This document shows positions 1-64,000 of a stretch of DNA of 64,000 nt, in pieces. The DNA comes from Bryobacterales bacterium (GTDB lineage Bacteria > Acidobacteriota > Terriglobia > Bryobacterales > Bryobacteraceae). The stretch covers positions 1 through 64,000 of the forward strand of contig JAHCHD010000003.1 in NCBI GenBank assembly GCA_026129915.1, in the 5' to 3' direction. The notes beneath the pieces were generated by a model, which had not been told where the DNA came from, ran no database searches, and worked only from the letters and a program-made list of their open reading frames with translations. Both the position numbers and the translations under genes were made by a program. How positions within the stretch are numbered: the first letter of the stretch is position 1; the number at the start of each line of letters is the position of its first letter.

Positions 1-1
1 G

Positions 2-547
2 GATGGAGACATCCGACGCCGTTATGTTGGTAACTTTTCGTACCTCATCCCCACGGGTTCCCTGGGCAACAACCCAGTCCTGAAGGCGCTCTTTGGCGGC
101 TGGACGGTGCAGGGCATTACGCAATGGCGATCCGGCCTGCCGGTGAACGTCACGGCAGGCACTCAACTCGTCTTAAATGGCCGTGTGGACGGGCAACGTC
201 CGGACTACGTAAGCGGAACCGACCCTTACAATCGGAACTCGAGTGCGCTCACATGGCTGAACCGCAATGCGTTCGACAACTCGGGGCCCATCTCGGCTCG
301 CCGTTTCGGCTCGGTTGGCTACAATGCGATGCGTGGCCCGTCCGGGCTCTCCTTTGACTCTTCGATGCACAAGCAGTTTGAGGTAAGCGAAGGCCACCGC
401 CTTACCTTCCGCTTCGAGATGTTCAACGCCCTGAATCACAAGATCCTGGGAAATCCAGTCGCGAACTTGAACAACCCGAACTTCGGATTGATTACCGGTG
501 CATCCGGCGGACGAAACATTCAGCTTGCGCTGAAGTACAACTTCTAG
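2..547 (+). CDS. TonB-dependent receptor, C-terminal end (partial)
   Basis: The reading frame is open from the window edge, so only the last 181 residues are present. The fragment has alternating polar/hydrophobic beta-strand texture, the segment WTVQGITQWRSGLPVNV, and a terminal strand ending in an aromatic residue (ALKYNF), which is how outer-membrane barrels of the Oar/carboxypeptidase-regulatory TonB receptor class end. In such receptors the missing N-terminus would carry the signal peptide, regulatory-like domain and plug. It ends 14 bases before a sulfatase gene on the same strand, so it is probably the uptake porin of the glycan locus that follows. Substrate cannot be read from the fragment. 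Barrel identity is fairly sure, specificity unknown. Confidence 0.75.
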   Translation, partial: DGDIRRRYVGNFSYLIPTGSLGNNPVLKALFGGWTVQGITQWRSGLPVNVTAGTQLVLNGRVDGQRPDYVSGTDPYNRNSSALTWLNRNAFDNSGPISARRFGSVGYNAMRGPSGLSFDSSMHKQFEVSEGHRLTFRFEMFNALNHKILGNPVANLNNPNFGLITGASGGRNIQLALKYNF

Positions 548-561
548 GAGCCACTGGAGCA

Positions 562-2043
562 ATGAACCGGCGGACCTGGTTAGGGTTGATGGGGACGGCG
601 GCAATCGCCGCCGCCGCCCCGTCACGCCCATCCCCGCCGCGACCGAACGTTCTGATGCTGATCGCCGACGACTTGAATACATGGACCGGCCTGCAGCATG
701 AGGAATCACGCGGCCTTTCCCCGGAGGTGATTCGTCTCGGCGAGCGCGGACTCGTATTTCAGAACGCATTCTGCGCCTCGCCCCTCTGTAATCCCTCAAG
801 GACGGCGACACTTACCGGCGTTGCCCCTTGGAGGAGCGGCGTTTACGATAACGCCCACTGGTGGCGGCCAGCGATGCCGGACGCGATCACGATGCCAGCG
901 TACTGGCGTCGCCACGGTTATCGTGCGGCCGGGGTAGGCAAAGTCTTTCACCATACCGCGGGCTTTAACCCGCCCAGTGAATGGGATGAGTTTCACACAT
1001 TTCGTTTCGACGATCCCTGGGACCGGCCAGGCGGGAGTTACCCGGAAATCCCCGCAACGCCCGCGCCGCCGTATGTGCCCTTGAATGGCCTGTCTCCGCT
1101 GAAGCACGAGTTCGACTGGGGCAGCCTGCCGAAACCGGAGCACGAGTACGGGGACTCCCGATCCGTCGCCTGGGCGGAGGACTATCTGTCTCGCGAACAG
1201 TCGCAACCCTTCTTCCTGGCGTTGGGGCTATTCCGTCCCCACCTGCCCTGGTACTCCCCCCCTGAGTACTTCCGGATGGCCGCGGCCGCAAAGTACCTGC
1301 CACCAGCCGCCGTGGAAGATCTCGACGACCTCCCTGCCGAAGGCAGGCGGATGGCTGCCGCTGGCGCATCCGACTTCGAGCGCAGCCGGGATGCGGGCAA
1401 GTTGCAAGATGCCGTTGATGCCTATCGTGCTTCCATCCGGTATGCTGACGCTCTGTTCGGCAGGGTTCTGGCTGCGCTGGAATCGGGCCCACACGCTGAA
1501 GACACCATCGTGGTGCTCTGGTCGGACAATGGATTCCATTTGGGCGAGAAACAGCGCTTTCACAAGTCCACCCTATGGGAGCGTGCCTGCCGCGTGCCGC
1601 TGGTGGTTGCCGCGCCGTGGCTGAAACCGGGCATCGTAGATTGCCCAGTAAGCCTGCTGGATCTCTATCCCACCCTCACCACGCTATGTGGCCTTCCCAA
1701 GCCCCCGGCGATGGACGGGCAAGACCTTGGCCCGCTGATAGCCAACCCGAAGCAGAGGACGCGCCGTCTGGTTCTCACCGGTTTCCGGCCCGGAAACTAC
1801 GCTGTCTCCGACGGCACATGGCGCTATCTCCGCTACCACGACGGGGGTGAGGAGCTCTATCGGCTAACCGACGACTCCAACGAGTGGAATAACCTTGCCA
1901 GCGACCCGAGATACCGTGGCCGGATCCGCGCAATGGCACGCGCCCTTCCGCGCCACGAAGCGCAACCTGCGCCCGACAAGAGCGCCTATCGCTTTCATCC
2001 CGCAACCTACCAATGGCAGAGAACGGATGCTCTCCCTGAGTAA
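562..2043 (+). CDS. Tat-exported sulfatase (iduronate-2-sulfatase-like)
   Basis: A 493-residue type I sulfatase, predicted to hydrolyse sulfate esters on a glycan outside the cytoplasm. The N-terminus has a twin-arginine signal (NRRTWLG followed by an Ala-rich core). The first metal-binding aspartates are in IADDLN near residues 35-39. The formylglycine motif CNPSR has its modifiable Cys at about residue 76, and a second active-site block SDNGFHLGE with a following Lys lies near 320. The order ADDLNTW...CNPSRT...KVFH resembles the iduronate-2-sulfatase/choline-sulfatase branch, but the substrate is not proven. AGGAG and GGAG lie just upstream of the ATG. It sits between the TonB receptor end and a sialidase-like gene, suggesting sulfated glycans are the target. 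A sulfatase-maturating enzyme is not in the window. Confidence 0.9.
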   Translation: MNRRTWLGLMGTAAIAAAAPSRPSPPRPNVLMLIADDLNTWTGLQHEESRGLSPEVIRLGERGLVFQNAFCASPLCNPSRTATLTGVAPWRSGVYDNAHWWRPAMPDAITMPAYWRRHGYRAAGVGKVFHHTAGFNPPSEWDEFHTFRFDDPWDRPGGSYPEIPATPAPPYVPLNGLSPLKHEFDWGSLPKPEHEYGDSRSVAWAEDYLSREQSQPFFLALGLFRPHLPWYSPPEYFRMAAAAKYLPPAAVEDLDDLPAEGRRMAAAGASDFERSRDAGKLQDAVDAYRASIRYADALFGRVLAALESGPHAEDTIVVLWSDNGFHLGEKQRFHKSTLWERACRVPLVVAAPWLKPGIVDCPVSLLDLYPTLTTLCGLPKPPAMDGQDLGPLIANPKQRTRRLVLTGFRPGNYAVSDGTWRYLRYHDGGEELYRLTDDSNEWNNLASDPRYRGRIRAMARALPRHEAQPAPDKSAYRFHPATYQWQRTDALPE

Positions 2044-2077
2044 GCAGAATGGACCCAAGACGGAAAGGCCAGAACCC

Positions 2078-3373
2078 ATGACGACAACTACCAACCCACA
2101 GACCGCCCGGCAGCGAGCCACGAGAAGCTCCCTATGCGCATGGTGGCTCTCCCTTTGCGTTTTCCTGCTTCTGGCAGGCTGCGGCACGGGCACTAGCCCT
2201 CTGACGGAGCCTTCGCGCGTTGACCTCTTCACCGCCAATACGGGGGGCTATGAGCTCTACCGGATTCCGGGAATTGCCGTGACTGCCAATGGAACACTGC
2301 TGGCATACGCCGAAGCCCGCAAGACGGGGCGCGGAGATTGGGGAGCTATCGATGTGATGCTGCGCCGCAGCGAAGACGGCGGGAGCACCTGGAGCGAATC
2401 CAGAATCATCAGCACAGTGAACGTTCCCATATCCAAGAACCCCATGGCTCTGGCTCAAAAGCTGGGAGAGGAAGGCGCTATCACCTACAACAACCCGGTA
2501 GCAATCACCGACCGCAATAGCGGGACTGTGCACTTCCTCTTCTGTGCCGAATACATGCGTGCGTTCTACATGCGCAGCGACGACGACGGAAAGTCCTTCA
2601 CGGAACCCGTTGAGATCACGTCCGCCTTCGATGCCTTCCGCCCGGAGTACGACTGGAAGGTACTGGCTACTGGACCCGGCCACGGAATCCAGATGAAGAA
2701 CGGTAGGTTGATTGTGCCGGTCTGGCTGTCGACGGGAACCGGCGGTCACGCCCATCGCCCATCTGTGGTGTCCACCATCTACAGCGACGACGCCGGCGCC
2801 ACCTGGAAGCGTGGCGAGATTGCAGTTCCTAACAACGACGATACCGTCAACCCGAGCGAGACTGTCGCCGAGCAGCTTGCCGACGGGCGTGTGATGCTGA
2901 ACGTACGCACTGAAAGCAAGAGCCACCGCCGCGTAGTGACCATAAGTGAAGATGGCGCGACAGGCTGGAGTGAACCTCGATACCAGGAAGAACTGCTGGA
3001 ACCCATCTGCTTCGCGTCGCTGGTGCGCCTGAGCGGCGCTGGAGATGGCCGTCCCAACCGCCTCCTATTTGTAAATCCAGACAACCTGAAGAAGGCAGAT
3101 ACCGACGGCGAGCCCGGCAAGAATCGCGACCGCAAGAACCTTACCATCCAACTGAGTGAAGATGACGGTTCCACGTGGACTACGAAGAAGGTGCTGGACT
3201 CCGGGTGGTCAGGATACGCCGACATCAACGTAGGCGCGGATGGCTCCATCTACTGCCTGTACGAGCGCGGCGGCCTTGGCGACAACCACTTCCGCACTGC
3301 ATACCTCACACTCGTTAAGTTCGACCTAGCCTGGCTAACGGACGGCAAGGTGAAACTGGAGAACAAACGTTGA
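2078..3373 (+). CDS. Sialidase-fold (GH33/BNR) lipoprotein
   Basis: A 431-residue six-bladed propeller enzyme of the exo-sialidase type, expected to release terminal 2-ulosonic acids. The frame is open further upstream (to 1895), but the ATG at 2078 is preferred. It has GGAAAGG about 9 bases upstream and gives a clean lipoprotein signal with lipobox LLAGC (Cys 35), while the longer version would overlap the sulfatase. The YRIP arginine motif follows the signal, and Asp-box repeats are visible (SEDGGSTW, SDDDGKSF, SDDAGATW, SEDDGSTW). It overlaps the next sulfatase start by four bases, so translation is probably coupled. It is probably anchored to a membrane facing the periplasm or outside. 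The natural substrate could be sialic acid, Kdn, Kdo or another ulosonic acid. Confidence 0.87.
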   Translation: MTTTTNPQTARQRATRSSLCAWWLSLCVFLLLAGCGTGTSPLTEPSRVDLFTANTGGYELYRIPGIAVTANGTLLAYAEARKTGRGDWGAIDVMLRRSEDGGSTWSESRIISTVNVPISKNPMALAQKLGEEGAITYNNPVAITDRNSGTVHFLFCAEYMRAFYMRSDDDGKSFTEPVEITSAFDAFRPEYDWKVLATGPGHGIQMKNGRLIVPVWLSTGTGGHAHRPSVVSTIYSDDAGATWKRGEIAVPNNDDTVNPSETVAEQLADGRVMLNVRTESKSHRRVVTISEDGATGWSEPRYQEELLEPICFASLVRLSGAGDGRPNRLLFVNPDNLKKADTDGEPGKNRDRKNLTIQLSEDDGSTWTTKKVLDSGWSGYADINVGADGSIYCLYERGGLGDNHFRTAYLTLVKFDLAWLTDGKVKLENKR

Positions 3374-4845
3374 GCAAAGCGCTTAGCACGCGGCGCCAAT
3401 GGCTTGGTGTTGTCGCTGGCACAGCAGCGCTGACAACCGCTGCGCAGTCCTCGCGACGCCCGAACATTGTGGTGATCCTGACTGACGACCAGCGCTGGGA
3501 TGCGATGGGATGCGCCGGCCATCCCTGGTTGAAAACCCCGCATATCGACAAGCTGGCGGCACGCGGGGCTCGCTTCCGCAACGCCTTCGTTACTACGTCG
3601 CTTTGTTCACCAAGCCGGGCCAGCATCCTCACCGGCCAGTACATGCATGCGCATGGCGTTCAGGATAACTTCACGCCCTTGCCCGATGCATTGCCAACCT
3701 TTCCGCGGGAGCTGCAGCAGCAGGGCTACCGGACAGCCTTCCTGGGCAAGTGGCACATGGGGGACAGTCAATTAGCCGGTGACGGGCAGGATAGCGACAA
3801 CCCTCAGCCCGGCTTTCATCACTGGATCAGCTTCAAGGGCCAGGGGGTCTATACAGATCCAGTGCTGAACTACAACGGGGATCGTCGCAAGGCGGAGGGC
3901 TACATCACCGATATCCTCACGCAGGAAGCGGTGGAGTTCATCGGACAACAGAAGCAGGACCAGCCCTTCATGCTCTTTCTGTCGCACAAGGCAGTGCATG
4001 CGGGCTTTGAACCGGCGCCACGACACCGTGAGTTGTATCAGACAGAGCGCGTCCCAGCGCCCGGCACCGCTGCACTTCGCGAGGGAAAGCCGAAGTGGCT
4101 GCTTCGCAAGCGCGACGAATCCCGCCACGGCTTGTCCAACCTCTATGCGGGGCAGTACACGCTGGATTCTCTGTATCGCGACTACATGCGAACGGTTGCT
4201 GCCGTGGACGACAGTGTGGGTGCAGTGGAGGCGGCGTTGCGACGCGGCGGGTTCCTGGATGACACGCTGGTAATCTTTCTGGGCGACAACGGATTCCTGT
4301 TGGGCGAGCAGGGCCTGGTGGATAAGCGCGTGATGCACGAGCCTTCCATCCGCATTCCCATGCTGGCGGCCTGGCCTGGACGCATTCCGGAGGGCGCTGT
4401 ACGAGACGAACTGGTGCTTAACATGGACGTGGCCACAACCGCCATTGCCGCCGCAGGAATCGACGCCTCCCCTACTATGCATGGGCGTTCGCTGCTGGGA
4501 TTGTTCCAGTCACCCTCCGCACCGTGGCGCAAGGAGTTCGTCTACGAGTACTTCTGGGATTGGGAAGCTCCGCATACTGCCGGCGTGATTGGTCTGCGTT
4601 CGGAAACTCACAGCTACATGGAATACCAGGGTATCTGGGACGACAACGAACTCTACGATATTGTGAGAGACCCCGAACAGCAGCGCAATCTGCTGGCCGG
4701 CACACAGGTATCCACCGAAGCGGGAGGCTGGCTGCGCCGCATCCCGGACCCCGCCCTGCAGGGACTTGTGCGCTCAATGCGCGCGAAGATGGTGGAGATC
4801 CTCAATTCCACTGGCGGCCGCCACTTGACGCGCGGTCCCGCCTAG
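3370..4845 (+). CDS. Tat-exported sulfatase
   Basis: A second type I sulfatase, 491 residues, starting with TTG in a TTGA overlap with the sialidase stop. The start is supported by the twin-arginine signal STRRQWLGVVAG immediately after it. Metal-binding aspartates are in LTDDQRWD (about 38-44). The formylglycine motif is CSPSR with Cys at about 79. LGDNGFLLGEQG and the Lys/His that follow supply the rest of the active site. Overall it resembles the large arylsulfatase/N-sulfoglucosamine-type group (TDDQRWDAMGC start) rather than the neighbouring iduronate-2-sulfatase-like enzyme, so the two probably cut different sulfate positions on one glycan. The sandwich of sialidase between two sulfatases is the clearest hint of a sulfated ulosonic-acid-containing polymer. 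Confidence 0.9.
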   Translation: MSKALSTRRQWLGVVAGTAALTTAAQSSRRPNIVVILTDDQRWDAMGCAGHPWLKTPHIDKLAARGARFRNAFVTTSLCSPSRASILTGQYMHAHGVQDNFTPLPDALPTFPRELQQQGYRTAFLGKWHMGDSQLAGDGQDSDNPQPGFHHWISFKGQGVYTDPVLNYNGDRRKAEGYITDILTQEAVEFIGQQKQDQPFMLFLSHKAVHAGFEPAPRHRELYQTERVPAPGTAALREGKPKWLLRKRDESRHGLSNLYAGQYTLDSLYRDYMRTVAAVDDSVGAVEAALRRGGFLDDTLVIFLGDNGFLLGEQGLVDKRVMHEPSIRIPMLAAWPGRIPEGAVRDELVLNMDVATTAIAAAGIDASPTMHGRSLLGLFQSPSAPWRKEFVYEYFWDWEAPHTAGVIGLRSETHSYMEYQGIWDDNELYDIVRDPEQQRNLLAGTQVSTEAGGWLRRIPDPALQGLVRSMRAKMVEILNSTGGRHLTRGPA

Positions 4846-4872
4846 CAAAGGAAGGATATCTATCTCAACGCC

Positions 4873-5550
4873 ATGCGCACACCCCACTCAATCGAATACC
4901 TGAAATCGGTGGACACCCCCACACTCGTGAACGCAATCGAGCTCCTGCGTGTCCGTCCGAACCGCGAGGGATTCACGCCACTGCAAATCCGCTGCCTGTT
5001 TCCAGAGTTCGGCCGCATGTGTGGCTACGCGGTCACCGCCCAGGTGGAGAGCATTTCCCAAACCGAGCCCTTCGACATCAGCGGCTTCGTGGATCTGTAC
5101 CGGCTTGTCGGGGAGGCAAGTCCCAAACCCGCGGTGGTGGTCCTCCAGGAGATTGGTGGTTATGCCGACTACGCCGCCCACTGCGGGGAAGTAATGGCCA
5201 CGTTCTTCACCCGTCTCGGCGCCATCGGGCTTGTAAGCGACTGTGCGGTGCGCGACCTCCCGGAAGTCCGCACCCTCGGCTTCCACTACTTCGCGCGCGG
5301 CAGCGTGGCCAGCCATGGCAACTTCCGGATTGTCCGCAGCGGCCTCCCGGTGCAGGTGCTCGGGATGGAAGTGCGTCCCGGCGACATCTTGCACGGCGAC
5401 GAAAATGGGCTGATTACGGTGCCTGCCGAAGGCCTGGATTTGCTGGCCTCCAAGGTGGATGAGATCCGAGCCCGTGAACGCAAGATCATGGATTTTGTAA
5501 AGTCACCCTCCTTTACTTTGGAGGGCTTTCAGGAAATGGTGGTGGAATAG
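4873..5550 (+). CDS. RraA-like family protein (HMG/CHA aldolase or decarboxylase fold)
   Basis: A 225-residue protein of the RraA/4-hydroxy-4-methyl-2-oxoglutarate aldolase superfamily. Members with the G...RD motif use a divalent metal to cleave or decarboxylate 2-keto acids; classical RraA instead inhibits RNase E. Here GEVMAT (105-110) and SDCAVRD (Arg127-Asp128) correspond to that motif, favouring a metal-dependent lyase over the RNase E regulator. The usual DG before VRD is DC. AGGAAGG lies about 14 bases before the ATG. No export signal is seen, so it is cytoplasmic. It stands two bases before an N-acetylneuraminate-lyase-type gene and inside a sugar-acid locus, so a role in handling 2-keto-acid intermediates such as oxaloacetate is plausible. 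The exact reaction is unknown. Confidence 0.8.
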   Translation: MRTPHSIEYLKSVDTPTLVNAIELLRVRPNREGFTPLQIRCLFPEFGRMCGYAVTAQVESISQTEPFDISGFVDLYRLVGEASPKPAVVVLQEIGGYADYAAHCGEVMATFFTRLGAIGLVSDCAVRDLPEVRTLGFHYFARGSVASHGNFRIVRSGLPVQVLGMEVRPGDILHGDENGLITVPAEGLDLLASKVDEIRARERKIMDFVKSPSFTLEGFQEMVVE

Positions 5551-5552
5551 CG

Positions 5553-6440
5553 ATGATTCGTTTTCAAGGCGTGCTTCCAGCCGCAATCACACCCGTAGAT
5601 GCGGCGGGCAATTTAAACACGGGCAGTTATGAGCGGCTGCTGGTGCGGCTCTATGAACTGGGCTCGCATGGCATGTACGTTTGTGGCCAGACAGGGGAGG
5701 GCCTGCAACTGCCCCTGGCCGTGCGCGAACGCGCTACGGAGGTTGCCGTCGCAAACACGCCCGCCGGGCGTCACGTAGTGGTACATGTGGGCGCACCGAG
5801 CACCGCGGACGCAGTGCGTCTGGCGCGCCACGCCTCAGCGGCCGGCGCGCATGGCGTCAGCAGCCTGCCACCTGGGTCTGCCTACACCTTCCACGAGGTG
5901 AAGCGCTACTATGAAGCCCTTGCCTCCGCTTCTTCCGTGCCAGTGCTGGTCTACTATTTCCCTGAGTTTTCGGCTGCCATCAAGACAGTGGATGAGGTCT
6001 TTGAGCTCTGCGCCATCCCCAACATCGTGGGGCTGAAGTTCACTGACTTTGACCTATACCGTCTCTCGCTCATCCAGCGTGCCGGACACACCATCCTCAA
6101 TGGGCGCGATGAGGTGTTCGCGGCTGGCCTGTTGATGGGCGCGCACGGGGGTATTGGTAGTTTCTACAACCTCACCCCCGAGCTTTTCGTCAGCGTCTAT
6201 AACGATTCTCTGGCGGGCAGATGGACGGAAGCCCGTGCCACACAGGACCGCATCAACGACCTCATCCGCACGGTGCTTGCCTTTCCCATGATGGCTTCCA
6301 TCAAGAAGCTGTTGACCTGGAGCGGCATCGATTGCGGAGACCCAGTGCTGCCCCGGCGCACTCTCACTCGCGAAGAGGAAGGCGGATTGCGGACCGCCGT
6401 CGAGCGCGCTGGCTTTGCCCCCAACGGATTTCTGCGATGA
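5553..6440 (+). CDS. N-acetylneuraminate lyase / DapA-family pyruvate aldolase
   Basis: A 295-residue class I aldolase of the DHDPS/NAL family. The Schiff-base lysine is in GLKF (Lys162) and the catalytic tyrosine in VYYFP (Tyr134). The Tyr-Lys spacing of 28 equals that of the characterised E. coli lyase. The substrate-carboxylate loop reads GQTGE rather than the GSTGE of typical NanA or GTTGE of DHDPS, so specificity may differ. Expected reaction: retro-aldol cleavage of a 3-deoxy-2-ulosonic acid to pyruvate and an aldose. It follows the RraA-like gene by two bases and overlaps the Kelch gene by four (ATGA), placing it in one transcript with the sialidases and transporter. Cytoplasmic. Family is certain, substrate inferred from context. 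Confidence 0.87.
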   Translation: MIRFQGVLPAAITPVDAAGNLNTGSYERLLVRLYELGSHGMYVCGQTGEGLQLPLAVRERATEVAVANTPAGRHVVVHVGAPSTADAVRLARHASAAGAHGVSSLPPGSAYTFHEVKRYYEALASASSVPVLVYYFPEFSAAIKTVDEVFELCAIPNIVGLKFTDFDLYRLSLIQRAGHTILNGRDEVFAAGLLMGAHGGIGSFYNLTPELFVSVYNDSLAGRWTEARATQDRINDLIRTVLAFPMMASIKKLLTWSGIDCGDPVLPRRTLTREEEGGLRTAVERAGFAPNGFLR

Positions 6441-7501
6441 CTTGGGCACCGCGGCGGCGCGATGTCCTGGTGTTAGGAGTTGCCACGATGCTTGCCTCCT
6501 CGTGTACCCCCGTCTCGTCTGGGCGCCTCACACTCGCCTGGGAGCGATTGCCGGACCTGCCCCAGGCGCTCGGCGGGCAGCTCGCCGGGGTGCATCATGG
6601 CGCACTGATGGTGGCGGGCGGCAGTTACTTCATTACTCCTCCGTGGGACGGCGGCGCCAAGCAGTGGGTGGACACCGTCTACGTGCTCACTGATCCGGCA
6701 GCCTCCTGGCAGACCTTCCGGCTGCCTGCTGCCTTTGGCTACGGGGCTTCGGTCAGCTCAGCGCAGGGGCTCTTCCTTATTGGAGGCGGAGACTCCTCGG
6801 AGAACCGAAGGCAAGTATTGCGCCTGCAGTGGAATGGCCGTGTTGTGGAGATCAGCGAATCACCCTCGCTGCCTGTCCCTCTGGCCAACTGTTGCGCTGG
6901 TTTGATCGGCTCGACGATGTATGTCTTCGGTGGACAGGAAGCGCCCACGGCCACATCGGCATCCAGTGCGCTTTTCTCGTTCGACCTCGCCCAGCCTGAA
7001 GGCACATGGCGACCGGAGGCGACGCTGCCGGCGCCTGGACGTATCCTTCCCGCTGTCGCTGTGGTGGGCGGCAAGCTCTATGCTGTCAGCGGCGCCGCGC
7101 TCTCCGCTGGCGATACGGGCCAGCCTGTGCGGCGCTACCTTCAGGACGCCTGGTGCTTCCACCCGCGCGGCGGCTGGGAGGAGATTCCAGCGCCTCCACG
7201 GATTGCCGTGGCCTCGCCCGCTTGGGGCAGCGGCAATCACCTTCTGGTTTTCGGTGGCGACGATGGCCGCTTCGCCGCGCAGCCTGACCTTCGCGATCAA
7301 CACCCCGGCTTCCCAAGAGAAGTACTGAGCCTCAACACCAGCACCGGCATCTGGGCTGCGCTGCCCGCCATGCCCGCGGGGCTTGTTACCACCACAGCCA
7401 CTGAGTGGAACGGCCGCATCGTGATTCCCGGCGGGGAGGACCGCCCTGCTCATCGATCCGCCGAAGTGCATGCCTGCCTGCCCATGGGGGCCCCAGCATG
7501 A
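6437..7501 (+). CDS. Exported Kelch-repeat protein, NanM-like mutarotase
   Basis: A 354-residue Kelch beta-propeller. The start at 6437 (ATGA overlap with the aldolase) is preferred over the open frame upstream, because it gives an export signal: RRR followed by a hydrophobic core and LASSC. This could be a Tat signal or an imperfect lipobox. Repeats carry the usual double-glycine signatures (GGGDSSE, VFGGQE, VVGGKLYAVSG, VFGGDDG, IPGGED). Proteins of this fold beside sialic-acid genes are N-acetylneuraminate epimerases (NanM), which convert alpha- to beta-anomers after sialidase release. That role fits between a lyase and a transporter here. A purely structural or other sugar-binding function cannot be excluded from sequence. 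It overlaps the transporter start by four bases. Confidence 0.75.
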   Translation: MTWAPRRRDVLVLGVATMLASSCTPVSSGRLTLAWERLPDLPQALGGQLAGVHHGALMVAGGSYFITPPWDGGAKQWVDTVYVLTDPAASWQTFRLPAAFGYGASVSSAQGLFLIGGGDSSENRRQVLRLQWNGRVVEISESPSLPVPLANCCAGLIGSTMYVFGGQEAPTATSASSALFSFDLAQPEGTWRPEATLPAPGRILPAVAVVGGKLYAVSGAALSAGDTGQPVRRYLQDAWCFHPRGGWEEIPAPPRIAVASPAWGSGNHLLVFGGDDGRFAAQPDLRDQHPGFPREVLSLNTSTGIWAALPAMPAGLVTTTATEWNGRIVIPGGEDRPAHRSAEVHACLPMGAPA

Positions 7502-8736
7502 GTTCCCCGCCTGCGCGTCCACAATCTTTGCTGAACCCGTGGCTGCTAGTAGCGCTGTTATGGGTGGTGGGCCTGCTGAACTACCTCGACCGGCAGGTGG
7601 TGTTCTCCTTGTTCCCGCTGTTGCAGGAGGAGTTCTCGGCCTCAGGCCTGGAATTGGGCCTCATCAGTACGGTGTTCCTGTGGGTTTACGGACTGGTGAG
7701 CCCATTCGCCGGCTACCTCGCGGACCGCTTCGGACGCCTTCGCGTGATCCTCATCAGCCTTGCTGTCTGGAGCGTAGCAACGTGGGTCACCGGGCATGTG
7801 AGTTCCATTCCGGAGATGCTTTGGGCACGCGCCGTCATGGGCATTAGCGAGGCCTGCTACATTCCGGCCGCACTCGCGCTGATTGTCGAAGTGCACTCTG
7901 AGCGCTCGCGCTCCCTTGCAGTAGGGCTGCACCAAAGCGGACTTTACACAGGCATGATCCTTGGAGGCGTATGGGGCGGCTGGATGGGCGACAATTACGG
8001 GTGGCGTCCTGTGTTCACCATCCTGGGCGCGATCGGGTTATCGTATCTGCTGGTGCTCTGGCTGGTGCTGCGCCGCCGGGTGCCGCGGACCGAGGGAGAC
8101 GCTGAACGCCCTCGCCTGTTGCATTCCCTCGAATCGCTTGCCGCCACACCCGGCTTTATCAGCTTGACCATGGTATTCGCCGGTCTTTCTGTTGCCAACT
8201 GGCTGGTGTATACCTGGCTGCCCACCTTCCTGTTTGAACGCTTCAACCTGAACCTTACCGAAGCCGGATTCACCGCCACCTTCTACGTGCAGATCGCCAG
8301 CTACACCGGCATCCTGCTGGGCGGTCTGCTGGCCGACCGCTGGGCCGTTCGCAACTCAAAAGGCCGCATCTACACACAGGCGATTGGGTTGCTGGCAGCT
8401 GCACCATTCCTCTTCCTGGTGGGGCTCACCAGCTTGTATCCCTTGCTTGTGGCTGCCCTGATCGTCTTTGGCCTTGGCCGAGGACTTTACGATTGTAATG
8501 CGATGCCCGTCCTCAGCCAGATTGCACCGCCACACCTGCGCGCTACCGGCTACGGTATCTTCAACCTTGCTGGCTGTCTGGTGGGCGGTGTTACCGCGGC
8601 CTTCGCGGGATTCTTTAAGCAAGCCATCGGATTGTCCGCGGCATTTCAGCTTGCCGCGGTCGTCGCTCTGCTCTGCGGCTTGCTGTTGCTTCGCGTAAAC
8701 CCGCCAAGGCAAGAGAGTGATGCGCCGAAGGCCTGA
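7498..8736 (+). CDS. MFS transporter, anion:cation-symporter type (sugar acid uptake)
   Basis: A 412-residue, roughly 12-helix major-facilitator permease. The start is the ATG in an ATGA overlap with the Kelch gene; longer openings upstream lie inside that gene. The first helix carries LNYLDRQ, the signature of the ACS family (hexuronate, sialic acid and related organic anions). The loop 2-3 motif reads GYLADRFGRLR. By position between a NanM-like protein and two aldolases, it most likely imports the freed ulosonic acid across the inner membrane. The specific anion is inferred, not shown. It is followed after 25 bases by the HpcH/HpaI aldolase gene. Confidence 0.85.
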   Translation: MSSPPARPQSLLNPWLLVALLWVVGLLNYLDRQVVFSLFPLLQEEFSASGLELGLISTVFLWVYGLVSPFAGYLADRFGRLRVILISLAVWSVATWVTGHVSSIPEMLWARAVMGISEACYIPAALALIVEVHSERSRSLAVGLHQSGLYTGMILGGVWGGWMGDNYGWRPVFTILGAIGLSYLLVLWLVLRRRVPRTEGDAERPRLLHSLESLAATPGFISLTMVFAGLSVANWLVYTWLPTFLFERFNLNLTEAGFTATFYVQIASYTGILLGGLLADRWAVRNSKGRIYTQAIGLLAAAPFLFLVGLTSLYPLLVAALIVFGLGRGLYDCNAMPVLSQIAPPHLRATGYGIFNLAGCLVGGVTAAFAGFFKQAIGLSAAFQLAAVVALLCGLLLLRVNPPRQESDAPKA

Positions 8737-8761
8737 CAGCATCAAGCAACAGAGGATAACG

Positions 8762-9574
8762 ATGAACGGCAGGAAACTTCGCAAGGTAATGCATGATGGG
8801 CAATGCGTGTTCGGCACGCTCATCACCACACCCTCGCCGCACTGGCCGGTAGCCGTGCGGGACACAGGAGTAGATTTCGTATTCATTGACACCGAACACA
8901 TCCCGCTCGAACGCACCACGCTGGCATGGATGTGCCGCACGTACTCCGCCTTGGATGTAGCGCCAATCGTGCGCATTCCCTCACCCGACCCTTACGCCGC
9001 ATGCGTAGCTCTTGACGGCGGAGCGGAGGGCCTCGTGGCCCCGTATGTAGAGACAGCCGAGGAAGCCCGCTTGTTGGTAGGCGCGGTTCGTCACCGGCCA
9101 TTGAAGGGTTCCCTGCTCAAGCGCATCACGCACCAGGGCGAAACCCCGGAAGAGCCGCTAGGCAGCTACATCGAGGAGCGCTGCGCGGGAAACATTCTTC
9201 TTCTGAATATCGAGAGTGTCCCGGCCATTGAGTCCCTGGATGCAGTTCTCGCCGTGCCCGGCTTCGACGGCGTGCTGATCGGCCCGCACGACCTCTCATG
9301 CAGCCTTGGCGTGCCCGAGCAGTATGAACATCCGCGCTTCCTGGAAGCGGTAGAGACCATCCTGCGCAAGGCGCGCAGCCGCGGCTACAGCGCCGGAATT
9401 CACTACTGGCGGGGTGTGGAGCCCTTACTCCACTGGATAAGGCAGGGCGCCAATTTCATCGTTCACTCAGCCGACATTACCCTCTTCACCGACGCCATGC
9501 ATCGCGATCTGAAGCACTACCGCGAAGCCGCGGGCGACGCCGCGCCGGCCATCCCGAATCCCATCAACATCTAA
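8762..9574 (+). CDS. HpcH/HpaI-family class II aldolase
   Basis: A 270-residue metal-dependent pyruvate-type aldolase. Visible family motifs are FIDTEH (residues 41-46), the catalytic arginine in VRIPS (Arg71), the metal-site region LNIES, and the GPHDLS loop. Members cleave 2-keto-3-deoxy sugar acids or 4-hydroxy-2-oxo acids to pyruvate plus an aldehyde. The ATG at 8762 is preferred because AGAGGATAAC lies just upstream and the shorter N-terminus fits the family. This is the second true pyruvate aldolase in the cluster, of a different fold from the NAL-type enzyme 2 kb upstream. The locus may therefore process two distinct keto-acids, or two steps of one pathway. Cytoplasmic. Confidence 0.85.
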   Translation: MNGRKLRKVMHDGQCVFGTLITTPSPHWPVAVRDTGVDFVFIDTEHIPLERTTLAWMCRTYSALDVAPIVRIPSPDPYAACVALDGGAEGLVAPYVETAEEARLLVGAVRHRPLKGSLLKRITHQGETPEEPLGSYIEERCAGNILLLNIESVPAIESLDAVLAVPGFDGVLIGPHDLSCSLGVPEQYEHPRFLEAVETILRKARSRGYSAGIHYWRGVEPLLHWIRQGANFIVHSADITLFTDAMHRDLKHYREAAGDAAPAIPNPINI

Positions 9575-9596
9575 GAAGTATCCAGGAGACAGCTAT

Positions 9597-10715
9597 ATGC
9601 CCGCAACACGCCGCCAACTACTGAGAGCCGCTCTGGCCGCGGGGTTCAGCTACGGTGTATGCGCTCGCGCTAGCGTCGCCGCCGAGGAAATCGCGATTTG
9701 GAAAGCGGGCGAAGGTGGCTATCATACCTATCGCATCCCCGCCCTTCTGACAACAAAGCGCGGGACCCTGCTGGCCTTCTGCGAAGGGCGCCGGGACAAC
9801 TCCCGCGACCATGGCGACATCGACATCCTGGTGAAGCGCAGCACGGACGGAGGGCGCACGTGGTCACCTCACCAGATCGTTTACGAGGAAGGTGGCGACA
9901 GTAAAGTCACGATTGGGAATCCCTGCCCCGTGGTGGAGGAACGCACCGGCACCATCTGGCTGCCCTTCAATCGTGAGAACGACGCCGTCCTCATCACCAG
10001 CAGCACAGACGACGGGCGTACATGGGCAAAGCCCGCTGACATCACGGCGTCTGTAAAGAAGCCCGGCTGGACCTGGTATGCCGCAGGACCTGGCACAGGC
10101 ATCCAGATTCGCGCAGGGCGCTATCGCGGCCGCGTGGTGATTCCCTGCGACCATCGCGAGAAAGTCGACGGCCAGGACGTAAAGATGTCGCACGTCTTCT
10201 ATAGCGACGACCGCGGCAAGACATGGAAGCTGGGCGGCACAGTGGGGTTGCACACGGACGAGTGTCAGGTGGCCGAAACTGCCGGCGGCAACCTCATCAT
10301 CAATATGCGCAATTACTGGGAGCGCGATGGGAAGCAGCCTGAAAAGGGAGGCATGCGCGCCATCTCCCGCAGCACGGATGGCGGCCTCACCTGGTCGCCG
10401 CTGGAGTTTCACTCCCAACTCATCGAGCCGGTGTGCCAGGCCAGCCTGCTTCGGCACCCAAAGCCAAGGGGTGGGGGAAAGCTGATGCTCTTCTCGAATC
10501 CTGCTGACCGCCAGAAGCGCGTCCGCATGACCATCCGGCAGAGCCGCGACGAAGGAAGAACATGGCCCGTGCAGAAGATCATCCATGAGGGTCCCTCGGC
10601 GTACTCTTCTCTGGCGATCCTGCCGGAGGGTCATCTCGGCATCCTCTATGAACGTGGCGCCCAGAGTGCCTATGAATCCCTCACCTTTTCTCGACTCCCG
10701 CTGGAGGTCTGGTAA
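9597..10715 (+). CDS. Exported sialidase-fold (GH33/BNR) protein
   Basis: A 372-residue six-bladed propeller protein with a twin-arginine signal (ATRRQLLRAALAAG) ending near the Ala-rich region at about 28. It has YRIP (arginine of the carboxylate-binding triad) and five Asp boxes (STDGGRTW, STDDGRTW, SDDRGKTW, STDGGLTW, SRDEGRTW). EPVCQAS matches the glutamate-containing loop common in bacterial sialidases. It differs in export route from the lipoprotein sialidase at 2078, so the two may act in different compartments or on different linkages. It is the last gene of the locus. The following 65 bases lead into the promoter of the B12 operon with no clear terminator. Confidence 0.87.
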   Translation: MPATRRQLLRAALAAGFSYGVCARASVAAEEIAIWKAGEGGYHTYRIPALLTTKRGTLLAFCEGRRDNSRDHGDIDILVKRSTDGGRTWSPHQIVYEEGGDSKVTIGNPCPVVEERTGTIWLPFNRENDAVLITSSTDDGRTWAKPADITASVKKPGWTWYAAGPGTGIQIRAGRYRGRVVIPCDHREKVDGQDVKMSHVFYSDDRGKTWKLGGTVGLHTDECQVAETAGGNLIINMRNYWERDGKQPEKGGMRAISRSTDGGLTWSPLEFHSQLIEPVCQASLLRHPKPRGGGKLMLFSNPADRQKRVRMTIRQSRDEGRTWPVQKIIHEGPSAYSSLAILPEGHLGILYERGAQSAYESLTFSRLPLEVW

Positions 10716-10780
10716 CCATCGGCATATTGGCGAGAATGTTCAACGTCATCGAACTTTCGCGCCCAAAAATTCGATCCTGC

Positions 10781-10809
10781 TTGACGGTTCTCGGCGCTCA
10801 TGCTACGTT
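10781..10809 (+). promoter_or_regulatory. Sigma-70-type promoter of the B12 operon
   Basis: TTGACG at 10781-10786 is followed by a 17-base spacer and TACGTT at 10804-10809. The predicted transcription start, about seven bases later, falls at the first base of the riboswitch closing helix (10817). That alignment is the main reason for the call. The -10 is weak. Confidence 0.5.
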
Positions 10810-10816
10810 GAAATGT

Positions 10817-11002
10817 CCTCGGGTGCCCGATTGGGCATAACAGGGAAGCCGGTGCGAATCCGGCGCGGTCCCGCCACTGTGATGGAGGCGGCTGTTTCAT
10901 TGAAGCCACTTGGGTGCCTGCACTCCAGGGAAGGCGAAGCAGCCAGCGACGATGGGCGATGCGCTCTCGACGCCACCTCTCAGCCAGGAGACCTACCTGA
11001 GG
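10817..11002 (+). ncRNA. Cobalamin (B12) riboswitch aptamer
   Basis: The conserved core is plainly visible. GGGAAGCCGG and the matching pairing strand lie near 10843-10864, CCCGCCACTGTGA near 10870-10882, and the B12 box GCCAGGAGACCTACC near 10983-10997. The closing helix P1 pairs CCTCGGGT (10817-10824) with ACCTGAGG (10995-11002), allowing one G-U pair. Adenosyl- or other cobalamin binding would be expected to repress the downstream uptake genes btuF-btuC-btuD and the TonB receptor. The about 245-base gap to the first gene is long, and the likely expression platform is the start-codon hairpin at 11229-11251. Confidence 0.93.
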
Positions 11003-11228
11003 CGAAATGGCTGACTTTCTGCGGAGCACGGAAAGAATGCGAATGAACCTCATTCCCATCCTGACATCTCAAAGAAGCCCCCGCCCTGTGTTGTGGGAAG
11101 TCTGCCGTCCAATGCCGGAGGTAGCCGCCCATGCACATTGTGTGTTTCGTATCCGTTAACTCACATGCCTGCCCGGCGGATCTGTGTCCACGGCCCGTGC
11201 GCCTTGCGCCCCAACGGCAGACCTTGGC
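11003..11228 (+). other. Riboswitch-to-btuF leader
   Basis: About 225 bases between aptamer and first gene. No convincing intrinsic terminator is present. A short hairpin GAATGA/TCATTC occurs near 11041-11055. Small open frames here lack Shine-Dalgarno sites or recognisable products, so I do not call a gene. Confidence 0.5.
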
Positions 11229-11251
11229 ATCATGCGAGGTGCTCGCATGAT
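11229..11251 (+). promoter_or_regulatory. Perfect 10-bp hairpin over the btuF start
   Basis: ATCATGCGAG (11229-11238), a three-base loop GTG, and CTCGCATGAT (11242-11251) pair perfectly. The structure contains the GAGGT Shine-Dalgarno-like bases and the ATG at 11247. In RNA it would block ribosome access, making it the natural candidate for translational output of the cobalamin riboswitch. Confidence 0.65.
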
Positions 11252-12242
11252 TCGTTCCTGGTTGGCCCAGGCGGGCCGGGCTCCGCTGGCACTGCTTGCT
11301 TCCGCGCTTCTTATGCTCGCCCTCATTGGTTGGCTTGCGCCCACAGCCGGTGTGGCCAAGGCCAACCGTATCGATAACGACGGCCCACCCCCCTTTGAAG
11401 GCGGCCCCGACACTTGGCCGCGCACCCTGAAGGACTTCGACGATTTCGCCGTGAGAATCGAACAGCCCCCGCAGCGGGTGGTTTCCCAGTACTGGTCAAT
11501 CGACGAGTTTCTTTACACCCTTCTTCCCCCGGAAGATGTGGTGGGCGTCAGCGAAACTGCCTACCTGCCGGGCGTCAGCAATGTGCTCAACGAAGTGGAA
11601 CGCTTCAAGCCCGTGGTGGCTTCGGATCCTGAGCGGGTTATGCGCACGCTACCTGACTTGGTAGTGGTGGCAAGCAGCGCCCGCGCGGACTACACGGCGC
11701 TTCTGCGCTCCACAGGTGTCCCCGTTTACCGGCTGGCCACTACCTTTACCACCCTTCATCAAATTGCAGATACCATTCGCGCCCTCGGCTACCTTACCGG
11801 CAGCGAAGACGAAGCCCACCGTGCGCATTCAGCATTCCTGTCGGCTGTCGATCACGCACGGCGCAGCCGGCCTCCAGGAATGCCGCCACCACGAGTCTTG
11901 GGGCTTGGGGGCACCTTCAGTTACGGAAGCAAGACCTTGTTTCACGACATCGTCACCACCGTGGGCGCCACCAACGTAGGCGCGGAAGGCGGCCTGGAGG
12001 GCTACCGACCGGTGAATTCAGAACAGATTCTGCGATGGAACCCCGAGTGGATACTGCTCTCGGCGGAACAGGGCAAGGAACAGCAAGTCCGGCAGCGCGT
12101 GCTGGACGACCCCGCCATCGCCCTTACGCAGGCCGCGCAACAGGGGCGTATCCTGGTTTTCGACTCGCGTGTGTTCATGCCCATGTCCCCCTACACACGG
12201 CACTTTCTGGAGGCGCTTCCCCGCGAGTTATATGGCAACTAG
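11247..12242 (+). CDS. btuF: Cobalamin ABC transporter substrate-binding protein (BtuF-like)
   Basis: A 331-residue periplasmic binding protein of the BtuF/FecB class III fold. The helical-backbone layout is visible: beta-strand QRVVSQYWSIDEFLYTLLP near residue 75, VGVSETAY, DLVVVASS, and a C-terminal lobe with NAEG-like and NSEQILRWNPEWIL segments. The start at 11247 is chosen because GAGGT lies 7 bases upstream and a good signal peptide with a hydrophobic core follows. An in-frame ATG at 11232 is the alternative, and both lie in the hairpin. It is the first gene after the cobalamin riboswitch, followed by overlapping permease and ATPase genes, which assigns the ligand as a cobalamin or corrinoid rather than a siderophore. 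Confidence 0.85.
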   Translation: MIRSWLAQAGRAPLALLASALLMLALIGWLAPTAGVAKANRIDNDGPPPFEGGPDTWPRTLKDFDDFAVRIEQPPQRVVSQYWSIDEFLYTLLPPEDVVGVSETAYLPGVSNVLNEVERFKPVVASDPERVMRTLPDLVVVASSARADYTALLRSTGVPVYRLATTFTTLHQIADTIRALGYLTGSEDEAHRAHSAFLSAVDHARRSRPPGMPPPRVLGLGGTFSYGSKTLFHDIVTTVGATNVGAEGGLEGYRPVNSEQILRWNPEWILLSAEQGKEQQVRQRVLDDPAIALTQAAQQGRILVFDSRVFMPMSPYTRHFLEALPRELYGN

Positions 12243-13281
12243 TTCCACCCGATTGGGAATCTATTACGGTGTTATCGGCCCCTTGCTCCTGTTCAGCATG
12301 GTGGCGGCGGTAGGCATTGGCAGCACGGAACTCCCTTGGGAAACCATTGTGCGCGTGCTGGGTGCGAAGCTGTTGCCTGCCGGCTGGGTGGACACCAGCG
12401 GCATCACTAAGGCCGACGACGTCATCGTCTGGATGATCCGCCTGCCACGCGCGCTGGTGGCGGCTTTCGTGGGGGCGGGCCTCGCGCTAGCGGGCGCGGT
12501 AATGCAAGGTTTGTTTCGCAACCCTCTGGCTGAGCCGGGTCTGGCGGGTGCTGGCTCCGGCGCGGTTCTGGGCGCGGTGCTGGCCTTCGTGGCCGGGTGG
12601 AGCGCCACCAACGTCATCAGCCTTCCAGCCTGTGCCATTGCGGGCGCCTTGCTATCGCTGCTGCTGGTCTACTCAATGGCTACCCGAGCGGGAATCACCC
12701 CGGTATCCACGCTGTTGCTGGCGGGTATCGCCGTGAGTTCTCTGTTGACGGCCGTTTCCAGCTTGCTTCTGTCGCTGAACATCGTGAATTGGCAGATTGC
12801 TCAAGAGATCGTGTTCTGGATGATGGGCGGACTGGAATCCCGCACCTGGACCCACGTGTGGCTCTGCGGTCCATTGGTGGCGCTGGGCTCCGTGGTGTCT
12901 GTATTCCACGCCCGTGAACTCGACCTGATGCAGCAAGGCGAAGATGTAGCCGCTGCCTTCGGCGTGGACGTCGAGAGCACGAAGCGCACGCTGATTCTTC
13001 TGGCCGCCCTGCTTACCGGGGCAAGCGTGGCCGTTGCCGGCTCAGTGGCTTTTGTGGGGTTGGTGGTGCCGCATGCGGTACGGATGGTGCTAGGACCTTC
13101 CTCGCGGACGCTGCTGCCTGCCAGTGCACTGGGGGGCGCTATCTTCCTGGTGCTCTGTGACCTTTTCGCGCGCACCGTAGACCCGCCCACGGAGCTGCGT
13201 CTGGGCGTGGTAACCGCCCTTACTGGCGGACCGGTATTCATTTGGCTGCTGATGCGGCGCTACCGCGAGGTGAGCGCATGA
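12232..13281 (+). CDS. btuC: Cobalamin ABC transporter permease (BtuC-like)
   Basis: A 349-residue FecCD/BtuC-family inner-membrane permease with about ten hydrophobic helices. Family motifs are RLPRALVAAFVGAGLALAG and MQGLFRNPLAEPGLAG in the first half. The cytoplasmic coupling region GEDVAAAFGVDVE is in the second half, and VGLVVPHAVRM comes near the end. The ATG at 12232 overlaps the btuF stop by 11 bases and is preferred over an opening further upstream inside btuF. It would form the BtuC2D2 channel with the ATPase encoded next. Expression is expected to follow the riboswitch. Confidence 0.9.
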   Translation: MATSSTRLGIYYGVIGPLLLFSMVAAVGIGSTELPWETIVRVLGAKLLPAGWVDTSGITKADDVIVWMIRLPRALVAAFVGAGLALAGAVMQGLFRNPLAEPGLAGAGSGAVLGAVLAFVAGWSATNVISLPACAIAGALLSLLLVYSMATRAGITPVSTLLLAGIAVSSLLTAVSSLLLSLNIVNWQIAQEIVFWMMGGLESRTWTHVWLCGPLVALGSVVSVFHARELDLMQQGEDVAAAFGVDVESTKRTLILLAALLTGASVAVAGSVAFVGLVVPHAVRMVLGPSSRTLLPASALGGAIFLVLCDLFARTVDPPTELRLGVVTALTGGPVFIWLLMRRYREVSA

Positions 13282-14066
13282 GCACGCTGCTGGAAGCGCG
13301 TTCCATATCGGTGAGCCGCGGCGGATGCCCGCTTCTGCAAGAGGCGACCCTCAGCTTGCACCCGTCTGATTTCGTGGTGATTGCCGGTCCCAACGGCAGC
13401 GGCAAGAGCACCTTACTGCGTGCGCTGGCGGGCATCTGGCCGGTGTCGGCGGGCGAGGTGTTGCTGGAAGGACAGCCGCTTGCCAGCCACAGCCGCAGAC
13501 AAGTGGCCCGGCTGCTCTCCTATGTTCCGCAGGACACCCGCATGGATTTTGGATTTACCGTGCGAGAGATCGTTACCATGGGGCGGCATCCCCACATTGC
13601 CCGATTTGCCGCGGAAACCACCCGCGACCGTGACGCCATCGAGCAGGGCATGGCGCTTTGCGATGTCGGCCACCTCCGCAATCGCTCCGTAAACACGCTC
13701 TCCGGCGGCGAGCGCCAGCGTGTGCTGATTGCCCGCTGCCTGGCCGCGGAACCGCGATGCATTCTGCTGGACGAACCCACGGCCAGCCTTGACCTCGAAC
13801 ATGCCCTGGGCATCTTCGCGCTAGCCCAGCGCCTCGCATCCCAGGGCCGCGCCGTGGCCATGGCCACACACGACCTCAACAGCGGCCTGCGCTTCGCACC
13901 TTTGGTGGTGCTGCTCAGCCAAGGCCGCGTAGCGCACAGCGGGCCTTCGGGCGATGCTCTTCCTCAGTCTGTCCTCGAACAGGTGTTCGGGGTTCGCACG
14001 GAACGCCTCACCGACGCCGCCGGCGCACCACATTATCTCTTTCATCGCAAGGATATTCATACATGA
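13278..14066 (+). CDS. btuD: Cobalamin ABC transporter ATP-binding protein (BtuD-like)
   Basis: A 262-residue ABC ATPase. Walker A GPNGSGKST is at 37-45, the Q-loop in YVPQDT, the signature LSGGERQR at 141-148, Walker B ILLDEP at about 162-167, and the H-loop histidine in MATHDLNS. The ATG lies in an ATGA overlap with btuC, and the stop overlaps the next gene start in the same way, so the operon is tightly coupled. It powers import through the BtuC-like permease. Length and domain content are normal for FecE/BtuD-type subunits. Confidence 0.92.
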   Translation: MSTLLEARSISVSRGGCPLLQEATLSLHPSDFVVIAGPNGSGKSTLLRALAGIWPVSAGEVLLEGQPLASHSRRQVARLLSYVPQDTRMDFGFTVREIVTMGRHPHIARFAAETTRDRDAIEQGMALCDVGHLRNRSVNTLSGGERQRVLIARCLAAEPRCILLDEPTASLDLEHALGIFALAQRLASQGRAVAMATHDLNSGLRFAPLVVLLSQGRVAHSGPSGDALPQSVLEQVFGVRTERLTDAAGAPHYLFHRKDIHT

Positions 14067-16498
14067 TTCGGTTATTTTCTCTAGTTCTGTTCGCCTGTCT
14101 GCTATCGCTCGCGCAGCCGAAAGGTAGCTTGTGGGGTTCCATCGTCGACCCTGATGGCGCTGCCGTGCCGGAAGCCCGCGTCCAGCTCTACCGGCCGGAA
14201 AGCCAGGGGCGGCTGGCGACATCCACCGATTCCTCGGGCAACTACGCCTTCCGGCAGTTGCAGGCAGGGCGCTACATTCTCGAAATCAACAAACGCGGCT
14301 TTGGCGTTACCAGCCAGTCTGTCGTTATCTCAGACAATGCGGACGAACGGCTCGATGTGGAGCTCTCCGTTCAGGGAGTCCCGCAGACTGTAGTGGTAAC
14401 CGCCACGGATACCCCCCTCACCATGGATGAGATCTCGAAGGCGGTGAGCGTGGTCTCAAGCAGCGAGATCCAGAGCCGTAACGAGTTTTCCGTCGCGGAA
14501 GCCTTGCGCACCGTACCCGGCATCCAAGTACTGAACCTTGGCGGACCTGGGCAGCAGACCACGCTTCGCACGCGCGGACTGCGCCCTGATGCCACTGCGG
14601 TGCTGGTGGATGGGCTGCGTTTTCGCGATGCCTCCAGCCTACAATCGGACGCGAGCTCGCTGCTGGCCTCAATGAATCTAGTGGGCGCAGACCGCGTGGA
14701 AGTGTTGCGCGGCTCGGGTTCCTCCATCTATGGCACCAACGCCGTGGGGGGAGCCGTGAATGTAATTACACAGGATGGGGGGGCGCCCACCCGCGCCAGC
14801 CTTCTCACCGAAGGGGGCAGCCTGGGCCTCTTCCGCGGGCGCGCCAGCTTGGGCGGAGGTGCCCTGCAGGATCGCCTGCGCTATTCGGGCAGTGTTCTGC
14901 ATCTGAACGTCGTAAATGGCGTGGACGGCAACGACGCGGCCCGCAGCACCGGCGGTCAGGGGTTCCTTCGTTACGACCTTGCGCCCACCATGAACCTCAC
15001 CGGTCGCGTGTGGGCCTCCGATGACTTTGTGCAAACGAACGCCGGGCCTACCACTGCGGGCGTACCTGCCGCGAACTTCCCCAGCCAGGGCAACGTCCCC
15101 GTGCGCCTCCTATCGCCCGCAAATGTGCGCCTCTTTGAGGCAGGCGGCCAGGCGGACTTTACGGGAGTGACACTCATCCCTGGCCGCGACGATCCAGACG
15201 CCCGTCGCGCCACACGCTTCGCTACCACAGCTCTAGTCTTCCGCCACGCACTCACGCCGCGCATGAACTGGCAGACCAGCTACCAGCGCATGCATAGCTG
15301 GCGAGTGTTTGAAGATGGCCCGGGCGGTTCCGGCTTTCAGCCGCAAGCCAACAGTTTCAGCAACTACGTAGGTGATATCGATACCGTGGATGTACGCGGA
15401 ACCGCTTTGCTGGCTCCATGGTTCACCATTACCGGGGGATACGAGTTTGAGCGCGAAGCCTATTTCGACAAGCAAGACAACAACCTTCCTGGCAATAACC
15501 GCGTCGCCACTCAAACCAACATCCGGCAGGACGCCAACTCCGCCTACTTCTCGTCGCAGATTGGTCTGCTCGACCGGCGGCTGCAGGTGGTGGCCTCAGG
15601 GCGCGGGCAGTTCTTCACGCTGGCACGGCCTCGCTTCCAGCTCACCGGAATAGCGAACAACTACCAGACAGTCCCGCTCGAAGCGCCCCCGAAAGCCCTC
15701 ACTGGCGATCTCTCGGTTTCTTACCTCGTCAGCCAGACCAACACCAAAGTTCGCGCCCACGCAGGCAACGCCTATCGCGCGCCTTCTCTCTATGAGCGCT
15801 TCGGCGGAGGATTTGGCGCGATTCCCGCCACCGGCGAAATTAGCTTCACCCCGTATGGTGACCCGCGGCTCTCGCCCGACCGCTACAACAACGTCGACGC
15901 CGGCATCGACCAATACCTTTTTGGCAACCGAGTCCGCGCCTCCGCCACCTGGTTCTACACGCGCGTGGTGTCCGTCACAGGCTTCGACTTCAGTGGCGCC
16001 ATTAACCCGGCCACTGACCCTTACGGCCGCTTCATCGGCTATATCAACGGCGCGGGCGGCATCTCACGCGGCGTGGAACTGGGTGTGGAAGCGAAACCTG
16101 CTCGCGGCACCATCATCAACTTCGCCTACACCCACGTGAAGGCTGGGCAGGACCGCGACATCAGCGTGCCAGGCTTCTTTCGCCCGGCGCGGGTGCATGA
16201 GCACGTGACCAGTTTCATGGTTTCCCACGATTGGACGCGCAGGCTCAACACCACCGTCGACTACTTTCACATGTCCGGAGCCTACGACTTCTACTTTGCA
16301 GTGGACCGCTCACGGGCTTTCCTGAACCCTGGCTTCCAGAAAACCGACGTGGTGGCAAGCTACCTCGTGTGGGAAGGGGAACGGCGCTCTGCCAGGGTCT
16401 ACGGCAAAGTGGACAACGTCTTTGACCAGACCTACTACCACGCGGGGTTTCTGGCTCCCGGCGCTACGGGCCTGGTGGGGCTGCAATTGCAGTTCTAA
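14063..16498 (+). CDS. TonB-dependent outer-membrane receptor of the B12 operon
   Basis: An 811-residue receptor. It has a signal peptide, then a carboxypeptidase-regulatory-like beta-sandwich (about 20-100, GSIVDPDGAAVPEARV). The plug (about 125-240) carries the VLVDGLRFRD and VEVLRGSGSSIYGTNAVGGAVN segments typical of TonB receptors. The 22-strand barrel ends in Phe (LQLQF). It is translationally coupled to btuD by an ATGA overlap and lies under a cobalamin riboswitch, so it is the functional counterpart of BtuB. The extra N-terminal sandwich is not found in enteric BtuB and is typical of Acidobacteriota/Bacteroidota receptors. No TonB/ExbBD genes are in the window. Confidence 0.88.
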   Translation: MIRLFSLVLFACLLSLAQPKGSLWGSIVDPDGAAVPEARVQLYRPESQGRLATSTDSSGNYAFRQLQAGRYILEINKRGFGVTSQSVVISDNADERLDVELSVQGVPQTVVVTATDTPLTMDEISKAVSVVSSSEIQSRNEFSVAEALRTVPGIQVLNLGGPGQQTTLRTRGLRPDATAVLVDGLRFRDASSLQSDASSLLASMNLVGADRVEVLRGSGSSIYGTNAVGGAVNVITQDGGAPTRASLLTEGGSLGLFRGRASLGGGALQDRLRYSGSVLHLNVVNGVDGNDAARSTGGQGFLRYDLAPTMNLTGRVWASDDFVQTNAGPTTAGVPAANFPSQGNVPVRLLSPANVRLFEAGGQADFTGVTLIPGRDDPDARRATRFATTALVFRHALTPRMNWQTSYQRMHSWRVFEDGPGGSGFQPQANSFSNYVGDIDTVDVRGTALLAPWFTITGGYEFEREAYFDKQDNNLPGNNRVATQTNIRQDANSAYFSSQIGLLDRRLQVVASGRGQFFTLARPRFQLTGIANNYQTVPLEAPPKALTGDLSVSYLVSQTNTKVRAHAGNAYRAPSLYERFGGGFGAIPATGEISFTPYGDPRLSPDRYNNVDAGIDQYLFGNRVRASATWFYTRVVSVTGFDFSGAINPATDPYGRFIGYINGAGGISRGVELGVEAKPARGTIINFAYTHVKAGQDRDISVPGFFRPARVHEHVTSFMVSHDWTRRLNTTVDYFHMSGAYDFYFAVDRSRAFLNPGFQKTDVVASYLVWEGERRSARVYGKVDNVFDQTYYHAGFLAPGATGLVGLQLQF

Positions 16499-16516
16499 AC
16501 CCAACCACACGGAGAA

Positions 16517-16546
16517 GGGCCGGCGCTGCATGCAGAGTGCCGGCCC
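16517..16546. terminator. Hairpin between convergent genes
   Basis: GGGCCGGC (16517-16524) and GCCGGCCC (16539-16546) form a perfect 8-bp GC-rich stem with a 14-base loop. It lies between the receptor stop and the convergent oxidoreductase gene. No long T-run follows, so termination may be weak or factor-assisted. Confidence 0.55.
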
Positions 16547-16567
16547 ATCTTAGGAACGCCCTGCAGG

Positions 16568-18550
16568 CTAACCGGCCGCAATGGGATCGCTGCTGTAAGC
16601 CCTCATTTCAAACACCCGCGCCATCGGGTCGCCGTTCGTCTTGTGCACCAGCAGCCGCACCCTATCCACACTGCGCGGCGGGAACGCGATGCGGTTCAGG
16701 CGCTGGTGATTGCCCTCCACCTTGGCCACCGTTTCGTAGGTGGATGAACCTGGCTTTCGCACCTGCACCTCATAGTCGCGGACGGTCTCCGGCTGCGGGG
16801 CACGGACGATGGTGCGGGTCATTCGGTCATTCGAGGTAAGTGTAAGCTCCCGTTCAAACCCGGTGTCGAAAGTCACTTGCACCCAACCCACGGTCTTTGG
16901 CTGATCCCAGGCGAGTTCGACCCACGTGGGTTGCTGGCCGATCTTCGCCGCCCAATGGTTCATCGCTCCCTTGGGAATGTCGCGCACTACGCTGTTAAGG
17001 ATCTTCTCGGGTTCGCGCCCAGGCTCATGGCCACATGCCAGCACCTTGGCGCTGCGCGCATGGTCCAGAGGGTCCTGGTTCGTAATGCGCTCGATGCTCT
17101 GGTCGTCGCGCAGCAGGTTCTGCTGCAGCCGGCTGAGCCGCTGTTTGTCGTTCGCAATTTCGCGCGGCGTCACCTTCTCCTTCACGCATTGCGCGGCCGC
17201 GGTGCCTGCGGCCTGCCCCAGCACCGCGCAAGTGGCCATCACGCGCGTGGACGAGAACGCCACGTGCGACGCGCTGATGTTCCGCCCGGCCATCATCAAG
17301 TTGCTGATGTTGCGGCTGTATAGGGTGCGGTAGGGGATGTTGTACACCTCCTTGGTACGGATCTGTTGGGCCGGTTCCAGGTCCGCCCGGTCAAAACCTC
17401 CCGGAGGATGGTCGTCCATCGGCCAGCCGCCCATGCATACGGAATCTTCGAAGTGGCCCCCAGTCTCCAGATCCTGTTGCTTCAGCATGTAGTCGCCTAG
17501 CAGACGGCGGCTTTCGCGCTTGCCCGGCATCATGCCCACCCAGTCCATTGCCCAGCGGCGGGAGTTAGGATGCTCACCGCTGTTCTTGATGTAGTCCCAA
17601 ACGCCTGTCACGATGGCAAGCAGTTCGAAGCGAATGCGCTCGTTGTCGTGAATGGTGTTGAGGTGCCCGCCCCACTCAATCCACCAGTAACCGTATTCCC
17701 AAAACTCAGTGCCGCGATGCTTCAGGTGATCGCGCGATACCTTGCGCGCCCACTTCGGCGCGGTGAACGGCATGGGCTTGTCGTGGAGCTTAGAGGTAAA
17801 CAGAATGCTGTTCCCCATCGTTTCGGCATCCGCCTTCTCCGGGGCCAGGCTCTCGCTCAACTCGCTCCTGGACTCGCGTCCGTAGCGCGTATCGGCACCG
17901 GACTCCAGCCCCAGACGGCTGTCGCCCGTACAGTCGAGAAACATCTTGGCTGCTATGCGATAGAGGTGTTCAGTGCGGTCGCAGCGCACCATTACGCGCT
18001 CAATGCGACTTGCCTTGGTTTCGGCTGAGTAGAGCGTAGCGTCAAGCAGCAGGGTGATGTTGGGTTCAGAGACGCACTTGTCGTAAAGCAACAAATCCCA
18101 CAACTCCCAGCAGCGCTGAGGATTATTGACTGCATCGTCGAGACGCAGTTCCTCCAGAATGCCGCCCTCACGCCAGCCGGGGCGGCCCTTGTGCGAGTTC
18201 GCCCCCACGATGTGCATCTTCACCTCGCTGGAGGAGTTGCCGCCCAGGCGTGAACGGTCCTGCGCCAGAATCACCTTGGCTCCATGACGCGCGGCGGCAA
18301 TGGCCGCGTGCACACCGGCCGGACCGCCACCAGCCACAAACACGTCGCAGCTCATGTCCACCAGCCGCATGTGGGGCTCCGGTGAGGCAAGTCGGGCGTT
18401 GGCCACCGAGAGCGGCTGGATGCGTTCGACAATCTGTTGCGCGTCGAGGGTACGTGGCGCGGTGTCGGATGGGGCGAGTCCTTGCGCATTCACATACAAC
18501 GAGTAAGTGGTGAGGCCCGCGGCCGAACGGAAGAGGTCTCGTCGTTTCAA
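16568..18550 (-). CDS. Tat-exported FAD-dependent oxidoreductase
   Basis: A 660-residue protein of the FAD_oxidored class. The dinucleotide-binding motif is VFVAGGGPAGVHAA, followed by RLGGNSS, typical of secreted FAD enzymes clustered with glycan genes. I place the start at TTG 18550, because it is immediately followed by the twin-arginine signal KRRDLFRSAAG; the frame stays open to 18640 but without a signal at that end. Midway are GDYMLKQQDLETGG and SSTRVMATCAVLGQAAGTAAAQ, shared by the family. The last roughly 130 residues look like a galactose-binding/F5-8-type beta-sandwich. The oxidation catalysed is unknown; some relatives are mis-annotated as xanthan lyases. It is divergent from the Gfo/Idh/MocA gene 250 bases away. 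Confidence 0.8.
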   Translation of the reverse strand: MKRRDLFRSAAGLTTYSLYVNAQGLAPSDTAPRTLDAQQIVERIQPLSVANARLASPEPHMRLVDMSCDVFVAGGGPAGVHAAIAAARHGAKVILAQDRSRLGGNSSSEVKMHIVGANSHKGRPGWREGGILEELRLDDAVNNPQRCWELWDLLLYDKCVSEPNITLLLDATLYSAETKASRIERVMVRCDRTEHLYRIAAKMFLDCTGDSRLGLESGADTRYGRESRSELSESLAPEKADAETMGNSILFTSKLHDKPMPFTAPKWARKVSRDHLKHRGTEFWEYGYWWIEWGGHLNTIHDNERIRFELLAIVTGVWDYIKNSGEHPNSRRWAMDWVGMMPGKRESRRLLGDYMLKQQDLETGGHFEDSVCMGGWPMDDHPPGGFDRADLEPAQQIRTKEVYNIPYRTLYSRNISNLMMAGRNISASHVAFSSTRVMATCAVLGQAAGTAAAQCVKEKVTPREIANDKQRLSRLQQNLLRDDQSIERITNQDPLDHARSAKVLACGHEPGREPEKILNSVVRDIPKGAMNHWAAKIGQQPTWVELAWDQPKTVGWVQVTFDTGFERELTLTSNDRMTRTIVRAPQPETVRDYEVQVRKPGSSTYETVAKVEGNHQRLNRIAFPPRSVDRVRLLVHKTNGDPMARVFEMRAYSSDPIAAG

Positions 18551-18802
18551 TGTGCCCTGCTTTCTTTGGCGTGGTTGGAACTGGCCACACGGCTCCCCGG
18601 CGCAGCACGGCCCAAAAGGGCCGTTCGCGACATCCGCCAACCGACGTCTGTTGTAATCTTACGTTGGCATCGCACTCGGAGCAATGCACCCACGCGACGC
18701 TCTTGCCTCGTCTGCAACCTGAACTCATCCGGCGGCGCGATAAGATACTGAGTACCCGGCCATACAGCCGGTTGATTCTGTCTCTTGGGGGACTCTTCAT
18801 CG

Positions 18803-20152
18803 ATGAATCGTCGCCAGTTTTTCATGACCGGGGCTGCCACGGTTGCCAGTTCCCGTATTGCCTGGGCGCAGGACCTTCTGGGTTCAAAGCCCAAGCGCGT
18901 GGGCCTCATCGGCACCGGCTGGTACGGGAAGGCTGACCTGTTGCGCTTGATTCAGGTGGCGCCCGTGGAGGTAGTGTCGCTCTGCGACGTGGACAAGCAG
19001 ATGCTCGCTGGCGCCGCGCAGATTGTGGCGGAACGTCAGGCTTCGAAGAAGACCCCGCGTACCTACAGCGACTACCGGGCGATGCTGAAGGAGCGCGACC
19101 TCGATATCGTCCTCATCGGTACTCCTGACCACTGGCACGCGCTCACCATGATTGAGGCCGTGAAAGCAGGGGCAGACGTCTACGTGCAAAAGCCCATCAG
19201 TCTCGACGTCGTGGAGGGGCAAGCCATGCTGGCCGCGGCCCGCAAGTACGGCCGTGTGGTGCAGGTAGGCACCCAGCGCCGTTCGACGCCACACCTGCAG
19301 GAAGCCATCGACCAGATCATCAAGCCCGGCATGCTCGGGAAGATCGGGCACGTGGAAATCTATTGCTACTACCACATGCGCAATCAGACCACGCCGCCCG
19401 ATATCGATCCGCCAGACTACTTGGATTGGGAAGCCTACACCGGACCCACCCGCATGCGTCCGTTCAACCGCCTGGTGCATCCGCGCGGCTGGCGTAACTT
19501 CACCGAGTATTCCAACGGCATCATCGGCGACATGTGCATCCACATGCTTGATGCGGTCCGCTGGATGCTCGACCTTGGCTGGCCCACTCGCATTGCGTCG
19601 AACGGCGGCATCCTTGTCCAGAAATCGGCAAAGGCCAACACGCCGGACACCCAGACAGCAACTTTCCAATTCCCTGACTTCCCGGTCGTATGGACCCACC
19701 GCAGTTGGGGCACCGCGCCGGACCCCCAATACCCATGGGGTGGCACTATCTACGGCGAGAAGGGCACGCTGAAGTTCAGCGTGATGGGCTACGACTTCAT
19801 CCCCGTGGGCAAGGACGACAAACCCATTCACAAAGACGTGAAGTACGAATTGGAAGAGTACCCCGAGGACAAGACCGAGAAGGATCTTGAACGGCACGTG
19901 GCGCCAGCTATCCGCTACCACATGAAGGATTTTCTGAAGGCGATCGCTGAACGCGGCAAACCAGTGGCTGATATAGAACAAGGGCACATCACCACGGCAA
20001 GCTGCATCCTTGCCAATATCGCGCTGGCCACGGGCCGCACCATGCAGTTCGACCCTGCAAAGCACATCGTCACCGGCGACGCCGAGGCCACGCGAATGCT
20101 GGCCCGTGCCTATCGCAAGGGCTATGAACATCCTGACCCCAAGCGGGTATGA
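18803..20152 (+). CDS. Tat-exported Gfo/Idh/MocA-family oxidoreductase
   Basis: A 449-residue NAD(P)-dependent sugar oxidoreductase. The chosen ATG (18803) starts the twin-arginine signal MNRRQFFMTGAATVAS and has GGGGGA about 12 bases upstream. The Rossmann motif GLIGTGWYG is near residues 34-42, GTPDHWH near 106-112, and VQKPIS near 128-133 (the family's EKP lysine). Tat export of a folded enzyme with bound cofactor recalls glucose-fructose oxidoreductase and the periplasmic 3-keto-glycoside-forming enzymes. It is followed after 22 bases by a GH29 fucosidase, so the pair likely acts on the same exported-glycan breakdown path. Substrate unknown. Confidence 0.88.
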   Translation: MNRRQFFMTGAATVASSRIAWAQDLLGSKPKRVGLIGTGWYGKADLLRLIQVAPVEVVSLCDVDKQMLAGAAQIVAERQASKKTPRTYSDYRAMLKERDLDIVLIGTPDHWHALTMIEAVKAGADVYVQKPISLDVVEGQAMLAAARKYGRVVQVGTQRRSTPHLQEAIDQIIKPGMLGKIGHVEIYCYYHMRNQTTPPDIDPPDYLDWEAYTGPTRMRPFNRLVHPRGWRNFTEYSNGIIGDMCIHMLDAVRWMLDLGWPTRIASNGGILVQKSAKANTPDTQTATFQFPDFPVVWTHRSWGTAPDPQYPWGGTIYGEKGTLKFSVMGYDFIPVGKDDKPIHKDVKYELEEYPEDKTEKDLERHVAPAIRYHMKDFLKAIAERGKPVADIEQGHITTASCILANIALATGRTMQFDPAKHIVTGDAEATRMLARAYRKGYEHPDPKRV

Positions 20153-20174
20153 GCACACCGGGAGGTATTGACGA

Positions 20175-21659
20175 ATGTGGCGGACTATATGCTTAACGGC
20201 AGTGCTCTGCACCGTGGCATTATCGGGATTGGCGCAGGCGCGCTTTGAACCCAGTTGGGACTCCATCGGCAAGCGGAAGACACCCGAATGGTTCCTCGAT
20301 GCCAAGTTTGGAATCTTCATTCACTGGGGACCCTACGCGGTACCTGCCTATGCACCGGTGGGCGAATACGCGGAATGGTATTGGCGTCATCTGGAACGAG
20401 GGCCGGTCCACCAGGGCAAGCCCAACCACACCTACGAGTTCCACCAGCGCAACTACGGCAAGGATTTCCCCTACGCAAATTTCGCCCCGCTGTTTCGCGC
20501 GGAAATGTACGAGCCTCACCAGTGGGCGGAACTCTTTCGCAAGGCCGGGGCAAAGTATGTGGTGCTTACCTCCAAGCATCACGACGGCTTCGCGTTGTGG
20601 CCCAGCAAGCACGCCGACGCTGCCTGGGGCAGGCCATGGAATGCAGTTGCCGTTGGGGCAAAGCGGGACCTCTTGGGCGACCTCACCGATGCCGTCCGGG
20701 CCAAGGGGCTCCGCATGGGTTACTACTACTCGCTTTACGAGTGGTACAACCCGCTTTGGGAACAGGACCGTAATCGCTATGCCGTGGAACACATGCACCC
20801 GCAATTCAAGGACTTGGTGACCCGCTACAAGCCATCCGTGATCTTCTCTGACGGCGAATGGGATATGCCCAGCGAAGATTGGAAGTCGCCCGAACTGCTA
20901 GCCTGGCTGTACAACGAATCCCCCGTGGGTAGCGACGTAGTAGTGAACGACCGCTGGGGCAAGGAATCCAGGCATAAGCACGGCGACTACTTCACCACAG
21001 AATATGCGGCGGGTATGGACAGCGACGCGCATGCCTGGGAAGAAAACAGAGGCATGGGGTTTTCGTATGGCTATAACCGGGCGGAGAATCTCAGCGACTA
21101 CCGCACCGGTCGTGAGTTCATCGTGATGCTGGTTGACCTCGTCAGTCGCGGGGGCAACCTGCTGCTGAACGTGGGCCCCACCGCGGACGGGCGCATTCCG
21201 GCAATCATGCAGCAGCGGCTCACGGAAATCGGCGAGTGGCTGGAACCCAACGGAGAAGCAATCTACGGCACGCGGACCTGGAAGACCACGCGGCAGTGGA
21301 GCACTGGCACGGTACCAAAACTCGAAACCGGCGAGTATAAAGTGAAGTACGACGTACTCGATTTCACCGACCGCCCAAAGCCAGGCGAAGCCCGCATCGA
21401 GGCCTTTTTCACTCGCAAGGGCAATCACCTCTACGCTATCCTGCCGCGCTGGGAATCCGGAGAGTTTGTACTGAAGCAGATGCGCGTGGCCCCGGAGACA
21501 AAAATTACATTGCTGGGTGCCGGTGGTGGTCAGTTACCCTGGCGGGCCAAAGGAGGCGACGTGGTGGTGAGGATGCCGGACTACCCGGCGCAAACGAGCG
21601 CACCCAGCGCGCGACAACAGGCCTGGGTACTGAAGCTCGAAGGGGCTTTGCGCAACTAA
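20175..21659 (+). CDS. Secreted GH29 alpha-L-fucosidase
   Basis: A 494-residue enzyme with a standard signal peptide (core VLCTVALSGLAQA, cleaved near 22). GH29 hallmarks are KFGIFIHWGPYAVPAYAP (44-61), the KHHDGF loop (134-139), the nucleophile aspartate in IFSDGEW (about Asp226), and SRGGNLLLNVGPTADG near 320. It hydrolyses terminal alpha-L-fucose from glycans. GGGAGGT precedes the ATG by about 7 bases. Its stop codon overlaps the stop of the convergent hypothetical gene on the other strand. With the Gfo/Idh/MocA gene it forms a two-gene unit. Confidence 0.92.
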   Translation: MWRTICLTAVLCTVALSGLAQARFEPSWDSIGKRKTPEWFLDAKFGIFIHWGPYAVPAYAPVGEYAEWYWRHLERGPVHQGKPNHTYEFHQRNYGKDFPYANFAPLFRAEMYEPHQWAELFRKAGAKYVVLTSKHHDGFALWPSKHADAAWGRPWNAVAVGAKRDLLGDLTDAVRAKGLRMGYYYSLYEWYNPLWEQDRNRYAVEHMHPQFKDLVTRYKPSVIFSDGEWDMPSEDWKSPELLAWLYNESPVGSDVVVNDRWGKESRHKHGDYFTTEYAAGMDSDAHAWEENRGMGFSYGYNRAENLSDYRTGREFIVMLVDLVSRGGNLLLNVGPTADGRIPAIMQQRLTEIGEWLEPNGEAIYGTRTWKTTRQWSTGTVPKLETGEYKVKYDVLDFTDRPKPGEARIEAFFTRKGNHLYAILPRWESGEFVLKQMRVAPETKITLLGAGGGQLPWRAKGGDVVVRMPDYPAQTSAPSARQQAWVLKLEGALRN

Positions 21660-22639
21660 TCGTACGGGTCGCCCGCTAGCTGCAGGAGGCGGTTGCGCAA
21701 CACGGCTGGCCACTCGGTTCCTAAGCGATCACGCGGGAACGACGGCTGCTTGCACCATGCACCGCGGTCGCTGATATTCAGAAAACCCACAATGCCCTGC
21801 TCCACATCATCTCGCGAGTGCTGTGTGGCGAGCGCGTCCATTGCGCGCGCAAACACCGACGCAGATTCCCGTTCGCGACCCGAGGGCTGCAGCACTGCGG
21901 CGGCATCCAGATAGCGTGCGCCAGGGTCGCCGCAAAGCGCTTCCTCTAACAGCTTCGCGTGGGCCGCGTCCGGCACAGCGGCTGGTGTTTCGTTCCGCAC
22001 GTCTGTCAGTGCCCGTGTCGGCAAGCCTCGAATGTCGATGTCCAGATCCAGAACGCGGATCTCCATTGGGTAAACAAACCACTGGTTATCAACTAGCACC
22101 TGCGGCTCCAGCTTCAGGCGCCGGGTAGGATAGTTGCGCGGCGGCTGCACTTCCATCCAGAAGGTATACGTTGTGCGCCCGGGGGATCGCTCCACAGCAG
22201 GGAGCGACTCGCTACGGAACGGCAGTAGCACCAGTTCGCGGCGCGCGATCCGCCAGCCTTCCGCATGCTCCTCCACCACCTCGCGCAGCACGCGTACACG
22301 CATCGCATTGTTTGGGTTCTGTCCGATATACAGGCGGAACTGTTGGCCCGGTTCCACGTCCACCACTACGCGAAACGCATTCCAGGCTCCACGCACGAGG
22401 GGTGGCGAAAGCACCTCTACCGGCTGCCGGATGCCATCCTGAGGGAACAACTCGCCCGCTGGCGTAAAGCGCGCAAACTCCGTCATCGCCCTCACAGGCT
22501 GTGCTGGCAGCATGCAGGTGAACACCAGCACCAGCAGGGCAATTCCCGCGCTGCCAGCCACCGCCATGCGAGTCCGCTGGACAAACAACGGCGTTGCGGC
22601 ACCTGCGAGGTGAAATGGGGAGCTTGTCATCTCTCCCAT
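21656..22639 (-). CDS. Membrane-anchored hypothetical protein
   Basis: I do not recognise this 327-residue protein. It has one strong hydrophobic segment near residues 26-48 (core GSAGIALLVLVFTCML), so residues after that are probably periplasmic. A beta-rich middle (about 60-210) contains FRVVVDVEPGQQFRLYI, and TTYTFWMEVQPP follows in the same part. An Ala/Asp-rich helical tail near 215-320 includes a run resembling a small helical repeat. Met1, Met4 or Met25 could be the start. It is convergent with the fucosidase, sharing stop-codon bases, and divergent from dut with a 70-base gap. No catalytic motif is evident. Confidence 0.65.
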   Translation of the reverse strand: MGEMTSSPFHLAGAATPLFVQRTRMAVAGSAGIALLVLVFTCMLPAQPVRAMTEFARFTPAGELFPQDGIRQPVEVLSPPLVRGAWNAFRVVVDVEPGQQFRLYIGQNPNNAMRVRVLREVVEEHAEGWRIARRELVLLPFRSESLPAVERSPGRTTYTFWMEVQPPRNYPTRRLKLEPQVLVDNQWFVYPMEIRVLDLDIDIRGLPTRALTDVRNETPAAVPDAAHAKLLEEALCGDPGARYLDAAAVLQPSGRERESASVFARAMDALATQHSRDDVEQGIVGFLNISDRGAWCKQPSFPRDRLGTEWPAVLRNRLLQLAGDPYD

Positions 22640-22709
22640 CGTAGCCTGTGCCGCGCGGAACCCGCAGGCGGGCTATTCTGAACCTTTGGCCACTTTGAAG
22701 GAGCTTGCT

Positions 22710-23144
22710 TTGCAGATTAAGATCAAACGGATTCACCCCGCCGCTATGTTGCCCGCCTACGCGCACGGACCTGAGGAGGATGCGGGCCTCGATTTGCGAT
22801 CAGTGGAAAACGTCGAACTGCAGCCTGGCATTCCGCAAGCGGTGTCCACAGGGCTGCAGGTGGAATTTCCCCCAGGCTTTGAAGGCCAGGTGCGGCCCCG
22901 CAGTGGGCTCGCGTTGAAGCATGCAATCACGGTGCCCAATTCTCCCGGTACCATCGACCCTGGGTACCGCGGCGAAGTGAAGGTGATTCTGCTAAACCTC
23001 GGCAAGGAACCCTTTGCCATAGCACCAGGGGACCGCATCGCGCAGTTGGTGGTGGCCCGCTATGAGGCCGTGGTCTGGATGGAGGCCGAACTGAACGACA
23101 GCGTACGCGGCGAGGGCGGCTTCGGATCCTCCGGACGCACCTAA
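22710..23144 (+). CDS. dut: Deoxyuridine 5'-triphosphate nucleotidohydrolase (dUTPase)
   Basis: A trimeric-type dUTPase, 144 residues with the start set at TTG 22710. GAAGGAG ends six bases upstream of it and the resulting length equals the family norm; the frame is also open from another TTG at 22686. All five motifs are present: DAGLDLRS, PRSGLA, GTIDPGYRGEV, GDRIAQLV, and the C-terminal RGEGGFGSSG. It hydrolyses dUTP to dUMP and pyrophosphate, keeping uracil out of DNA. The stop overlaps the stop of the convergent phosphorylase gene by four bases. Confidence 0.95.
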   Translation: MQIKIKRIHPAAMLPAYAHGPEEDAGLDLRSVENVELQPGIPQAVSTGLQVEFPPGFEGQVRPRSGLALKHAITVPNSPGTIDPGYRGEVKVILLNLGKEPFAIAPGDRIAQLVVARYEAVVWMEAELNDSVRGEGGFGSSGRT

Positions 23145-25030
23145 GCCGGGGAAGATTCGGGCGCTTTAGGCGGACGCATGTTGCTGCGCAGCCAGCGCAC
23201 CCCGTAGGGCGGCAGTTCCAGCCGAAGCTTCCCATCGCGGGCCAGAAAGTGCTCGCGTGTCAGCAAGTCTTCCCAGTCCCAGGAATCCGTTTGCATCTTC
23301 TCCGTCGTGGTCTCGAACACCTGCGGCTGGTTGGTGATGTTGTTCAGGCAGAGCACCATCGCAGTCTTGTCGAGCCGTTCCCGGATGAAGGCGAACACCC
23401 GTGGCGTGGCGAAGATCACGCGCTGCGGCGCAGCTGGATGGAATGCCGGGGAGGCAATACGCACGCTGATCAGGTGCGTGAAGCGCTGCGAGATCCGGTA
23501 CGCAGGGCTTTGGGTATCAGAGAGCTGCGCAAAGAGCGCCGGCGTATTGATGGTATTCCGGTTAATACTGCGCGGATCGCGGATGTCCACCGGAGTCTCC
23601 GCGGTAACGTGGGCGCCAATCACGCTGGGCAAATACACTGCCGCCACGCCCTTCAGCGAAAGCGCAATCGCGCGCGAAACCAGGAAGCGGTCAATCTTGG
23701 TATCCGCGCTTTCGCCATGATTTTCTGAGTTCAGCGCGTTGTACCAAGGAATATTCAGTTCATAGGGCGTCGATGTGCCGTCCGAATTGGTTCGCATCGA
23801 TACCAAGCCGCCGTGCGCGAAGGTGCGGTCCACCAGTTGCTGCACTTCCTCCCGCGTAAGGATAGTGCGCACGGGCAGCAGTCCAACGCCATCGTGCGAA
23901 TCGAGGAAGTTAAAGAAAGTCGTCGTCGGGGACGGCGTCTGCAGGCTGGCCGCCCAACGCGCCAGATAGGTGCAGTCGCCTGAATGGATGGTCCATAACA
24001 CCAGCGGCGGCAGCGCGAAGTTGTACACCATGTGCGCTTGGTTGTAGCCGTTGCCGAAGTAGCTGATGTTATCCTCGTGCGGAACGTTGGTTTCGGTAAT
24101 CAGCCCCACGCGCGGCGCAACAAGGTCCATCACGGCGCGAAAGAACTGAATCAATGCATGGGTCTGCGCCAGATGCGCGCAGGAGGTGCCGAGTTCGCGC
24201 CAGAGGTAGGTGGCTGCATCCAGGCGAATGATGTCCGCACCCTTTCGCACATAGAACAACAACACCTCCAGCACGCGGAAGAGAACGCGCTCGTTGCGGT
24301 AGTTCAGATCCACCTGATCCGGGCTGAAAGTAGTCCATACACGTTTCACCCCGCGTAGCGTGTGGAAAGGAGTTAGCAGGCTACTGGTGCGCGGGCGCAG
24401 AATCAGCCGCAGGTGGTCAGGACTTATCTCCTCCTTGGTCGAAAAGCTGATGAAGAAATTCTCGTAGTCGGGGTTGCCGTTCAAAAACTCCTGGAACCAG
24501 CGGCTCTGTGCCGACACGTGGTTCACCACCCCATCAAACATCAGCCGCATGAAGTCGCCAAGGCGGGCGATGTCATCCCAGGTGCCAAGCTTTGGATCCA
24601 CCTCCTGGTAGTTCACCACGCTAAAGCCGCGGTCGGAAGAATAGGGATAGAACGGCAACAGATGAACCGTGTTAAATACGCCGCTAAAGACGTCCTCGAA
24701 AATCTCACGCAATGCGATTAGCGGCTGCTTATTGGGACTGTGAATGAGGTCTCCGTAGGTAATGGCCACCACGTCGCGCTCAGTGAAGCGGTCGTTGGTA
24801 TCAAAGGAAGCATCTTCCTCACTCAGCTCTGGGGACTTATGCGCGGCATGTACCTGCAGAATGCGAATGACTTCTTCTGCGCACGCGCGGGCTTTCTCGT
24901 CGCCGTATAGAACGCTTAGCGTCTGGATGATCCGATCGCGAAAATCCGGGGGAATCTCCAGGATTGGGTGCGTGTAGTCCGGCCGGGGCAAGTAGTGATG
25001 GCGCACGTAGTGACGCGGGGAACTGCTCAT
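23141..25030 (-). CDS. GH13_18 sugar phosphorylase (glucosylglycerate-phosphorylase-like)
   Basis: A 629-residue retaining glycoside phosphorylase of GH13 subfamily 18. The nucleophile is Asp271 in IIRLDAATYLW, the acid/base Glu313 in LITETN, and the transition-state Asp380 in FLDSHDG. The WRELGTSCAHLAQTH region after the nucleophile resembles glucosylglycerate phosphorylases more than sucrose phosphorylase. An N-terminal extension of about 90 residues also fits that group. Expected reaction: reversible phosphorolysis of an alpha-glucoside such as glucosylglycerate to glucose-1-phosphate. It has no signal peptide, so it is cytoplasmic. Its start overlaps the trmFO stop by four bases on the same strand. 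Confidence 0.85.
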   Translation of the reverse strand: MSSSPRHYVRHHYLPRPDYTHPILEIPPDFRDRIIQTLSVLYGDEKARACAEEVIRILQVHAAHKSPELSEEDASFDTNDRFTERDVVAITYGDLIHSPNKQPLIALREIFEDVFSGVFNTVHLLPFYPYSSDRGFSVVNYQEVDPKLGTWDDIARLGDFMRLMFDGVVNHVSAQSRWFQEFLNGNPDYENFFISFSTKEEISPDHLRLILRPRTSSLLTPFHTLRGVKRVWTTFSPDQVDLNYRNERVLFRVLEVLLFYVRKGADIIRLDAATYLWRELGTSCAHLAQTHALIQFFRAVMDLVAPRVGLITETNVPHEDNISYFGNGYNQAHMVYNFALPPLVLWTIHSGDCTYLARWAASLQTPSPTTTFFNFLDSHDGVGLLPVRTILTREEVQQLVDRTFAHGGLVSMRTNSDGTSTPYELNIPWYNALNSENHGESADTKIDRFLVSRAIALSLKGVAAVYLPSVIGAHVTAETPVDIRDPRSINRNTINTPALFAQLSDTQSPAYRISQRFTHLISVRIASPAFHPAAPQRVIFATPRVFAFIRERLDKTAMVLCLNNITNQPQVFETTTEKMQTDSWDWEDLLTREHFLARDGKLRLELPPYGVRWLRSNMRPPKAPESSPA

Positions 25031-26400
25031 GGCAAGGCCTCCTCCACGGCAGCGAGCGAGTTCGTCCCTTCAGCCAGCCATCTAGCGAGAGCGTCGGTAG
25101 CAATCCGGCAAACCTCGGCATGGCGTGCTTTGCGGTCTTTCCGGTACAGTTTCTGCCGCTCCTCATCAAGTGCGGGCAGAAGGTCAAAGGTAATGTTGGC
25201 GGGCTGATACCGCGCGGGGTCCGCGTGCGTCATGTAGTGGCAAAGCGAGCCTAATGCGGTTGCACGGGGAAAAGGGCGCGGATCTACACCCTTGGCAAGT
25301 CCCGCGGCGTGCTGCCCCGCCATCAATCCGGTGGCGATGGATTCCACGTAACCTTCCACGCCGCAGATCTGCCCGGCAAACAAAATGCGAGGTTGTTGCC
25401 GCAGTTGCAACGTTTCATTCAGCAGGCTGGGCGCATTGATGTAGGTGTTGCGATGGATCTGGCCGTACCGCACAAATTCCGTGTTCTCCAGTCCGGGGAT
25501 CATGCGGAAGACACGTTGCTGCTCACCGTAGCGCAGGTAGTTCTGGAAGCCTACCAGATTGTAGCTGTCGGCGCGGACATTTTCCTGCCGCAATTGCACG
25601 GCGGCATAGGGCCAGCGTCCAGTCCGCGGATCTGTTAGGCCTACGGGCTTCATGGGGCCAAAGCGTAGCGTATCACGCCCGCGGCGGGCGATTTCCTCAA
25701 TCGGCAGGCAGGACTCGAAGTAGGGAACGTCGTCCGGAATGTGCGGGCTGTACTGTCCCGCTTCGAGCAGAGCATCGATGAACCGGCCGTATTCCTCCTG
25801 GTTCAAGGGGCAGTTGACGTAGTCAGCGCTGTCTTCAAGACCCTTGTCGTAGCGATTGGCGCGGAAGGCCACATCCATGTTCACGGAATCAGCCCACACG
25901 ATGGGGCTGATGGAATCGTAGAAGTACAATCGCTCACTGCCCGTCACTGAAGCAATAGCCCCCGCCAGGGCATCGCTCGTTAGGGGCCCCGTCGCAAGCA
26001 CAACTATCCCACTGTCAGGAATCTCCCGTACTTCCTCGCGCTGGATACGGATGCGCGGATGCCGTTCCAGTGCTTGCCCGATCTCAGCACTGAACCGTTC
26101 GCGGTCAACAGTAAGGGCGTTGCCTCCGGGAACGCGGGCGCGGTCGGCGACCTGCATCAGCAGGCTTCCCACCCGCCGCATCTCCTGTTTCAACTGCCAG
26201 GGAGCGCTGTTCGGCGCATCGCTCTTCAGCGAGTTGCTGCATACGAGCTCCCCAAAGTCGCCTGTCTGGTGCGCGGGGGTCTGCAGCAGCGGCCGCATCT
26301 CAGTCAGGCAAACATCGCAGCCCGCCTGTGCGGCCTGCCACGCTGCTTCACAGCCTGCCAAGCCGCCGCCGACTATCTGAATGCGATCCGTATCCCGCAA
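25027..26400 (-). CDS. trmFO: tRNA m5U54 methyltransferase, folate/FAD-dependent (TrmFO)
   Basis: A 457-residue flavoprotein that makes 5-methyluridine-54 in the tRNA T-loop using methylenetetrahydrofolate. The FAD site is IVGGGLAGCEAAWQ at the N-terminus, followed by the TEMRP motif that typifies TrmFO/GidA. FGELVCSNSLKSD, PYFESCLPIEE and CGVEGYVESIATG are all characteristic TrmFO segments. Length is normal. It is coupled to the downstream phosphorylase by an ATGA overlap. That pairing has no obvious metabolic reason and may only reflect compaction. Confidence 0.95.
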   Translation of the reverse strand: MRDTDRIQIVGGGLAGCEAAWQAAQAGCDVCLTEMRPLLQTPAHQTGDFGELVCSNSLKSDAPNSAPWQLKQEMRRVGSLLMQVADRARVPGGNALTVDRERFSAEIGQALERHPRIRIQREEVREIPDSGIVVLATGPLTSDALAGAIASVTGSERLYFYDSISPIVWADSVNMDVAFRANRYDKGLEDSADYVNCPLNQEEYGRFIDALLEAGQYSPHIPDDVPYFESCLPIEEIARRGRDTLRFGPMKPVGLTDPRTGRWPYAAVQLRQENVRADSYNLVGFQNYLRYGEQQRVFRMIPGLENTEFVRYGQIHRNTYINAPSLLNETLQLRQQPRILFAGQICGVEGYVESIATGLMAGQHAAGLAKGVDPRPFPRATALGSLCHYMTHADPARYQPANITFDLLPALDEERQKLYRKDRKARHAEVCRIATDALARWLAEGTNSLAAVEEALP

Positions 26401-26463
26401 TGCCAGTTTCCCGAAGCCCGTCCCCCCATTGTACCGGCCATTTCCCGTCGCCGCGCCGCCCGC

Positions 26464-27567
26464 CTATCGGCTGAAGGTGAAGCCAAGCCCTGTGGTGTAG
26501 AGCACGTCGTTCGCCATGCGTCCTGGCACCGGGTTGCTGAGGTAGCGATCGCTCACGGCTACCGTCCAGTTGAGCCACTTCGTGAGGGTCGTGGTGGCGC
26601 CCGCATCGAAGTTCATGCGGTATTCACCGCCATTGGACAGATTGTTAAACATGCGGAAGCCCTGGGTGATGGTAGTACGCGAGTTCAGCTTGTATTGGAA
26701 GTCGTTTCCCCAATACGCTTCCGCCGAATTCCTTACGAAAACGGGGTCGGGCGCCGGATCAAACTTTTCCCGGTTCCACGCCGATCCGCCTTGCAGATCC
26801 AGGCGGCCCCGTTCGCCCCGCCACAGGTGATAACCCAAACCGCCACCAAGCACCACGCGAAGGTCCAGCGACTGGAACTTGTCGTATTCGTAGTCGTTGA
26901 AGGAGTTGAAGAAGAAACTCTTGGCAATGTTGCGGTTGTAGGCCCAGCCGCCGCGAATCGCCTCCGCCGTTTGTTCGCTGTCATCTTGCCCAATCAGCCG
27001 CGCGGACGAGCGGATAGAATTGAAGTACGCCGTGGTCTTGCTGGTGCTGCTGGCACGCACAAAGGTGAAAGGTGTAGTAATCGTCAGGGTCTCCGCGTTG
27101 CCTTGGGCTCCCGCAATGTTGAGGCTGCCCGTGACGGCCCATAGATCCAGTAGACCGGGACGCAGAAACCGCTCGTAGGTCGCTTGTTCGGCATCATTGC
27201 GCAACGCCGCTACTTCTGCTTGAGGAACGGTACGAGTGGCCCCCGGCGTCGCCACCTCGACGTTGCCATCACTGGCTTGAAGGGTAGCCTTCAAGCTTTC
27301 ACCGTCCACCAGCACCACGTTCAGCGGATTCTCCGTCTTCACGGTTTCAATCTCCGCCCATGGCAGTGTGATGGTGCCAAAATGCACGCTCTTGATCGTT
27401 AGCGTATCTCCGTCTTTCTTAACAATCTCGCCGGTCACCCGGTCTCCATTCTTCATCAGCACTTCATCCGCCAAGACGGCTTGCGCCAGCATCATGGCAA
27501 CGCCGCAGCAGATGAATACCCGCATCGATCGTCGTAGAATGTCTTCCAGCCTCATAGTCGGTCTCAT
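26464..27567 (-). CDS. DUF481 outer-membrane-type protein
   Basis: A 367-residue protein with a signal peptide (VFICCGVAMMLAQAVLA). An SH3-like N-terminal segment (about 33-110, MKNGDRVTGEIVKKDGD) is followed by a DUF481 beta-barrel-like domain (about 135-367) with alternating strands, ending in aromatic/polar LGFTFSR. DUF481 proteins are predicted outer-membrane barrels of unknown function induced by salt or acid in some bacteria. ATG 27567 is used because AAAGGAAG lies four bases upstream; in-frame ATGs at 27555 and 27525 are alternatives. It is separated from trmFO by 63 bases and reads in the same direction. Confidence 0.78.
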   Translation of the reverse strand: MRPTMRLEDILRRSMRVFICCGVAMMLAQAVLADEVLMKNGDRVTGEIVKKDGDTLTIKSVHFGTITLPWAEIETVKTENPLNVVLVDGESLKATLQASDGNVEVATPGATRTVPQAEVAALRNDAEQATYERFLRPGLLDLWAVTGSLNIAGAQGNAETLTITTPFTFVRASSTSKTTAYFNSIRSSARLIGQDDSEQTAEAIRGGWAYNRNIAKSFFFNSFNDYEYDKFQSLDLRVVLGGGLGYHLWRGERGRLDLQGGSAWNREKFDPAPDPVFVRNSAEAYWGNDFQYKLNSRTTITQGFRMFNNLSNGGEYRMNFDAGATTTLTKWLNWTVAVSDRYLSNPVPGRMANDVLYTTGLGFTFSR

Positions 27568-28409
27568 TACTTCCTTTATTCACAATTGGCACAAACCCTT
27601 TGGATGCGGTGCGGTCAAACCAGGCGCCTGAAATTCTAAAGAATTCACATTCGTGCCCCAGTGTCACAGGAACCTATCCTGCTCCATCATCACGATCTCG
27701 CCACAAGGGGTCTTCTCATTGTCAGCACGTCAGTTCGGTCGGTGCAAACTCTGCCCGCGGTTGGCTCCCATGGCGATAACAACCACTCCACGTCGTCCCG
27801 CGGATTCTTCGCTCCTGCTTGTGACCCACGGCACCGGTTACCTGTCCTGTTCTGCGCGAACGTCAGAATCGCTTGAGACGAACAATGTCAGACTGAGATC
27901 TCCTGGACACCACCGTTGTGATGGGTGCCGCGGCGCTGGCCATCGCTGTCGCCTGGATGGGTCATGCAGAGAATCATCCGTGATATCGCCGCGGGATCCT
28001 ATTTGGGGAACATGGCGAAAGAGGGAAAGCCCAAGGAAGTAGTCGGCCGGGAAGGCACACCGGTTGCGATCACCGCAACCCACGCTGCACTAGAAACCAA
28101 CGGCAAGGAACTCTTGTGCCCACCGGCAGTTTTTTTGCAGGTCGCCATGCAGTAGTGGACCGGCAAGAGCGTCGCCAGCGACGACGATCGCAGCTTGTGG
28201 AAGTTGAGGGGCGTATGCTGGATTCCAAGTTCAAGAGACCCATCTGCGGGTCGCCACGAGCCGGGGACCGTTTGCGTGCGCAGCTTGAGCAGTGAACCGT
28301 GATCTCCAGGCAGAACGGCCGGCCACGGCGATGGATATGCTGGGAATTCAACTCCGATGGGCCGCCCGGTAGTCGTCGCCCCTCGGAAACTTCGCTACCA
28401 TAGGAGGCC
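27568..28409. other. Unassigned 840-bp region
   Basis: No gene can be supported. Small frames on both strands lack Shine-Dalgarno sites and recognisable products. Near 27900-27990 one frame encodes a short Ala-rich hydrophobic stretch (GAAALAIAVAWMGH) that ends in a stop, as a decayed gene might. A T-run follows ACCGGCAG at about 28124-28137. Base composition is more mixed than in the neighbouring genes. Confidence 0.5.
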
Positions 28410-29120
28410 ATGCCCCACGCCACGGAACCTTTGCTGGCGCCTCCCTCGCGCGCTCGCTACCAGGCCCATCGGCTAATGGAAACCGAGCTTCTCGATTCCG
28501 TTCCTGCGTGCGACGCAGAGGACAATCTGCGCGATCTGGCGCGCATTAACCGCCTGTTTGGCGGTTTTCGCATCCTTCGGTCGCAGTTACGGAAGGTCTC
28601 ATCCTCACTAAGCGGAACGCGAATTCTGGATGTGGCTGCGGGTTCAACGCTTACTGCGCGATGGCTTCAGCGCGCCCTCCCCGATGCCGATGTCATTAGC
28701 ACTGACCTGCGCCAGGATCTCCTCGGCTTGGGCTCCGGACCGCGGGTTGCAGCCGATGCCCTCTCCCTGCCCTTTGCCAGCGGAAGCGTTCCCATTGTGA
28801 TTTCCACCCTCTTTTTGCATCACCTTCCCGAGGAGGCACTGGGCGTGGCTCTCCGCGAGATGCTGCGCGTATCAAGCCAGGGCGTTGTCGCCGTGGACCT
28901 GCTGCGACACCCGCTGGCCTTTCACTTCCTGCGTCAATCGCGACCCTTGTTCCGGTGGCATCCAATGACGGTCGGAGACGGCCAGCGCTCGGTACAGGCA
29001 GCATTTACCGCACCGGAGATGCGTGCTCTGCTCGGACGCGAAGGACTACCCCAGGCACAGGTACGTGTCCATCATCCATGGTTTCGCCTTTCAGTAACCA
29101 TTCCTAAGAACGGCAGGTAA
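28410..29120 (+). CDS. Class I SAM-dependent methyltransferase
   Basis: A 236-residue methyltransferase with motif I TRILDVAAGSTLTARWL near residues 69-85. An acidic strand-2 end (VISTDLRQD) and the motif II/III region ADALSLPFASGSVPIVIS follow, then LREMLRVSSQGVVAVD. Its N-terminal YQAHRLMETELLD and C-terminal FRLSVT layout match the small methyltransferases often found with type III polyketide synthases and a flavoprotein. Such a flavoprotein occurs two genes downstream, but no polyketide synthase does. The substrate is unknown. Upstream bases ATAGGAGGCC give a strong ribosome binding site. Cytoplasmic. Confidence 0.82.
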   Translation: MPHATEPLLAPPSRARYQAHRLMETELLDSVPACDAEDNLRDLARINRLFGGFRILRSQLRKVSSSLSGTRILDVAAGSTLTARWLQRALPDADVISTDLRQDLLGLGSGPRVAADALSLPFASGSVPIVISTLFLHHLPEEALGVALREMLRVSSQGVVAVDLLRHPLAFHFLRQSRPLFRWHPMTVGDGQRSVQAAFTAPEMRALLGREGLPQAQVRVHHPWFRLSVTIPKNGR

Positions 29121-29163
29121 CAGGCATATCCTGTCCGCGCGCGGCGGTGCTATCCTCAGGCTT

Positions 29164-30099
29164 GTGAAGAAGATCTTGTTGGCGATTCTGTTGCTCATTG
29201 CGGCGGGGGTTGTGGTGCGAACCAGCTACCCGGAACAAAGTGGGGCGGCATGGCAATCGCTCAGCGGCCAAAGCCCCCATTGCTCTCTCTCTCTCGCTTG
29301 GATGGCGCCGTCGCAGGCCAAACAGCAGGTGGCGGCCAAAGATGCCTTCATCGATCGTTTGAAACTGGGCGCGCGCGACCAAGCCTACGAGCGCTGGGAC
29401 CTCAGCAACGGCGCAGGCTCGGCGCCCAGACACTTCTGGATCCCCGCCGGCAACCGCTGGATTCTCCCCTTTAATCTCGCCGAACAGCTTCGGGACATCT
29501 ACCAGACCAGCGGCGCCTGGGGTATCCGTGAGGGTGACGTTGTTCTGGATTGCGGGGCGCATGTCGGCGCCTTCACGCATCAGGCACTGGCCCGAGGAGC
29601 TGCCAAAGTGATTGCGATTGAGCCGTCCCCGCGCAATGTGGAGTGCCTCCGTCGCAATTTTGCCCGCGAGATCGCGGAGGGCCGGGTGGTGGTCTTCCCC
29701 AAAGGCGTGTGGAACCGCGAAGAGGTGCTCGTCCTGCACCAGGTGGAGGAGAATTCCGCTGCCGACACCGTGGTGATCGAGCAGCCCGGAGCGCGCTCTG
29801 GCGACTCGGTGCCGCTCACTCGCATTGATACCCTCGTGCAGGAATTAGCGCTCTCCCGCGTGGATTACATCAAAATGGATATCGAGGGCGCTGAAGTTCC
29901 GGCGCTGGAAGGCGCAGCGGAGACCATGCGGCGTTGGAAGCCACGGCTGGCCCTGGCAGCCTATCACAAGGCCGACGACCCAGTGACACTGCCTGCAATT
30001 GTGCACCGCGCCGTTCCGGAATACCGCTCTCGGTGCGCGAGCTGCATTCTCGACGAAGCAGGTCTGCGCCCGGAAGTGATCCTTATGTCCACGGAGTAG
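29164..30099 (+). CDS. Membrane-anchored FkbM-family methyltransferase
   Basis: A 311-residue FkbM-type methyltransferase starting with GTG. The first 20 residues form a basic-then-hydrophobic helix (KKILLAILLLIAAGVVV) that should anchor it in the inner membrane or act as a signal. The SAM-binding motif is VVLDCGAHVGAF near 127-137, the acidic ribose-binding end is AIEPSPRNVECL, and the family hallmark IKMDIEGAE appears near 240. FkbM enzymes O-methylate sugars or small metabolites. A membrane-anchored form is unusual and suggests a lipid-linked or envelope substrate. It lies 43 bases after the first methyltransferase and 19 bases before the flavoprotein gene. Confidence 0.85.
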   Translation: MKKILLAILLLIAAGVVVRTSYPEQSGAAWQSLSGQSPHCSLSLAWMAPSQAKQQVAAKDAFIDRLKLGARDQAYERWDLSNGAGSAPRHFWIPAGNRWILPFNLAEQLRDIYQTSGAWGIREGDVVLDCGAHVGAFTHQALARGAAKVIAIEPSPRNVECLRRNFAREIAEGRVVVFPKGVWNREEVLVLHQVEENSAADTVVIEQPGARSGDSVPLTRIDTLVQELALSRVDYIKMDIEGAEVPALEGAAETMRRWKPRLALAAYHKADDPVTLPAIVHRAVPEYRSRCASCILDEAGLRPEVILMSTE

Positions 30100-30118
30100 C
30101 CAAGGGCTGCTGGCGCCG

Positions 30119-31105
30119 ATGCAACAGGTAGTCTCAATTCACGGGGGTGCTCTCGCGGGCTGCGCGGCGGCACTCGCAGCTCTGCGGGCCGGCGCTGGCG
30201 CCGTGCGCGTCTTCGAGAAATCCCGTTTCCCGCGCCACAAGGTCTGCGGCGAGTTCCTCTCAAACGGCGTCGAAGCTGTGCTGCGCAACCTCTCTCTCTG
30301 GGATGGCTTCCAGTCCCTCGCTCCGGCGCCGATCTCCCGGATAGCTCTGCATTTCCCCCGAAAGTCCTCCCACTTGGAGCTCCCGAAGCCCTGCTGGGGC
30401 ATCAGTCGTTTCGCCCTCGACGTCTGGCTCATGCGCCAGGCGATCACAGCCGGCGTGGAATGGCGCACCGAACCCGCACCCCGCGCGGATGGGCCTACCG
30501 TGCTCGCCTTCGGTCGCAAGGATACCGCCTCTAAGGGCCACCGCACCTTTGGGTTCAAGGCGCATCATCGCGGTACCATTAGCGACTCCATCGAACTGTT
30601 CTTCTTCGACGGATGCTATGTGGGGGTAAATCCGGCCGAGAATGGTATCACCAATGTCTGTGGTCTCGGCCCTGAGTCAGTGCTGAAGGCCCACGGCTTC
30701 GACTACGACGCTCTTTGCCGGCGCAGCCCCGCGCTCGCCGAGCGACTCCAATCTCTCACGCGGCACATGGACTGGCTTTCCGTAGGGCCACTGGTTTATG
30801 GAAACCGATTTCACTCTCCCGGCGAAGGATCGGTTTACCCGGCAGGCGACGCCCTCGGCTTCGTCGATCCCTTCACGGGAACAGGCATGCTCAATGCCCT
30901 GCTAAGCGGCGCTCTCGCCGGGCGAGCCGCTGCTACAGGCAACCCGGTTGATGCATATCTTCGGGAATGTCGAAGCCTGCTCCACCGGCCCTTCTTGGTA
31001 TCGTCGGTGTTTCGCGCGGCAATGCGATCTGGACTCGGCGAAAGGGCCGCGGGCTACGTTCCAGCCTCACTGCTGTTCCGCCTCACCCGGGCACACCTCG
31101 GCTAG
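30119..31105 (+). CDS. Geranylgeranyl-reductase-like FAD oxidoreductase
   Basis: A 328-residue flavoprotein of the GGR/PHBH fold. The dinucleotide motif is IHGGALAGCAAA (about 7-18), with Ala where the second Gly is usual, and PRHKVCGEFLS (38-48) is the GGR signature after the first strand. The second FAD motif is YPAGDALGFVDPFTGTGM near 240-258. Such enzymes reduce or hydroxylate isoprenoids, or oxidise polyketide-derived phenols. Next to two methyltransferases it probably belongs to a tailoring or lipid-modification pathway. No synthase-type gene that would supply the scaffold is in the window. Confidence 0.82.
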   Translation: MQQVVSIHGGALAGCAAALAALRAGAGAVRVFEKSRFPRHKVCGEFLSNGVEAVLRNLSLWDGFQSLAPAPISRIALHFPRKSSHLELPKPCWGISRFALDVWLMRQAITAGVEWRTEPAPRADGPTVLAFGRKDTASKGHRTFGFKAHHRGTISDSIELFFFDGCYVGVNPAENGITNVCGLGPESVLKAHGFDYDALCRRSPALAERLQSLTRHMDWLSVGPLVYGNRFHSPGEGSVYPAGDALGFVDPFTGTGMLNALLSGALAGRAAATGNPVDAYLRECRSLLHRPFLVSSVFRAAMRSGLGERAAGYVPASLLFRLTRAHLG

Positions 31106-31160
31106 CCCCTCCGCGATAGAGCACATCGCCCCAAGCCTCCCAGCCAGCAGCCGCGCGCAG

Positions 31161-31200
31161 TTGCTTGCGGCCAAAATTGTTGTATCCTGATTCGAATCAG
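31161..31200 (+). promoter_or_regulatory. Promoter with overlapping 14-bp palindrome
   Basis: TTGCTT (31161-31166), a 16-base spacer and TATCCT (31183-31188) form a plausible sigma-70 promoter. The perfect palindrome CTGATTCGAATCAG (31187-31200) overlaps the -10 end and the predicted start point, as a repressor operator would. It lies 80 bases upstream of the cNMP/CBS/DUF294 gene. Confidence 0.4.
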
Positions 31201-31280
31201 CCCCGCCGCTGTTTGTGCCCCGATCCTCGCACACCAACTGTTCCAAGTGATTGCCATTACCACGGCTACCCATCCCATTC

Positions 31281-33197
31281 ATGAAGACCTCAGTTATCCG
31301 GCATCGTGTCGCGGATTTTCTCCAGCGCCACACCCCTTTCGATGCGCTGTCGCAGGACGACCTGCTGGAACTCGCGGGCAGCGGCAAAGTTCGGTTCCAC
31401 GAGTCGGAGGAGTACGTTCTGCGCGAAGGAGACGCCAAAGGCGAGTTCGTATGGGTAATTCAGCAAGGCCGGGTGGAGACTCTGAAGGCGAGCGCTGCCG
31501 GAGAAATGCTGCGCGATGTGTGCGGCGAGGGTGACGTTCTGGGACTCGAACTGCTGGCCGGCGACGGAACAGCCGCCTACTCGGCGCGCACGGCCACCGA
31601 TGTCATTCTGTATGGCATCTCCACTGCCCGCTTCGAAGCGGCCATTGCACGCTACCCCGCCATCCAGCGCTTCCTGGCGGCTCAGCGATCGCTCTCGGGC
31701 ATCTTCGGATTTAAGCGCGACTCCTGGCTGGATGCTGAGACGCCTTCCCTGCCCTTCCTCCGCGCACGGTTGCGTACCGTGCGCACCGGAACTCCCCACC
31801 CGGAAGCGTGCGCCGCGGCAATGCAGGCTCCGAATGGAGCCGCGGCCATCGTGGACGATGCGGGACGGCTCACGAGAACGATATCTGCATGGGAAACCCG
31901 CACCACGGAACTTGAGGAATGCGCCTCTCGCCCCCAAGACTTACCACTGGTGATTGGTGTGGATTACAACACGCGCAGCGCCATCCGTCAGATGCTGCAG
32001 TCCGGAGTGGATCTGCTTGCCATCACTGCGGAGGGGAGGCCGGAAGACGCACTGCAAGCAATCCTTACCGCCGGTGACCTGGCGCTCTTCTGCGGCCGCC
32101 ATCCGGTCGGGTTAGTGCGCGCAGTGCGGCATGCTGCGTCGCCTGACGAAATTCAGCCCCTGATGAAGCTGAGTGCGCGCATGGTGGACGGCGCCCTGGC
32201 GCGCCCGGAAGACGTGGATGATTGCTGCCAGATCAACACGGAGTTGTTGTGGGCGCTCACCAGTGCATGCATACGGCTAGCCGACGCGGAACTCAGTGAG
32301 GCGGGCTTTGAGCGACCGGTTGTAAAGCATTGCTGGGTGGTGTTTGGCGCGGCGGCAAGAGGAGATCTGCTCAGCCTGGAGTTCCCTACCATCGCCGCCA
32401 TCTATGACGACGCCAGCGAGGCGCTGCAACCCACCGACAGCATGTACTTCACCGCGCTCGCCGGCCAGACCGCCGAGCAGTTCCATGCCCTGGGCCTCAC
32501 CGGTCCTGGCTTCTCCTGGCCTGACGGCGCTGGACCCAGCATGCCGCTGTCGGAATGGAAGCGGTTCTTCTCCGAGACCATCGCTGACCCGCGAGGCAAA
32601 GGCGTATATCACCGCAGAGCTTTCTTCGATATGAGCCCTGTATTTGGCGACCAGCAGATTGCCTGGGGACTGCAACAGTCCATTGGCGAGATGCTGGCGC
32701 ATTCTCCAGATCTGGTTCCCGAGCTTGCTCGGCGGACGCTGGCGCACGTCCCGCCACTGGCCTTCTTCCGGGGCCTCGTGCTGGGCGAGGACGGGTCGCA
32801 GCGCGAAGAGTTCGACGTGGATGAGGTGTTACTTACCCCAATCGCTCAGGCAGCCCGGGTATTCGCGCTGGCGGGCGAAAACGTGGATGCCGCGTGTACT
32901 GGTCCGGAACCTCGCTCTAGCTTTGGCGGCTTCTACGCGGCGAACACCCAGCGCCGCCTGCTGTCCGCGGCTAGCCGCTTCCCAGAGGGAGACTCCGTGC
33001 TTCGGCAGGCAGCCGAGGCCTTTCGCCTTGGGCTCTTCTACCAGGCGATCTCGGGCGGTTCGCTCATCCGCCCAAGCCAACTCGAGAAGTTCGAGCAACT
33101 GCTCCTGAAGACCGCATTCGATTCCGTTAGGAAGTTGCTGGAGTTCACCGGCGCCACTCTTGCAGGGGCGACGGGAGCACCTGCGCCACCGTCATGA
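31281..33197 (+). CDS. cNMP-binding / CBS / DUF294 protein with degenerate nucleotidyltransferase
   Basis: A 638-residue multidomain cytoplasmic protein. Domains, in order: a Crp-like cyclic-nucleotide-binding beta-barrel (about 15-140), a CBS-like region (about 170-290), a DUF294 nucleotidyltransferase-like domain (about 295-475), and a DUF294 C-terminal helical domain (to the end). In active-type DUF294 proteins the motif reads GSxGRxE...DxD. Here it is FGAAARGDLLSLEFPTIA (about 355-372), which lacks the two aspartates and the Ser-Gly pattern, so catalysis is unlikely. ATG 31281 is used; a TTG at 31251 is possible. No good Shine-Dalgarno is visible. The stop overlaps the exonuclease start by four bases. 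Confidence 0.8.
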   Translation: MKTSVIRHRVADFLQRHTPFDALSQDDLLELAGSGKVRFHESEEYVLREGDAKGEFVWVIQQGRVETLKASAAGEMLRDVCGEGDVLGLELLAGDGTAAYSARTATDVILYGISTARFEAAIARYPAIQRFLAAQRSLSGIFGFKRDSWLDAETPSLPFLRARLRTVRTGTPHPEACAAAMQAPNGAAAIVDDAGRLTRTISAWETRTTELEECASRPQDLPLVIGVDYNTRSAIRQMLQSGVDLLAITAEGRPEDALQAILTAGDLALFCGRHPVGLVRAVRHAASPDEIQPLMKLSARMVDGALARPEDVDDCCQINTELLWALTSACIRLADAELSEAGFERPVVKHCWVVFGAAARGDLLSLEFPTIAAIYDDASEALQPTDSMYFTALAGQTAEQFHALGLTGPGFSWPDGAGPSMPLSEWKRFFSETIADPRGKGVYHRRAFFDMSPVFGDQQIAWGLQQSIGEMLAHSPDLVPELARRTLAHVPPLAFFRGLVLGEDGSQREEFDVDEVLLTPIAQAARVFALAGENVDAACTGPEPRSSFGGFYAANTQRRLLSAASRFPEGDSVLRQAAEAFRLGLFYQAISGGSLIRPSQLEKFEQLLLKTAFDSVRKLLEFTGATLAGATGAPAPPS

Positions 33198-33841
33198 CCA
33201 ACGAACAACATCAGGCGTGGTTCACACATACCTACGACGACAATCACGCCGCGGGCAAGGTGCGCTTCGTGGTGCTCGATACAGAGACCACGGGCCTCGA
33301 TCCGCGGCGCGATCGCATCATTACGATTGGTGCGGTGGCAGTGGTGGCGGAGGAGATTCACCTGGAGGATTCCTTCGAGGTGATGATGCCGGTCGAGTAC
33401 AACAAGTCGTCCGTGACGGTGCATGGAATCACTCGCGACGAGGCTGCGGGAGGGATGGAGGAACCAGAAGCGCTGGCCGCGTTCCTCCACTACCTGCGAG
33501 ATAGCGTGATTGTCGGCCATCATATCGGGCACGATATCCAGGTGCTGAATTTTGCCTGCGAAAAGCATTTCGGCTTCCGCCTTCGGAACCGGTCGCTCGA
33601 TACGATGGATTTGACGCTGCATTTGAACGACGAGGGCGCGTTCGCGGCCAAAGCCATGGCGGAAGGTTTCTCCCTCGACGCGCTTTGCTCGATGTTCGGC
33701 ATCACTCCTCATGACCGCCATACCGCCGGCGGCGATGCGTTCCTCACAGCGCAGGTATTCCTGCGTCTCCTGCGCGCAGCCAGCGGCACCAGTCGCCGGA
33801 CGCTCGCCGCACTTTGCCAGCCCTACTCGGTGGAGGAATAG
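33194..33841 (+). CDS. DnaQ-like 3'-5' exonuclease (Pol III epsilon family)
   Basis: A 215-residue DEDDh exonuclease. ExoI is VVLDTETTGLD (Asp29, Glu31), ExoII is in VGHHIGHDIQVLNF, and ExoIII is HDRHTAGGDAFLTAQ, with the His and Asp four to five residues apart. It is translationally coupled (ATGA) to the cNMP/CBS/DUF294 protein. This gene pair recurs in other bacteria, often near acetate permeases, where its role is unclear. It lacks the clamp-binding and theta-interaction features that would make it the replicative proofreader, so a separate regulatory or RNA/DNA trimming role is more likely. Confidence 0.85.
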   Translation: MTNEQHQAWFTHTYDDNHAAGKVRFVVLDTETTGLDPRRDRIITIGAVAVVAEEIHLEDSFEVMMPVEYNKSSVTVHGITRDEAAGGMEEPEALAAFLHYLRDSVIVGHHIGHDIQVLNFACEKHFGFRLRNRSLDTMDLTLHLNDEGAFAAKAMAEGFSLDALCSMFGITPHDRHTAGGDAFLTAQVFLRLLRAASGTSRRTLAALCQPYSVEE

Positions 33842-33926
33842 CCCGGGCCCTGCTTTGGCGGCGTCAGCCGTTGCCGCGATTGCCCAGCGTATCCATCCGG
33901 CTTGCCACCCATGCCACAATACGCCC

Positions 33927-36599
33927 ATGCACCGCATTGTTGTTTTTCTGCTGGCGTTTGCTCTTTGGCTGCCAGGTCAGGGCGTAGATGAGGACTTCGC
34001 GAAGTCCGTCAAGGAGTGGACCACGAAGCCGGAGTTTCTCTCGCCACTCGTGGACCATCTGCCGCTGGCGACGGGCATCCCCATGCCGAAGGAGGTGCTC
34101 GGCAGTCATATCGGTGCGCCCAAGCGCCTCCACACCAGCACGGAAATCCGCCGCTACTTCGAGGCGCTCGCTGCCGCCTCTCCCCGTCTCCGCATCGTGG
34201 AGGCCGGCAACTCCGACGAAGGCCGCCCGCTCTGGAGCGCCCTCATTGGCAATGCGCAATCCCTCGACGATATCGAAACTTACCGTGGCTACCTGCAGCA
34301 GCTTGCGGATCCCCGAACGCTTAGCGAAGCCGATGCCGCGCAGCTACTCGCGCGAGCTAAGCCCATCTATCACATCACGGCGGGCCTGCATTCCAGCGAA
34401 ACCGGCCCGCCGGAGATGGTGATGGAACTTGCCTACCGGCTGGTGGCGTCGACGAATGCACCGTACGATGCGATTCGCGACAACCTGATCGTGATGATTA
34501 CGCCTGTGCTGGAACCCGACGGGCTGGATCGCTACGTCGAGTGGTATTACCGCTACAAAATCCACGAGGAGTCCGAGGACGACCGCCTTCCTGGCCCCCC
34601 CTATTGGGGCAAGTACATCTACCACGACAACAACCGCGACCTGCACTTTTCCCAGGTGGTGATGCGCCAATGGCTGAAGTCTTACCTTCACTGGAAGCCG
34701 CCGGTCATCCACGACCTGCACGAGAGCGTGCCATTCCTGTACACCTTCAGTGGCCAGCCACCGCACAACACCAACCTCGACCCCATCTTGTACGGAGAAC
34801 TCCCTTGGTTCGCCAATTACGAACTGGCCAAACTAACGAGCTACGGCATGCCTGGCGTGTGGACGCACGCCTTCGTGGATATGTATAGCGTGGCCTATCT
34901 GGGCTTCATGGCCTCCAACCACAATGGCCTATTGCGGATGTATGAGACCTACGGAAACGGCGGCGCCAACACCATGAAGCGCAAGGTGGATACAGGCGAG
35001 GGCGACCGCTTCGGAGCATCGAAGCGCCAGTGGTATCGTCCGTTGCCCGCCTACAAGGAAGTGGAATGGAGCCTTCGCAACAACATCAACTATATGCAGA
35101 CAGCTATCCTGACAGCGCTTGAACTGGCTGCCGCCCATCCGCGGACTCTGGTTGAGAATTTCTATCGGAAGTCGCGTAACGCGGTGGCAGCGGGAGAGCA
35201 GGAGGCGCCCTACGGCTTCGTGATCCCCAGCGGCCAGGCGGATGAGACGAGAGTTGCATGGATCGTCAATACGCTACGGCTACAGGGCATCGAAGTAGGC
35301 AGGTTGACGGCTTCGCTGAAGCTCGAAGACGGCGAGTTTCCCGCAGGCAGTTATGTAGTGAAGCGCAACCAGCCCTATGGGCGATTGGCGAAGAGTCTGC
35401 TGGAAAAGCAGGTGTATCCGGATGGAAACCTGCGTACCTATGACGATACCGGCTGGACCATGGGCCTCGCCGCGCACGCTACCGTTGTTGAGATCAAAGA
35501 CAAGGCATTGCTCGCGGTGCCCGCGGATGCGGTGGACACTCTTACCGTGCGTGGGGCAGTGGAAGGCCAAGGCCCCGTGCTGGCAGTAGTACACAATGGT
35601 GCGCAGGCTCTGGTGACCTTCCGCTGGCGCATGAAGGGTGAAGACGTGAATGCGGCCGAAGAAGCCTTCGAATCCGGAGGCCGGAAACTGCCCTCGGGCA
35701 CGCTGCTACTAGCGAACACATCGCAAGCGCGTTCCGCGGTGGAGGAACTGGGCCTCCGCGCCAGGGCCATCGCCGCAATGCCGCAGGTAGCCATGCACGC
35801 TGTGGATTTGCCACGCCTCGCCGTATACAGCACCTGGGGCAGCACCCAGCAAGTGGGCTGGGTGCGGCACGCACTCGACCACTTCGAGGTGCCCTACGAC
35901 CTCATCTTCAAAGACCGCGTGCGCCAAGGCGGGCTGCGCGCCCAGTACGACGTCGTTCTGATTCCCAGCCAAAGCGGCTCGGCGAAGGCGCTGGTATTTG
36001 ACATCGAACCTCGCCCCCTTCCGCTTGTCTACAAGGCGGGCGGCCAGGAGAAAAGCTTCGGCATGTACGGAGAGAGCGACGAAATCACCGGCGGCATGGG
36101 TCTGGAAGGTGCGCTCGAGTTTCGGCACTTCGTTGAGCAAGGCGGCACGCTGATCACCCTCGGCGCGGCCACTAACTTCCCCGTGGAGTATGGCGTCACG
36201 CGAGAGGTGTCCGCGCGCGGCACTTCGGGGGCGTTCTACGGCCCGGGACCCATCATTGAACTGGTGCCCAAGCACAAGCAACACCCGCTGTTCTACGGCT
36301 ATCCGGACGGTAAACTAGCTATCCGCTATGCCAACGGTCCGGTGCTCGCCGTGCCCGACAAGCACAAGGATGCATGGACGGTGGCTGAGTACGGCGGAGA
36401 AGCGCTCAGCGGTCTGCTACGGGGCGGCAGCGAGATCAAGGGTAAGCCGGCAATTCTGGATGTTCCAGTCGGGCTGGGCCGCGCGCTGCTGTTTGCCACC
36501 AACCCTTGCTATCGCTGGCAGAATCAGGGCGAGTTCAACATGCTATTCAATGCGCTGCTGCACTATAACGACAGAGTGGCGGCAATAGGCGAGCCATAG
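33927..36599 (+). CDS. Secreted M14 zinc carboxypeptidase
   Basis: An 890-residue exported metallopeptidase. The start at 33927 gives a clean signal peptide (IVVFLLAFALWLPGQG); the frame is open upstream through the previous gene, but that part is not coding. The zinc motif HSSE (His155, Glu158) is in ITAGLHSSETGPPEM. NRDLHFSQ and VIHDLHES lie further on and supply substrate and third-ligand residues. A large C-terminal region (about 560-890) includes a DJ-1/glutaminase-like segment (VVLIPSQSG, then GTLITLGAATNFP), as in the long M14 proteins of Acidobacteriota. Probably periplasmic or extracellular protein or peptidoglycan-peptide degradation. Monocistronic by spacing. Confidence 0.87.
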   Translation: MHRIVVFLLAFALWLPGQGVDEDFAKSVKEWTTKPEFLSPLVDHLPLATGIPMPKEVLGSHIGAPKRLHTSTEIRRYFEALAAASPRLRIVEAGNSDEGRPLWSALIGNAQSLDDIETYRGYLQQLADPRTLSEADAAQLLARAKPIYHITAGLHSSETGPPEMVMELAYRLVASTNAPYDAIRDNLIVMITPVLEPDGLDRYVEWYYRYKIHEESEDDRLPGPPYWGKYIYHDNNRDLHFSQVVMRQWLKSYLHWKPPVIHDLHESVPFLYTFSGQPPHNTNLDPILYGELPWFANYELAKLTSYGMPGVWTHAFVDMYSVAYLGFMASNHNGLLRMYETYGNGGANTMKRKVDTGEGDRFGASKRQWYRPLPAYKEVEWSLRNNINYMQTAILTALELAAAHPRTLVENFYRKSRNAVAAGEQEAPYGFVIPSGQADETRVAWIVNTLRLQGIEVGRLTASLKLEDGEFPAGSYVVKRNQPYGRLAKSLLEKQVYPDGNLRTYDDTGWTMGLAAHATVVEIKDKALLAVPADAVDTLTVRGAVEGQGPVLAVVHNGAQALVTFRWRMKGEDVNAAEEAFESGGRKLPSGTLLLANTSQARSAVEELGLRARAIAAMPQVAMHAVDLPRLAVYSTWGSTQQVGWVRHALDHFEVPYDLIFKDRVRQGGLRAQYDVVLIPSQSGSAKALVFDIEPRPLPLVYKAGGQEKSFGMYGESDEITGGMGLEGALEFRHFVEQGGTLITLGAATNFPVEYGVTREVSARGTSGAFYGPGPIIELVPKHKQHPLFYGYPDGKLAIRYANGPVLAVPDKHKDAWTVAEYGGEALSGLLRGGSEIKGKPAILDVPVGLGRALLFATNPCYRWQNQGEFNMLFNALLHYNDRVAAIGEP

Positions 36600-36995
36600 C
36601 CCTCCCACCACACAACTGCAGGTGGAACGGAATACGCTGCTCTTACCCGTAGCTGCGGCTGCGCCACCTTTCGTTGCCGCAAAACGCAAACCGAGCGGAT
36701 TCGATAGAATCATTTGTTCGTTAACCTTTGCATCGGTTGTCCCAAGAGCAAGTCCGAGGGCAGGTCGTCTTGGTAAACGTGCTTAGGCAGGGCAGAGACG
36801 ATAAGGAAGGCGAGGGTCGAAAACCTTCGCGGCACACCGCAGTTGGGATGAGCACGAGTTGGGATCAGTAGCTTCCGGTCCCCAAAGCGAGGTTGTCCCA
36901 GGTTCTCAAAAAGCTGCTAGGACAAGCGAACACGCACACGCACTCCGAACCCGCTGAGACTCTACAAAATCGATTGAAACTCCACAAAGGCATCC
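36600..36995. other. Unassigned 396-bp intergenic region
   Basis: No gene or recognised RNA. A small inverted repeat GATTC-GATA-GAATC is at 36698-36711. CTCTACAAA and CTCCACAAA repeat within the last 35 bases before the transporter, whose ribosome site AAAGG lies 7-8 bases before its ATG. Confidence 0.5.
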
Positions 36996-38333
36996 ATGAA
37001 CCACAGGCGCTTGTTTACTTGGTCAATCATCGCGGCATTGGCTGGATTTCTGTTTGGGTTTGACACGATCGTGATTTCCGGTGCCGAACAGAGGATTCAG
37101 ACGATCTGGCAGCTCGATAGCGTGATGCACGGGTTATGTATGAGCGCCGCGCTGTGGGGGACGGTAGTGGGGGCGCTGTTCGGAGGAGTGCCTACGGAAC
37201 GCTGGGGGCGGAGACCCACTCTGTTGATGATTGGGATCTTCTATTTTGTGTCGGCTGCATGGTCTGGGCTGGCGACGGATCAGGTGACCTTTATGATTGC
37301 CCGCTTCATTGGTGGGCTTGGGGTGGGGGCGGCGACAGTAGCCTCTCCGTTGTATATCTCGGAGATCTCGCCGGCAGCGATGCGCGGGCGGCTTGCGGCC
37401 ATGTTCCAGTTCAACATCGTGTTAGGAATCATGGTGGCCTTTCTGTCGAACTACCTGCTGGGCACCTACGTTCATGAGTCGGTCGCTTGGCGCTGGATGC
37501 TCGGTGTGGAAGCCATTCCGGCTTTGCTCTACACTGCGTTCTGCTTCCGGCTGCCCGAAAGCCCTCGTTGGCTGATCGTGCACGCGCGGCGGCGTGACGA
37601 AGCCGTGGAGGTATTCCGGCAGATCAACCCGGACTATAACGAGGCGCAGATCCAAGCTCTGGCGGATACGGTGGAGGCAAGCCGGGAGGAAGGTCAGGGT
37701 TCGGACAGATTCTTCACGCGGCGTCTGCGGATTCCGATAATGCTGGCGTTTCTGGTAGCTTTCTTCAATCAGCTTTCGGGAATCAATGCGGTGCTCTACT
37801 TCGCGCCGCGCATCTTCGAGTGGGCGGGGCTGGCAAAGAACGCGGCACTGCTGCAATCAGCGGGTATCGGCGTGGCGAACCTGTTTGCGACATACCTGGG
37901 GGTGTGGTTGATTGACCGGGTGGGACGGCGCACGCTGCTATATATCGGTTCGGTGGGCTATATACTCTCGCTGGGAATTTGCTCCTGGGCGTTTGTTACC
38001 GGGAACTTCGCGATAGTACCGGCTTGCATTTTCGCGTTTATCGCGGCGCACGCGGTAGGGCAGGGAGCCGTGATTTGGGTACTGATCAGCGAGATTTTTC
38101 CGAACCGGCATCGGGCAACCGGCCAGTCTTTTGGGTGCAGCGTCCACTGGTTCTTTGCGGCCACGCTAACGCTGGTGTTTCCCAAGATGGCGGAGGCGTT
38201 TCCGCCTGGAACCATCTTCGGGTTCTTCTGCTTCATGATGTGTCTCCAGTTGCTATGGGTGAGGCTGATGGTGCCGGAGACAAAGAACGTGCCACTGGAG
38301 GAGATGCAGAAGAGGCTGGGCGTGGCTGCTTAA
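36996..38333 (+). CDS. Sugar-porter-family MFS transporter
   Basis: A 445-residue, 12-helix proton-coupled sugar permease of the XylE/GalP/AraE type. Hallmarks are GFLFGFDTIVISGA in helix 1, RWGRRP in loop 2-3, RFIGGLGVGAA then PLYISEISPAAMRGRL, PESPRWL in the middle loop, QLSGINAVLYFAPRIFE in helix 7, DRVGRRTLL, and PETKNVPLEEMQ at the C-terminus. The next gene, convergent, is a GH51 arabinofuranosidase, so L-arabinose or another pentose is a reasonable substrate, but this is inference. Local codon use is richer in GGG and TTG than in neighbouring genes. Confidence 0.92.
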   Translation: MNHRRLFTWSIIAALAGFLFGFDTIVISGAEQRIQTIWQLDSVMHGLCMSAALWGTVVGALFGGVPTERWGRRPTLLMIGIFYFVSAAWSGLATDQVTFMIARFIGGLGVGAATVASPLYISEISPAAMRGRLAAMFQFNIVLGIMVAFLSNYLLGTYVHESVAWRWMLGVEAIPALLYTAFCFRLPESPRWLIVHARRRDEAVEVFRQINPDYNEAQIQALADTVEASREEGQGSDRFFTRRLRIPIMLAFLVAFFNQLSGINAVLYFAPRIFEWAGLAKNAALLQSAGIGVANLFATYLGVWLIDRVGRRTLLYIGSVGYILSLGICSWAFVTGNFAIVPACIFAFIAAHAVGQGAVIWVLISEIFPNRHRATGQSFGCSVHWFFAATLTLVFPKMAEAFPPGTIFGFFCFMMCLQLLWVRLMVPETKNVPLEEMQKRLGVAA

Positions 38334-38376
38334 TTTCGTGCTGAAGAACCTTGGGGACGGCCTGCAATCCGGACGA

Positions 38377-38407
38377 GCGTCACCTGCCCAGCAGTGGCCT
38401 GTGACGC
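38377..38407. terminator. Inverted repeat between convergent genes
   Basis: GCGTCAC (38377-38383) and GTGACGC (38401-38407) form a 7-bp stem with a 17-base loop between the sugar porter and the GH51 gene. There is no T-run, so a bidirectional terminator role is only suggested by position. Confidence 0.35.
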
Positions 38408-38469
38408 CCGCATTCAGGCAGTCCCGGTGATGTGAGTCCGTCGCGTAGCGCCCAATACTCCTCTAGCGC

Positions 38470-40074
38470 CTATCCCATCCGCGCTTCAATTTTCACCACC
38501 GACATTGGCGGCAGGGTGAGTTTGAGGGTGGTTCCCGCGATTTCCACTGCTAATGGGGCAGGCTTCACTGCCTCAGGGTGGGCAAAGCTGTTGTGAGCGC
38601 TAATGTCACTTGCGGATAGCACTTGTCCGCGAACCTCCTTGGCGCTGCCGCCATGCAACTGCACCACGGCCGGCAGCGCTTCGGTTAGGCTGAGGTTGGT
38701 GGCCGTTACGGTGAGGGTATTCTCAGCCAGTGAGGCGGAGCCAGCAAGGCGTGGTGCGCTTACTTCCTTGTCCTCCTTTGTGTAACCCACCCTCGGCGCG
38801 TTGAAACTGGCGCGCAGTGCCTTGCCGTTCTGGTGCTGGCGGTACATGGCGAAGACATGCCAGGTGGGCGTGACGCAGAACTTATCCTCGTGGGCCAGAA
38901 ACAGGGTCTGGATGCAGTTGACGAGTTGCGCGACATTGGCCATGGCTACCTTATCCGCATGGCGATGGAAGGTGTCGAGGGTAAGCCCGGCGATAAGCGC
39001 GTCGCGCATCGTCTGTACGCTGCCGAAGAGATGGTGCGGAGCGACGGCGGTGGAGTCAGGGTGCCACGTGCCCCACTCATCCACGACCAGCTTCACCCGA
39101 TGCTCGCGGTCGAATTCGCCCATCAGTTGCCAGTGGTCAGTGATCAGGCGCTCCATCCGATCGGCCCGTTGGAAATGGTCATAGGCGTCTACGTCAGTGA
39201 AGTCCACTGAGGTCTTTCCGGTGGTGCCGCAGTAGTAGTGAAGGGCCCAGCCCCACACGCGGTTCAGCATCCCAGGGCTTTTGTCCACCATGCGGGTGAA
39301 GAAGTCGCGGGTCCAGCGGAAATCTCCCCCGTTGGGCCCGGCGGCGATGAAGGACAGTGGGTTCCCATATCGGGGAGTCCAGGCAGTAAACTTGCGGTAC
39401 TCCGTGGAATACTCCCCGGCAGTCATTTCACCGCCGCAGCCCCAGCTCTCATTGCCGACGCCCCAGAAGCGTACGTTGAAGGGGTCACGGTCACCATTGG
39501 CTACACGCTGGTCAGCCATTGTGTTCGCCCCAGCGGGTGCGTTGCAGTAGTCAATCCAGTCATTGAATACCTGTGCGGGCAGGCTGCGCATATTCACTGC
39601 CAGATAGGGGGCGGCGTCAATCAGGCGGCAGAAGCGCAAGAACTCATTCGTGCCGAAGGCGTTGGAATCGTTGCGGGCAACGTGGTCCATGGGCACGTTG
39701 CGGAGGATGCCGTTCTGCATCCAGAAATTCGGTTTGCGGGGGCGTTTCTCGCGGGGACCAATGCCGTCGCGCCAGTCGTAGCTATCGGCAAAGCAGCCGC
39801 CCGGCCAGCGCATCACCGTTGAACCCAGAGGCTGCATGGCATCCACCAGGGCTTTGCGCACCCCGCCGATGTTCGGGATCTTTGAGTTCTCACCTACCCA
39901 GATGCCGTCGTAGATCACGCCTCCGAGGTGTTCCACGAAGTGCCCATGCACGAAAGGACTGATGGTCCCAAAAGGCTCATTCACAAAAACGGAAATGTCC
40001 GCGGCCGCTGCCCGCGCGCTGCGTGGAAGAGCCATGGCCAAGGGGATGGTGCTCAAGAAATGTCTGCGCTTCAT
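38470..40074 (-). CDS. Tat-exported GH51 alpha-L-arabinofuranosidase
   Basis: A 534-residue exported glycosidase. The start at 40074 is chosen for the twin-arginine signal MKRRHFLSTIPLAMALP and the upstream GGGAAAGGCG. GH51 features are VHGHFVEHLGGVIYDGIW (about 42-59), MRWPGGCFADSYDWRDG (about 88-104), the acid/base Glu209 in GVGNESWGCGG, the nucleophile Glu333 in VVDEWGTWH, and a C-terminal beta-sandwich. It releases alpha-L-arabinofuranose from arabinans or arabinoxylan. It is downstream, on the same strand, of two FAD oxidoreductase genes, suggesting a shared plant-polymer role with the adjacent sugar porter. Confidence 0.9.
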   Translation of the reverse strand: MKRRHFLSTIPLAMALPRSARAAAADISVFVNEPFGTISPFVHGHFVEHLGGVIYDGIWVGENSKIPNIGGVRKALVDAMQPLGSTVMRWPGGCFADSYDWRDGIGPREKRPRKPNFWMQNGILRNVPMDHVARNDSNAFGTNEFLRFCRLIDAAPYLAVNMRSLPAQVFNDWIDYCNAPAGANTMADQRVANGDRDPFNVRFWGVGNESWGCGGEMTAGEYSTEYRKFTAWTPRYGNPLSFIAAGPNGGDFRWTRDFFTRMVDKSPGMLNRVWGWALHYYCGTTGKTSVDFTDVDAYDHFQRADRMERLITDHWQLMGEFDREHRVKLVVDEWGTWHPDSTAVAPHHLFGSVQTMRDALIAGLTLDTFHRHADKVAMANVAQLVNCIQTLFLAHEDKFCVTPTWHVFAMYRQHQNGKALRASFNAPRVGYTKEDKEVSAPRLAGSASLAENTLTVTATNLSLTEALPAVVQLHGGSAKEVRGQVLSASDISAHNSFAHPEAVKPAPLAVEIAGTTLKLTLPPMSVVKIEARMG

Positions 40075-40220
40075 GGGTTCGCCTTTCCCGCTAATGAATA
40101 TCACAGACCGGGAGCGGATGCAGATACATCGAAGATGGCGGGCGGATTCGGGCGGAACTCGCCACCGGGTCCTCCATGAGGGGGTGACCCGATGGCGAAT
40201 TATTGCGGGGGTCGAGCCTG

Positions 40221-41882
40221 CTAGTTCTTCGGCTCCGGACGCGCCCATGGCAGCGGACCCGTCCGCGGTGGAGGTGCATAGCGTTGGCGGATGATGGCGA
40301 GCGCGCGGTTGTGGTGTTCGATGCCCAGTTCAAACACGGCACCCTCGGCAAGCAACTGCTTCTGCAACTCCGCGATGGGTACCGCCTGCACCGCGACGTT
40401 ATGCTTTACCGCCAGCGAGGCCGCCACACCCGCAACGTGTCCCAGCAACATGTACTGCGGCTCCATGCGCATGCTTGAGTAGGCGATGTGGCTTGCGGAG
40501 AGACACACCGGCACTAGCAAGTTGGTGACCTCCGCGCGCTTCGGCGTAAGTGAGCGGTACGCGATCTGGTAGGGCTTCACGCCCACCTGCACGTCGCCTT
40601 CGTTTTCGACAAAACCCTTCGCGTTCACGAAGCGCTGCAAATTGTGGGAGTCGCTACTGTAGCTGCCCATACCGATGACGTCGGGCTTGGTGAGGTCAGT
40701 CTGCAGGTCCTTCTGCACCGCAACGTACTCACCAATCATGCGGCGGGCTTCGCGGATGTAGAGCTGGTGCGGCCAGTTGCCGTTGTCGATGAATTCGTCC
40801 TTCGCCAAGCCCCATTCGTTCATCTGGTCTTGCAGTGCTTTGGGTACGCGGGGGTCAGTGGCAAGGAAGTAGTAGAATCCCTTCTGGTATTCCTCGTGCT
40901 CCTTCCAGATGCGTTCGCGGGTGGCGTAATCGCCATCGGGGAAGTCGTAGTTCTTGCCGATGTAGTCGGTAGAGAAACCGCCGCGATTGTTGAAGTCCGC
41001 CTTGCCGTTAGGGATCACGCGGAGCAAGTTTACTTCGTTGATGTCGAGGGGCCGGCCCATGTAGGGAGTCATGGCGGTGAGGTAACGAGCCAGCAACTCG
41101 TAGCGCTTCACGTCGTACGTGGCGGGCTTCGGCCATGGGACGCGGTTCGCGGGCACGTTGGTGGCGATTACGCGGAAGTTGTAGGCCTGGATGCGCTTGT
41201 CCCCCGCACCCGGCTCTCCCTTGGGTTCGGCGGAGATCTCCGGCAGCAGGTTGCCAGTCTCGTCGCGCGCCGGGATATCCACCGCGAACTGATGGCTGGG
41301 AGTGTGCGCGCGAATGCCCGCCAGAGACTCGCCATACTGCTTCTGTGACTCGCGCCCGATGGTGTAGGTCACGCCAGATTGCGCCATCAGGTCGCCTTCA
41401 TAGGACGCATCGGAAAACACCTTGGCCTGGAATCGGGTCCCGTTTTCCATGGTGATTTCGACGATCCGCGTGCCTTCCTTGCGCACGCCCGTCTTCTCGC
41501 GAAGGCGAAGGCTCTCGTGAAGAGTGACGCCGCTTTCCTTCAGCATGTCGCGCATGATGGCTTCAGCCACTTTGGGTTCCGGCATCCATGCGATTTCCTG
41601 GATGTGCCGCTGAAGGTCGTAGTGCCGCCCGGCACGGAAGTAGAACTCAAGAGCCAAGCCCCCGATAACCTCCTTGCGGCCAGTGTCAGTGCCCGAGAGC
41701 CCGCCGCTCACAAGGCCACCAATATGCTTGCCAGGATTAACGAGAGCCACCTTAAGGCCTTGGCGAGCACCGGCGACGGCGGTCATTGCGCCCCCGGCCG
41801 TGCCGCCGTATACCACGAGGTCGTAACTTTGCTGAGCGACCAGCGAAAGCGCCGCCAGAAGCAGAACAACTAGAGTCTTCAT
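40221..41882 (-). CDS. Exported FAD-dependent oxidoreductase (paralogue A)
   Basis: A 553-residue FAD_oxidored-class protein with a signal peptide (TLVVLLLAALSLVAQQ). The FAD motif is LVVYGGTAGGAMTAVAGA with HIGGLVSGGLSGTD directly after. A middle block has EGDLMAQSGV and YNFRVIATNVP. The C-terminal block contains NGNWPHQLYIREARRMIGEY, GMGSYSSDSHN and SSMRMEPQYMLLGHVAG. Two adjacent ATGs (41885, 41882) are possible; the second has better spacing to AAGGAA. It reads in the same direction as its paralogue 53 bases upstream. Homologues surround glycan genes in Acidobacteriota and Planctomycetes, but the substrate is unestablished. Confidence 0.83.
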   Translation of the reverse strand: MKTLVVLLLAALSLVAQQSYDLVVYGGTAGGAMTAVAGARQGLKVALVNPGKHIGGLVSGGLSGTDTGRKEVIGGLALEFYFRAGRHYDLQRHIQEIAWMPEPKVAEAIMRDMLKESGVTLHESLRLREKTGVRKEGTRIVEITMENGTRFQAKVFSDASYEGDLMAQSGVTYTIGRESQKQYGESLAGIRAHTPSHQFAVDIPARDETGNLLPEISAEPKGEPGAGDKRIQAYNFRVIATNVPANRVPWPKPATYDVKRYELLARYLTAMTPYMGRPLDINEVNLLRVIPNGKADFNNRGGFSTDYIGKNYDFPDGDYATRERIWKEHEEYQKGFYYFLATDPRVPKALQDQMNEWGLAKDEFIDNGNWPHQLYIREARRMIGEYVAVQKDLQTDLTKPDVIGMGSYSSDSHNLQRFVNAKGFVENEGDVQVGVKPYQIAYRSLTPKRAEVTNLLVPVCLSASHIAYSSMRMEPQYMLLGHVAGVAASLAVKHNVAVQAVPIAELQKQLLAEGAVFELGIEHHNRALAIIRQRYAPPPRTGPLPWARPEPKN

Positions 41883-41934
41883 CATTTCCTTTTCCCGATA
41901 GATGCAAATCGACAGGTGCCCGCGCCTTGCAGCA

Positions 41935-43602
41935 TTACTTCGCCGGGGCTGGTGGAGCGGAGAATTCCAGCACCTGGCCATCGGCCAGTAAGCGGGCACG
42001 GAGTTTGTCGTAGGGTACGTCCTGGACATCAATGCCGCTATCCATGGCTATGATTGCGGCGGTGGCCGCGGACTGGCCAAGAATCATGAACACCGGCTCC
42101 ATACGGATTGACCCATACGCGATGTGCGAACTTGAAACTGCAACGGGCACCACCAGATTGGCGACCTGCCCTTTCTTCGGTACCAGAGCGCCATAAGAGA
42201 TCTGATAGGGACCCTTGGTGGAAACGCCAATGTCGCCCTCGTTTTGCACGTATCCTTCCGGAGTGATGTAGCGTTGGATGTTGTGCGAATCGATGCTGTA
42301 GGAACCCATGCCTACCGGTTCCGGTGTAGGCCGAAGCTTCTGCAGTTCGTTCTGGGTCATCACGTAGCGGCCAATCATCCGGCGGGCTTCGCGCACGTAA
42401 ATCTGGTGGGGCCAATTGCCGTTATCCTTGAACTCATCCTTCGCGAGGCCCCACTTTGCCATCTCGGTCCGTACGTCCGAGGGCACCCGCGGATCGTTGG
42501 CGATGAAGTACAGCCAGCCCTGCTGATAGTCGACATGCTCCTGGATGATCTCGCGGCGGCGCGCATAGCTCGCTTCGGGATAGTCCCAGTTGCGGCCGAT
42601 GTTATCGGTGCTGAAAGGACCGTGATTGTTGGTGTCGGTCTTCAGATTCGGAATGGGATCGAACTTATTGAAGGTTTCGCGCCAGCCCGCGGCGAAGATC
42701 CGCAGAAGGAGTTCGTATTCTTTCGGATCGTAGTTCCTGGGCTTTGGGAAAGGCACTCGGTTCTCGGGCACCTGCGTGAGGCACATGCGATAGTTGTAGG
42801 CCTGCACCTTCTTGTCGCCTTCGCCGTAAATGCCCGGCGGGTCTGTGCTGATGCGGGGCAGGACGCCGCTCTTGGGGTCGCCCGGCACGATGTAGGGCGA
42901 GATTGGGGTCTTCAACACGCCGAAGTGGTGGCGATGGTGCAAAACGCCAGTTTGCACGCCGTTCCAAGTTTCGCCGTACGTCTTGTTGGATTCGCGTCCC
43001 ACGTGGTAGTCCACGCCAGCGGCGGCCATCAGGTCCCCTTCATAGGTGGCATCGATGAACATCCTCGCGGCATAGGTATCGCCGTTGAGCGTGGTGATCG
43101 AGGTGATGCGGCCGCCCTCTTTCTTCACGCCGTTCTCGCGGTTAAGCCAGGCATCGCGAATCACGGGAATCTGTAGTTCCTTCACCCAATCGTCGTAGAC
43201 TTTCTCCGCGACGTGCGGTTCAAAGATCCACATCGTACGGGCGCCCTGATCCAGCGCTTCGGTGCCCTGCCCTTTATTGCCGTATTGCTCCCGCTGCTGC
43301 CAGCGCCATGCGGTGGGCTGCTGGTAGTGCTGCCAGACGCGGTGGTAGAACTCGCGCGAAAGCCCACCAATCACGGCTTTGTTGCCGGAATCCGTCCAGC
43401 CGAGTCCTCCCGCTGTGAGTCCGCCCAGGTGCTTTTCCGGGCACACCACCATCACCGACTTGCCCATCCGTTTGGTCTGCACCGCGGCGGTGATCGCGCC
43501 CGAAGTGCAGCCGTAGATTACGACGTCTGATTGCTGCGACGCAGCGGGAAGCATTGCGGGTATGAAAAGGGCAAGCAGCGCAAGTGTGTATGTAAGCTTC
43601 AT
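41935..43602 (-). CDS. Exported FAD-dependent oxidoreductase (paralogue B)
   Basis: A 555-residue paralogue of the following gene, clearly related along its length. The FAD motif is VVIYGCTSGAITAAVQTKR with HLGGLTAGGLGWTD after it, EGDLMAAAGVDYHVGRES in the middle, and the shared NGNWPHQIYVREARRMIGRY, GMGSYSIDSHN and SIRMEPVFMILGQ blocks near the end. The signal peptide is at residues 1-22 (LALLALFIPAMLPAAS). The GC residue pattern where GG is usual (YGCTSG versus YGGTAG) marks a difference at the flavin loop. The two genes are probably an ancient tandem duplication with divergent substrates and are likely cotranscribed. Confidence 0.83.
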   Translation of the reverse strand: MKLTYTLALLALFIPAMLPAASQQSDVVIYGCTSGAITAAVQTKRMGKSVMVVCPEKHLGGLTAGGLGWTDSGNKAVIGGLSREFYHRVWQHYQQPTAWRWQQREQYGNKGQGTEALDQGARTMWIFEPHVAEKVYDDWVKELQIPVIRDAWLNRENGVKKEGGRITSITTLNGDTYAARMFIDATYEGDLMAAAGVDYHVGRESNKTYGETWNGVQTGVLHHRHHFGVLKTPISPYIVPGDPKSGVLPRISTDPPGIYGEGDKKVQAYNYRMCLTQVPENRVPFPKPRNYDPKEYELLLRIFAAGWRETFNKFDPIPNLKTDTNNHGPFSTDNIGRNWDYPEASYARRREIIQEHVDYQQGWLYFIANDPRVPSDVRTEMAKWGLAKDEFKDNGNWPHQIYVREARRMIGRYVMTQNELQKLRPTPEPVGMGSYSIDSHNIQRYITPEGYVQNEGDIGVSTKGPYQISYGALVPKKGQVANLVVPVAVSSSHIAYGSIRMEPVFMILGQSAATAAIIAMDSGIDVQDVPYDKLRARLLADGQVLEFSAPPAPAK

Positions 43603-43815
43603 CGTGAAATTCCCAAAGTTGCGAAAGGCAAGTCTGCCAAATCAGTCAACACAGTCCCGTTGACGAAAAGGCCAGCCCCATAGATGAAGAGGCCAGTCAC
43701 GTCGGAGGGGGTCTATAGGGATTCTATGCCACCGGGCAGCGAAAGGAACAGCATTGGCGAAGAAACTTCGAGTGTGTCCGGCTAAGGGACTCTCAGTGCC
43801 CAGCGCCAAATATCC

Positions 43816-44649
43816 TTACGGCAGTTCGAACACAGCCATCACGGGGTAGTGGTCAGAAGGGTACAACTCGCCTTGCTTCATGGTGATCGTCTCGGCCTCG
43901 GTTACTTTCCAGGGCGCGCGGAAGAGAATCCAGTCGATGCGGCCTTCCTCGCGCTCGCCCCCTCGAAAGCCGTGGAAGGTGCCCACCGGCCCTTTACGCG
44001 TGGCGGCGGAATCCCAGGCGTCTTTCATGGTACGACTGAGCACACCATGCGCTTCGGTATCGGGAGTGGTGTTGAAATCACCAGCGAGGACGACGGGAAT
44101 ATCCTCGGGCAGCTTGTCGAGGAACGTGGCGATTACCTTTGAACTCTCGGCGCGGGCGTCGGCGTCTTCCTGGCGGTGGGCAAAGTGGGTATCAACGAAG
44201 TAAAAGGGCTTACCTGTGTTCTTGTCCATCAGCCGTACCCAGGTTGCCAGACGCGGCAGGCTAACATTCCAACTCATGCTGCCTGGCACATCGGGTGTCT
44301 CCGATAACCAGAACTGGCCCATTTCAATCAGCTCAAAGCGCTGCTTCTTATAGAAGATGCCCATGTACTCGTTGGTGTGGATGCCATAGCGGGCGGTACC
44401 CAGCCAGACGTATTCGGGCAGTGCGGTAACGATGTCCTCGCCCTGGCGGAAGAAAAGCTCCTGCGTACCAATGAGGTCTGGGGAGTAACGGCGGAGCATT
44501 TCGAGGGCCACCTCGCGGCGGTTGTCCCAATAGTTCACGCCATCGTTCTTTTCGGGATAGCGGATGTTGTAGGCCATCACCTTGAGAGTTTCCGCGGCGA
44601 GCGGAAACACGAACGCGGCAGCCAGCCAGAGGGTAATGATCCAGCGCAT
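43816..44649 (-). CDS. Secreted endonuclease/exonuclease/phosphatase-family protein
   Basis: A 277-residue EEP-fold hydrolase with a signal peptide (IITLWLAAAFVFPLAA). Active-site motifs are all present: MAYNIR near 25-30, GTQE (catalytic Glu) near 60, VDTHFAHR, LAGDFNT (Asp/Asn), RIDWIL, and SDHYPVMA (Asp-His) at the C-terminus. Family members cleave nucleic-acid phosphodiesters or inositol/sphingolipid phosphates. Short exported versions like this are commonly annotated as endonucleases or metal-dependent hydrolases, and the substrate cannot be fixed from sequence. It stands alone between intergenic gaps. Confidence 0.87.
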   Translation of the reverse strand: MRWIITLWLAAAFVFPLAAETLKVMAYNIRYPEKNDGVNYWDNRREVALEMLRRYSPDLIGTQELFFRQGEDIVTALPEYVWLGTARYGIHTNEYMGIFYKKQRFELIEMGQFWLSETPDVPGSMSWNVSLPRLATWVRLMDKNTGKPFYFVDTHFAHRQEDADARAESSKVIATFLDKLPEDIPVVLAGDFNTTPDTEAHGVLSRTMKDAWDSAATRKGPVGTFHGFRGGEREEGRIDWILFRAPWKVTEAETITMKQGELYPSDHYPVMAVFELP

Positions 44650-44743
44650 GGGGGCGCTCCTTTCAAACCCTGCATTATGGCAGGCTGCCGCGCGTCAGTG
44701 CCAGCGCGGGCGACTGGCAGGTCACGAAGCATTCAACGGTTTG

Positions 44744-45190
44744 CTACCAGACGAACACTCGAACTCCGCCCTTGCCACGCTTCCTGCCACCTTGTGCTGA
44801 CATCTTGTCGAAAACCCCCTGGCGGGGCGTCGTGCGCAAGCCAATTTCGTTTTCCTCAACCGTCCGAATTCCCCACTGCTTGGCGAGTTCGTCAATATCT
44901 TCCGCCCCGTGGGCTGCCAGGATGGGCTCCGCCGCGCCGATCTTGTCCATGGCCGCGGTGACAGCAACCATGCCGTGCCCGCGACGGACGGCTTCCTCAT
45001 AGTCGCCAACCTCGGGCTTGATGCCCGTGCTGATTCCCAGCACATCAGGACCGATATCGGGGTGAACCTCAAAGTCCGCCGGCCTGACCGTGCGGATTTC
45101 GCTTCCAGTGAACCCAGCAGCTTCCAGGTCGTTGCGGACCTTCGGCAGGATGGCCGGATTCTCGTAAAGCGCTACTAATGTTTTGCCCAT
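44744..45190 (-). CDS. YflT-like (general stress 17M domain) protein
   Basis: A 148-residue soluble protein. The first half resembles the YflT/heat-induced stress fold (LVALYENPAILPKVRNDLEAAGF), in which two alpha/beta repeats bring together short strands. The repeat here spans about 1-85, with the second pass GHGMVAVTAAMDKIGAAEPILAAHGA. The tail (about 120-148) is basic and glycine-rich (GGRKRGKGG), possibly non-conserved or nucleic-acid binding. Function in these proteins is not established. GGAGG lies about 6 bases upstream of the ATG. Neighbours do not suggest a partner. Confidence 0.7.
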   Translation of the reverse strand: MGKTLVALYENPAILPKVRNDLEAAGFTGSEIRTVRPADFEVHPDIGPDVLGISTGIKPEVGDYEEAVRRGHGMVAVTAAMDKIGAAEPILAAHGAEDIDELAKQWGIRTVEENEIGLRTTPRQGVFDKMSAQGGRKRGKGGVRVFVW

Positions 45191-45465
45191 GATTACAGAG
45201 CCTCCTATCGCAAATAAGACCAGATGACGGGACGGACTGTTTCGTGAGAGAGCACGAATGCGGGCAGTGGTTGGATCCGGTCGGCTGAATGGCTGGCGAG
45301 AAGCCCTTGAGCCAGTTCGCAGCGCGGATGTACATCCTATGCCATCAGTGATTTACGGTTCAGGAACCGAGGCAGTCGAAAACCCTGCCGTGGTGCCGTT
45401 TCCGAGGTGCCGCACCTGGGGCGGGACTGCAGATTGGCATGCGGCGTGGCGCGAATGTCGGGAAG

Positions 45466-46668
45466 CTATTCCGGCGGCAGGCCGAGACGGCTCCACCGCT
45501 TCTGCATTAGGTGGTAAGTGGCCACCCCCGTGAGAAGCCCAATGAGATAGCCATAAGGGAGCGAACTCGCGAGTAAGCCAACTACGATCGCCAGGACGAA
45601 GTGCGGAGGGTTCTTCCCGAGGTCGCGAGAAAGAACAACCAGCGCGATGGCTTCGAAGAGCAGAAGCACGCCAAGCATCGGGAGTGGGAAGACCTGAATA
45701 ACTGTCTGGAATCCCTGGGAGAAGAAGAGCCCGAGAACTACGAAGATGATGCCGTAGATCACGACGGACCCACCGGTGCGTCCGCCAAAGGTATAGTGCC
45801 CAGCCATGCCGCCGCTACCATGGCAGGTGGGGATGCCGCCAAAGAATGGGTTCACCAGATTCATGAGGGAATAGGTGAGTCCAATCTGGCGGATCGTGAT
45901 CTTGCGCTGCGGGAACAAGTCCTCCGCAAGCTGCGTTGTGGCCAGTACGGAGTTGGCGATAGATAGAGGAATCTGAGGAAGGGCGAGAAGCAGAAAGCCC
46001 GTCCAGATATCCGCGCCAGTGGGCGCTTGCCATTGAGGAAATTGAAATCCGGTCGCTTCCGTCAGTGCGCCCGCATGCAGCTTGAACAGGAATGCGTACG
46101 CGGCGCCCATCGCTACTAGGACCACGGCGGAGGGGATGTGCTTGCGCCCAATGAGGACAAGGGCAACAGTGAACCCAATGCCAGCAAGCCACAGTCCATG
46201 AACGCCGTCGGCTTGCACGTAATCCTTTAGCGCAATTCCCGCCAGTTGCAGGCCGAGGCCCAACTGGATACCGCGAATCACGGGCTTGGGGACCGCGCGG
46301 TGAATGGCGGAAAGCAGGCCGGTGGCCGAAAGCACCAGCATGCACACGCCAATCGCCAGCCCGCCGCCAAACAGAACCGATGCAGGAATCTTCTGGGCGA
46401 TCACAATGGCCGCCATCGCTTTGAGAGGCTGCACGGGCATGGGCATGCGATAGCGGAGAGCAGTAGCAATCTGCATGAGTCCGAAAACGGTGAGGACTCC
46501 GGATGGGCTGAGGCCTGAGGCAAGAATCATCCCAACGATCAGCGGAAGATCAGTGCCGAGGTCACCAAATGCGCCTGACCACTCCTGCCGTGAGAATCGA
46601 ATGCGACCTGCCTGCTGGGGGTGGGCAGGCTCGGGGTGGGGAGCTTGGATTTCTGCTGATTCCGGCAT
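45466..46668 (-). CDS. MOT1-type molybdate/sulfate permease
   Basis: A 400-residue transporter with about 10-12 helices. Two family signatures stand out: FGDLGTDLPLIVG near residues 35-47 and PTCHGSGGMAGHYTFGGRTGG near 280-300, both characteristic of MOT1-type molybdate transporters in the SulP-related superfamily. No STAS domain is present, which also fits MOT1. It is divergent from a small molybdopterin-domain protein with an XRE-PBP regulator behind it, so molybdate is the likely substrate. The 61-base gap to the divergent gene is where a shared operator would sit. Confidence 0.85.
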   Translation of the reverse strand: MPESAEIQAPHPEPAHPQQAGRIRFSRQEWSGAFGDLGTDLPLIVGMILASGLSPSGVLTVFGLMQIATALRYRMPMPVQPLKAMAAIVIAQKIPASVLFGGGLAIGVCMLVLSATGLLSAIHRAVPKPVIRGIQLGLGLQLAGIALKDYVQADGVHGLWLAGIGFTVALVLIGRKHIPSAVVLVAMGAAYAFLFKLHAGALTEATGFQFPQWQAPTGADIWTGFLLLALPQIPLSIANSVLATTQLAEDLFPQRKITIRQIGLTYSLMNLVNPFFGGIPTCHGSGGMAGHYTFGGRTGGSVVIYGIIFVVLGLFFSQGFQTVIQVFPLPMLGVLLLFEAIALVVLSRDLGKNPPHFVLAIVVGLLASSLPYGYLIGLLTGVATYHLMQKRWSRLGLPPE

Positions 46669-46693
46669 GGGCCACGGTAGTAGATAGCGATTC

Positions 46694-46710
46694 GACGCGT
46701 GAGTGGCGTC
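46694..46710. promoter_or_regulatory. Candidate operator between permease and regulator operon
   Basis: GACGC (46694-46698) and GCGTC (46706-46710) form an inverted repeat with a 7-base spacer in the 61-base divergent gap. Position is the main evidence. The downstream XRE-PBP protein could bind it. Confidence 0.3.
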
Positions 46711-46729
46711 ATGTTAAGCTGACTTTGTA

Positions 46730-47245
46730 ATGTATAACGTACACCGATGGGTCTTGGCAATCGCGCTGCTGTGGGCCACTTCGATTGCGCCAGCGCAGAC
46801 CGGCGGAGATGTGGCCGGGCGTTTCGAGATCGTCAAGGGGAGTGATGTGCTGTTCCGCTGGACCGCGGCGGAAATGGCAGCGATGCCTCGCGCATCGTTG
46901 ACGGTGAAGGACGATGGGCTGGATGTCCGTTATGAGGGCGTGTGGATGCACGAACTGCTTGATCGCGCGGGTCTCCCGCTGGGGCCAAAACTGCGAGGCG
47001 AGGGGAGGATCACCGGGGTGATTGCCGAGGCGAGCGACGGCTATCGGGTGCTGTTTACGCTGGCGGAACTGGACGCGTCGTTTCGTGAGCCACATGTGCT
47101 GGTGGCGGACCGTTTGGACGGGGAACCGCTGGTGGCGCACCACGGGGCCGTTCGCTTGGTGGAAGGCGGGGACGAGCCCGGCACCCGCTCCGTGCGAATG
47201 TTCGCCCGGCTTCGCATCGTGACAGTGAATGAGGCTGGCCGATAG
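46730..47245 (+). CDS. Exported molybdopterin-domain-like protein
   Basis: A 171-residue protein with an N-terminal signal segment (VLAIALLWATSIAPAQT), followed by a small domain resembling the sulfite-oxidase-type molybdopterin-binding fold (YEGVWMHELLDRAG, VIAEASDGYRVLFTLAELD, then GAVRLVEGGD). The usual cofactor-liganding cysteine is not evident, so it may be a cofactor-free relative. It sits between the MOT1-type permease and the XRE-PBP regulator, with which it overlaps or nearly touches, supporting a link to molybdenum metabolism. No strong Shine-Dalgarno is seen before the ATG. The role is unproven. Confidence 0.7.
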   Translation: MYNVHRWVLAIALLWATSIAPAQTGGDVAGRFEIVKGSDVLFRWTAAEMAAMPRASLTVKDDGLDVRYEGVWMHELLDRAGLPLGPKLRGEGRITGVIAEASDGYRVLFTLAELDASFREPHVLVADRLDGEPLVAHHGAVRLVEGGDEPGTRSVRMFARLRIVTVNEAGR

Positions 47246-47255
47246 GGCGGGGCGT

Positions 47256-48374
47256 ATGGAAGTGCAATGCAATCTTGCCGCGCTACGGCAAAGGCGCGGA
47301 TTCAGCGCGGCGGAACTTGCGCGGCGTGTGGGCGTCCAGCGACAAACCATTTATTCGATTGAATCGGGCGCCTATGTTCCGAACACCGCGGTGGCGCTTC
47401 TGCTGGCGCGTGAACTGGAAGTGGGCGTGGAGGAACTGTTCGCGCTTCCTGCTGCCTCCCCCTCGCCAGCGGCTCCGATTGCGGCGAGCGTGGTATCCGC
47501 GTCACAGGTGAAGGCAGGCATGCCGGTCCGGCTAGCACGGTCGGGAGAGCGCTGGTGGGCTTTCCCGCAGGAAAACCTTCCGTGCTTCTTGCCCGACGCG
47601 GATGGCATGGTCACGAAACCGGCTAAGGCCAGCCGGCCGGCTCAGGTCATTGCTGCGGGGGAGGTGGAAGAAGCTGAGGACCGGCTACTGGTTGCGGGCT
47701 GCGACCCAGCGCTTGGATTGCTAGCTGCTGCCAGCATGGCTTCGGCAGGCGTGAGCGTGCTGCCGGTTTCAGCTTGCAGCAGGACGGCGATTGAATGGCT
47801 GCGACAGCGTTATGTGCACGTAGCTGGATGCCATATTGAGGATCGCGCAACTGGTGAGTTTAACGTGCCCGCGCTGTTGAAAATGCTGCCGGGCGAGGAC
47901 CTTCTGGTGCTTACCTTCGCAGAGTGGGAAGAGGGTTTTGTGGTGTCGCCAGGGAATCCCCATGGATTGCGGGAGGCTGGAGATCTGGCAAACCCCAAGG
48001 TGCGCCTGATGAACCGCGAACCGGGTTCGGGAAGCCGCGCGCTGCTCGATGAACTGCTGCGGAAGGCGGGGCTCGGTGCACGGCGGGTGAATGGATACGG
48101 CCATGTCGCCCTCAGTCACATGGCGGCGGCGCGTGCCGTCTTCGAAGGTCAAGCAGATTGCTGCATTGCCACTTCCTCAGCGGCGCGTGCGTTTCAAATG
48201 GATTTTATTCCGCTGCGCCGCGAGCGTTTTGATTTGGTGGCACGCAAGGAGCATCTGCACTTGGCGGGAATGCGGGCGCTTCTGGATGCGCTCCAGCGGC
48301 AATCTCTGCGCCGCAAGCTGGAAACGCTGGCGGGTTACGACACCAGACGATCAGGCTGCAAAGTGATCGATTGA
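47256..48374 (+). CDS. XRE-family regulator with periplasmic-binding-like sensor domain
   Basis: A 372-residue one-component regulator. The N-terminal helix-turn-helix (about 5-62) reads LRQRRGFSAAELARRVGVQR with TIYSIESG as recognition helix. A linker and small domain (about 70-140) follow. From about 155 to the end a PBP-like (PF12727-type, ModA-like) domain has the segments VAGCDPALGLLA, LTFAEWEEGFVV, NREPGSGSR and VFEGQADCCIATSSAARA. ATG 47256 is chosen since the helix-turn-helix begins soon after it; ATG 47229 would overlap the upstream gene. This architecture binds molybdate or tungstate in characterised relatives. The neighbouring permease suggests it controls molybdate uptake. Confidence 0.85.
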   Translation: MEVQCNLAALRQRRGFSAAELARRVGVQRQTIYSIESGAYVPNTAVALLLARELEVGVEELFALPAASPSPAAPIAASVVSASQVKAGMPVRLARSGERWWAFPQENLPCFLPDADGMVTKPAKASRPAQVIAAGEVEEAEDRLLVAGCDPALGLLAAASMASAGVSVLPVSACSRTAIEWLRQRYVHVAGCHIEDRATGEFNVPALLKMLPGEDLLVLTFAEWEEGFVVSPGNPHGLREAGDLANPKVRLMNREPGSGSRALLDELLRKAGLGARRVNGYGHVALSHMAAARAVFEGQADCCIATSSAARAFQMDFIPLRRERFDLVARKEHLHLAGMRALLDALQRQSLRRKLETLAGYDTRRSGCKVID

Positions 48375-48458
48375 TATGCGCACCCGAAGATGCCTATCAC
48401 TAACGCTGACCGGGCTGCTACTGGCGCGATTCGCTTCGATTGTGGTGAACCATTCAGG

Positions 48459-48890
48459 TTAGGCGGTGTGTCGTGCGCGCTGGGTTTCGCATGCGGCGGC
48501 TCGCATGATCCCTGCCACATCATCGAACATCTCCGTCCACGCTTCCGAAGCTGCCGAGGTGAAAATCTCCGCAGCCATTTGACCGATGGTCCACAGCAGG
48601 GCCGCACGTACGGTCTGATAGTCCTGGGGACGAGCGCCATAGCCGGCATGACGGCGACCGAGGTTTTCCAGCTCCGGCCGAATCTGGTCCAGCCGGTCTA
48701 CGCTCTTCACGATGACCGCAAGGGTTTGAATGAACATGCGGCCTTGATGCTCGGTATCGGCAGGAAACAGGGAGCGCAAGCCAGGGTTGAGCTCAAACAG
48801 ACGCTGATAGAAAAGCGCAGCGGCTTCCGCGGAAAACGGCAGCACCTTGGCGAAGGTCTTTCGGATGAGGATGTGCTGGTCAGCGGTCAT
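48459..48890 (-). CDS. Single-domain globin (bacterial haemoglobin)
   Basis: A 143-residue globin of the flavohaemoglobin/Vitreoscilla type without a reductase domain. TyrB10 is in LFYQRLF (Tyr28), PheCD1 in LRSLFP (Phe42), the proximal histidine in LGRRHAGYG (His81), and the following Tyr at about 91 fits the G-helix contact. Such proteins bind O2 or NO and typically help with NO detoxification or oxygen supply. The ATG at 48890 is preferred (TAAGG ten bases upstream) over a GTG nine bases earlier. It is convergent with the XRE-PBP regulator and isolated from the flagellar genes upstream on the same strand. Confidence 0.85.
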   Translation of the reverse strand: MTADQHILIRKTFAKVLPFSAEAAALFYQRLFELNPGLRSLFPADTEHQGRMFIQTLAVIVKSVDRLDQIRPELENLGRRHAGYGARPQDYQTVRAALLWTIGQMAAEIFTSAASEAWTEMFDDVAGIMRAAACETQRARHTA

Positions 48891-49039
48891 GGCGCACACA
48901 CCTTACGACAGGCCCAGCTGGCGCAACTGACACGCGACTCCGGATGCGTAGCCGGGCACATCGTGGGCCGACCCTTCTAGTTTCGACTTTACCATTCGGC
49001 GGAGCGCAGTCAATCCCGGCTGCGAACAGCGAACAGAGG

Positions 49040-49480
49040 CTAGCCATGGAAGCTAACGGCATCCGGGGCAGAGTCCTCTTCTGCATATTGCCGGGAAGCG
49101 CGGACGCGCTCGATTTCCAGCCGCAGCGAGATTCGGGCGGTGAGGAGGGTGGCGCGTAACTGCTCGTGAAAGCGCTGGTGTTCGGCTTCCAAACGGGCCA
49201 GGCGTTCGGGCGTCGTGACGCCATTGCGCGTGTCTGCTTCGAGCAGTCCCTGGTAGTGGGGGAGTTCGCGCTGGATGGTGCGGAAGTCCTCGCGATTGAG
49301 GGCTTCGAGGAGGCGCGCGCGCATACGGGGGAGGGACAGCGGCACGGCTTCGCCAGTGCAGGGTGCCGTACAAGCGGGCGTACAATTTGGCGCTTCTGCT
49401 TCCGTGGCATTCGTGCTCGGAACGGGCAAAACCTTGGCGTCGCCCATCAGCGCGCTGGGGTAATCGGCTGGCGATGTCAT
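49040..49480 (-). CDS. Hypothetical protein after fliD
   Basis: A 146-residue protein I do not recognise. The start at 49480 is marked by an excellent GGAGGT seven bases upstream; the frame stays open to 49771 but that part is antisense to fliD coding. The first 50 residues are Pro/Thr/Cys-rich and probably disordered. Residues 50-140 are helical and charged, with LEALNREDFRTIQRELPHYQ and LARLEAEHQRFHEQLRAT heptads suggesting a coiled coil. Following fliD by 25 bases, it occupies the place of the chaperones FliS/FliT, and helical content would fit, but no sequence signature confirms this. Confidence 0.65.
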   Translation of the reverse strand: MTSPADYPSALMGDAKVLPVPSTNATEAEAPNCTPACTAPCTGEAVPLSLPRMRARLLEALNREDFRTIQRELPHYQGLLEADTRNGVTTPERLARLEAEHQRFHEQLRATLLTARISLRLEIERVRASRQYAEEDSAPDAVSFHG

Positions 49481-49505
49481 AACGTGACCTCCGGCGAGAT
49501 GCAGC

Positions 49506-50858
49506 TCAGCGCGAGTAGCTGCGCGTTGAGATGCGCATCGCCTCGAACATGTTGTTGATGAAAAGCGCCTGCTGCTGCAACGCGGCGATGGTAGAGTCGA
49601 CGATAGCGAAGCGGTCCCGCAGATCCTTGTCCATACGGTCGAGACGTTCCTGGGTGTCGCGAATCTGGTTGTCGCTGGTGCGCAGGCGAGCAGTGATGGC
49701 GTTGCGCTCGGTGCTAAGGATGCCGGCCTCTGTGCTGGTAGCCTCCTGCATGGCGGCAAGCGCCGTGCCAAGAAATCCCTCGCCCGGTGCTGTGCCGAGG
49801 AAGCTTAGCAGGCTTTCCAGCTTTTCCTCAGAGAGGCCGTTGAGAGCGGTGCTGTTGAAGGAGAGGATGCCCTTGTCGTCAAAACGGAGACCGATGTCGG
49901 TGGCGGAGCGAAAATCCCCGTCAGCAGCGGTGTAAGACGCAACGCGGCGCAAAACCTGGCTGAGGGTTTGAATGGTGCTGGACCCCTGCAGCGCGCCCCC
50001 CGCTGCCCCACGGTGGTCGTTGAGTTTTCCGCTAGCGAGGTTGTAGGCAGCCACCATAGATTGGATCGCGTCCAACACAGGACTGCCTGTGCGGCTGATG
50101 GTCAGCGTAACCGCAGAGGTGCTGACGGCGGCGAACTGGACGTTCACCCCTGGGGCGATCGTGACACTGCGGCTCTCTCCATGGATGTCAACCCCGTTCA
50201 CCTTGTAGCTGACGTTCTGACCCGCCTGCAGGGCGGAGCCTTCGAGCAAATTGGGACCTGACCCGTCGCCATCGCGCAGTTCGATGGCTTGCGCACCCAG
50301 CTTGTTTCCCTGCAGAACTAGCTTGTAGCTAGGGGTGCTATTGCTGGAGACGTTGATGATGCTGGCTTCGAGCGCGGAGCCGGAGGCGTTGATCGCGTCG
50401 GAAAGGCCGCGCAGCGTGTTTGTTTCCAGGGTTAGCGTGGTTTCCACGCCATCCACTACCAGCACCTTGGTCAACTCCGCACCCAAACCCTCGGTGGCAG
50501 GGTCGAGGACAGCGGAACCCGACAGGAAACTGGTGAAGCTGCCGAGGCTGGAGACTTCCAGCGTAAATGCACCCTTCTGCGCTCCTTCTCCCACCGTGGC
50601 CGTGGCGATGCCATTTGCCGAGAAGCTGGCAGTCAACTGCGTGGCCTTTACCCTGGTCACGATCTCGTCGAAGGAGAGTTTGAGGCTCTGGAATCGCCCT
50701 TGCAGTTCGGTCACCGCGGATTGTTGTTCATTGGTGCGTAGGCGCTGCTGCTGCAACTGGAGCAGGGGCAGGCGGGCGATCGCCATGCTGCGTTCAATCA
50801 CCTGGACGAAGTCCTGAGAGTAGCTGCTAGCTCCGGTGAAGATGGTGGTGCTGCCCAT
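49506..50858 (-). CDS. fliD: Flagellar hook-associated protein 2 (filament cap, FliD)
   Basis: A 450-residue cap protein for the flagellar filament. The N-terminal SSYSQDFVQVIERSMAIARLP and the coiled-coil LLQLQQQRLRTNEQQSAVTELQ are as in FliD. The middle has FliD-type beta domains with VDGVETTLTL and LRGLSDAINA. The C-terminal DIGLRFDDKGILSFNSTAL precedes a long coiled-coil tail. ATG 50858 has GAGGGAA just upstream and is preferred over the opening at 50897. It lies downstream of fliC on the same strand but beyond a strong terminator, so it is likely transcribed partly from its own promoter or by read-through. Confidence 0.9.
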   Translation of the reverse strand: MGSTTIFTGASSYSQDFVQVIERSMAIARLPLLQLQQQRLRTNEQQSAVTELQGRFQSLKLSFDEIVTRVKATQLTASFSANGIATATVGEGAQKGAFTLEVSSLGSFTSFLSGSAVLDPATEGLGAELTKVLVVDGVETTLTLETNTLRGLSDAINASGSALEASIINVSSNSTPSYKLVLQGNKLGAQAIELRDGDGSGPNLLEGSALQAGQNVSYKVNGVDIHGESRSVTIAPGVNVQFAAVSTSAVTLTISRTGSPVLDAIQSMVAAYNLASGKLNDHRGAAGGALQGSSTIQTLSQVLRRVASYTAADGDFRSATDIGLRFDDKGILSFNSTALNGLSEEKLESLLSFLGTAPGEGFLGTALAAMQEATSTEAGILSTERNAITARLRTSDNQIRDTQERLDRMDKDLRDRFAIVDSTIAALQQQALFINNMFEAMRISTRSYSR

Positions 50859-50961
50859 GGGTTCCCTCGCGCTGCGTGGATTTTGGCGCAAGCCCACAGG
50901 CTTGCGTGCATCATGGCCTCTGGAAGCTCATCGGCAGCGCGGCGGGGGACTTTAGCCGTTG

Positions 50962-51015
50962 GGAAAAAAAACGGCGGGGCGAAACAAGGGTTGCGTCCCT
51001 GGTTCCGCCCCGCCA
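50962..51015 (-). terminator. Rho-independent terminator after fliC
   Basis: Read on the minus strand, GGCGGGGCG and CGCCCCGCC form a 9-bp GC stem around a loop of about 25 bases, directly followed by GTTTTTTTT. It lies about 50 bases after the flagellin stop, so most flagellin transcripts should end here. Confidence 0.85.
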
Positions 51016-51066
51016 AAGTGTGGGTTGCGCTTCCCCTCACTCAGCGCGGGAAGCGGTTACGGTTTA

Positions 51067-52581
51067 CTAGCCCCGCAGCAGCGCCAGGACGGCCTGCGGC
51101 GCCGAGTTGGCCTGGGCCAGCGCGGCCAGCGATGCCTGTTGCATCACCTGGGCCTTGGTGAGATTGGACGCTTCGAGAGCGATGTCGGCGTCCCGGATGC
51201 GCGACTCGGCAGCGGAAAAGCTCGAGATTTGGGATTGCGCCAGTTGCACTGAGTACTGCAGCTTGTTCTGCGCCGTACCCACCTTGCCCTGGACTTGGCC
51301 AAGCGAGGTGATGGCCTTATCAAGGGCGGCAATCGCGGCAAGCGCGTTGCCGGTCGCAGAAGCCGAGGTATCACCCGCCGTAACGGTGGCCGCACCACCC
51401 ACCGTCGCACCCGCAGCGGCGGTGCCCGTAAGGCCCAAACCGCCCGTGCCACCCGCGTCTGTGAGTTGCAGACTGAAGTCCGAACTGCTCTGGATCGAGA
51501 AACCACTCGTGCCGTTGTTGGTCACGGCCTGGATACCGATGGAAGCCGCCGCCGCGTTCACCTTGCTGATGATTACCGCCGAGGTATCGGTGGCTGCCAG
51601 GCTCACGTTCACCGCGCCGCTGGCGTTCTGCAGCGTGAATGACTGCGGGCTGGCGTCCGCCGTGTACGCGGCCACCGTGAAGTTGTAATTGGCGGAGTTG
51701 ATGGCGGTGCTGGTGCCGCTGAGTTGACTCACCGCGGCGTTGCCGCCTCCACTCACCGCGCTCGAGGTGACGCTGAAGACCCGGCTGCTCGACAGCGTAA
51801 TCGCGCCCACCGTATCCTGCGCGGCGGTAATGCCAAAGCTGTTGAGTGCCTCGTTGACTTGGCGCAGCACTTCCTTGCCGTCGATGCCGCCTGCCTTGCC
51901 AGTGATGCTGACGGTCTTCGTGACAGTGGTGCCCAAGGTGGAATCGTAGAGATTCAAAACAAGATCCTGCTTGCCGCCGGCGTTGTCAAGGAAGGCGGTG
52001 GTGGCGCGCAAGTCCACAGTGCCGAAGCTGACGCCGCCATTGATCACCTGCGTACCGCCCACCCCAAGACCAGCCGCGTCCACCTGGTTGCTAGCGCCGC
52101 TCAGGTCGATGTCCACCTTGGCGTTGGATTGTGTGCTCCCTCCGCCTACATACACCGCAATGTTCGCGTTGTTCACACCGCCGGAAACGAGACCGATATT
52201 GGCAGCCTGCCGGTTGATTTCCGTTAGCAGCGCCGAATACTCGTTGTTCAGCGTGGTGCGGTCGCCGGTGAAAGTGCCTGAACCGGACTGGGTGGCAAGG
52301 GTCTTCAGCCGGTCGAGGATCTGCGAAATGTTGTTCAGGCCGCCGTCAACGATCTGCAGCTTCGACAAGCCGTCGTTGGCGTTGCGGACGCCCTGGGAGA
52401 GTTCCGTGATATCGCTGCGGAAGCGGTTGGCCACCGCCAAGCCCGCAGCGTCGTCGCCGGAGTTGTTGATACGCAGGCCCGACGTCAAGCGGTTGATCGT
52501 GCGGCCCTGAAATTCATTGGTGACGCGCAGATTCTCGCGCGCAATCAAGGATGATACGTTGGTAACAATCGAAGTCGACAT
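51067..52581 (-). CDS. fliC: Flagellin
   Basis: A 504-residue filament protein. The N-terminal D0/D1 block has SSLIARENLRVTNEF and SSGLRINNSGDDAAGLAVANR-type sequence (TSGLRINNSGDDAAG near 34-48). The conserved LQIVDGGLNNISQILDRL follows. The C-terminal D1/D0 block has ESRIRDADIALEASNLTKAQ and ends LALLRG. The about 200-residue centre is a Thr/Ala/Gly/Ser-rich surface domain of the D2/D3 kind. The start at 52581 has AGGACGG upstream and is the family-typical MSTSIVTN opening. Only fliC, fliD and one unknown gene are here; the motor and basal-body genes must lie elsewhere. Confidence 0.95.
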   Translation of the reverse strand: MSTSIVTNVSSLIARENLRVTNEFQGRTINRLTSGLRINNSGDDAAGLAVANRFRSDITELSQGVRNANDGLSKLQIVDGGLNNISQILDRLKTLATQSGSGTFTGDRTTLNNEYSALLTEINRQAANIGLVSGGVNNANIAVYVGGGSTQSNAKVDIDLSGASNQVDAAGLGVGGTQVINGGVSFGTVDLRATTAFLDNAGGKQDLVLNLYDSTLGTTVTKTVSITGKAGGIDGKEVLRQVNEALNSFGITAAQDTVGAITLSSSRVFSVTSSAVSGGGNAAVSQLSGTSTAINSANYNFTVAAYTADASPQSFTLQNASGAVNVSLAATDTSAVIISKVNAAAASIGIQAVTNNGTSGFSIQSSSDFSLQLTDAGGTGGLGLTGTAAAGATVGGAATVTAGDTSASATGNALAAIAALDKAITSLGQVQGKVGTAQNKLQYSVQLAQSQISSFSAAESRIRDADIALEASNLTKAQVMQQASLAALAQANSAPQAVLALLRG

Positions 52582-52706
52582 GAATGGTCCGTCCTGTTTG
52601 AATAGTTTGTTCCGGCGTCCTGCCGGACTCCCTGTTTGCGCCCGGGAGCGGCGTTCTGTCACACAACCCCATATCGGTGCAGGCGCCTGGCGCGTGAGAG
52701 GAAAAT

Positions 52707-52785
52707 TTCGCGGCTGGTACTTGTTCCGGCCCTTAGGGCCTTTGCGGGCTCCACTCTCGGGGCATAGCAGTAGCTCCCTGGCGAA
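52707..52785 (-). ncRNA. Structured leader upstream of flagellin
   Basis: On the minus strand UUCGC (52785-52781) pairs with GCGAA (52711-52707), closing a roughly 79-base element. Inside are the perfect hairpin GGCCC-UAA-GGGCC (52740-52728), a possible GAGA-capped stem (near CCCCGAGAGUGG), and the single-stranded stretch CGCAAAG. The latter with the following CUAA hairpin recalls parts of the GEMM c-di-GMP riboswitch core, but the AGGGCAAACC half is not matched. It lies 125 bases upstream of the fliC start. The class is not assigned. Confidence 0.4.
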
Positions 52786-52879
52786 TACCCGGTTCCGATC
52801 TGCCGTTGTCTGTCGAGTGCCGCATCAGTAGCATGGACCTGGGCTCTGCGAGTGAACGATCCCGAAAGTCCGCAGGCCT

Positions 52880-52892
52880 GTACACTGTGTAC
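52880..52892. promoter_or_regulatory. Palindrome upstream of FG-GAP gene
   Basis: GTACACTGTGTAC is a perfect inverted repeat (6-bp arms, one-base centre) 37 bases before the FG-GAP start, and GTAC repeats immediately after it. A dimeric repressor site is plausible. Confidence 0.3.
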
Positions 52893-52929
52893 GTACTGAC
52901 ACGTCCTCGACAATTCCCCGGAGGCCTAC

Positions 52930-55041
52930 ATGATGAGTGCTCCTTCTGTCCCCCAAATTGCGATCCTGGACGTGCTGCTGTTCTCCACCGGCATTGCGGG
53001 GGCTGGCGAACTGTTTCGTGACGACTTCCGCGGGTTTCCACCCCGTGTGCTCTCGGAACCCGTCCGAGGACTCACGAATGCCATCGAGGAGTACCACCAC
53101 CTGCCCCACCGCGGCGTCCCTCTCCATCCGTGGGCAAATGCCATTCTTCACGATGATGCCTGGGCCGGAGGGGATGAGGATGGCGTCCCGTTCCTGGAGA
53201 TGCACATCGAAAATCCGCTGCCCCAGTTGATGAACCCAACCCTGGTGGTGGGGGATCCGGAGTGGAGCAACTACACCGTGGAGGCCAGTGTGCGGCCTTT
53301 GAGTCGCCGCGAGATGGCCGGTCTCGTGTTCCGATACCGCCACAACCGGCACTACTGCCTCTTCTCGCTAAGTGACGGAACGCGCGCCCGGCTGCGGGTG
53401 CGACTCCCAATCGAGTCCGCCTACCGCGAAGCGGACTGGCGTGATCTGGGCGAAGTCGCGTTCCAGTACCAAACAACCCGGTCCTACGTGCTTCGCGTGG
53501 AGAACGATGGCCCACGCATCCGTGCCTTCATCGACGGCAAACTCGTGTTGGAGGCCAGCGACGGCGAATTGCTGAAGGGAAAGGCCGGCATCACCGCCAA
53601 TCTTCCCACCCGTTTCACTGGCTTCCTGGTGACTGCCGCTGACGCCGAGGAACTCGCCATCAGCCGGCGCATTGCGGAGCGGGAAACTGAGCTATCCCGG
53701 CTTCGTGGCGCCAACCCACAACCCAAGCTGTGGAAGCGCTTCCGCACTCCCGGCTTCGGGGCCTTCCGTAACGTTCGGTTCGGAGACCTGAACGGCGACG
53801 GGAAGCCCGACATGCTAGTCGCGCAAAACACGCGCCGGGTTCGGACGAACGACTTCGCGCAAATCTCGTGCCTTACCGCCGTCACCCTCGACGGCGAGGT
53901 GCTGTGGCAGATTGGGCGGCCGGATCCTTACAACGACATCACCGCGCACGACGTGCCCTTCCAGATCCAAGACATTGATGGCGACGGGAAGTACGAAGTG
54001 GTGATGGTGAAGGATTTTAAACTCCAGGTGCTGGAGGGCGCTACTGGCAAACGCATCCAGGAGACCTGGATGCCCGCCATGCCCGAGACCCGCCGCATTC
54101 GTCCCTACGAGCGGGAAGTGGGCGACTCGCTTGCCTTCTTCAACTTCAGCGGCAAGAGCGGACGCAGGGAAATTCTGGTGAAGGATCGCTACGAAAACTT
54201 CTGGGTCTACGACAACGATCTGCAACTGCGATGGTCTGGCACTGGGCAGCTTGGCCACTTCCCTTACCCCTTCGACATGGACGGCGATGGCAAGGATGAA
54301 ATGGTGATCGGCTACTCGCTTTGGTCTTCCAGTGGCAAGCTGCTTTGGAGCCACGATGCCGCGCTGAAGGATCATGCCGATGGCATCTTCATGGGTAACA
54401 TAAGCGGAGACCCCAGCAAGCCCCCGCGTGTGTATGCGTGCGGCAGCGATGAGGGCTTTCTGATGTTTGATAAGGATGGGAAGCTGCTCAAACAGGTGCG
54501 CATTGGCCATGCTCAAACGCCCAGCATTGGAAAGTATCGCCCAGATCTTCCAGGCTTGCAGATCATGAATATCAACTTCTGGAAGAACCCCGGGATCATC
54601 ACTCTCTTTGACTGGGATGGCAATATCGTGGAGCAGGGAGAGCCGATTCACTCCGGCAGTCCGGTGCTGCCGGTTAACTGGCGCGGCGACGGGCACGAGT
54701 TCGCTATGCTCTCGGCCAACGTCACCAAGGGTGGCATGATTGACGGGCACCTACGTCGCGTGGTCCTGCTTCCGGACGACGGTCACCCCGACACCACCTT
54801 CGCGGTCATGAACATCACCGGAGACCCCAGGGACGAGATTGTGGTGTGGAACACGGAGGAGGTCTGGATCTATACCCAGGACCGGGCTTTCGAGGGGAAC
54901 CAGATCTATGCGCCGGAACGAAACCCGGAATACAATGAGTCAAATTATAGAACCACGGTGTCTTTGCCCCGCTGGGTTGCAAACACGCCGAGTGAATGGA
55001 GTACGGTGCTGGAGGAAGCCTGGGGCAAAGGACTGCGCTGA
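52930..55041 (+). CDS. Exported FG-GAP repeat protein with LamG/DUF1080-like domain
   Basis: A 703-residue protein probably exported by a weak N-terminal hydrophobic signal (IAILDVLLFSTGIAGAG). A jelly-roll-like segment (about 95-230, YTVEASVRPLSRREMAGLVFRY) resembles LamG or 3-keto-disaccharide-hydrolase-type domains. It is followed by a propeller with FG-GAP calcium motifs: DLNGDGKPD near 286, DIDGDGKYE near 350 and DMDGDGKDE near 450. GGAGG five bases before the ATG supports the start. Related proteins include rhamnogalacturonan-lyase-like propellers, but no catalytic motif can be pointed to. It stands alone downstream of a palindrome, divergent from fliC. Confidence 0.7.
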   Translation: MMSAPSVPQIAILDVLLFSTGIAGAGELFRDDFRGFPPRVLSEPVRGLTNAIEEYHHLPHRGVPLHPWANAILHDDAWAGGDEDGVPFLEMHIENPLPQLMNPTLVVGDPEWSNYTVEASVRPLSRREMAGLVFRYRHNRHYCLFSLSDGTRARLRVRLPIESAYREADWRDLGEVAFQYQTTRSYVLRVENDGPRIRAFIDGKLVLEASDGELLKGKAGITANLPTRFTGFLVTAADAEELAISRRIAERETELSRLRGANPQPKLWKRFRTPGFGAFRNVRFGDLNGDGKPDMLVAQNTRRVRTNDFAQISCLTAVTLDGEVLWQIGRPDPYNDITAHDVPFQIQDIDGDGKYEVVMVKDFKLQVLEGATGKRIQETWMPAMPETRRIRPYEREVGDSLAFFNFSGKSGRREILVKDRYENFWVYDNDLQLRWSGTGQLGHFPYPFDMDGDGKDEMVIGYSLWSSSGKLLWSHDAALKDHADGIFMGNISGDPSKPPRVYACGSDEGFLMFDKDGKLLKQVRIGHAQTPSIGKYRPDLPGLQIMNINFWKNPGIITLFDWDGNIVEQGEPIHSGSPVLPVNWRGDGHEFAMLSANVTKGGMIDGHLRRVVLLPDDGHPDTTFAVMNITGDPRDEIVVWNTEEVWIYTQDRAFEGNQIYAPERNPEYNESNYRTTVSLPRWVANTPSEWSTVLEEAWGKGLR

Positions 55042-55142
55042 GCCGGGTCTGAACTGTGGGTTGCGCGTTGGGTAAGTGCCCGCCAACACCGCCAGGCCAC
55101 TTCATGTGGCAACCCGAAGAGCCCGAAAGGAACGGAAATGCA

Positions 55143-55175
55143 CGCGTGGTAACCTTGGGAGACAAGGCTCACGCG
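55143..55175 (+). promoter_or_regulatory. Hairpin in the leader of the M16 operon
   Basis: CGCGTG/CACGCG (55143-55148, 55170-55175) and inner CCTTG/CAAGG with loop GGAGA form an 11-bp imperfect stem, about 37 bases before the first M16 start. Its function is unknown. Confidence 0.3.
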
Positions 55176-55212
55176 ACCTCTTCGCGGAGCCTCCCCACGG
55201 GACCTGCAACTT

Positions 55213-56520
55213 GTGAAAGACTTCCGAATTCCCTTTGAGCGCTTTACGCTCGCCAATGGCCTGCGCGTGGTTCTGTCGCGCGATACCTCTGTGCCCGTGG
55301 TGGCAGTCTATCTGCTCTTTGACGTGGGCAGCCGCGTGGAAGTGGAGGGCAAAACCGGCTTCGCCCACCTCTTCGAACACATGATGTTCCAGGGCTCAGA
55401 GAATGCACCGAAGGGAATGCACTTTCAGTGGATTGAGTCGAATGGCGGCACCATGAACGGGTCCACGCACTGGGACTACACCGATTACTTCGAGGTGCTG
55501 CCGTCAACCCAACTCGCGCTGGGCCTGTGGCTGGAAGCAGACCGCATGCGCGGGCTGGCGGTCACCCAAGAGAATCTCGACAACCAGCGCGATGCCGTGA
55601 AGCAGGAGCGCCTGATGAGCTTCGACAACCAGCCCTATGCCACCGCCCTGCTTGAACGCTGGCCGGAGGTTGCCTACCGCAATTGGCAGAACAGCCACTC
55701 GCTGATTGGCAGCTTCGAGGATCTGGATGCGGCCAGCGTGGAGGACGTCCATGCCTTCTTCCGCACCTATTACGCACCGAATAACGCGGTGCTGACGATC
55801 TCCGGGGACTTCAACCCCGCCGAAGCCCGCCGCCTGGTGGAAGAATACTTCGGCGACATCCCGGCGCAGACCCAACCTGTGCGCCGTCCTCTAGATGAGC
55901 CGGACCAGCCGGCAAGTGTGTGGCAGACCGTAGACGATTCGCTGGCGCAGGTGCCGGCCCTGATCCTGGGCTATCCAGGCCCAAAGAGGCGCAGCGACGA
56001 CTACTTCACGTTGGTGCTGCTGGATATGGTGCTGACGGCGGGCGAGAGCTGCCGGTTGTTTCAGTCGCTGGTGAAGGAGAAGCAGAGTGTGATCCAGTTT
56101 GAAGCGGCGCTTGGCTGGCCCTTCGCATCCAGCGTCGATTACCGCCATCCGGGTCGCTATTCGCTGTTCTTGCTCCACAATCCAGCATGTGCCCCTGAGG
56201 AGTTGCGGGAACAGGTGGAGATGGAGTTTGCCAGTATTGCTCGCGACGGCGTCACCGATGACGAGATGAGGCGCGCTCGCGCGATGCTTCGCTCAAGCCG
56301 CGTCGCCCAGATGCAAAGCTGCTTAAGCCGGGGCATGACCCTTGGGCGCTATGAACTCTTCGATGGCAATCCCGAACTGGTGAACGACGACCTGCAACGT
56401 CTGCTGCAGGTGGAGGCCGCGGAGATCCAGGATCTGGCGGCGCGCCTGTTCCGCAGGGATTGCCAAGCTGCGTTGGAAGTTCGGCCGGCGGCGATGGCCA
56501 CGGCAGGGAGGGAAGAGTAG
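55213..56520 (+). CDS. M16-family zinc peptidase (catalytic subunit)
   Basis: A 435-residue insulinase-family peptidase starting with GTG. The inverted zinc motif HLFEH (His52, Glu55, His56) and the third ligand Glu132 in KQERLM are present, so it should be catalytic. The usual two-domain M16 architecture is visible, with GGTMNGSTHWDYTDYFEV early and the second domain starting near 190. No signal peptide is evident, so localisation is unclear. It overlaps by one base with the next gene, a non-catalytic M16 protein, and the two likely form a heterodimer. Substrate unknown, often small peptides or signal peptides. Confidence 0.9.
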   Translation: MKDFRIPFERFTLANGLRVVLSRDTSVPVVAVYLLFDVGSRVEVEGKTGFAHLFEHMMFQGSENAPKGMHFQWIESNGGTMNGSTHWDYTDYFEVLPSTQLALGLWLEADRMRGLAVTQENLDNQRDAVKQERLMSFDNQPYATALLERWPEVAYRNWQNSHSLIGSFEDLDAASVEDVHAFFRTYYAPNNAVLTISGDFNPAEARRLVEEYFGDIPAQTQPVRRPLDEPDQPASVWQTVDDSLAQVPALILGYPGPKRRSDDYFTLVLLDMVLTAGESCRLFQSLVKEKQSVIQFEAALGWPFASSVDYRHPGRYSLFLLHNPACAPEELREQVEMEFASIARDGVTDDEMRRARAMLRSSRVAQMQSCLSRGMTLGRYELFDGNPELVNDDLQRLLQVEAAEIQDLAARLFRRDCQAALEVRPAAMATAGREE

Positions 56521-57875
56521 TGCCTGCTGTCAGCCGTTCGGTTCCTCCCATTGCGCCTGCGTTGCCCGTCGTGCGCATTCCGCAGTTTGAAGAATATGCA
56601 TTGAGCAATGGCTTGCCGGTGGTGCTGCTGCGCGACACCCGATTCCCCTCGGTGAGCTTGCGGCTAGGCATTGCCGGTGGCAATCGCGTTGACCCGCCGG
56701 CCCGGACCGGCATTGCCGAGACGCTTTGCAGCATGTTCTCTGACGGCACCAGTCGCCATTCCGCGCGGGACCTTGCCGATGCTACCGCGCTCTTGGGCGC
56801 GAGTATGCACTTCTCTGCGTCGGACGATTTTTTTGTCGGCTCGGGAACGGTGCTGGAAGATAACTTCGAGCCATTCGTGGATCTCTTTTCCGAGTGCCTG
56901 CTCGAGAGTGTGTACCCCGAAGACGAACTGGCCCTGCATAAGCAGAACCGCATCCAGGAACTGATGGTCGAACGCTCAGAGGCCGGCTACTGGGCCGACG
57001 CGCGACTCTACCGCGACGTGTTTGGAGAGCATCCGTATGCGGTAATGAGTCCGCAGCCAGAGCACATCGCCGCGCTTGAGCGCGATGACCTTTCGAACAT
57101 GTGGGCACGCCGGATTGGACCGCGGGAAGCGGTGCTGGTGCTGGTGGGGGATCTCCCTGAAACCGGCAATCTGCTGGCTCTGCTGGAATCGAGGTTCGGC
57201 GCATGGCGTAACGCCACCGAGGCAGCCTCCACCGGACAGGCAAGTAGCGGGAGCAAGCCGAAAGTCACGCTCATCCACCGCGCGGGCTCCGTGCAGGCGG
57301 AAGTGCGTTTGGGCCGCCCGGCGATCGCCAGGAGTCACGCGGACTACTTTCCGCTCTCCGTGCTGAATACCCTGCTGGGGGGAGGCGCCAGCTCGCGGCT
57401 GTTTATGGAGATCCGCGAAAAGCAGGGCCTTGCCTATCATGTGTCGAGTTCGATGATGGCGCTAATGGAGCACGGCATGGTGTCGCTGTCTACCCAAGTG
57501 TCGATGGATCGAGTGGGCGTTGTGATTCGCGGATTACAGCACGAGATGCAACGCCTGGAAGCAGAGCCGATTGCGGCAGAAGAACTGCAGAGCGTCCGCA
57601 ACTATTTGAACGGCACCTTCGTGCTGCGGCTTGAGAGCCACTCGTCTCTGGCAAACCAGATTTCCGCCATCAAGCTCCTGGGGCTGGGCGACGACTACCT
57701 GGAGAGATACGTGGAGCGGGTGGCCGCAGTGAGCACCGATGCCCTTCGGGAGGCCGCAGCGCGATACTTCCGCCCGGAGGACTTCAGCATTGTGGTGGCC
57801 GGGGATGCGGTGGAGTTGGAGCCGCAGTTGCGCGAGTTTGGCGAGGTGGCGGTGGAAGAAGCCGGGGCGGAATAG
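56520..57875 (+). CDS. M16-family peptidase-like partner (non-catalytic)
   Basis: A 451-residue M16 fold protein beginning with GTG in a TAGTG overlap, with GGAGGG upstream as a strong ribosome site. In place of HxxEH the equivalent region reads ETLCSMFSDG, so zinc binding is lost. The second domain keeps the R/Y substrate segment SRLFMEIREKQGLAYHVSS near 310-330. This pattern matches the regulatory subunits of heterodimeric M16 peptidases such as mitochondrial processing peptidase and bacterial pairs. It should act with the catalytic protein encoded immediately upstream. Confidence 0.9.
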   Translation: MPAVSRSVPPIAPALPVVRIPQFEEYALSNGLPVVLLRDTRFPSVSLRLGIAGGNRVDPPARTGIAETLCSMFSDGTSRHSARDLADATALLGASMHFSASDDFFVGSGTVLEDNFEPFVDLFSECLLESVYPEDELALHKQNRIQELMVERSEAGYWADARLYRDVFGEHPYAVMSPQPEHIAALERDDLSNMWARRIGPREAVLVLVGDLPETGNLLALLESRFGAWRNATEAASTGQASSGSKPKVTLIHRAGSVQAEVRLGRPAIARSHADYFPLSVLNTLLGGGASSRLFMEIREKQGLAYHVSSSMMALMEHGMVSLSTQVSMDRVGVVIRGLQHEMQRLEAEPIAAEELQSVRNYLNGTFVLRLESHSSLANQISAIKLLGLGDDYLERYVERVAAVSTDALREAAARYFRPEDFSIVVAGDAVELEPQLREFGEVAVEEAGAE

Positions 57876-57894
57876 GTTCGCTTCGAGAGCTCCC

Positions 57895-58178
57895 GTGAGG
57901 AAACCAACTTCTGAAGTTTTCCAAGAAAGCGGAGTACGATCTTCCTGGTCAAAGAAGTACCCACACGCGCAGCAACTGAAGAAGCCCGTCACCTTGCGTC
58001 TGGATACAGCAGCGGTTGCTTACTTCAAGCAGCTTGGTGCGGAGATGGGGATGCCGTATCACAGAACCTGATCAACCTTTACCTGCGGGACTGCATACTG
58101 CAGAATTGTCGGCCGCGGATGGCATGGCCGGATGATCCGCAACGCGAGCCGAAACAGCCTGCGCGGCACTCCGGTTAA
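57895..58178 (+). pseudogene. Frameshifted BrnA/CopG-like antitoxin remnant
   Basis: From GTG 57895 the frame encodes a short antitoxin-like protein with the DNA-binding core KKPVTLRLDTAAVAYFKQL. It then hits a stop at 58071 after MGMPYHRT. Two bases of shift restore the family's expected continuation PYQNLINLYLRDC, and that frame runs to TAA at 58178. The sequence TATCACAGAACCTG versus an expected TATCAGAACCTG suggests a CA insertion. No toxin gene (BrnT) is found beside it, so this appears to be an orphan, inactivated antitoxin. A sequencing error would make it an intact orphan gene. Confidence 0.55.
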
Positions 58179-58187
58179 GCGGGCCTT

Positions 58188-59432
58188 TCAGCATGTGGGT
58201 GCGGGATCGCCGGGCGACGGCAGGCAAAGGTCAATGCACTTCTGAAGGTAGCGCTGCTCGACGGGGCTCGATGCCAGTTCGAGGGCGCGGGCGTAGGCCG
58301 TAGCAGCTTCCTGGTTGCGGTGCAGTCGGCGCAGAATGCCCGCTTTCGCGGCGGGCAGCAGGTGATAGCCAGCCAGGGACCCCGCATCCTCAATGCGCTG
58401 GATCCACTCCAATGCCGCCTCCATCCGGGTGGCAAAGCCCAGGGCCACGGCGGCGTTCAGTTCCACCACCGGCGTTGGGGTCCAGGTGAGCAAGGCGCGA
58501 TACAGCGCGGCGATCTGCGGCCAGTCCGTCGCGGCAGCCGTGGGCGCGGCCGCATGCAGCGCGGCAATCGCGGCTTGGGTCTGGTAGGGGCCGGGACTGC
58601 GCAACGCCAGCGCCGCATCCAGCATCTGTTGGCCCTCGCGAATCTGCGCGTGATCCCAAAGGCTGCGGTCCTGCTCGTCCAGCGTCACCAGTTCCAGGTC
58701 TGCCGTCAGCCGCGCCGCGCGCCGCGCATCGGTTAGCAACATCAGCGCCAGCAGGCCGCGTGCTTCCGCTGAGGTAGGCAGCAACTCCACCGTTAGCCGC
58801 GCCAGTCGGATGGCCTCCCGCGCCAGGTCAGGCCGCAAATACGAGGGCGCTTCCGTGGACGCATAGCCTTCGTTGAAGATCAGGTACAGCACCCCCAGCA
58901 CCACCATCGTGCGCTGCGGCAGTTGCTCCAGCGCGGGCACTTCGTACGGGATGGCCGCCTCGCGAATCCTGCGCTTGGCGCGCACCAGGCGTTGGGCCGT
59001 CGTGCTCTCCGGTTCCACGAATGCCCGGGCAATCTCGCGGGTAGAAAGTCCCCCCAGCGTCTTCAGCGCCAGCGCCGATTGCGACGCCGGGGGCAACGCC
59101 GGATGACAGCAGGTGTACAGCAACCGCAGTCGGTCATCCTCAATGGGCGGCGCATCCAGCAGCTCCGCCGGTGGAACCGACAGCGTTTCCGGAAGCGCGC
59201 TGCCAGGCCGTTGCCGCAATCGATCCAGGGCCTGACGGCGCGCCACCGTATTCAGCCATGCCCCGGGATTTACAGGAATTCCATCGCGCTGCCATGCGCT
59301 CAGCGCCTTGAAACAGGCCTCCTGCAACGCGTCTTCGGCAACGTCGAAATCCCCCGCTAGGCGGATGAGGCCGGCGAGGATACGCCGGCCATCCGTACGG
59401 AACACTTCATCAATGATGCGGCCAAGCACCAT
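58188..59432 (-). CDS. ECF42-type RNA polymerase sigma factor
   Basis: A 414-residue extracytoplasmic-function sigma factor. Region 2 contains FDVAEDALQEACFKAL and AWLNTVARRQALDRLR; region 4 contains LKTLGGLSTREIARAF and STTAQRLVRAKRRIR. The roughly 220-residue C-terminal extension (DUF6596, with VLYLIFNEGYAS and the PTPVVELNAAVA helices) is the hallmark of the ECF42 group. That group pairs with DGPF/YCII-domain proteins, and one lies immediately upstream, 9 bases away on the same strand. The pair presumably forms a stress or metabolite-response switch, but the signal is unknown. Confidence 0.9.
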   Translation of the reverse strand: MVLGRIIDEVFRTDGRRILAGLIRLAGDFDVAEDALQEACFKALSAWQRDGIPVNPGAWLNTVARRQALDRLRQRPGSALPETLSVPPAELLDAPPIEDDRLRLLYTCCHPALPPASQSALALKTLGGLSTREIARAFVEPESTTAQRLVRAKRRIREAAIPYEVPALEQLPQRTMVVLGVLYLIFNEGYASTEAPSYLRPDLAREAIRLARLTVELLPTSAEARGLLALMLLTDARRAARLTADLELVTLDEQDRSLWDHAQIREGQQMLDAALALRSPGPYQTQAAIAALHAAAPTAAATDWPQIAALYRALLTWTPTPVVELNAAVALGFATRMEAALEWIQRIEDAGSLAGYHLLPAAKAGILRRLHRNQEAATAYARALELASSPVEQRYLQKCIDLCLPSPGDPAPTC

Positions 59433-59441
59433 GGCGAAGCC

Positions 59442-59795
59442 TTAGGCGCCCAGGCCCAGCGGGCGCACTTCCACTGAGCAGTCATGGTGACAGCCGGGCA
59501 TCTTCGCGGCCCATGCCAGAGCGGCGTCCAGGGTTTCGGCTTCAATGAGGTAATAGCCGCCGAGTTGCTCTTTGGTTTCGGCATAGGGTCCATCGACGGT
59601 GCGCGAGGCTCCGTGCTCAAATCGCACCGTGGATGCTTCGGTGGTGGGTTTGAGTTCGGCTCCGCCAATATACACGCCGGCTTCGCGCATCTCCTGCTCA
59701 TAAGCCATGTGCGCCCGGTAGATGCGCTCCATGTCTTCCTGGCCCATGGTGGTCCAGTCAGTTTCCACGCCGTAGATCAGCAAAATGAACTTCAT
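59442..59795 (-). CDS. DGPF/YCII-domain protein paired with ECF42 sigma
   Basis: A 117-residue protein with the YCII/DGPF fold. FILLIYG opens the domain and the eponymous DGPYAETKEQLGG loop is near residues 67-79, followed by GYYLIEAETLDAALAWA. The ATG at 59795 is preferred because GGAG lies 8 bases upstream and family members start just before this strand; 59810 (with AAAGGAAAG) is a possible longer start. Such proteins are small dimeric alpha/beta barrels and in ECF42 loci are probably the sigma factor's target or modulator. Cytoplasmic. Confidence 0.88.
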   Translation of the reverse strand: MKFILLIYGVETDWTTMGQEDMERIYRAHMAYEQEMREAGVYIGGAELKPTTEASTVRFEHGASRTVDGPYAETKEQLGGYYLIEAETLDAALAWAAKMPGCHHDCSVEVRPLGLGA

Positions 59796-59957
59796 TGTTT
59801 GATTCTCCATCTTTCCTTTGGTTCGTCAGGCCAGCGGCAGGCGAGTGCCCCTGGCTACCCCATTGACGATTGAGGATGCCTCGATTCGACGGGAGTTGCG
59901 ACCTATTTTTCCTTAGGGTGGGCTGCGGTTGCCGTTGCACTAAGAAATTCACACGTT

Positions 59958-61988
59958 GTGCGTTTCATTACCATGGTAGTGATGGCACGAACTCTCTCGT
60001 CACTTCTTATGATTGCGGCCTTGCTGTTGGTGGGCGGGTGTTCGCGAAAGACAGCTATGTTTGACCTTCAAAACCCCAATGCGAACGTGGATCTGCATTC
60101 TTACGCGCAACCCGCTGAGTGGAGGACCAGCCACATCCACCTTGACCTGGATGTGGACTTCGCGCGCAAAGTACTGCGGGGAACGGCACGGCTGCACCTG
60201 GAAAGGCTCGCGGGAGCGACGGGCGGGGCACTGATGCTGGATACGCGCGACCTGAAGGTCGAGAAGGCTGAGTACACCACGGCGGAACGAATCGACGACT
60301 GGGAGCCGGCTGAGATCGCGTTAGGAGAGAGCGATCCAATCCTGGGTGCACCACTCCGGGTGACCATCCCGTCGGATGCGCGTATGGTCAGAGTTCACTA
60401 CGAAACTTCGCCGGGCGCGGCAGCCCTGCAGTGGCTGGAACCCGCCCAGACCGCGGGCAGGAAGCAGCCCTTCCTGTTTACGCAATCGCAGGCGATACAG
60501 GCGCGCAGTTGGATCCCGCTGCAGGATTCCCCCGGCGTGCGCGCCAGCTACTCGGCCAACATCCGGGTGCCCAAGCCGCTGGTGGCGGTGATGAGCGCGG
60601 TGATGGAAGGCCCCAAACGTGAGGACGACGGCGATGCAGCCGTTGCCAACGTCACAGAGTACCGCTTTCTGCAACAACGCAAGATTCCCGCCTATCTGGT
60701 AGCGCTGGCCGTGGGCGACCTTGCTTTCGCAAACATTGACCCGGAGGCGCGTAAGGAAGCGGAGTCAGCCAGTAAGGTCGCGAACAACGACCAATCGGAA
60801 CCACGTCGCGTCCGTGGCCGCACGGGCATTTATGCTGAGCCGGCCATGCTGGATGCAGCCGCGCGCGAGTTCGAAGATACCGAACAGATGATCCGGGTGG
60901 TGGAGAAGCGATTTGGCCGCTACCGTTGGGGCCGCTATGACCTGCTGATCCTGCCACCAAGTTTCCCCTTTGGCGGCATGGAGAACCCCTGCCTCACGTT
61001 CGCCACGCCCACCGTGATCGCCGGCGACAAGAGCCTGGTGGCACTGGTGGCGCATGAACTCGCGCACTCATGGAGCGGCAATCTGGTAACCAATGCCACT
61101 TGGCGTGATTTCTGGCTGAACGAAGGGTTTACCGTGTACCTGGAACGCCGCATCATCGAGGACCTCTACGGCAAAGAACGCGCGGACCTCGAAGCGGTGC
61201 TGGCCTACAACGAATTGCTCGAAGAAATGGAAACGCTCCCACCCCGCGATCAGGTGCTGTATGTCGACCTGGCTGGTCGCGATCCGGATGAGGGCTTCAC
61301 CAGTGTGCCCTACGAGAAGGGGGCTCTCTTCCTTACAGCCATCGAGCAAGCGGTGGGTCGCGAGACGTTTGACGAATTCCTCCGCGATTACTTTGCGCAC
61401 CACTCATTCCATAGCATCACGACACAGGAGTTTCTCAACTATCTGGGCGACCAGTTGTTTCGAGTTAACCCCGGGCTGGAGACAACGGTGCCCGTAATGG
61501 CCTGGCTCACGGAGCCGGGCTTGCCCAAGGGGCATCCCGTGCCGGAGTCTACGCTGCTGGAAAGTGTGAATCGCGAAGCGCAGCAGTTCGCTAGTGGCTC
61601 CAAGCCGGCTCGCGTCCTTCCTTTCAAGGAGTGGAGCAGCCTGCAGCAGTTGCGGTTCTTGCGCGCGCTGCCCAAGGACCTGGGCACGGCGAAAATGCAA
61701 GCACTCGACGATGCCTTCCGCCTCACTGCCAGTCGCAACGCGGAAGTGTTGAGCCAGTGGCTGCTTATGGCGGTGCGCAACGGCTACAGTCCGGCCAACC
61801 CGCGCGTGGAGCGCTTCCTCATTGAAGTGGGGCGGCGGAAATTCCTGAAACCGCTCTACGAAGAATTGGTGAAGTCCCCAGAGGGCCGTGTACGCGCACG
61901 CGCCATCTACGCGAAAGCCCGGTCAGGCTATCATCCGATGGCCGCGGCGACCGTGGATGGAATCCTGGCTGAAGCTGCGAAACAATAG
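59958..61988 (+). CDS. M1-family aminopeptidase lipoprotein (LTA4H-like)
   Basis: A 676-residue metallo-aminopeptidase with lipobox LVGGC (Cys28), so it is membrane-tethered. Exopeptidase motif GGMEN is at 339-343, the zinc motif HELAH (366-370) has Glu389 in WLNEGF as third ligand, and the Leuk-A4-hydrolase C-terminal helical domain (about 550-676) is present. It trims N-terminal residues from peptides; the LTA4H branch is inferred from the C-terminal domain. Met1, Met6 and Met9 are alternative starts, and all give the same signal peptide. A charged insertion (about 263-283) precedes the catalytic domain. Confidence 0.92.
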   Translation: MRFITMVVMARTLSSLLMIAALLLVGGCSRKTAMFDLQNPNANVDLHSYAQPAEWRTSHIHLDLDVDFARKVLRGTARLHLERLAGATGGALMLDTRDLKVEKAEYTTAERIDDWEPAEIALGESDPILGAPLRVTIPSDARMVRVHYETSPGAAALQWLEPAQTAGRKQPFLFTQSQAIQARSWIPLQDSPGVRASYSANIRVPKPLVAVMSAVMEGPKREDDGDAAVANVTEYRFLQQRKIPAYLVALAVGDLAFANIDPEARKEAESASKVANNDQSEPRRVRGRTGIYAEPAMLDAAAREFEDTEQMIRVVEKRFGRYRWGRYDLLILPPSFPFGGMENPCLTFATPTVIAGDKSLVALVAHELAHSWSGNLVTNATWRDFWLNEGFTVYLERRIIEDLYGKERADLEAVLAYNELLEEMETLPPRDQVLYVDLAGRDPDEGFTSVPYEKGALFLTAIEQAVGRETFDEFLRDYFAHHSFHSITTQEFLNYLGDQLFRVNPGLETTVPVMAWLTEPGLPKGHPVPESTLLESVNREAQQFASGSKPARVLPFKEWSSLQQLRFLRALPKDLGTAKMQALDDAFRLTASRNAEVLSQWLLMAVRNGYSPANPRVERFLIEVGRRKFLKPLYEELVKSPEGRVRARAIYAKARSGYHPMAAATVDGILAEAAKQ

Positions 61989-61992
61989 TGAC

Positions 61993-62190
61993 ATGAGACG
62001 GCTAGCTACGACGATGCAATATAACCGTCGTCTTGCCCGCGCGGCAAGCTCCGGCAAAGTCACTTGGAAACTGCTTCTGTTAATTCTTGTGCTTCTGATT
62101 CTCGCAGGAGCGGCTGGGATAGGCGAAGGGGTGTTCGGCGCACCTGCCTATCTTGCGGGAGCCGTGGCCGGCGTCAATCCATTGATGTAG
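61993..62190 (+). CDS. Small membrane protein (hypothetical)
   Basis: A 65-codon frame right after the aminopeptidase encodes a basic N-terminus (MRRLATTMQYNRRLAR), a strong transmembrane helix (WKLLLLILVLLILAG), and a Gly/Ala-rich tail. No Shine-Dalgarno is visible, but its stop is close to the next convergent gene and the composition is non-random for a membrane peptide. It could be translated by coupling to the upstream gene. Confidence 0.35.
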   Translation: MRRLATTMQYNRRLARAASSGKVTWKLLLLILVLLILAGAAGIGEGVFGAPAYLAGAVAGVNPLM

Positions 62191-62203
62191 ATGGGCTTCG
62201 CCC

Positions 62204-63067
62204 CTACTGTTTAGTGAACGCGTCCGGACTGCGTGGCTCGGGCTTCGTGGTAATCGGTCGCAGTTCCACGCGGCGGATCAGGATTTCCGCGCCCTCTGAC
62301 TGGATCTGGATCTTGCCCTCAGTGTGCGACGAGTTGTATCCGTAGTTCACCACAACGCCGTTCAGGATACAGGTGATCTTGTCGCCATCGGCAATAATCT
62401 CGTGTACGTTCCACTCACCCACCGGCTTCTCCACATCCTTGGGTCCGCGGAAATTGAGTTCATCGCGCCACTCGGGGTCGCGACCCCACCAGTTGAAGCG
62501 GCCGCTATTGCGCGTAACGGTTTCTGCGCCAGTCTGCCAGTACAGTTCCTTGCCGAGCGTACGTACCTCCGTGGTGAGGGAAGGCTTGCCAGCACCGCCC
62601 ACCATAATGAAGTCGCCCGTTCCGCCTTCGATGATCTGCGATTCGATGGATTCAAGCCACGTGGGGTTACCCACGCCATCCTCGCCCACGGCATGCACCA
62701 GGATCCCGCTGTCCCGAGCCTTGGTCTCGCGGGGCGGCCACACTTTGCCTCCGTAGCGCCATTCCACAATCAGGTGATAGTCGCGGTAGGTGTCCTTGGT
62801 GGTAATCCCGCCCCAGTCTTGGCCTGAGATGCGGATTTGGCCGTCCGCCACCGAAAAAACCTTGTTCGGGTCTTCGTGGCGATGCTCGCGCAGCCAGGTA
62901 TACCATCCATCCAGATTCTTTCCGTTGAAGATTTGGACTGGTGAACTCGGGGATGCCGGCCCAGTTGCTGGGGAAGGCTGCGCGCACGATAGTAGAGCGA
63001 GAAGAAGGAACGGAAGAGATCTACGCAAGATCCGTCGATCCTCTGCGTAATGACAGGGCCTAAGCAT
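62204..63067 (-). CDS. DUF1080 (3-keto-disaccharide hydrolase-type) lipoprotein
   Basis: A 287-residue exported protein with the DUF1080 concanavalin-like fold: IFNGKNLDGWYTW, VADGQIRISGQDWGG, and DYHLIVEWRYGG near the start, then SGILVHAVGEDG and ESQIIEGGTGDF. The export signal LPFLLLALLSC looks like a lipobox. Some members hydrolyse 3-keto-glycosides made by periplasmic oxidoreductases such as the Gfo/Idh/MocA or FAD enzymes elsewhere in this window. ATG 63067 is used; a TTG at 63028 with AGAGGA upstream would give a shorter, cleaner signal peptide. Substrate unknown. Confidence 0.85.
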   Translation of the reverse strand: MLRPCHYAEDRRILRRSLPFLLLALLSCAQPSPATGPASPSSPVQIFNGKNLDGWYTWLREHRHEDPNKVFSVADGQIRISGQDWGGITTKDTYRDYHLIVEWRYGGKVWPPRETKARDSGILVHAVGEDGVGNPTWLESIESQIIEGGTGDFIMVGGAGKPSLTTEVRTLGKELYWQTGAETVTRNSGRFNWWGRDPEWRDELNFRGPKDVEKPVGEWNVHEIIADGDKITCILNGVVVNYGYNSSHTEGKIQIQSEGAEILIRRVELRPITTKPEPRSPDAFTKQ

Positions 63068-63519
63068 ATCTGTAGTTTACCCATTCAGTCGACTGCTCTC
63101 ACGTGCTCTCACGATTCCGTTAGTAGCACAACCCCTCCTTTTGAATCATCCTCAGCCTGAGGAAACAGTTCTTCTATTCCCGAGTCAGGAAACGGCTCCC
63201 CGAGATCCGGGACTGTCCGTGTCCAGCACTCCCTTAACTTGCGTACGGTGCGTTGCCCCTTACTGAGTTGCCGAGCCATTGGTCTGCCCCTGCTGGCCCT
63301 GAAAGACGCCGATCCAGCACCCGAGTCAGGTGGCACTGAACCGACATCAATCCCCAGGTGGAACCCGTCGAAACCTGCGCATCGGCATCTCGTGTCACGC
63401 TCACTCATCCGCTGATCTCGCGATGTGCCGCGAAAGCAGTATTGAGATGGCGAGCTTCCACATGATGGCCGGCGCCGGCGGTTCGTCCCCTGGGCAGAGC
63501 TCCACTGGTCCGCTGACAC
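63068..63519. other. Unassigned intergenic region
   Basis: About 450 bases between the DUF1080 gene and the esterase, both on (-). A 136-codon (-) frame beginning with GTG at 63519, directly after the esterase stop, has no recognised domain, a biased Arg/Ser-rich composition and no ribosome site, so I do not call it a gene. No terminator is clear. Confidence 0.4.

Positions 63520-64000
<481 letters not shown>

Follow-up and report, generated by a model that had tools for sequence, protein, structure and literature searches.

The btuF gene that opens a B12 uptake operon in this Bryobacterales genome is probably reached by a B12-repressed translational riboswitch through a relay of leader ORFs, a reading to which we give a probability of about 0.6. 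As judged from the letters of the window (the whole stretch of 64,000 nucleotides that was analysed), the leader contains a cobalamin aptamer, a P13 hairpin, two leader ORFs (uORF1 and uORF2), ATGA overlaps, and competing helices that recur in related leaders (Table 1). A perfect 10-bp hairpin over the SD and start codon of btuF is probably a coupling gate that makes btuF depend on translation of uORF2.

Table 1. Features of the riboswitch leader and of the operon behind it, in window coordinates
Feature	Position	Strand	Basis or remark
Cobalamin riboswitch aptamer (RF00174)	10804..11014	+	cmscan 104.4 bits, E 4.4e-25
Antisequester (long-range) helix, 5' strand GGCUGACUUUCUGCGG	11009..11024	+	RNAalifold, 11 leaders; overlaps P13 5' arm
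P13 hairpin CUUUCU-GCGGAGCAC-GGAAAG	11015..11035	+	Same element after the aptamer in ~20 related riboswitches
uORF1, 40 codons, MRMNLIPILTSQRS...	11037..11159	+	ATG/GTG at the same site after P13 in the class
RBS hairpin sequestering uORF2 SD (11117-11122) and ATG 11131	11087..11137	+	Fold -23.1 kcal/mol
Antisequester (long-range) helix, 3' strand UUGUGGGAAGUCUGCC	11091..11106	+	Overlaps 5' arm of RBS hairpin
uORF2, 39 codons	11131..11250	+	Start is the pduO start position in L070/L188; TGA overlaps btuF ATG (ATGA)
10-bp hairpin over btuF SD and ATG	11229..11251	+	Inside final uORF2 codons plus 1 nt; absent in relatives
btuF-like periplasmic B12-binding protein (Peripla_BP_2)	11247..12242	+	Pfam PF01497, E 4.3e-25
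btuC-like permease (FecCD)	12232..13281	+	PF01032, E 3.5e-91; start picked from ORF overlap
btuD-like ATPase	13278..14066	+	PF00005, E 1.1e-31; ATGA overlap with btuC
TonB-dependent receptor (btuB-like)	14063..16498	+	PF07715, E 4e-22; ATGA overlap with btuD

Cobalamin riboswitch and leader ORFs

The genes behind the leader follow the order btuF-like, btuC-like, btuD-like and TonB receptor (btuB-like), which is that of a B12 uptake operon (btuFCD-btuB), and their neighbours on the minus strand are a BNR-repeat sialidase-like gene (9597-10712) and a gene for an FAD-dependent oxidoreductase with a DUF7402 domain (16568-18640). Near relatives of the window genome include a Bryobacteraceae genome. 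The aptamer has the conserved core and the B12 box, scores 104.4 bits against a gathering threshold of 31.5 bits, is the only cobalamin aptamer found in the window's genome, and ends 215 bases before the hairpin at the btuF start. Two cobalamin riboswitches are present in the same-genus genome G079 (L188, G079:C330), one upstream of pduO and a TonB receptor, the other upstream of btuF. At L206, L212, and L185, two cobalamin aptamers occupy opposite strands in a back-to-back arrangement and both point outward.

For comparison, 58 riboswitch loci were fetched from the family, in many of which P13 carries the SD and the main gene begins a few bases further on; many other Bryobacteraceae have a different P13, which bears the SD of the main gene. 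The form found in the window, CUUUCUGCGGAGNACGGAAAG or close to it, occurs at about 20 loci and is followed by a start codon 1–4 nt later. The P13 loop (11021-11029) contains CGGAG, which is complementary, with one bulge, to the L5 sequence UCCCG (10869-10873), and by this complementarity an L5-L13 kissing loop is suggested, since UCCCG is the consensus in L5. The same P13 loop holds the SD of uORF1 (GCGGAG, 11021-11026). Two P13-like hairpins with SD-like loops stand in tandem behind a single aptamer at L100 (G108:C105).

At L102, the start codon after P13 opens the main gene, a TonB receptor, directly, and at all other loci with the window-type P13 it opens a leader ORF of 12–91 codons (uORF1). 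This ORF overlaps the main start or stops within 6 nt of it at 20 of 22 loci, with the main-gene start codons assigned by eye, and at L071 and L160-L162 its stop and the main start share an ATGA or GTGA. Between the two starts, the uORF1 frame contains 5 stops, three of which lie no more than 6 nt from the main start, as against 17 and 9 in the other two frames, which as evidence of coding is suggestive only. The peptides of both uORF1 and uORF2 are poorly conserved. In another family, pduO at L206 lies behind a 67-codon leader ORF that ends in ATGA.

Mutually exclusive helices in the leader

No intrinsic terminator was found in the leader, and the entire leader folds no better than shuffled sequence, so comparison between relatives was used instead. 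Applied to 11 related leaders, RNAalifold returned unprompted a long-range helix of 16 positions, in which the six bases before P13, together with the P13 5' arm and the start of its loop, pair with a stretch lying about 40 to 25 nt before the main start. Pairing is possible in 88.8% of cells across these leaders as against 36–55% (maximum 54.5%) when the strands are slid by 1–3 columns, a count over related leaders and not over independent events, and covariation is modest (two pairs with two-sided changes), the P13 arm being nearly invariant. The best helix falls on these same two sites in nine leaders, and 1–13 of 300 shuffles reach it. The helix is not universal even inside the genus, being missing from the same-genus locus L003. 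A covariance model running from P13 to the main start was searched in 399 genomes of the class and found its own training members as its only strong matches, plus weaker ones that include L209-L211; the three weak matches checked against Rfam, L206, L207, and L212, lie directly after cobalamin aptamers, but since the model contains P13, these weak matches by themselves lend no support to the long-range helix.

The hairpin that sequesters the SD and ATG of uORF2, and in relatives the SD and start codon of the main gene, pairs in 69.9% of cells in the same 11 leaders as against at most 46.9% when slid, with five pairs showing two-sided changes; instances of the hairpin are CGUGGG..CCCAUG in L070 and CGCGGA..UUCCGUG in L168. 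The 3' strand of the long-range helix doubles as the 5' arm of this RBS hairpin, so that P13 with the RBS hairpin on the one side and the long-range helix on the other are mutually exclusive, and the two states of the window are nearly equal in energy (−41.1 and −39.3 kcal/mol, a gap of 1.8). The leader thus combines an RBS hairpin with an exclusive alternative pairing, and on these modelled folds the arrangement is as expected for a B12-OFF translational switch. A possible 9-bp pairing between GTCTGCCGT (11100-11108) and ACGGCAGAC (11214-11222) would enclose uORF2 and compete with both switch helices, and the motif GGCAGAC resembles the 3' arm of the relatives' RBS hairpin.

From these features, we infer a B12-repressed translational riboswitch, including its response to B12 and the direction of that response. 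With B12 bound, the L5-L13 kissing loop would hold P13 (11015-11035) and block the long-range helix, P13 would mask the SD of uORF1 as well, and the hairpin at 11087-11137 would close over the SD and ATG of uORF2. Without B12, the P13 5' arm, together with the six preceding bases, would pair with 11091-11106, opening both P13 and the uORF2 hairpin and allowing uORF2 to be translated. In this state, uORF1 may or may not be translated in bulk, because the long-range helix also pairs GCGG of the uORF1 SD.

The hairpin at the btuF start

The original prediction had placed an exact 10-bp stem with a GTG loop over GAGGT and ATG 11247, with an alternative in-frame ATG in the other arm, at the head of a B12 operon with a cobalamin riboswitch 225 bases upstream. 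The letters at 11229-11251 on the plus strand, ATCATGCGAG-GTG-CTCGCATGAT, agree with this in full, the SD-like GAGGT of btuF lying at 11236-11240 and the second ATG at 11232 in the arm opposite ATG 11247, and the setting, a B12 uptake operon preceded by such a riboswitch, is borne out by the Rfam match (RF00174, 104.4 bits) and the Pfam gene calls. ATG 11247 appears the likelier start of btuF, because it overlaps the preceding stop as ATGA and its methionine stands 8 residues from the conserved AGRAP motif both here and in L003. The isolated hairpin has a folding energy of −13.2 kcal/mol, and opening the region from −12 to +3 around the btuF ATG costs 15.7 kcal/mol, which places this start in the top 1.6% of the 1842 ATGs in the window. 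No other perfect hairpin of 10 bp or more with a loop of 3–10 occurs in the 64-kb window; since about 1.2 (range 0–4) are expected per 64 kb from first-order Markov sequences of matching composition, only its position on a start codon is unusual, with a chance roughly estimated at 3%.

Conservation of the stem among relatives, which had been proposed as a check, does not hold. Only one other same-genus genome carries this btuF (L003, 67% identical), with the aptamer ending at a similar distance and the start again in ATGA, and no hairpin of this type was found at its btuF start, where opening costs 5.7 kcal/mol as against 15.7 in the window. In the more distant G042, G029, and G205, no counterpart was found either, and other structures occupy the btuF start (opening 10.6, 10.2, and 8.1 kcal/mol, respectively). 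As far as these sequences go, the hairpin is therefore lineage-specific, local, and unconserved, and is not an RBS hairpin common to the relatives. The operon as such can do without either element, since L003 has neither the long-range helix nor the 10-bp hairpin.

All but the last base of the hairpin lies inside uORF2, and a ribosome reaching the uORF2 stop must consequently unfold it and then stands on the SD and ATG of btuF. In the leader-ORF relay, the hairpin would prevent independent initiation at btuF, as ribosomes arriving directly would meet a closed site, and a ribosome ending uORF2 at the ATGA would unfold it and either restart on btuF or admit another ribosome there. Translation of the leader ORFs and its coupling to btuF are, like the B12 response, our interpretation of the arrangement. 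An unlikely alternative, which nevertheless carries some weight, is that the hairpin arose by chance or mutation, for instance as an inverted repeat left by template switching, and has little effect, being always melted by uORF2 ribosomes, with B12 control passing through uORF2 and the ATGA overlap alone. The number expected by chance and the lack of conservation fit such an origin, as does L003, which keeps the aptamer, P13, uORF1, uORF2, and the ATGA without the hairpin, and at the very site of the hairpin the tail of uORF2 has three codons more in the window than in L003. Against it stand the exact placement on the SD and start codon, which leaves the btuF ATG less accessible than nearly all others in the window, and the fairly closed btuF starts of G042 and G029.

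It is improbable that the hairpin is itself the output of the riboswitch, with B12 hiding or exposing the SD and ATG of btuF, as the original prediction had supposed from a hairpin exactly covering these elements downstream of a cobalamin aptamer. A module of P13, competing long-range helix, and RBS hairpin (11087-11137) lies closer to the aptamer and is common to relatives, the hairpin is missing from L003, whose operon and riboswitch are the same, and nothing corresponds to it in G042, G029, or G205, and the folds show no pairing of its arms with the aptamer or P13. The long distance had also been taken as a sign of an intermediate pairing or another regulator, and the intermediate pairing has been upheld by the long-range helix and the RBS hairpin; the two leader ORFs by which the bridge would reach btuF had been missed. 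A role of the dyad as operator DNA bound by a transcription factor is very improbable. The perfect 23-bp inverted repeat speaks for it, but no second copy was found within 3 mismatches across 5.28 Mb (genome 85% complete), and the dyad lies more than 200 bases into the transcribed leader and is unconserved.

Operon history and comparison with known systems

The start equivalent to ATG 11131 belongs to pduO or another main gene in relatives, and the window leader is 79% identical over 10816-11133 to the pduO leader of same-genus G079, the match ending at the pduO ATG. In G042, G029, and G205, the riboswitch is followed by uORF1, pduO, a further gene termed X, and btuF, the last two sharing an ATGA overlap, and in L003 a 35-codon ORF runs from nearly the same place as uORF2 and ends in ATGA on btuF. 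At all eight loci compared (the window, L003, G042, G029, G205, and three with a 12-codon uORF1), an ATGA or GTGA joins the btuF start to the stop before it. Loss of pduO and X with both ends retained would be the simplest account of the window leader. A fuller history, in which an ancestral riboswitch-pduO-X-btuFCD operon lost pduO and X, the pduO start was left behind as a leader ORF, a double relay arose (uORF1 over uORF2, and uORF2 coupled by ATGA to btuF), and a new hairpin locked btuF to this relay, is offered tentatively, as a reading less likely than not. Alignment of uORF2 between the window and L003 is no better than that of shuffled sequences. Nor could uORF2 be shown to be a recognizable remnant of gene X, since 68 of 1000 shuffles reached the score of its best local alignment to the end of X in G042. 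A second PduO-like reading frame in the window's genome (G000:C201:24040-24588) is only 44% identical.

The closest known counterpart is ppe2 of Mycobacterium tuberculosis, where AUGA termination-reinitiation (uPPE2-PPE2) below a B12 riboswitch was established by reporter and tag experiments (PMC11260477). Like the window, that riboswitch has a B12 aptamer, a P13-like hairpin that bears the SD of a short ORF lying out of frame, and an AUGA where this ORF ends on the main gene (PMC11260477), and the same layout, with the SD of a leader ORF in the riboswitch output and a stop at the main start, is seen here in the uORF1 SD within P13, the overlap of uORF1 and uORF2, and the ATGA of uORF2 and btuF, as well as at L071 and L160-L162. 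The ppe2 case differs in aptamer variant and phylum, and in having a bench-tested relay where that of the window is predicted from sequence; the window goes beyond it with two serial leader ORFs, the second of which has its own RBS hairpin, with a long-range helix as competitor of P13, and with a further hairpin where the third reading frame starts. In translational cobalamin riboswitches, a kissing loop stabilizes P13 and favors the RBS hairpin, and Escherichia coli btuB and env8HyCbl share with the window the path from L5-L13 kissing loop through P13 to RBS hairpin (PMC10653944), whereas in the window the RBS hairpin sits on a leader ORF and not on btuF, and is followed by 39 codons and the ATGA overlap. 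In the "S." riboswitch, which has another ligand, the riboswitch SD is likewise important to a start codon some distance further on (74 nt), but both AUGs are in one frame and no stop/start overlap of a leader ORF is used. In the RNA unfolding model of translational coupling, an upstream ribosome opens structure over a downstream SD (reviewed in PMC12548453); here, the upstream ORF would be a riboswitch-controlled leader ORF of 39 codons and not a regular gene.

A long gap between an aptamer and the annotated gene can conceal the true output, and leader ORFs of the uORF1 and uORF2 kind escape ordinary annotation. If the relay is correct, the leader-ORF relay below B12 riboswitches that was tested in M. 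tuberculosis would extend to the Bryobacteraceae and related families, and an operon could remain under the control of its riboswitch after the loss of its first genes.
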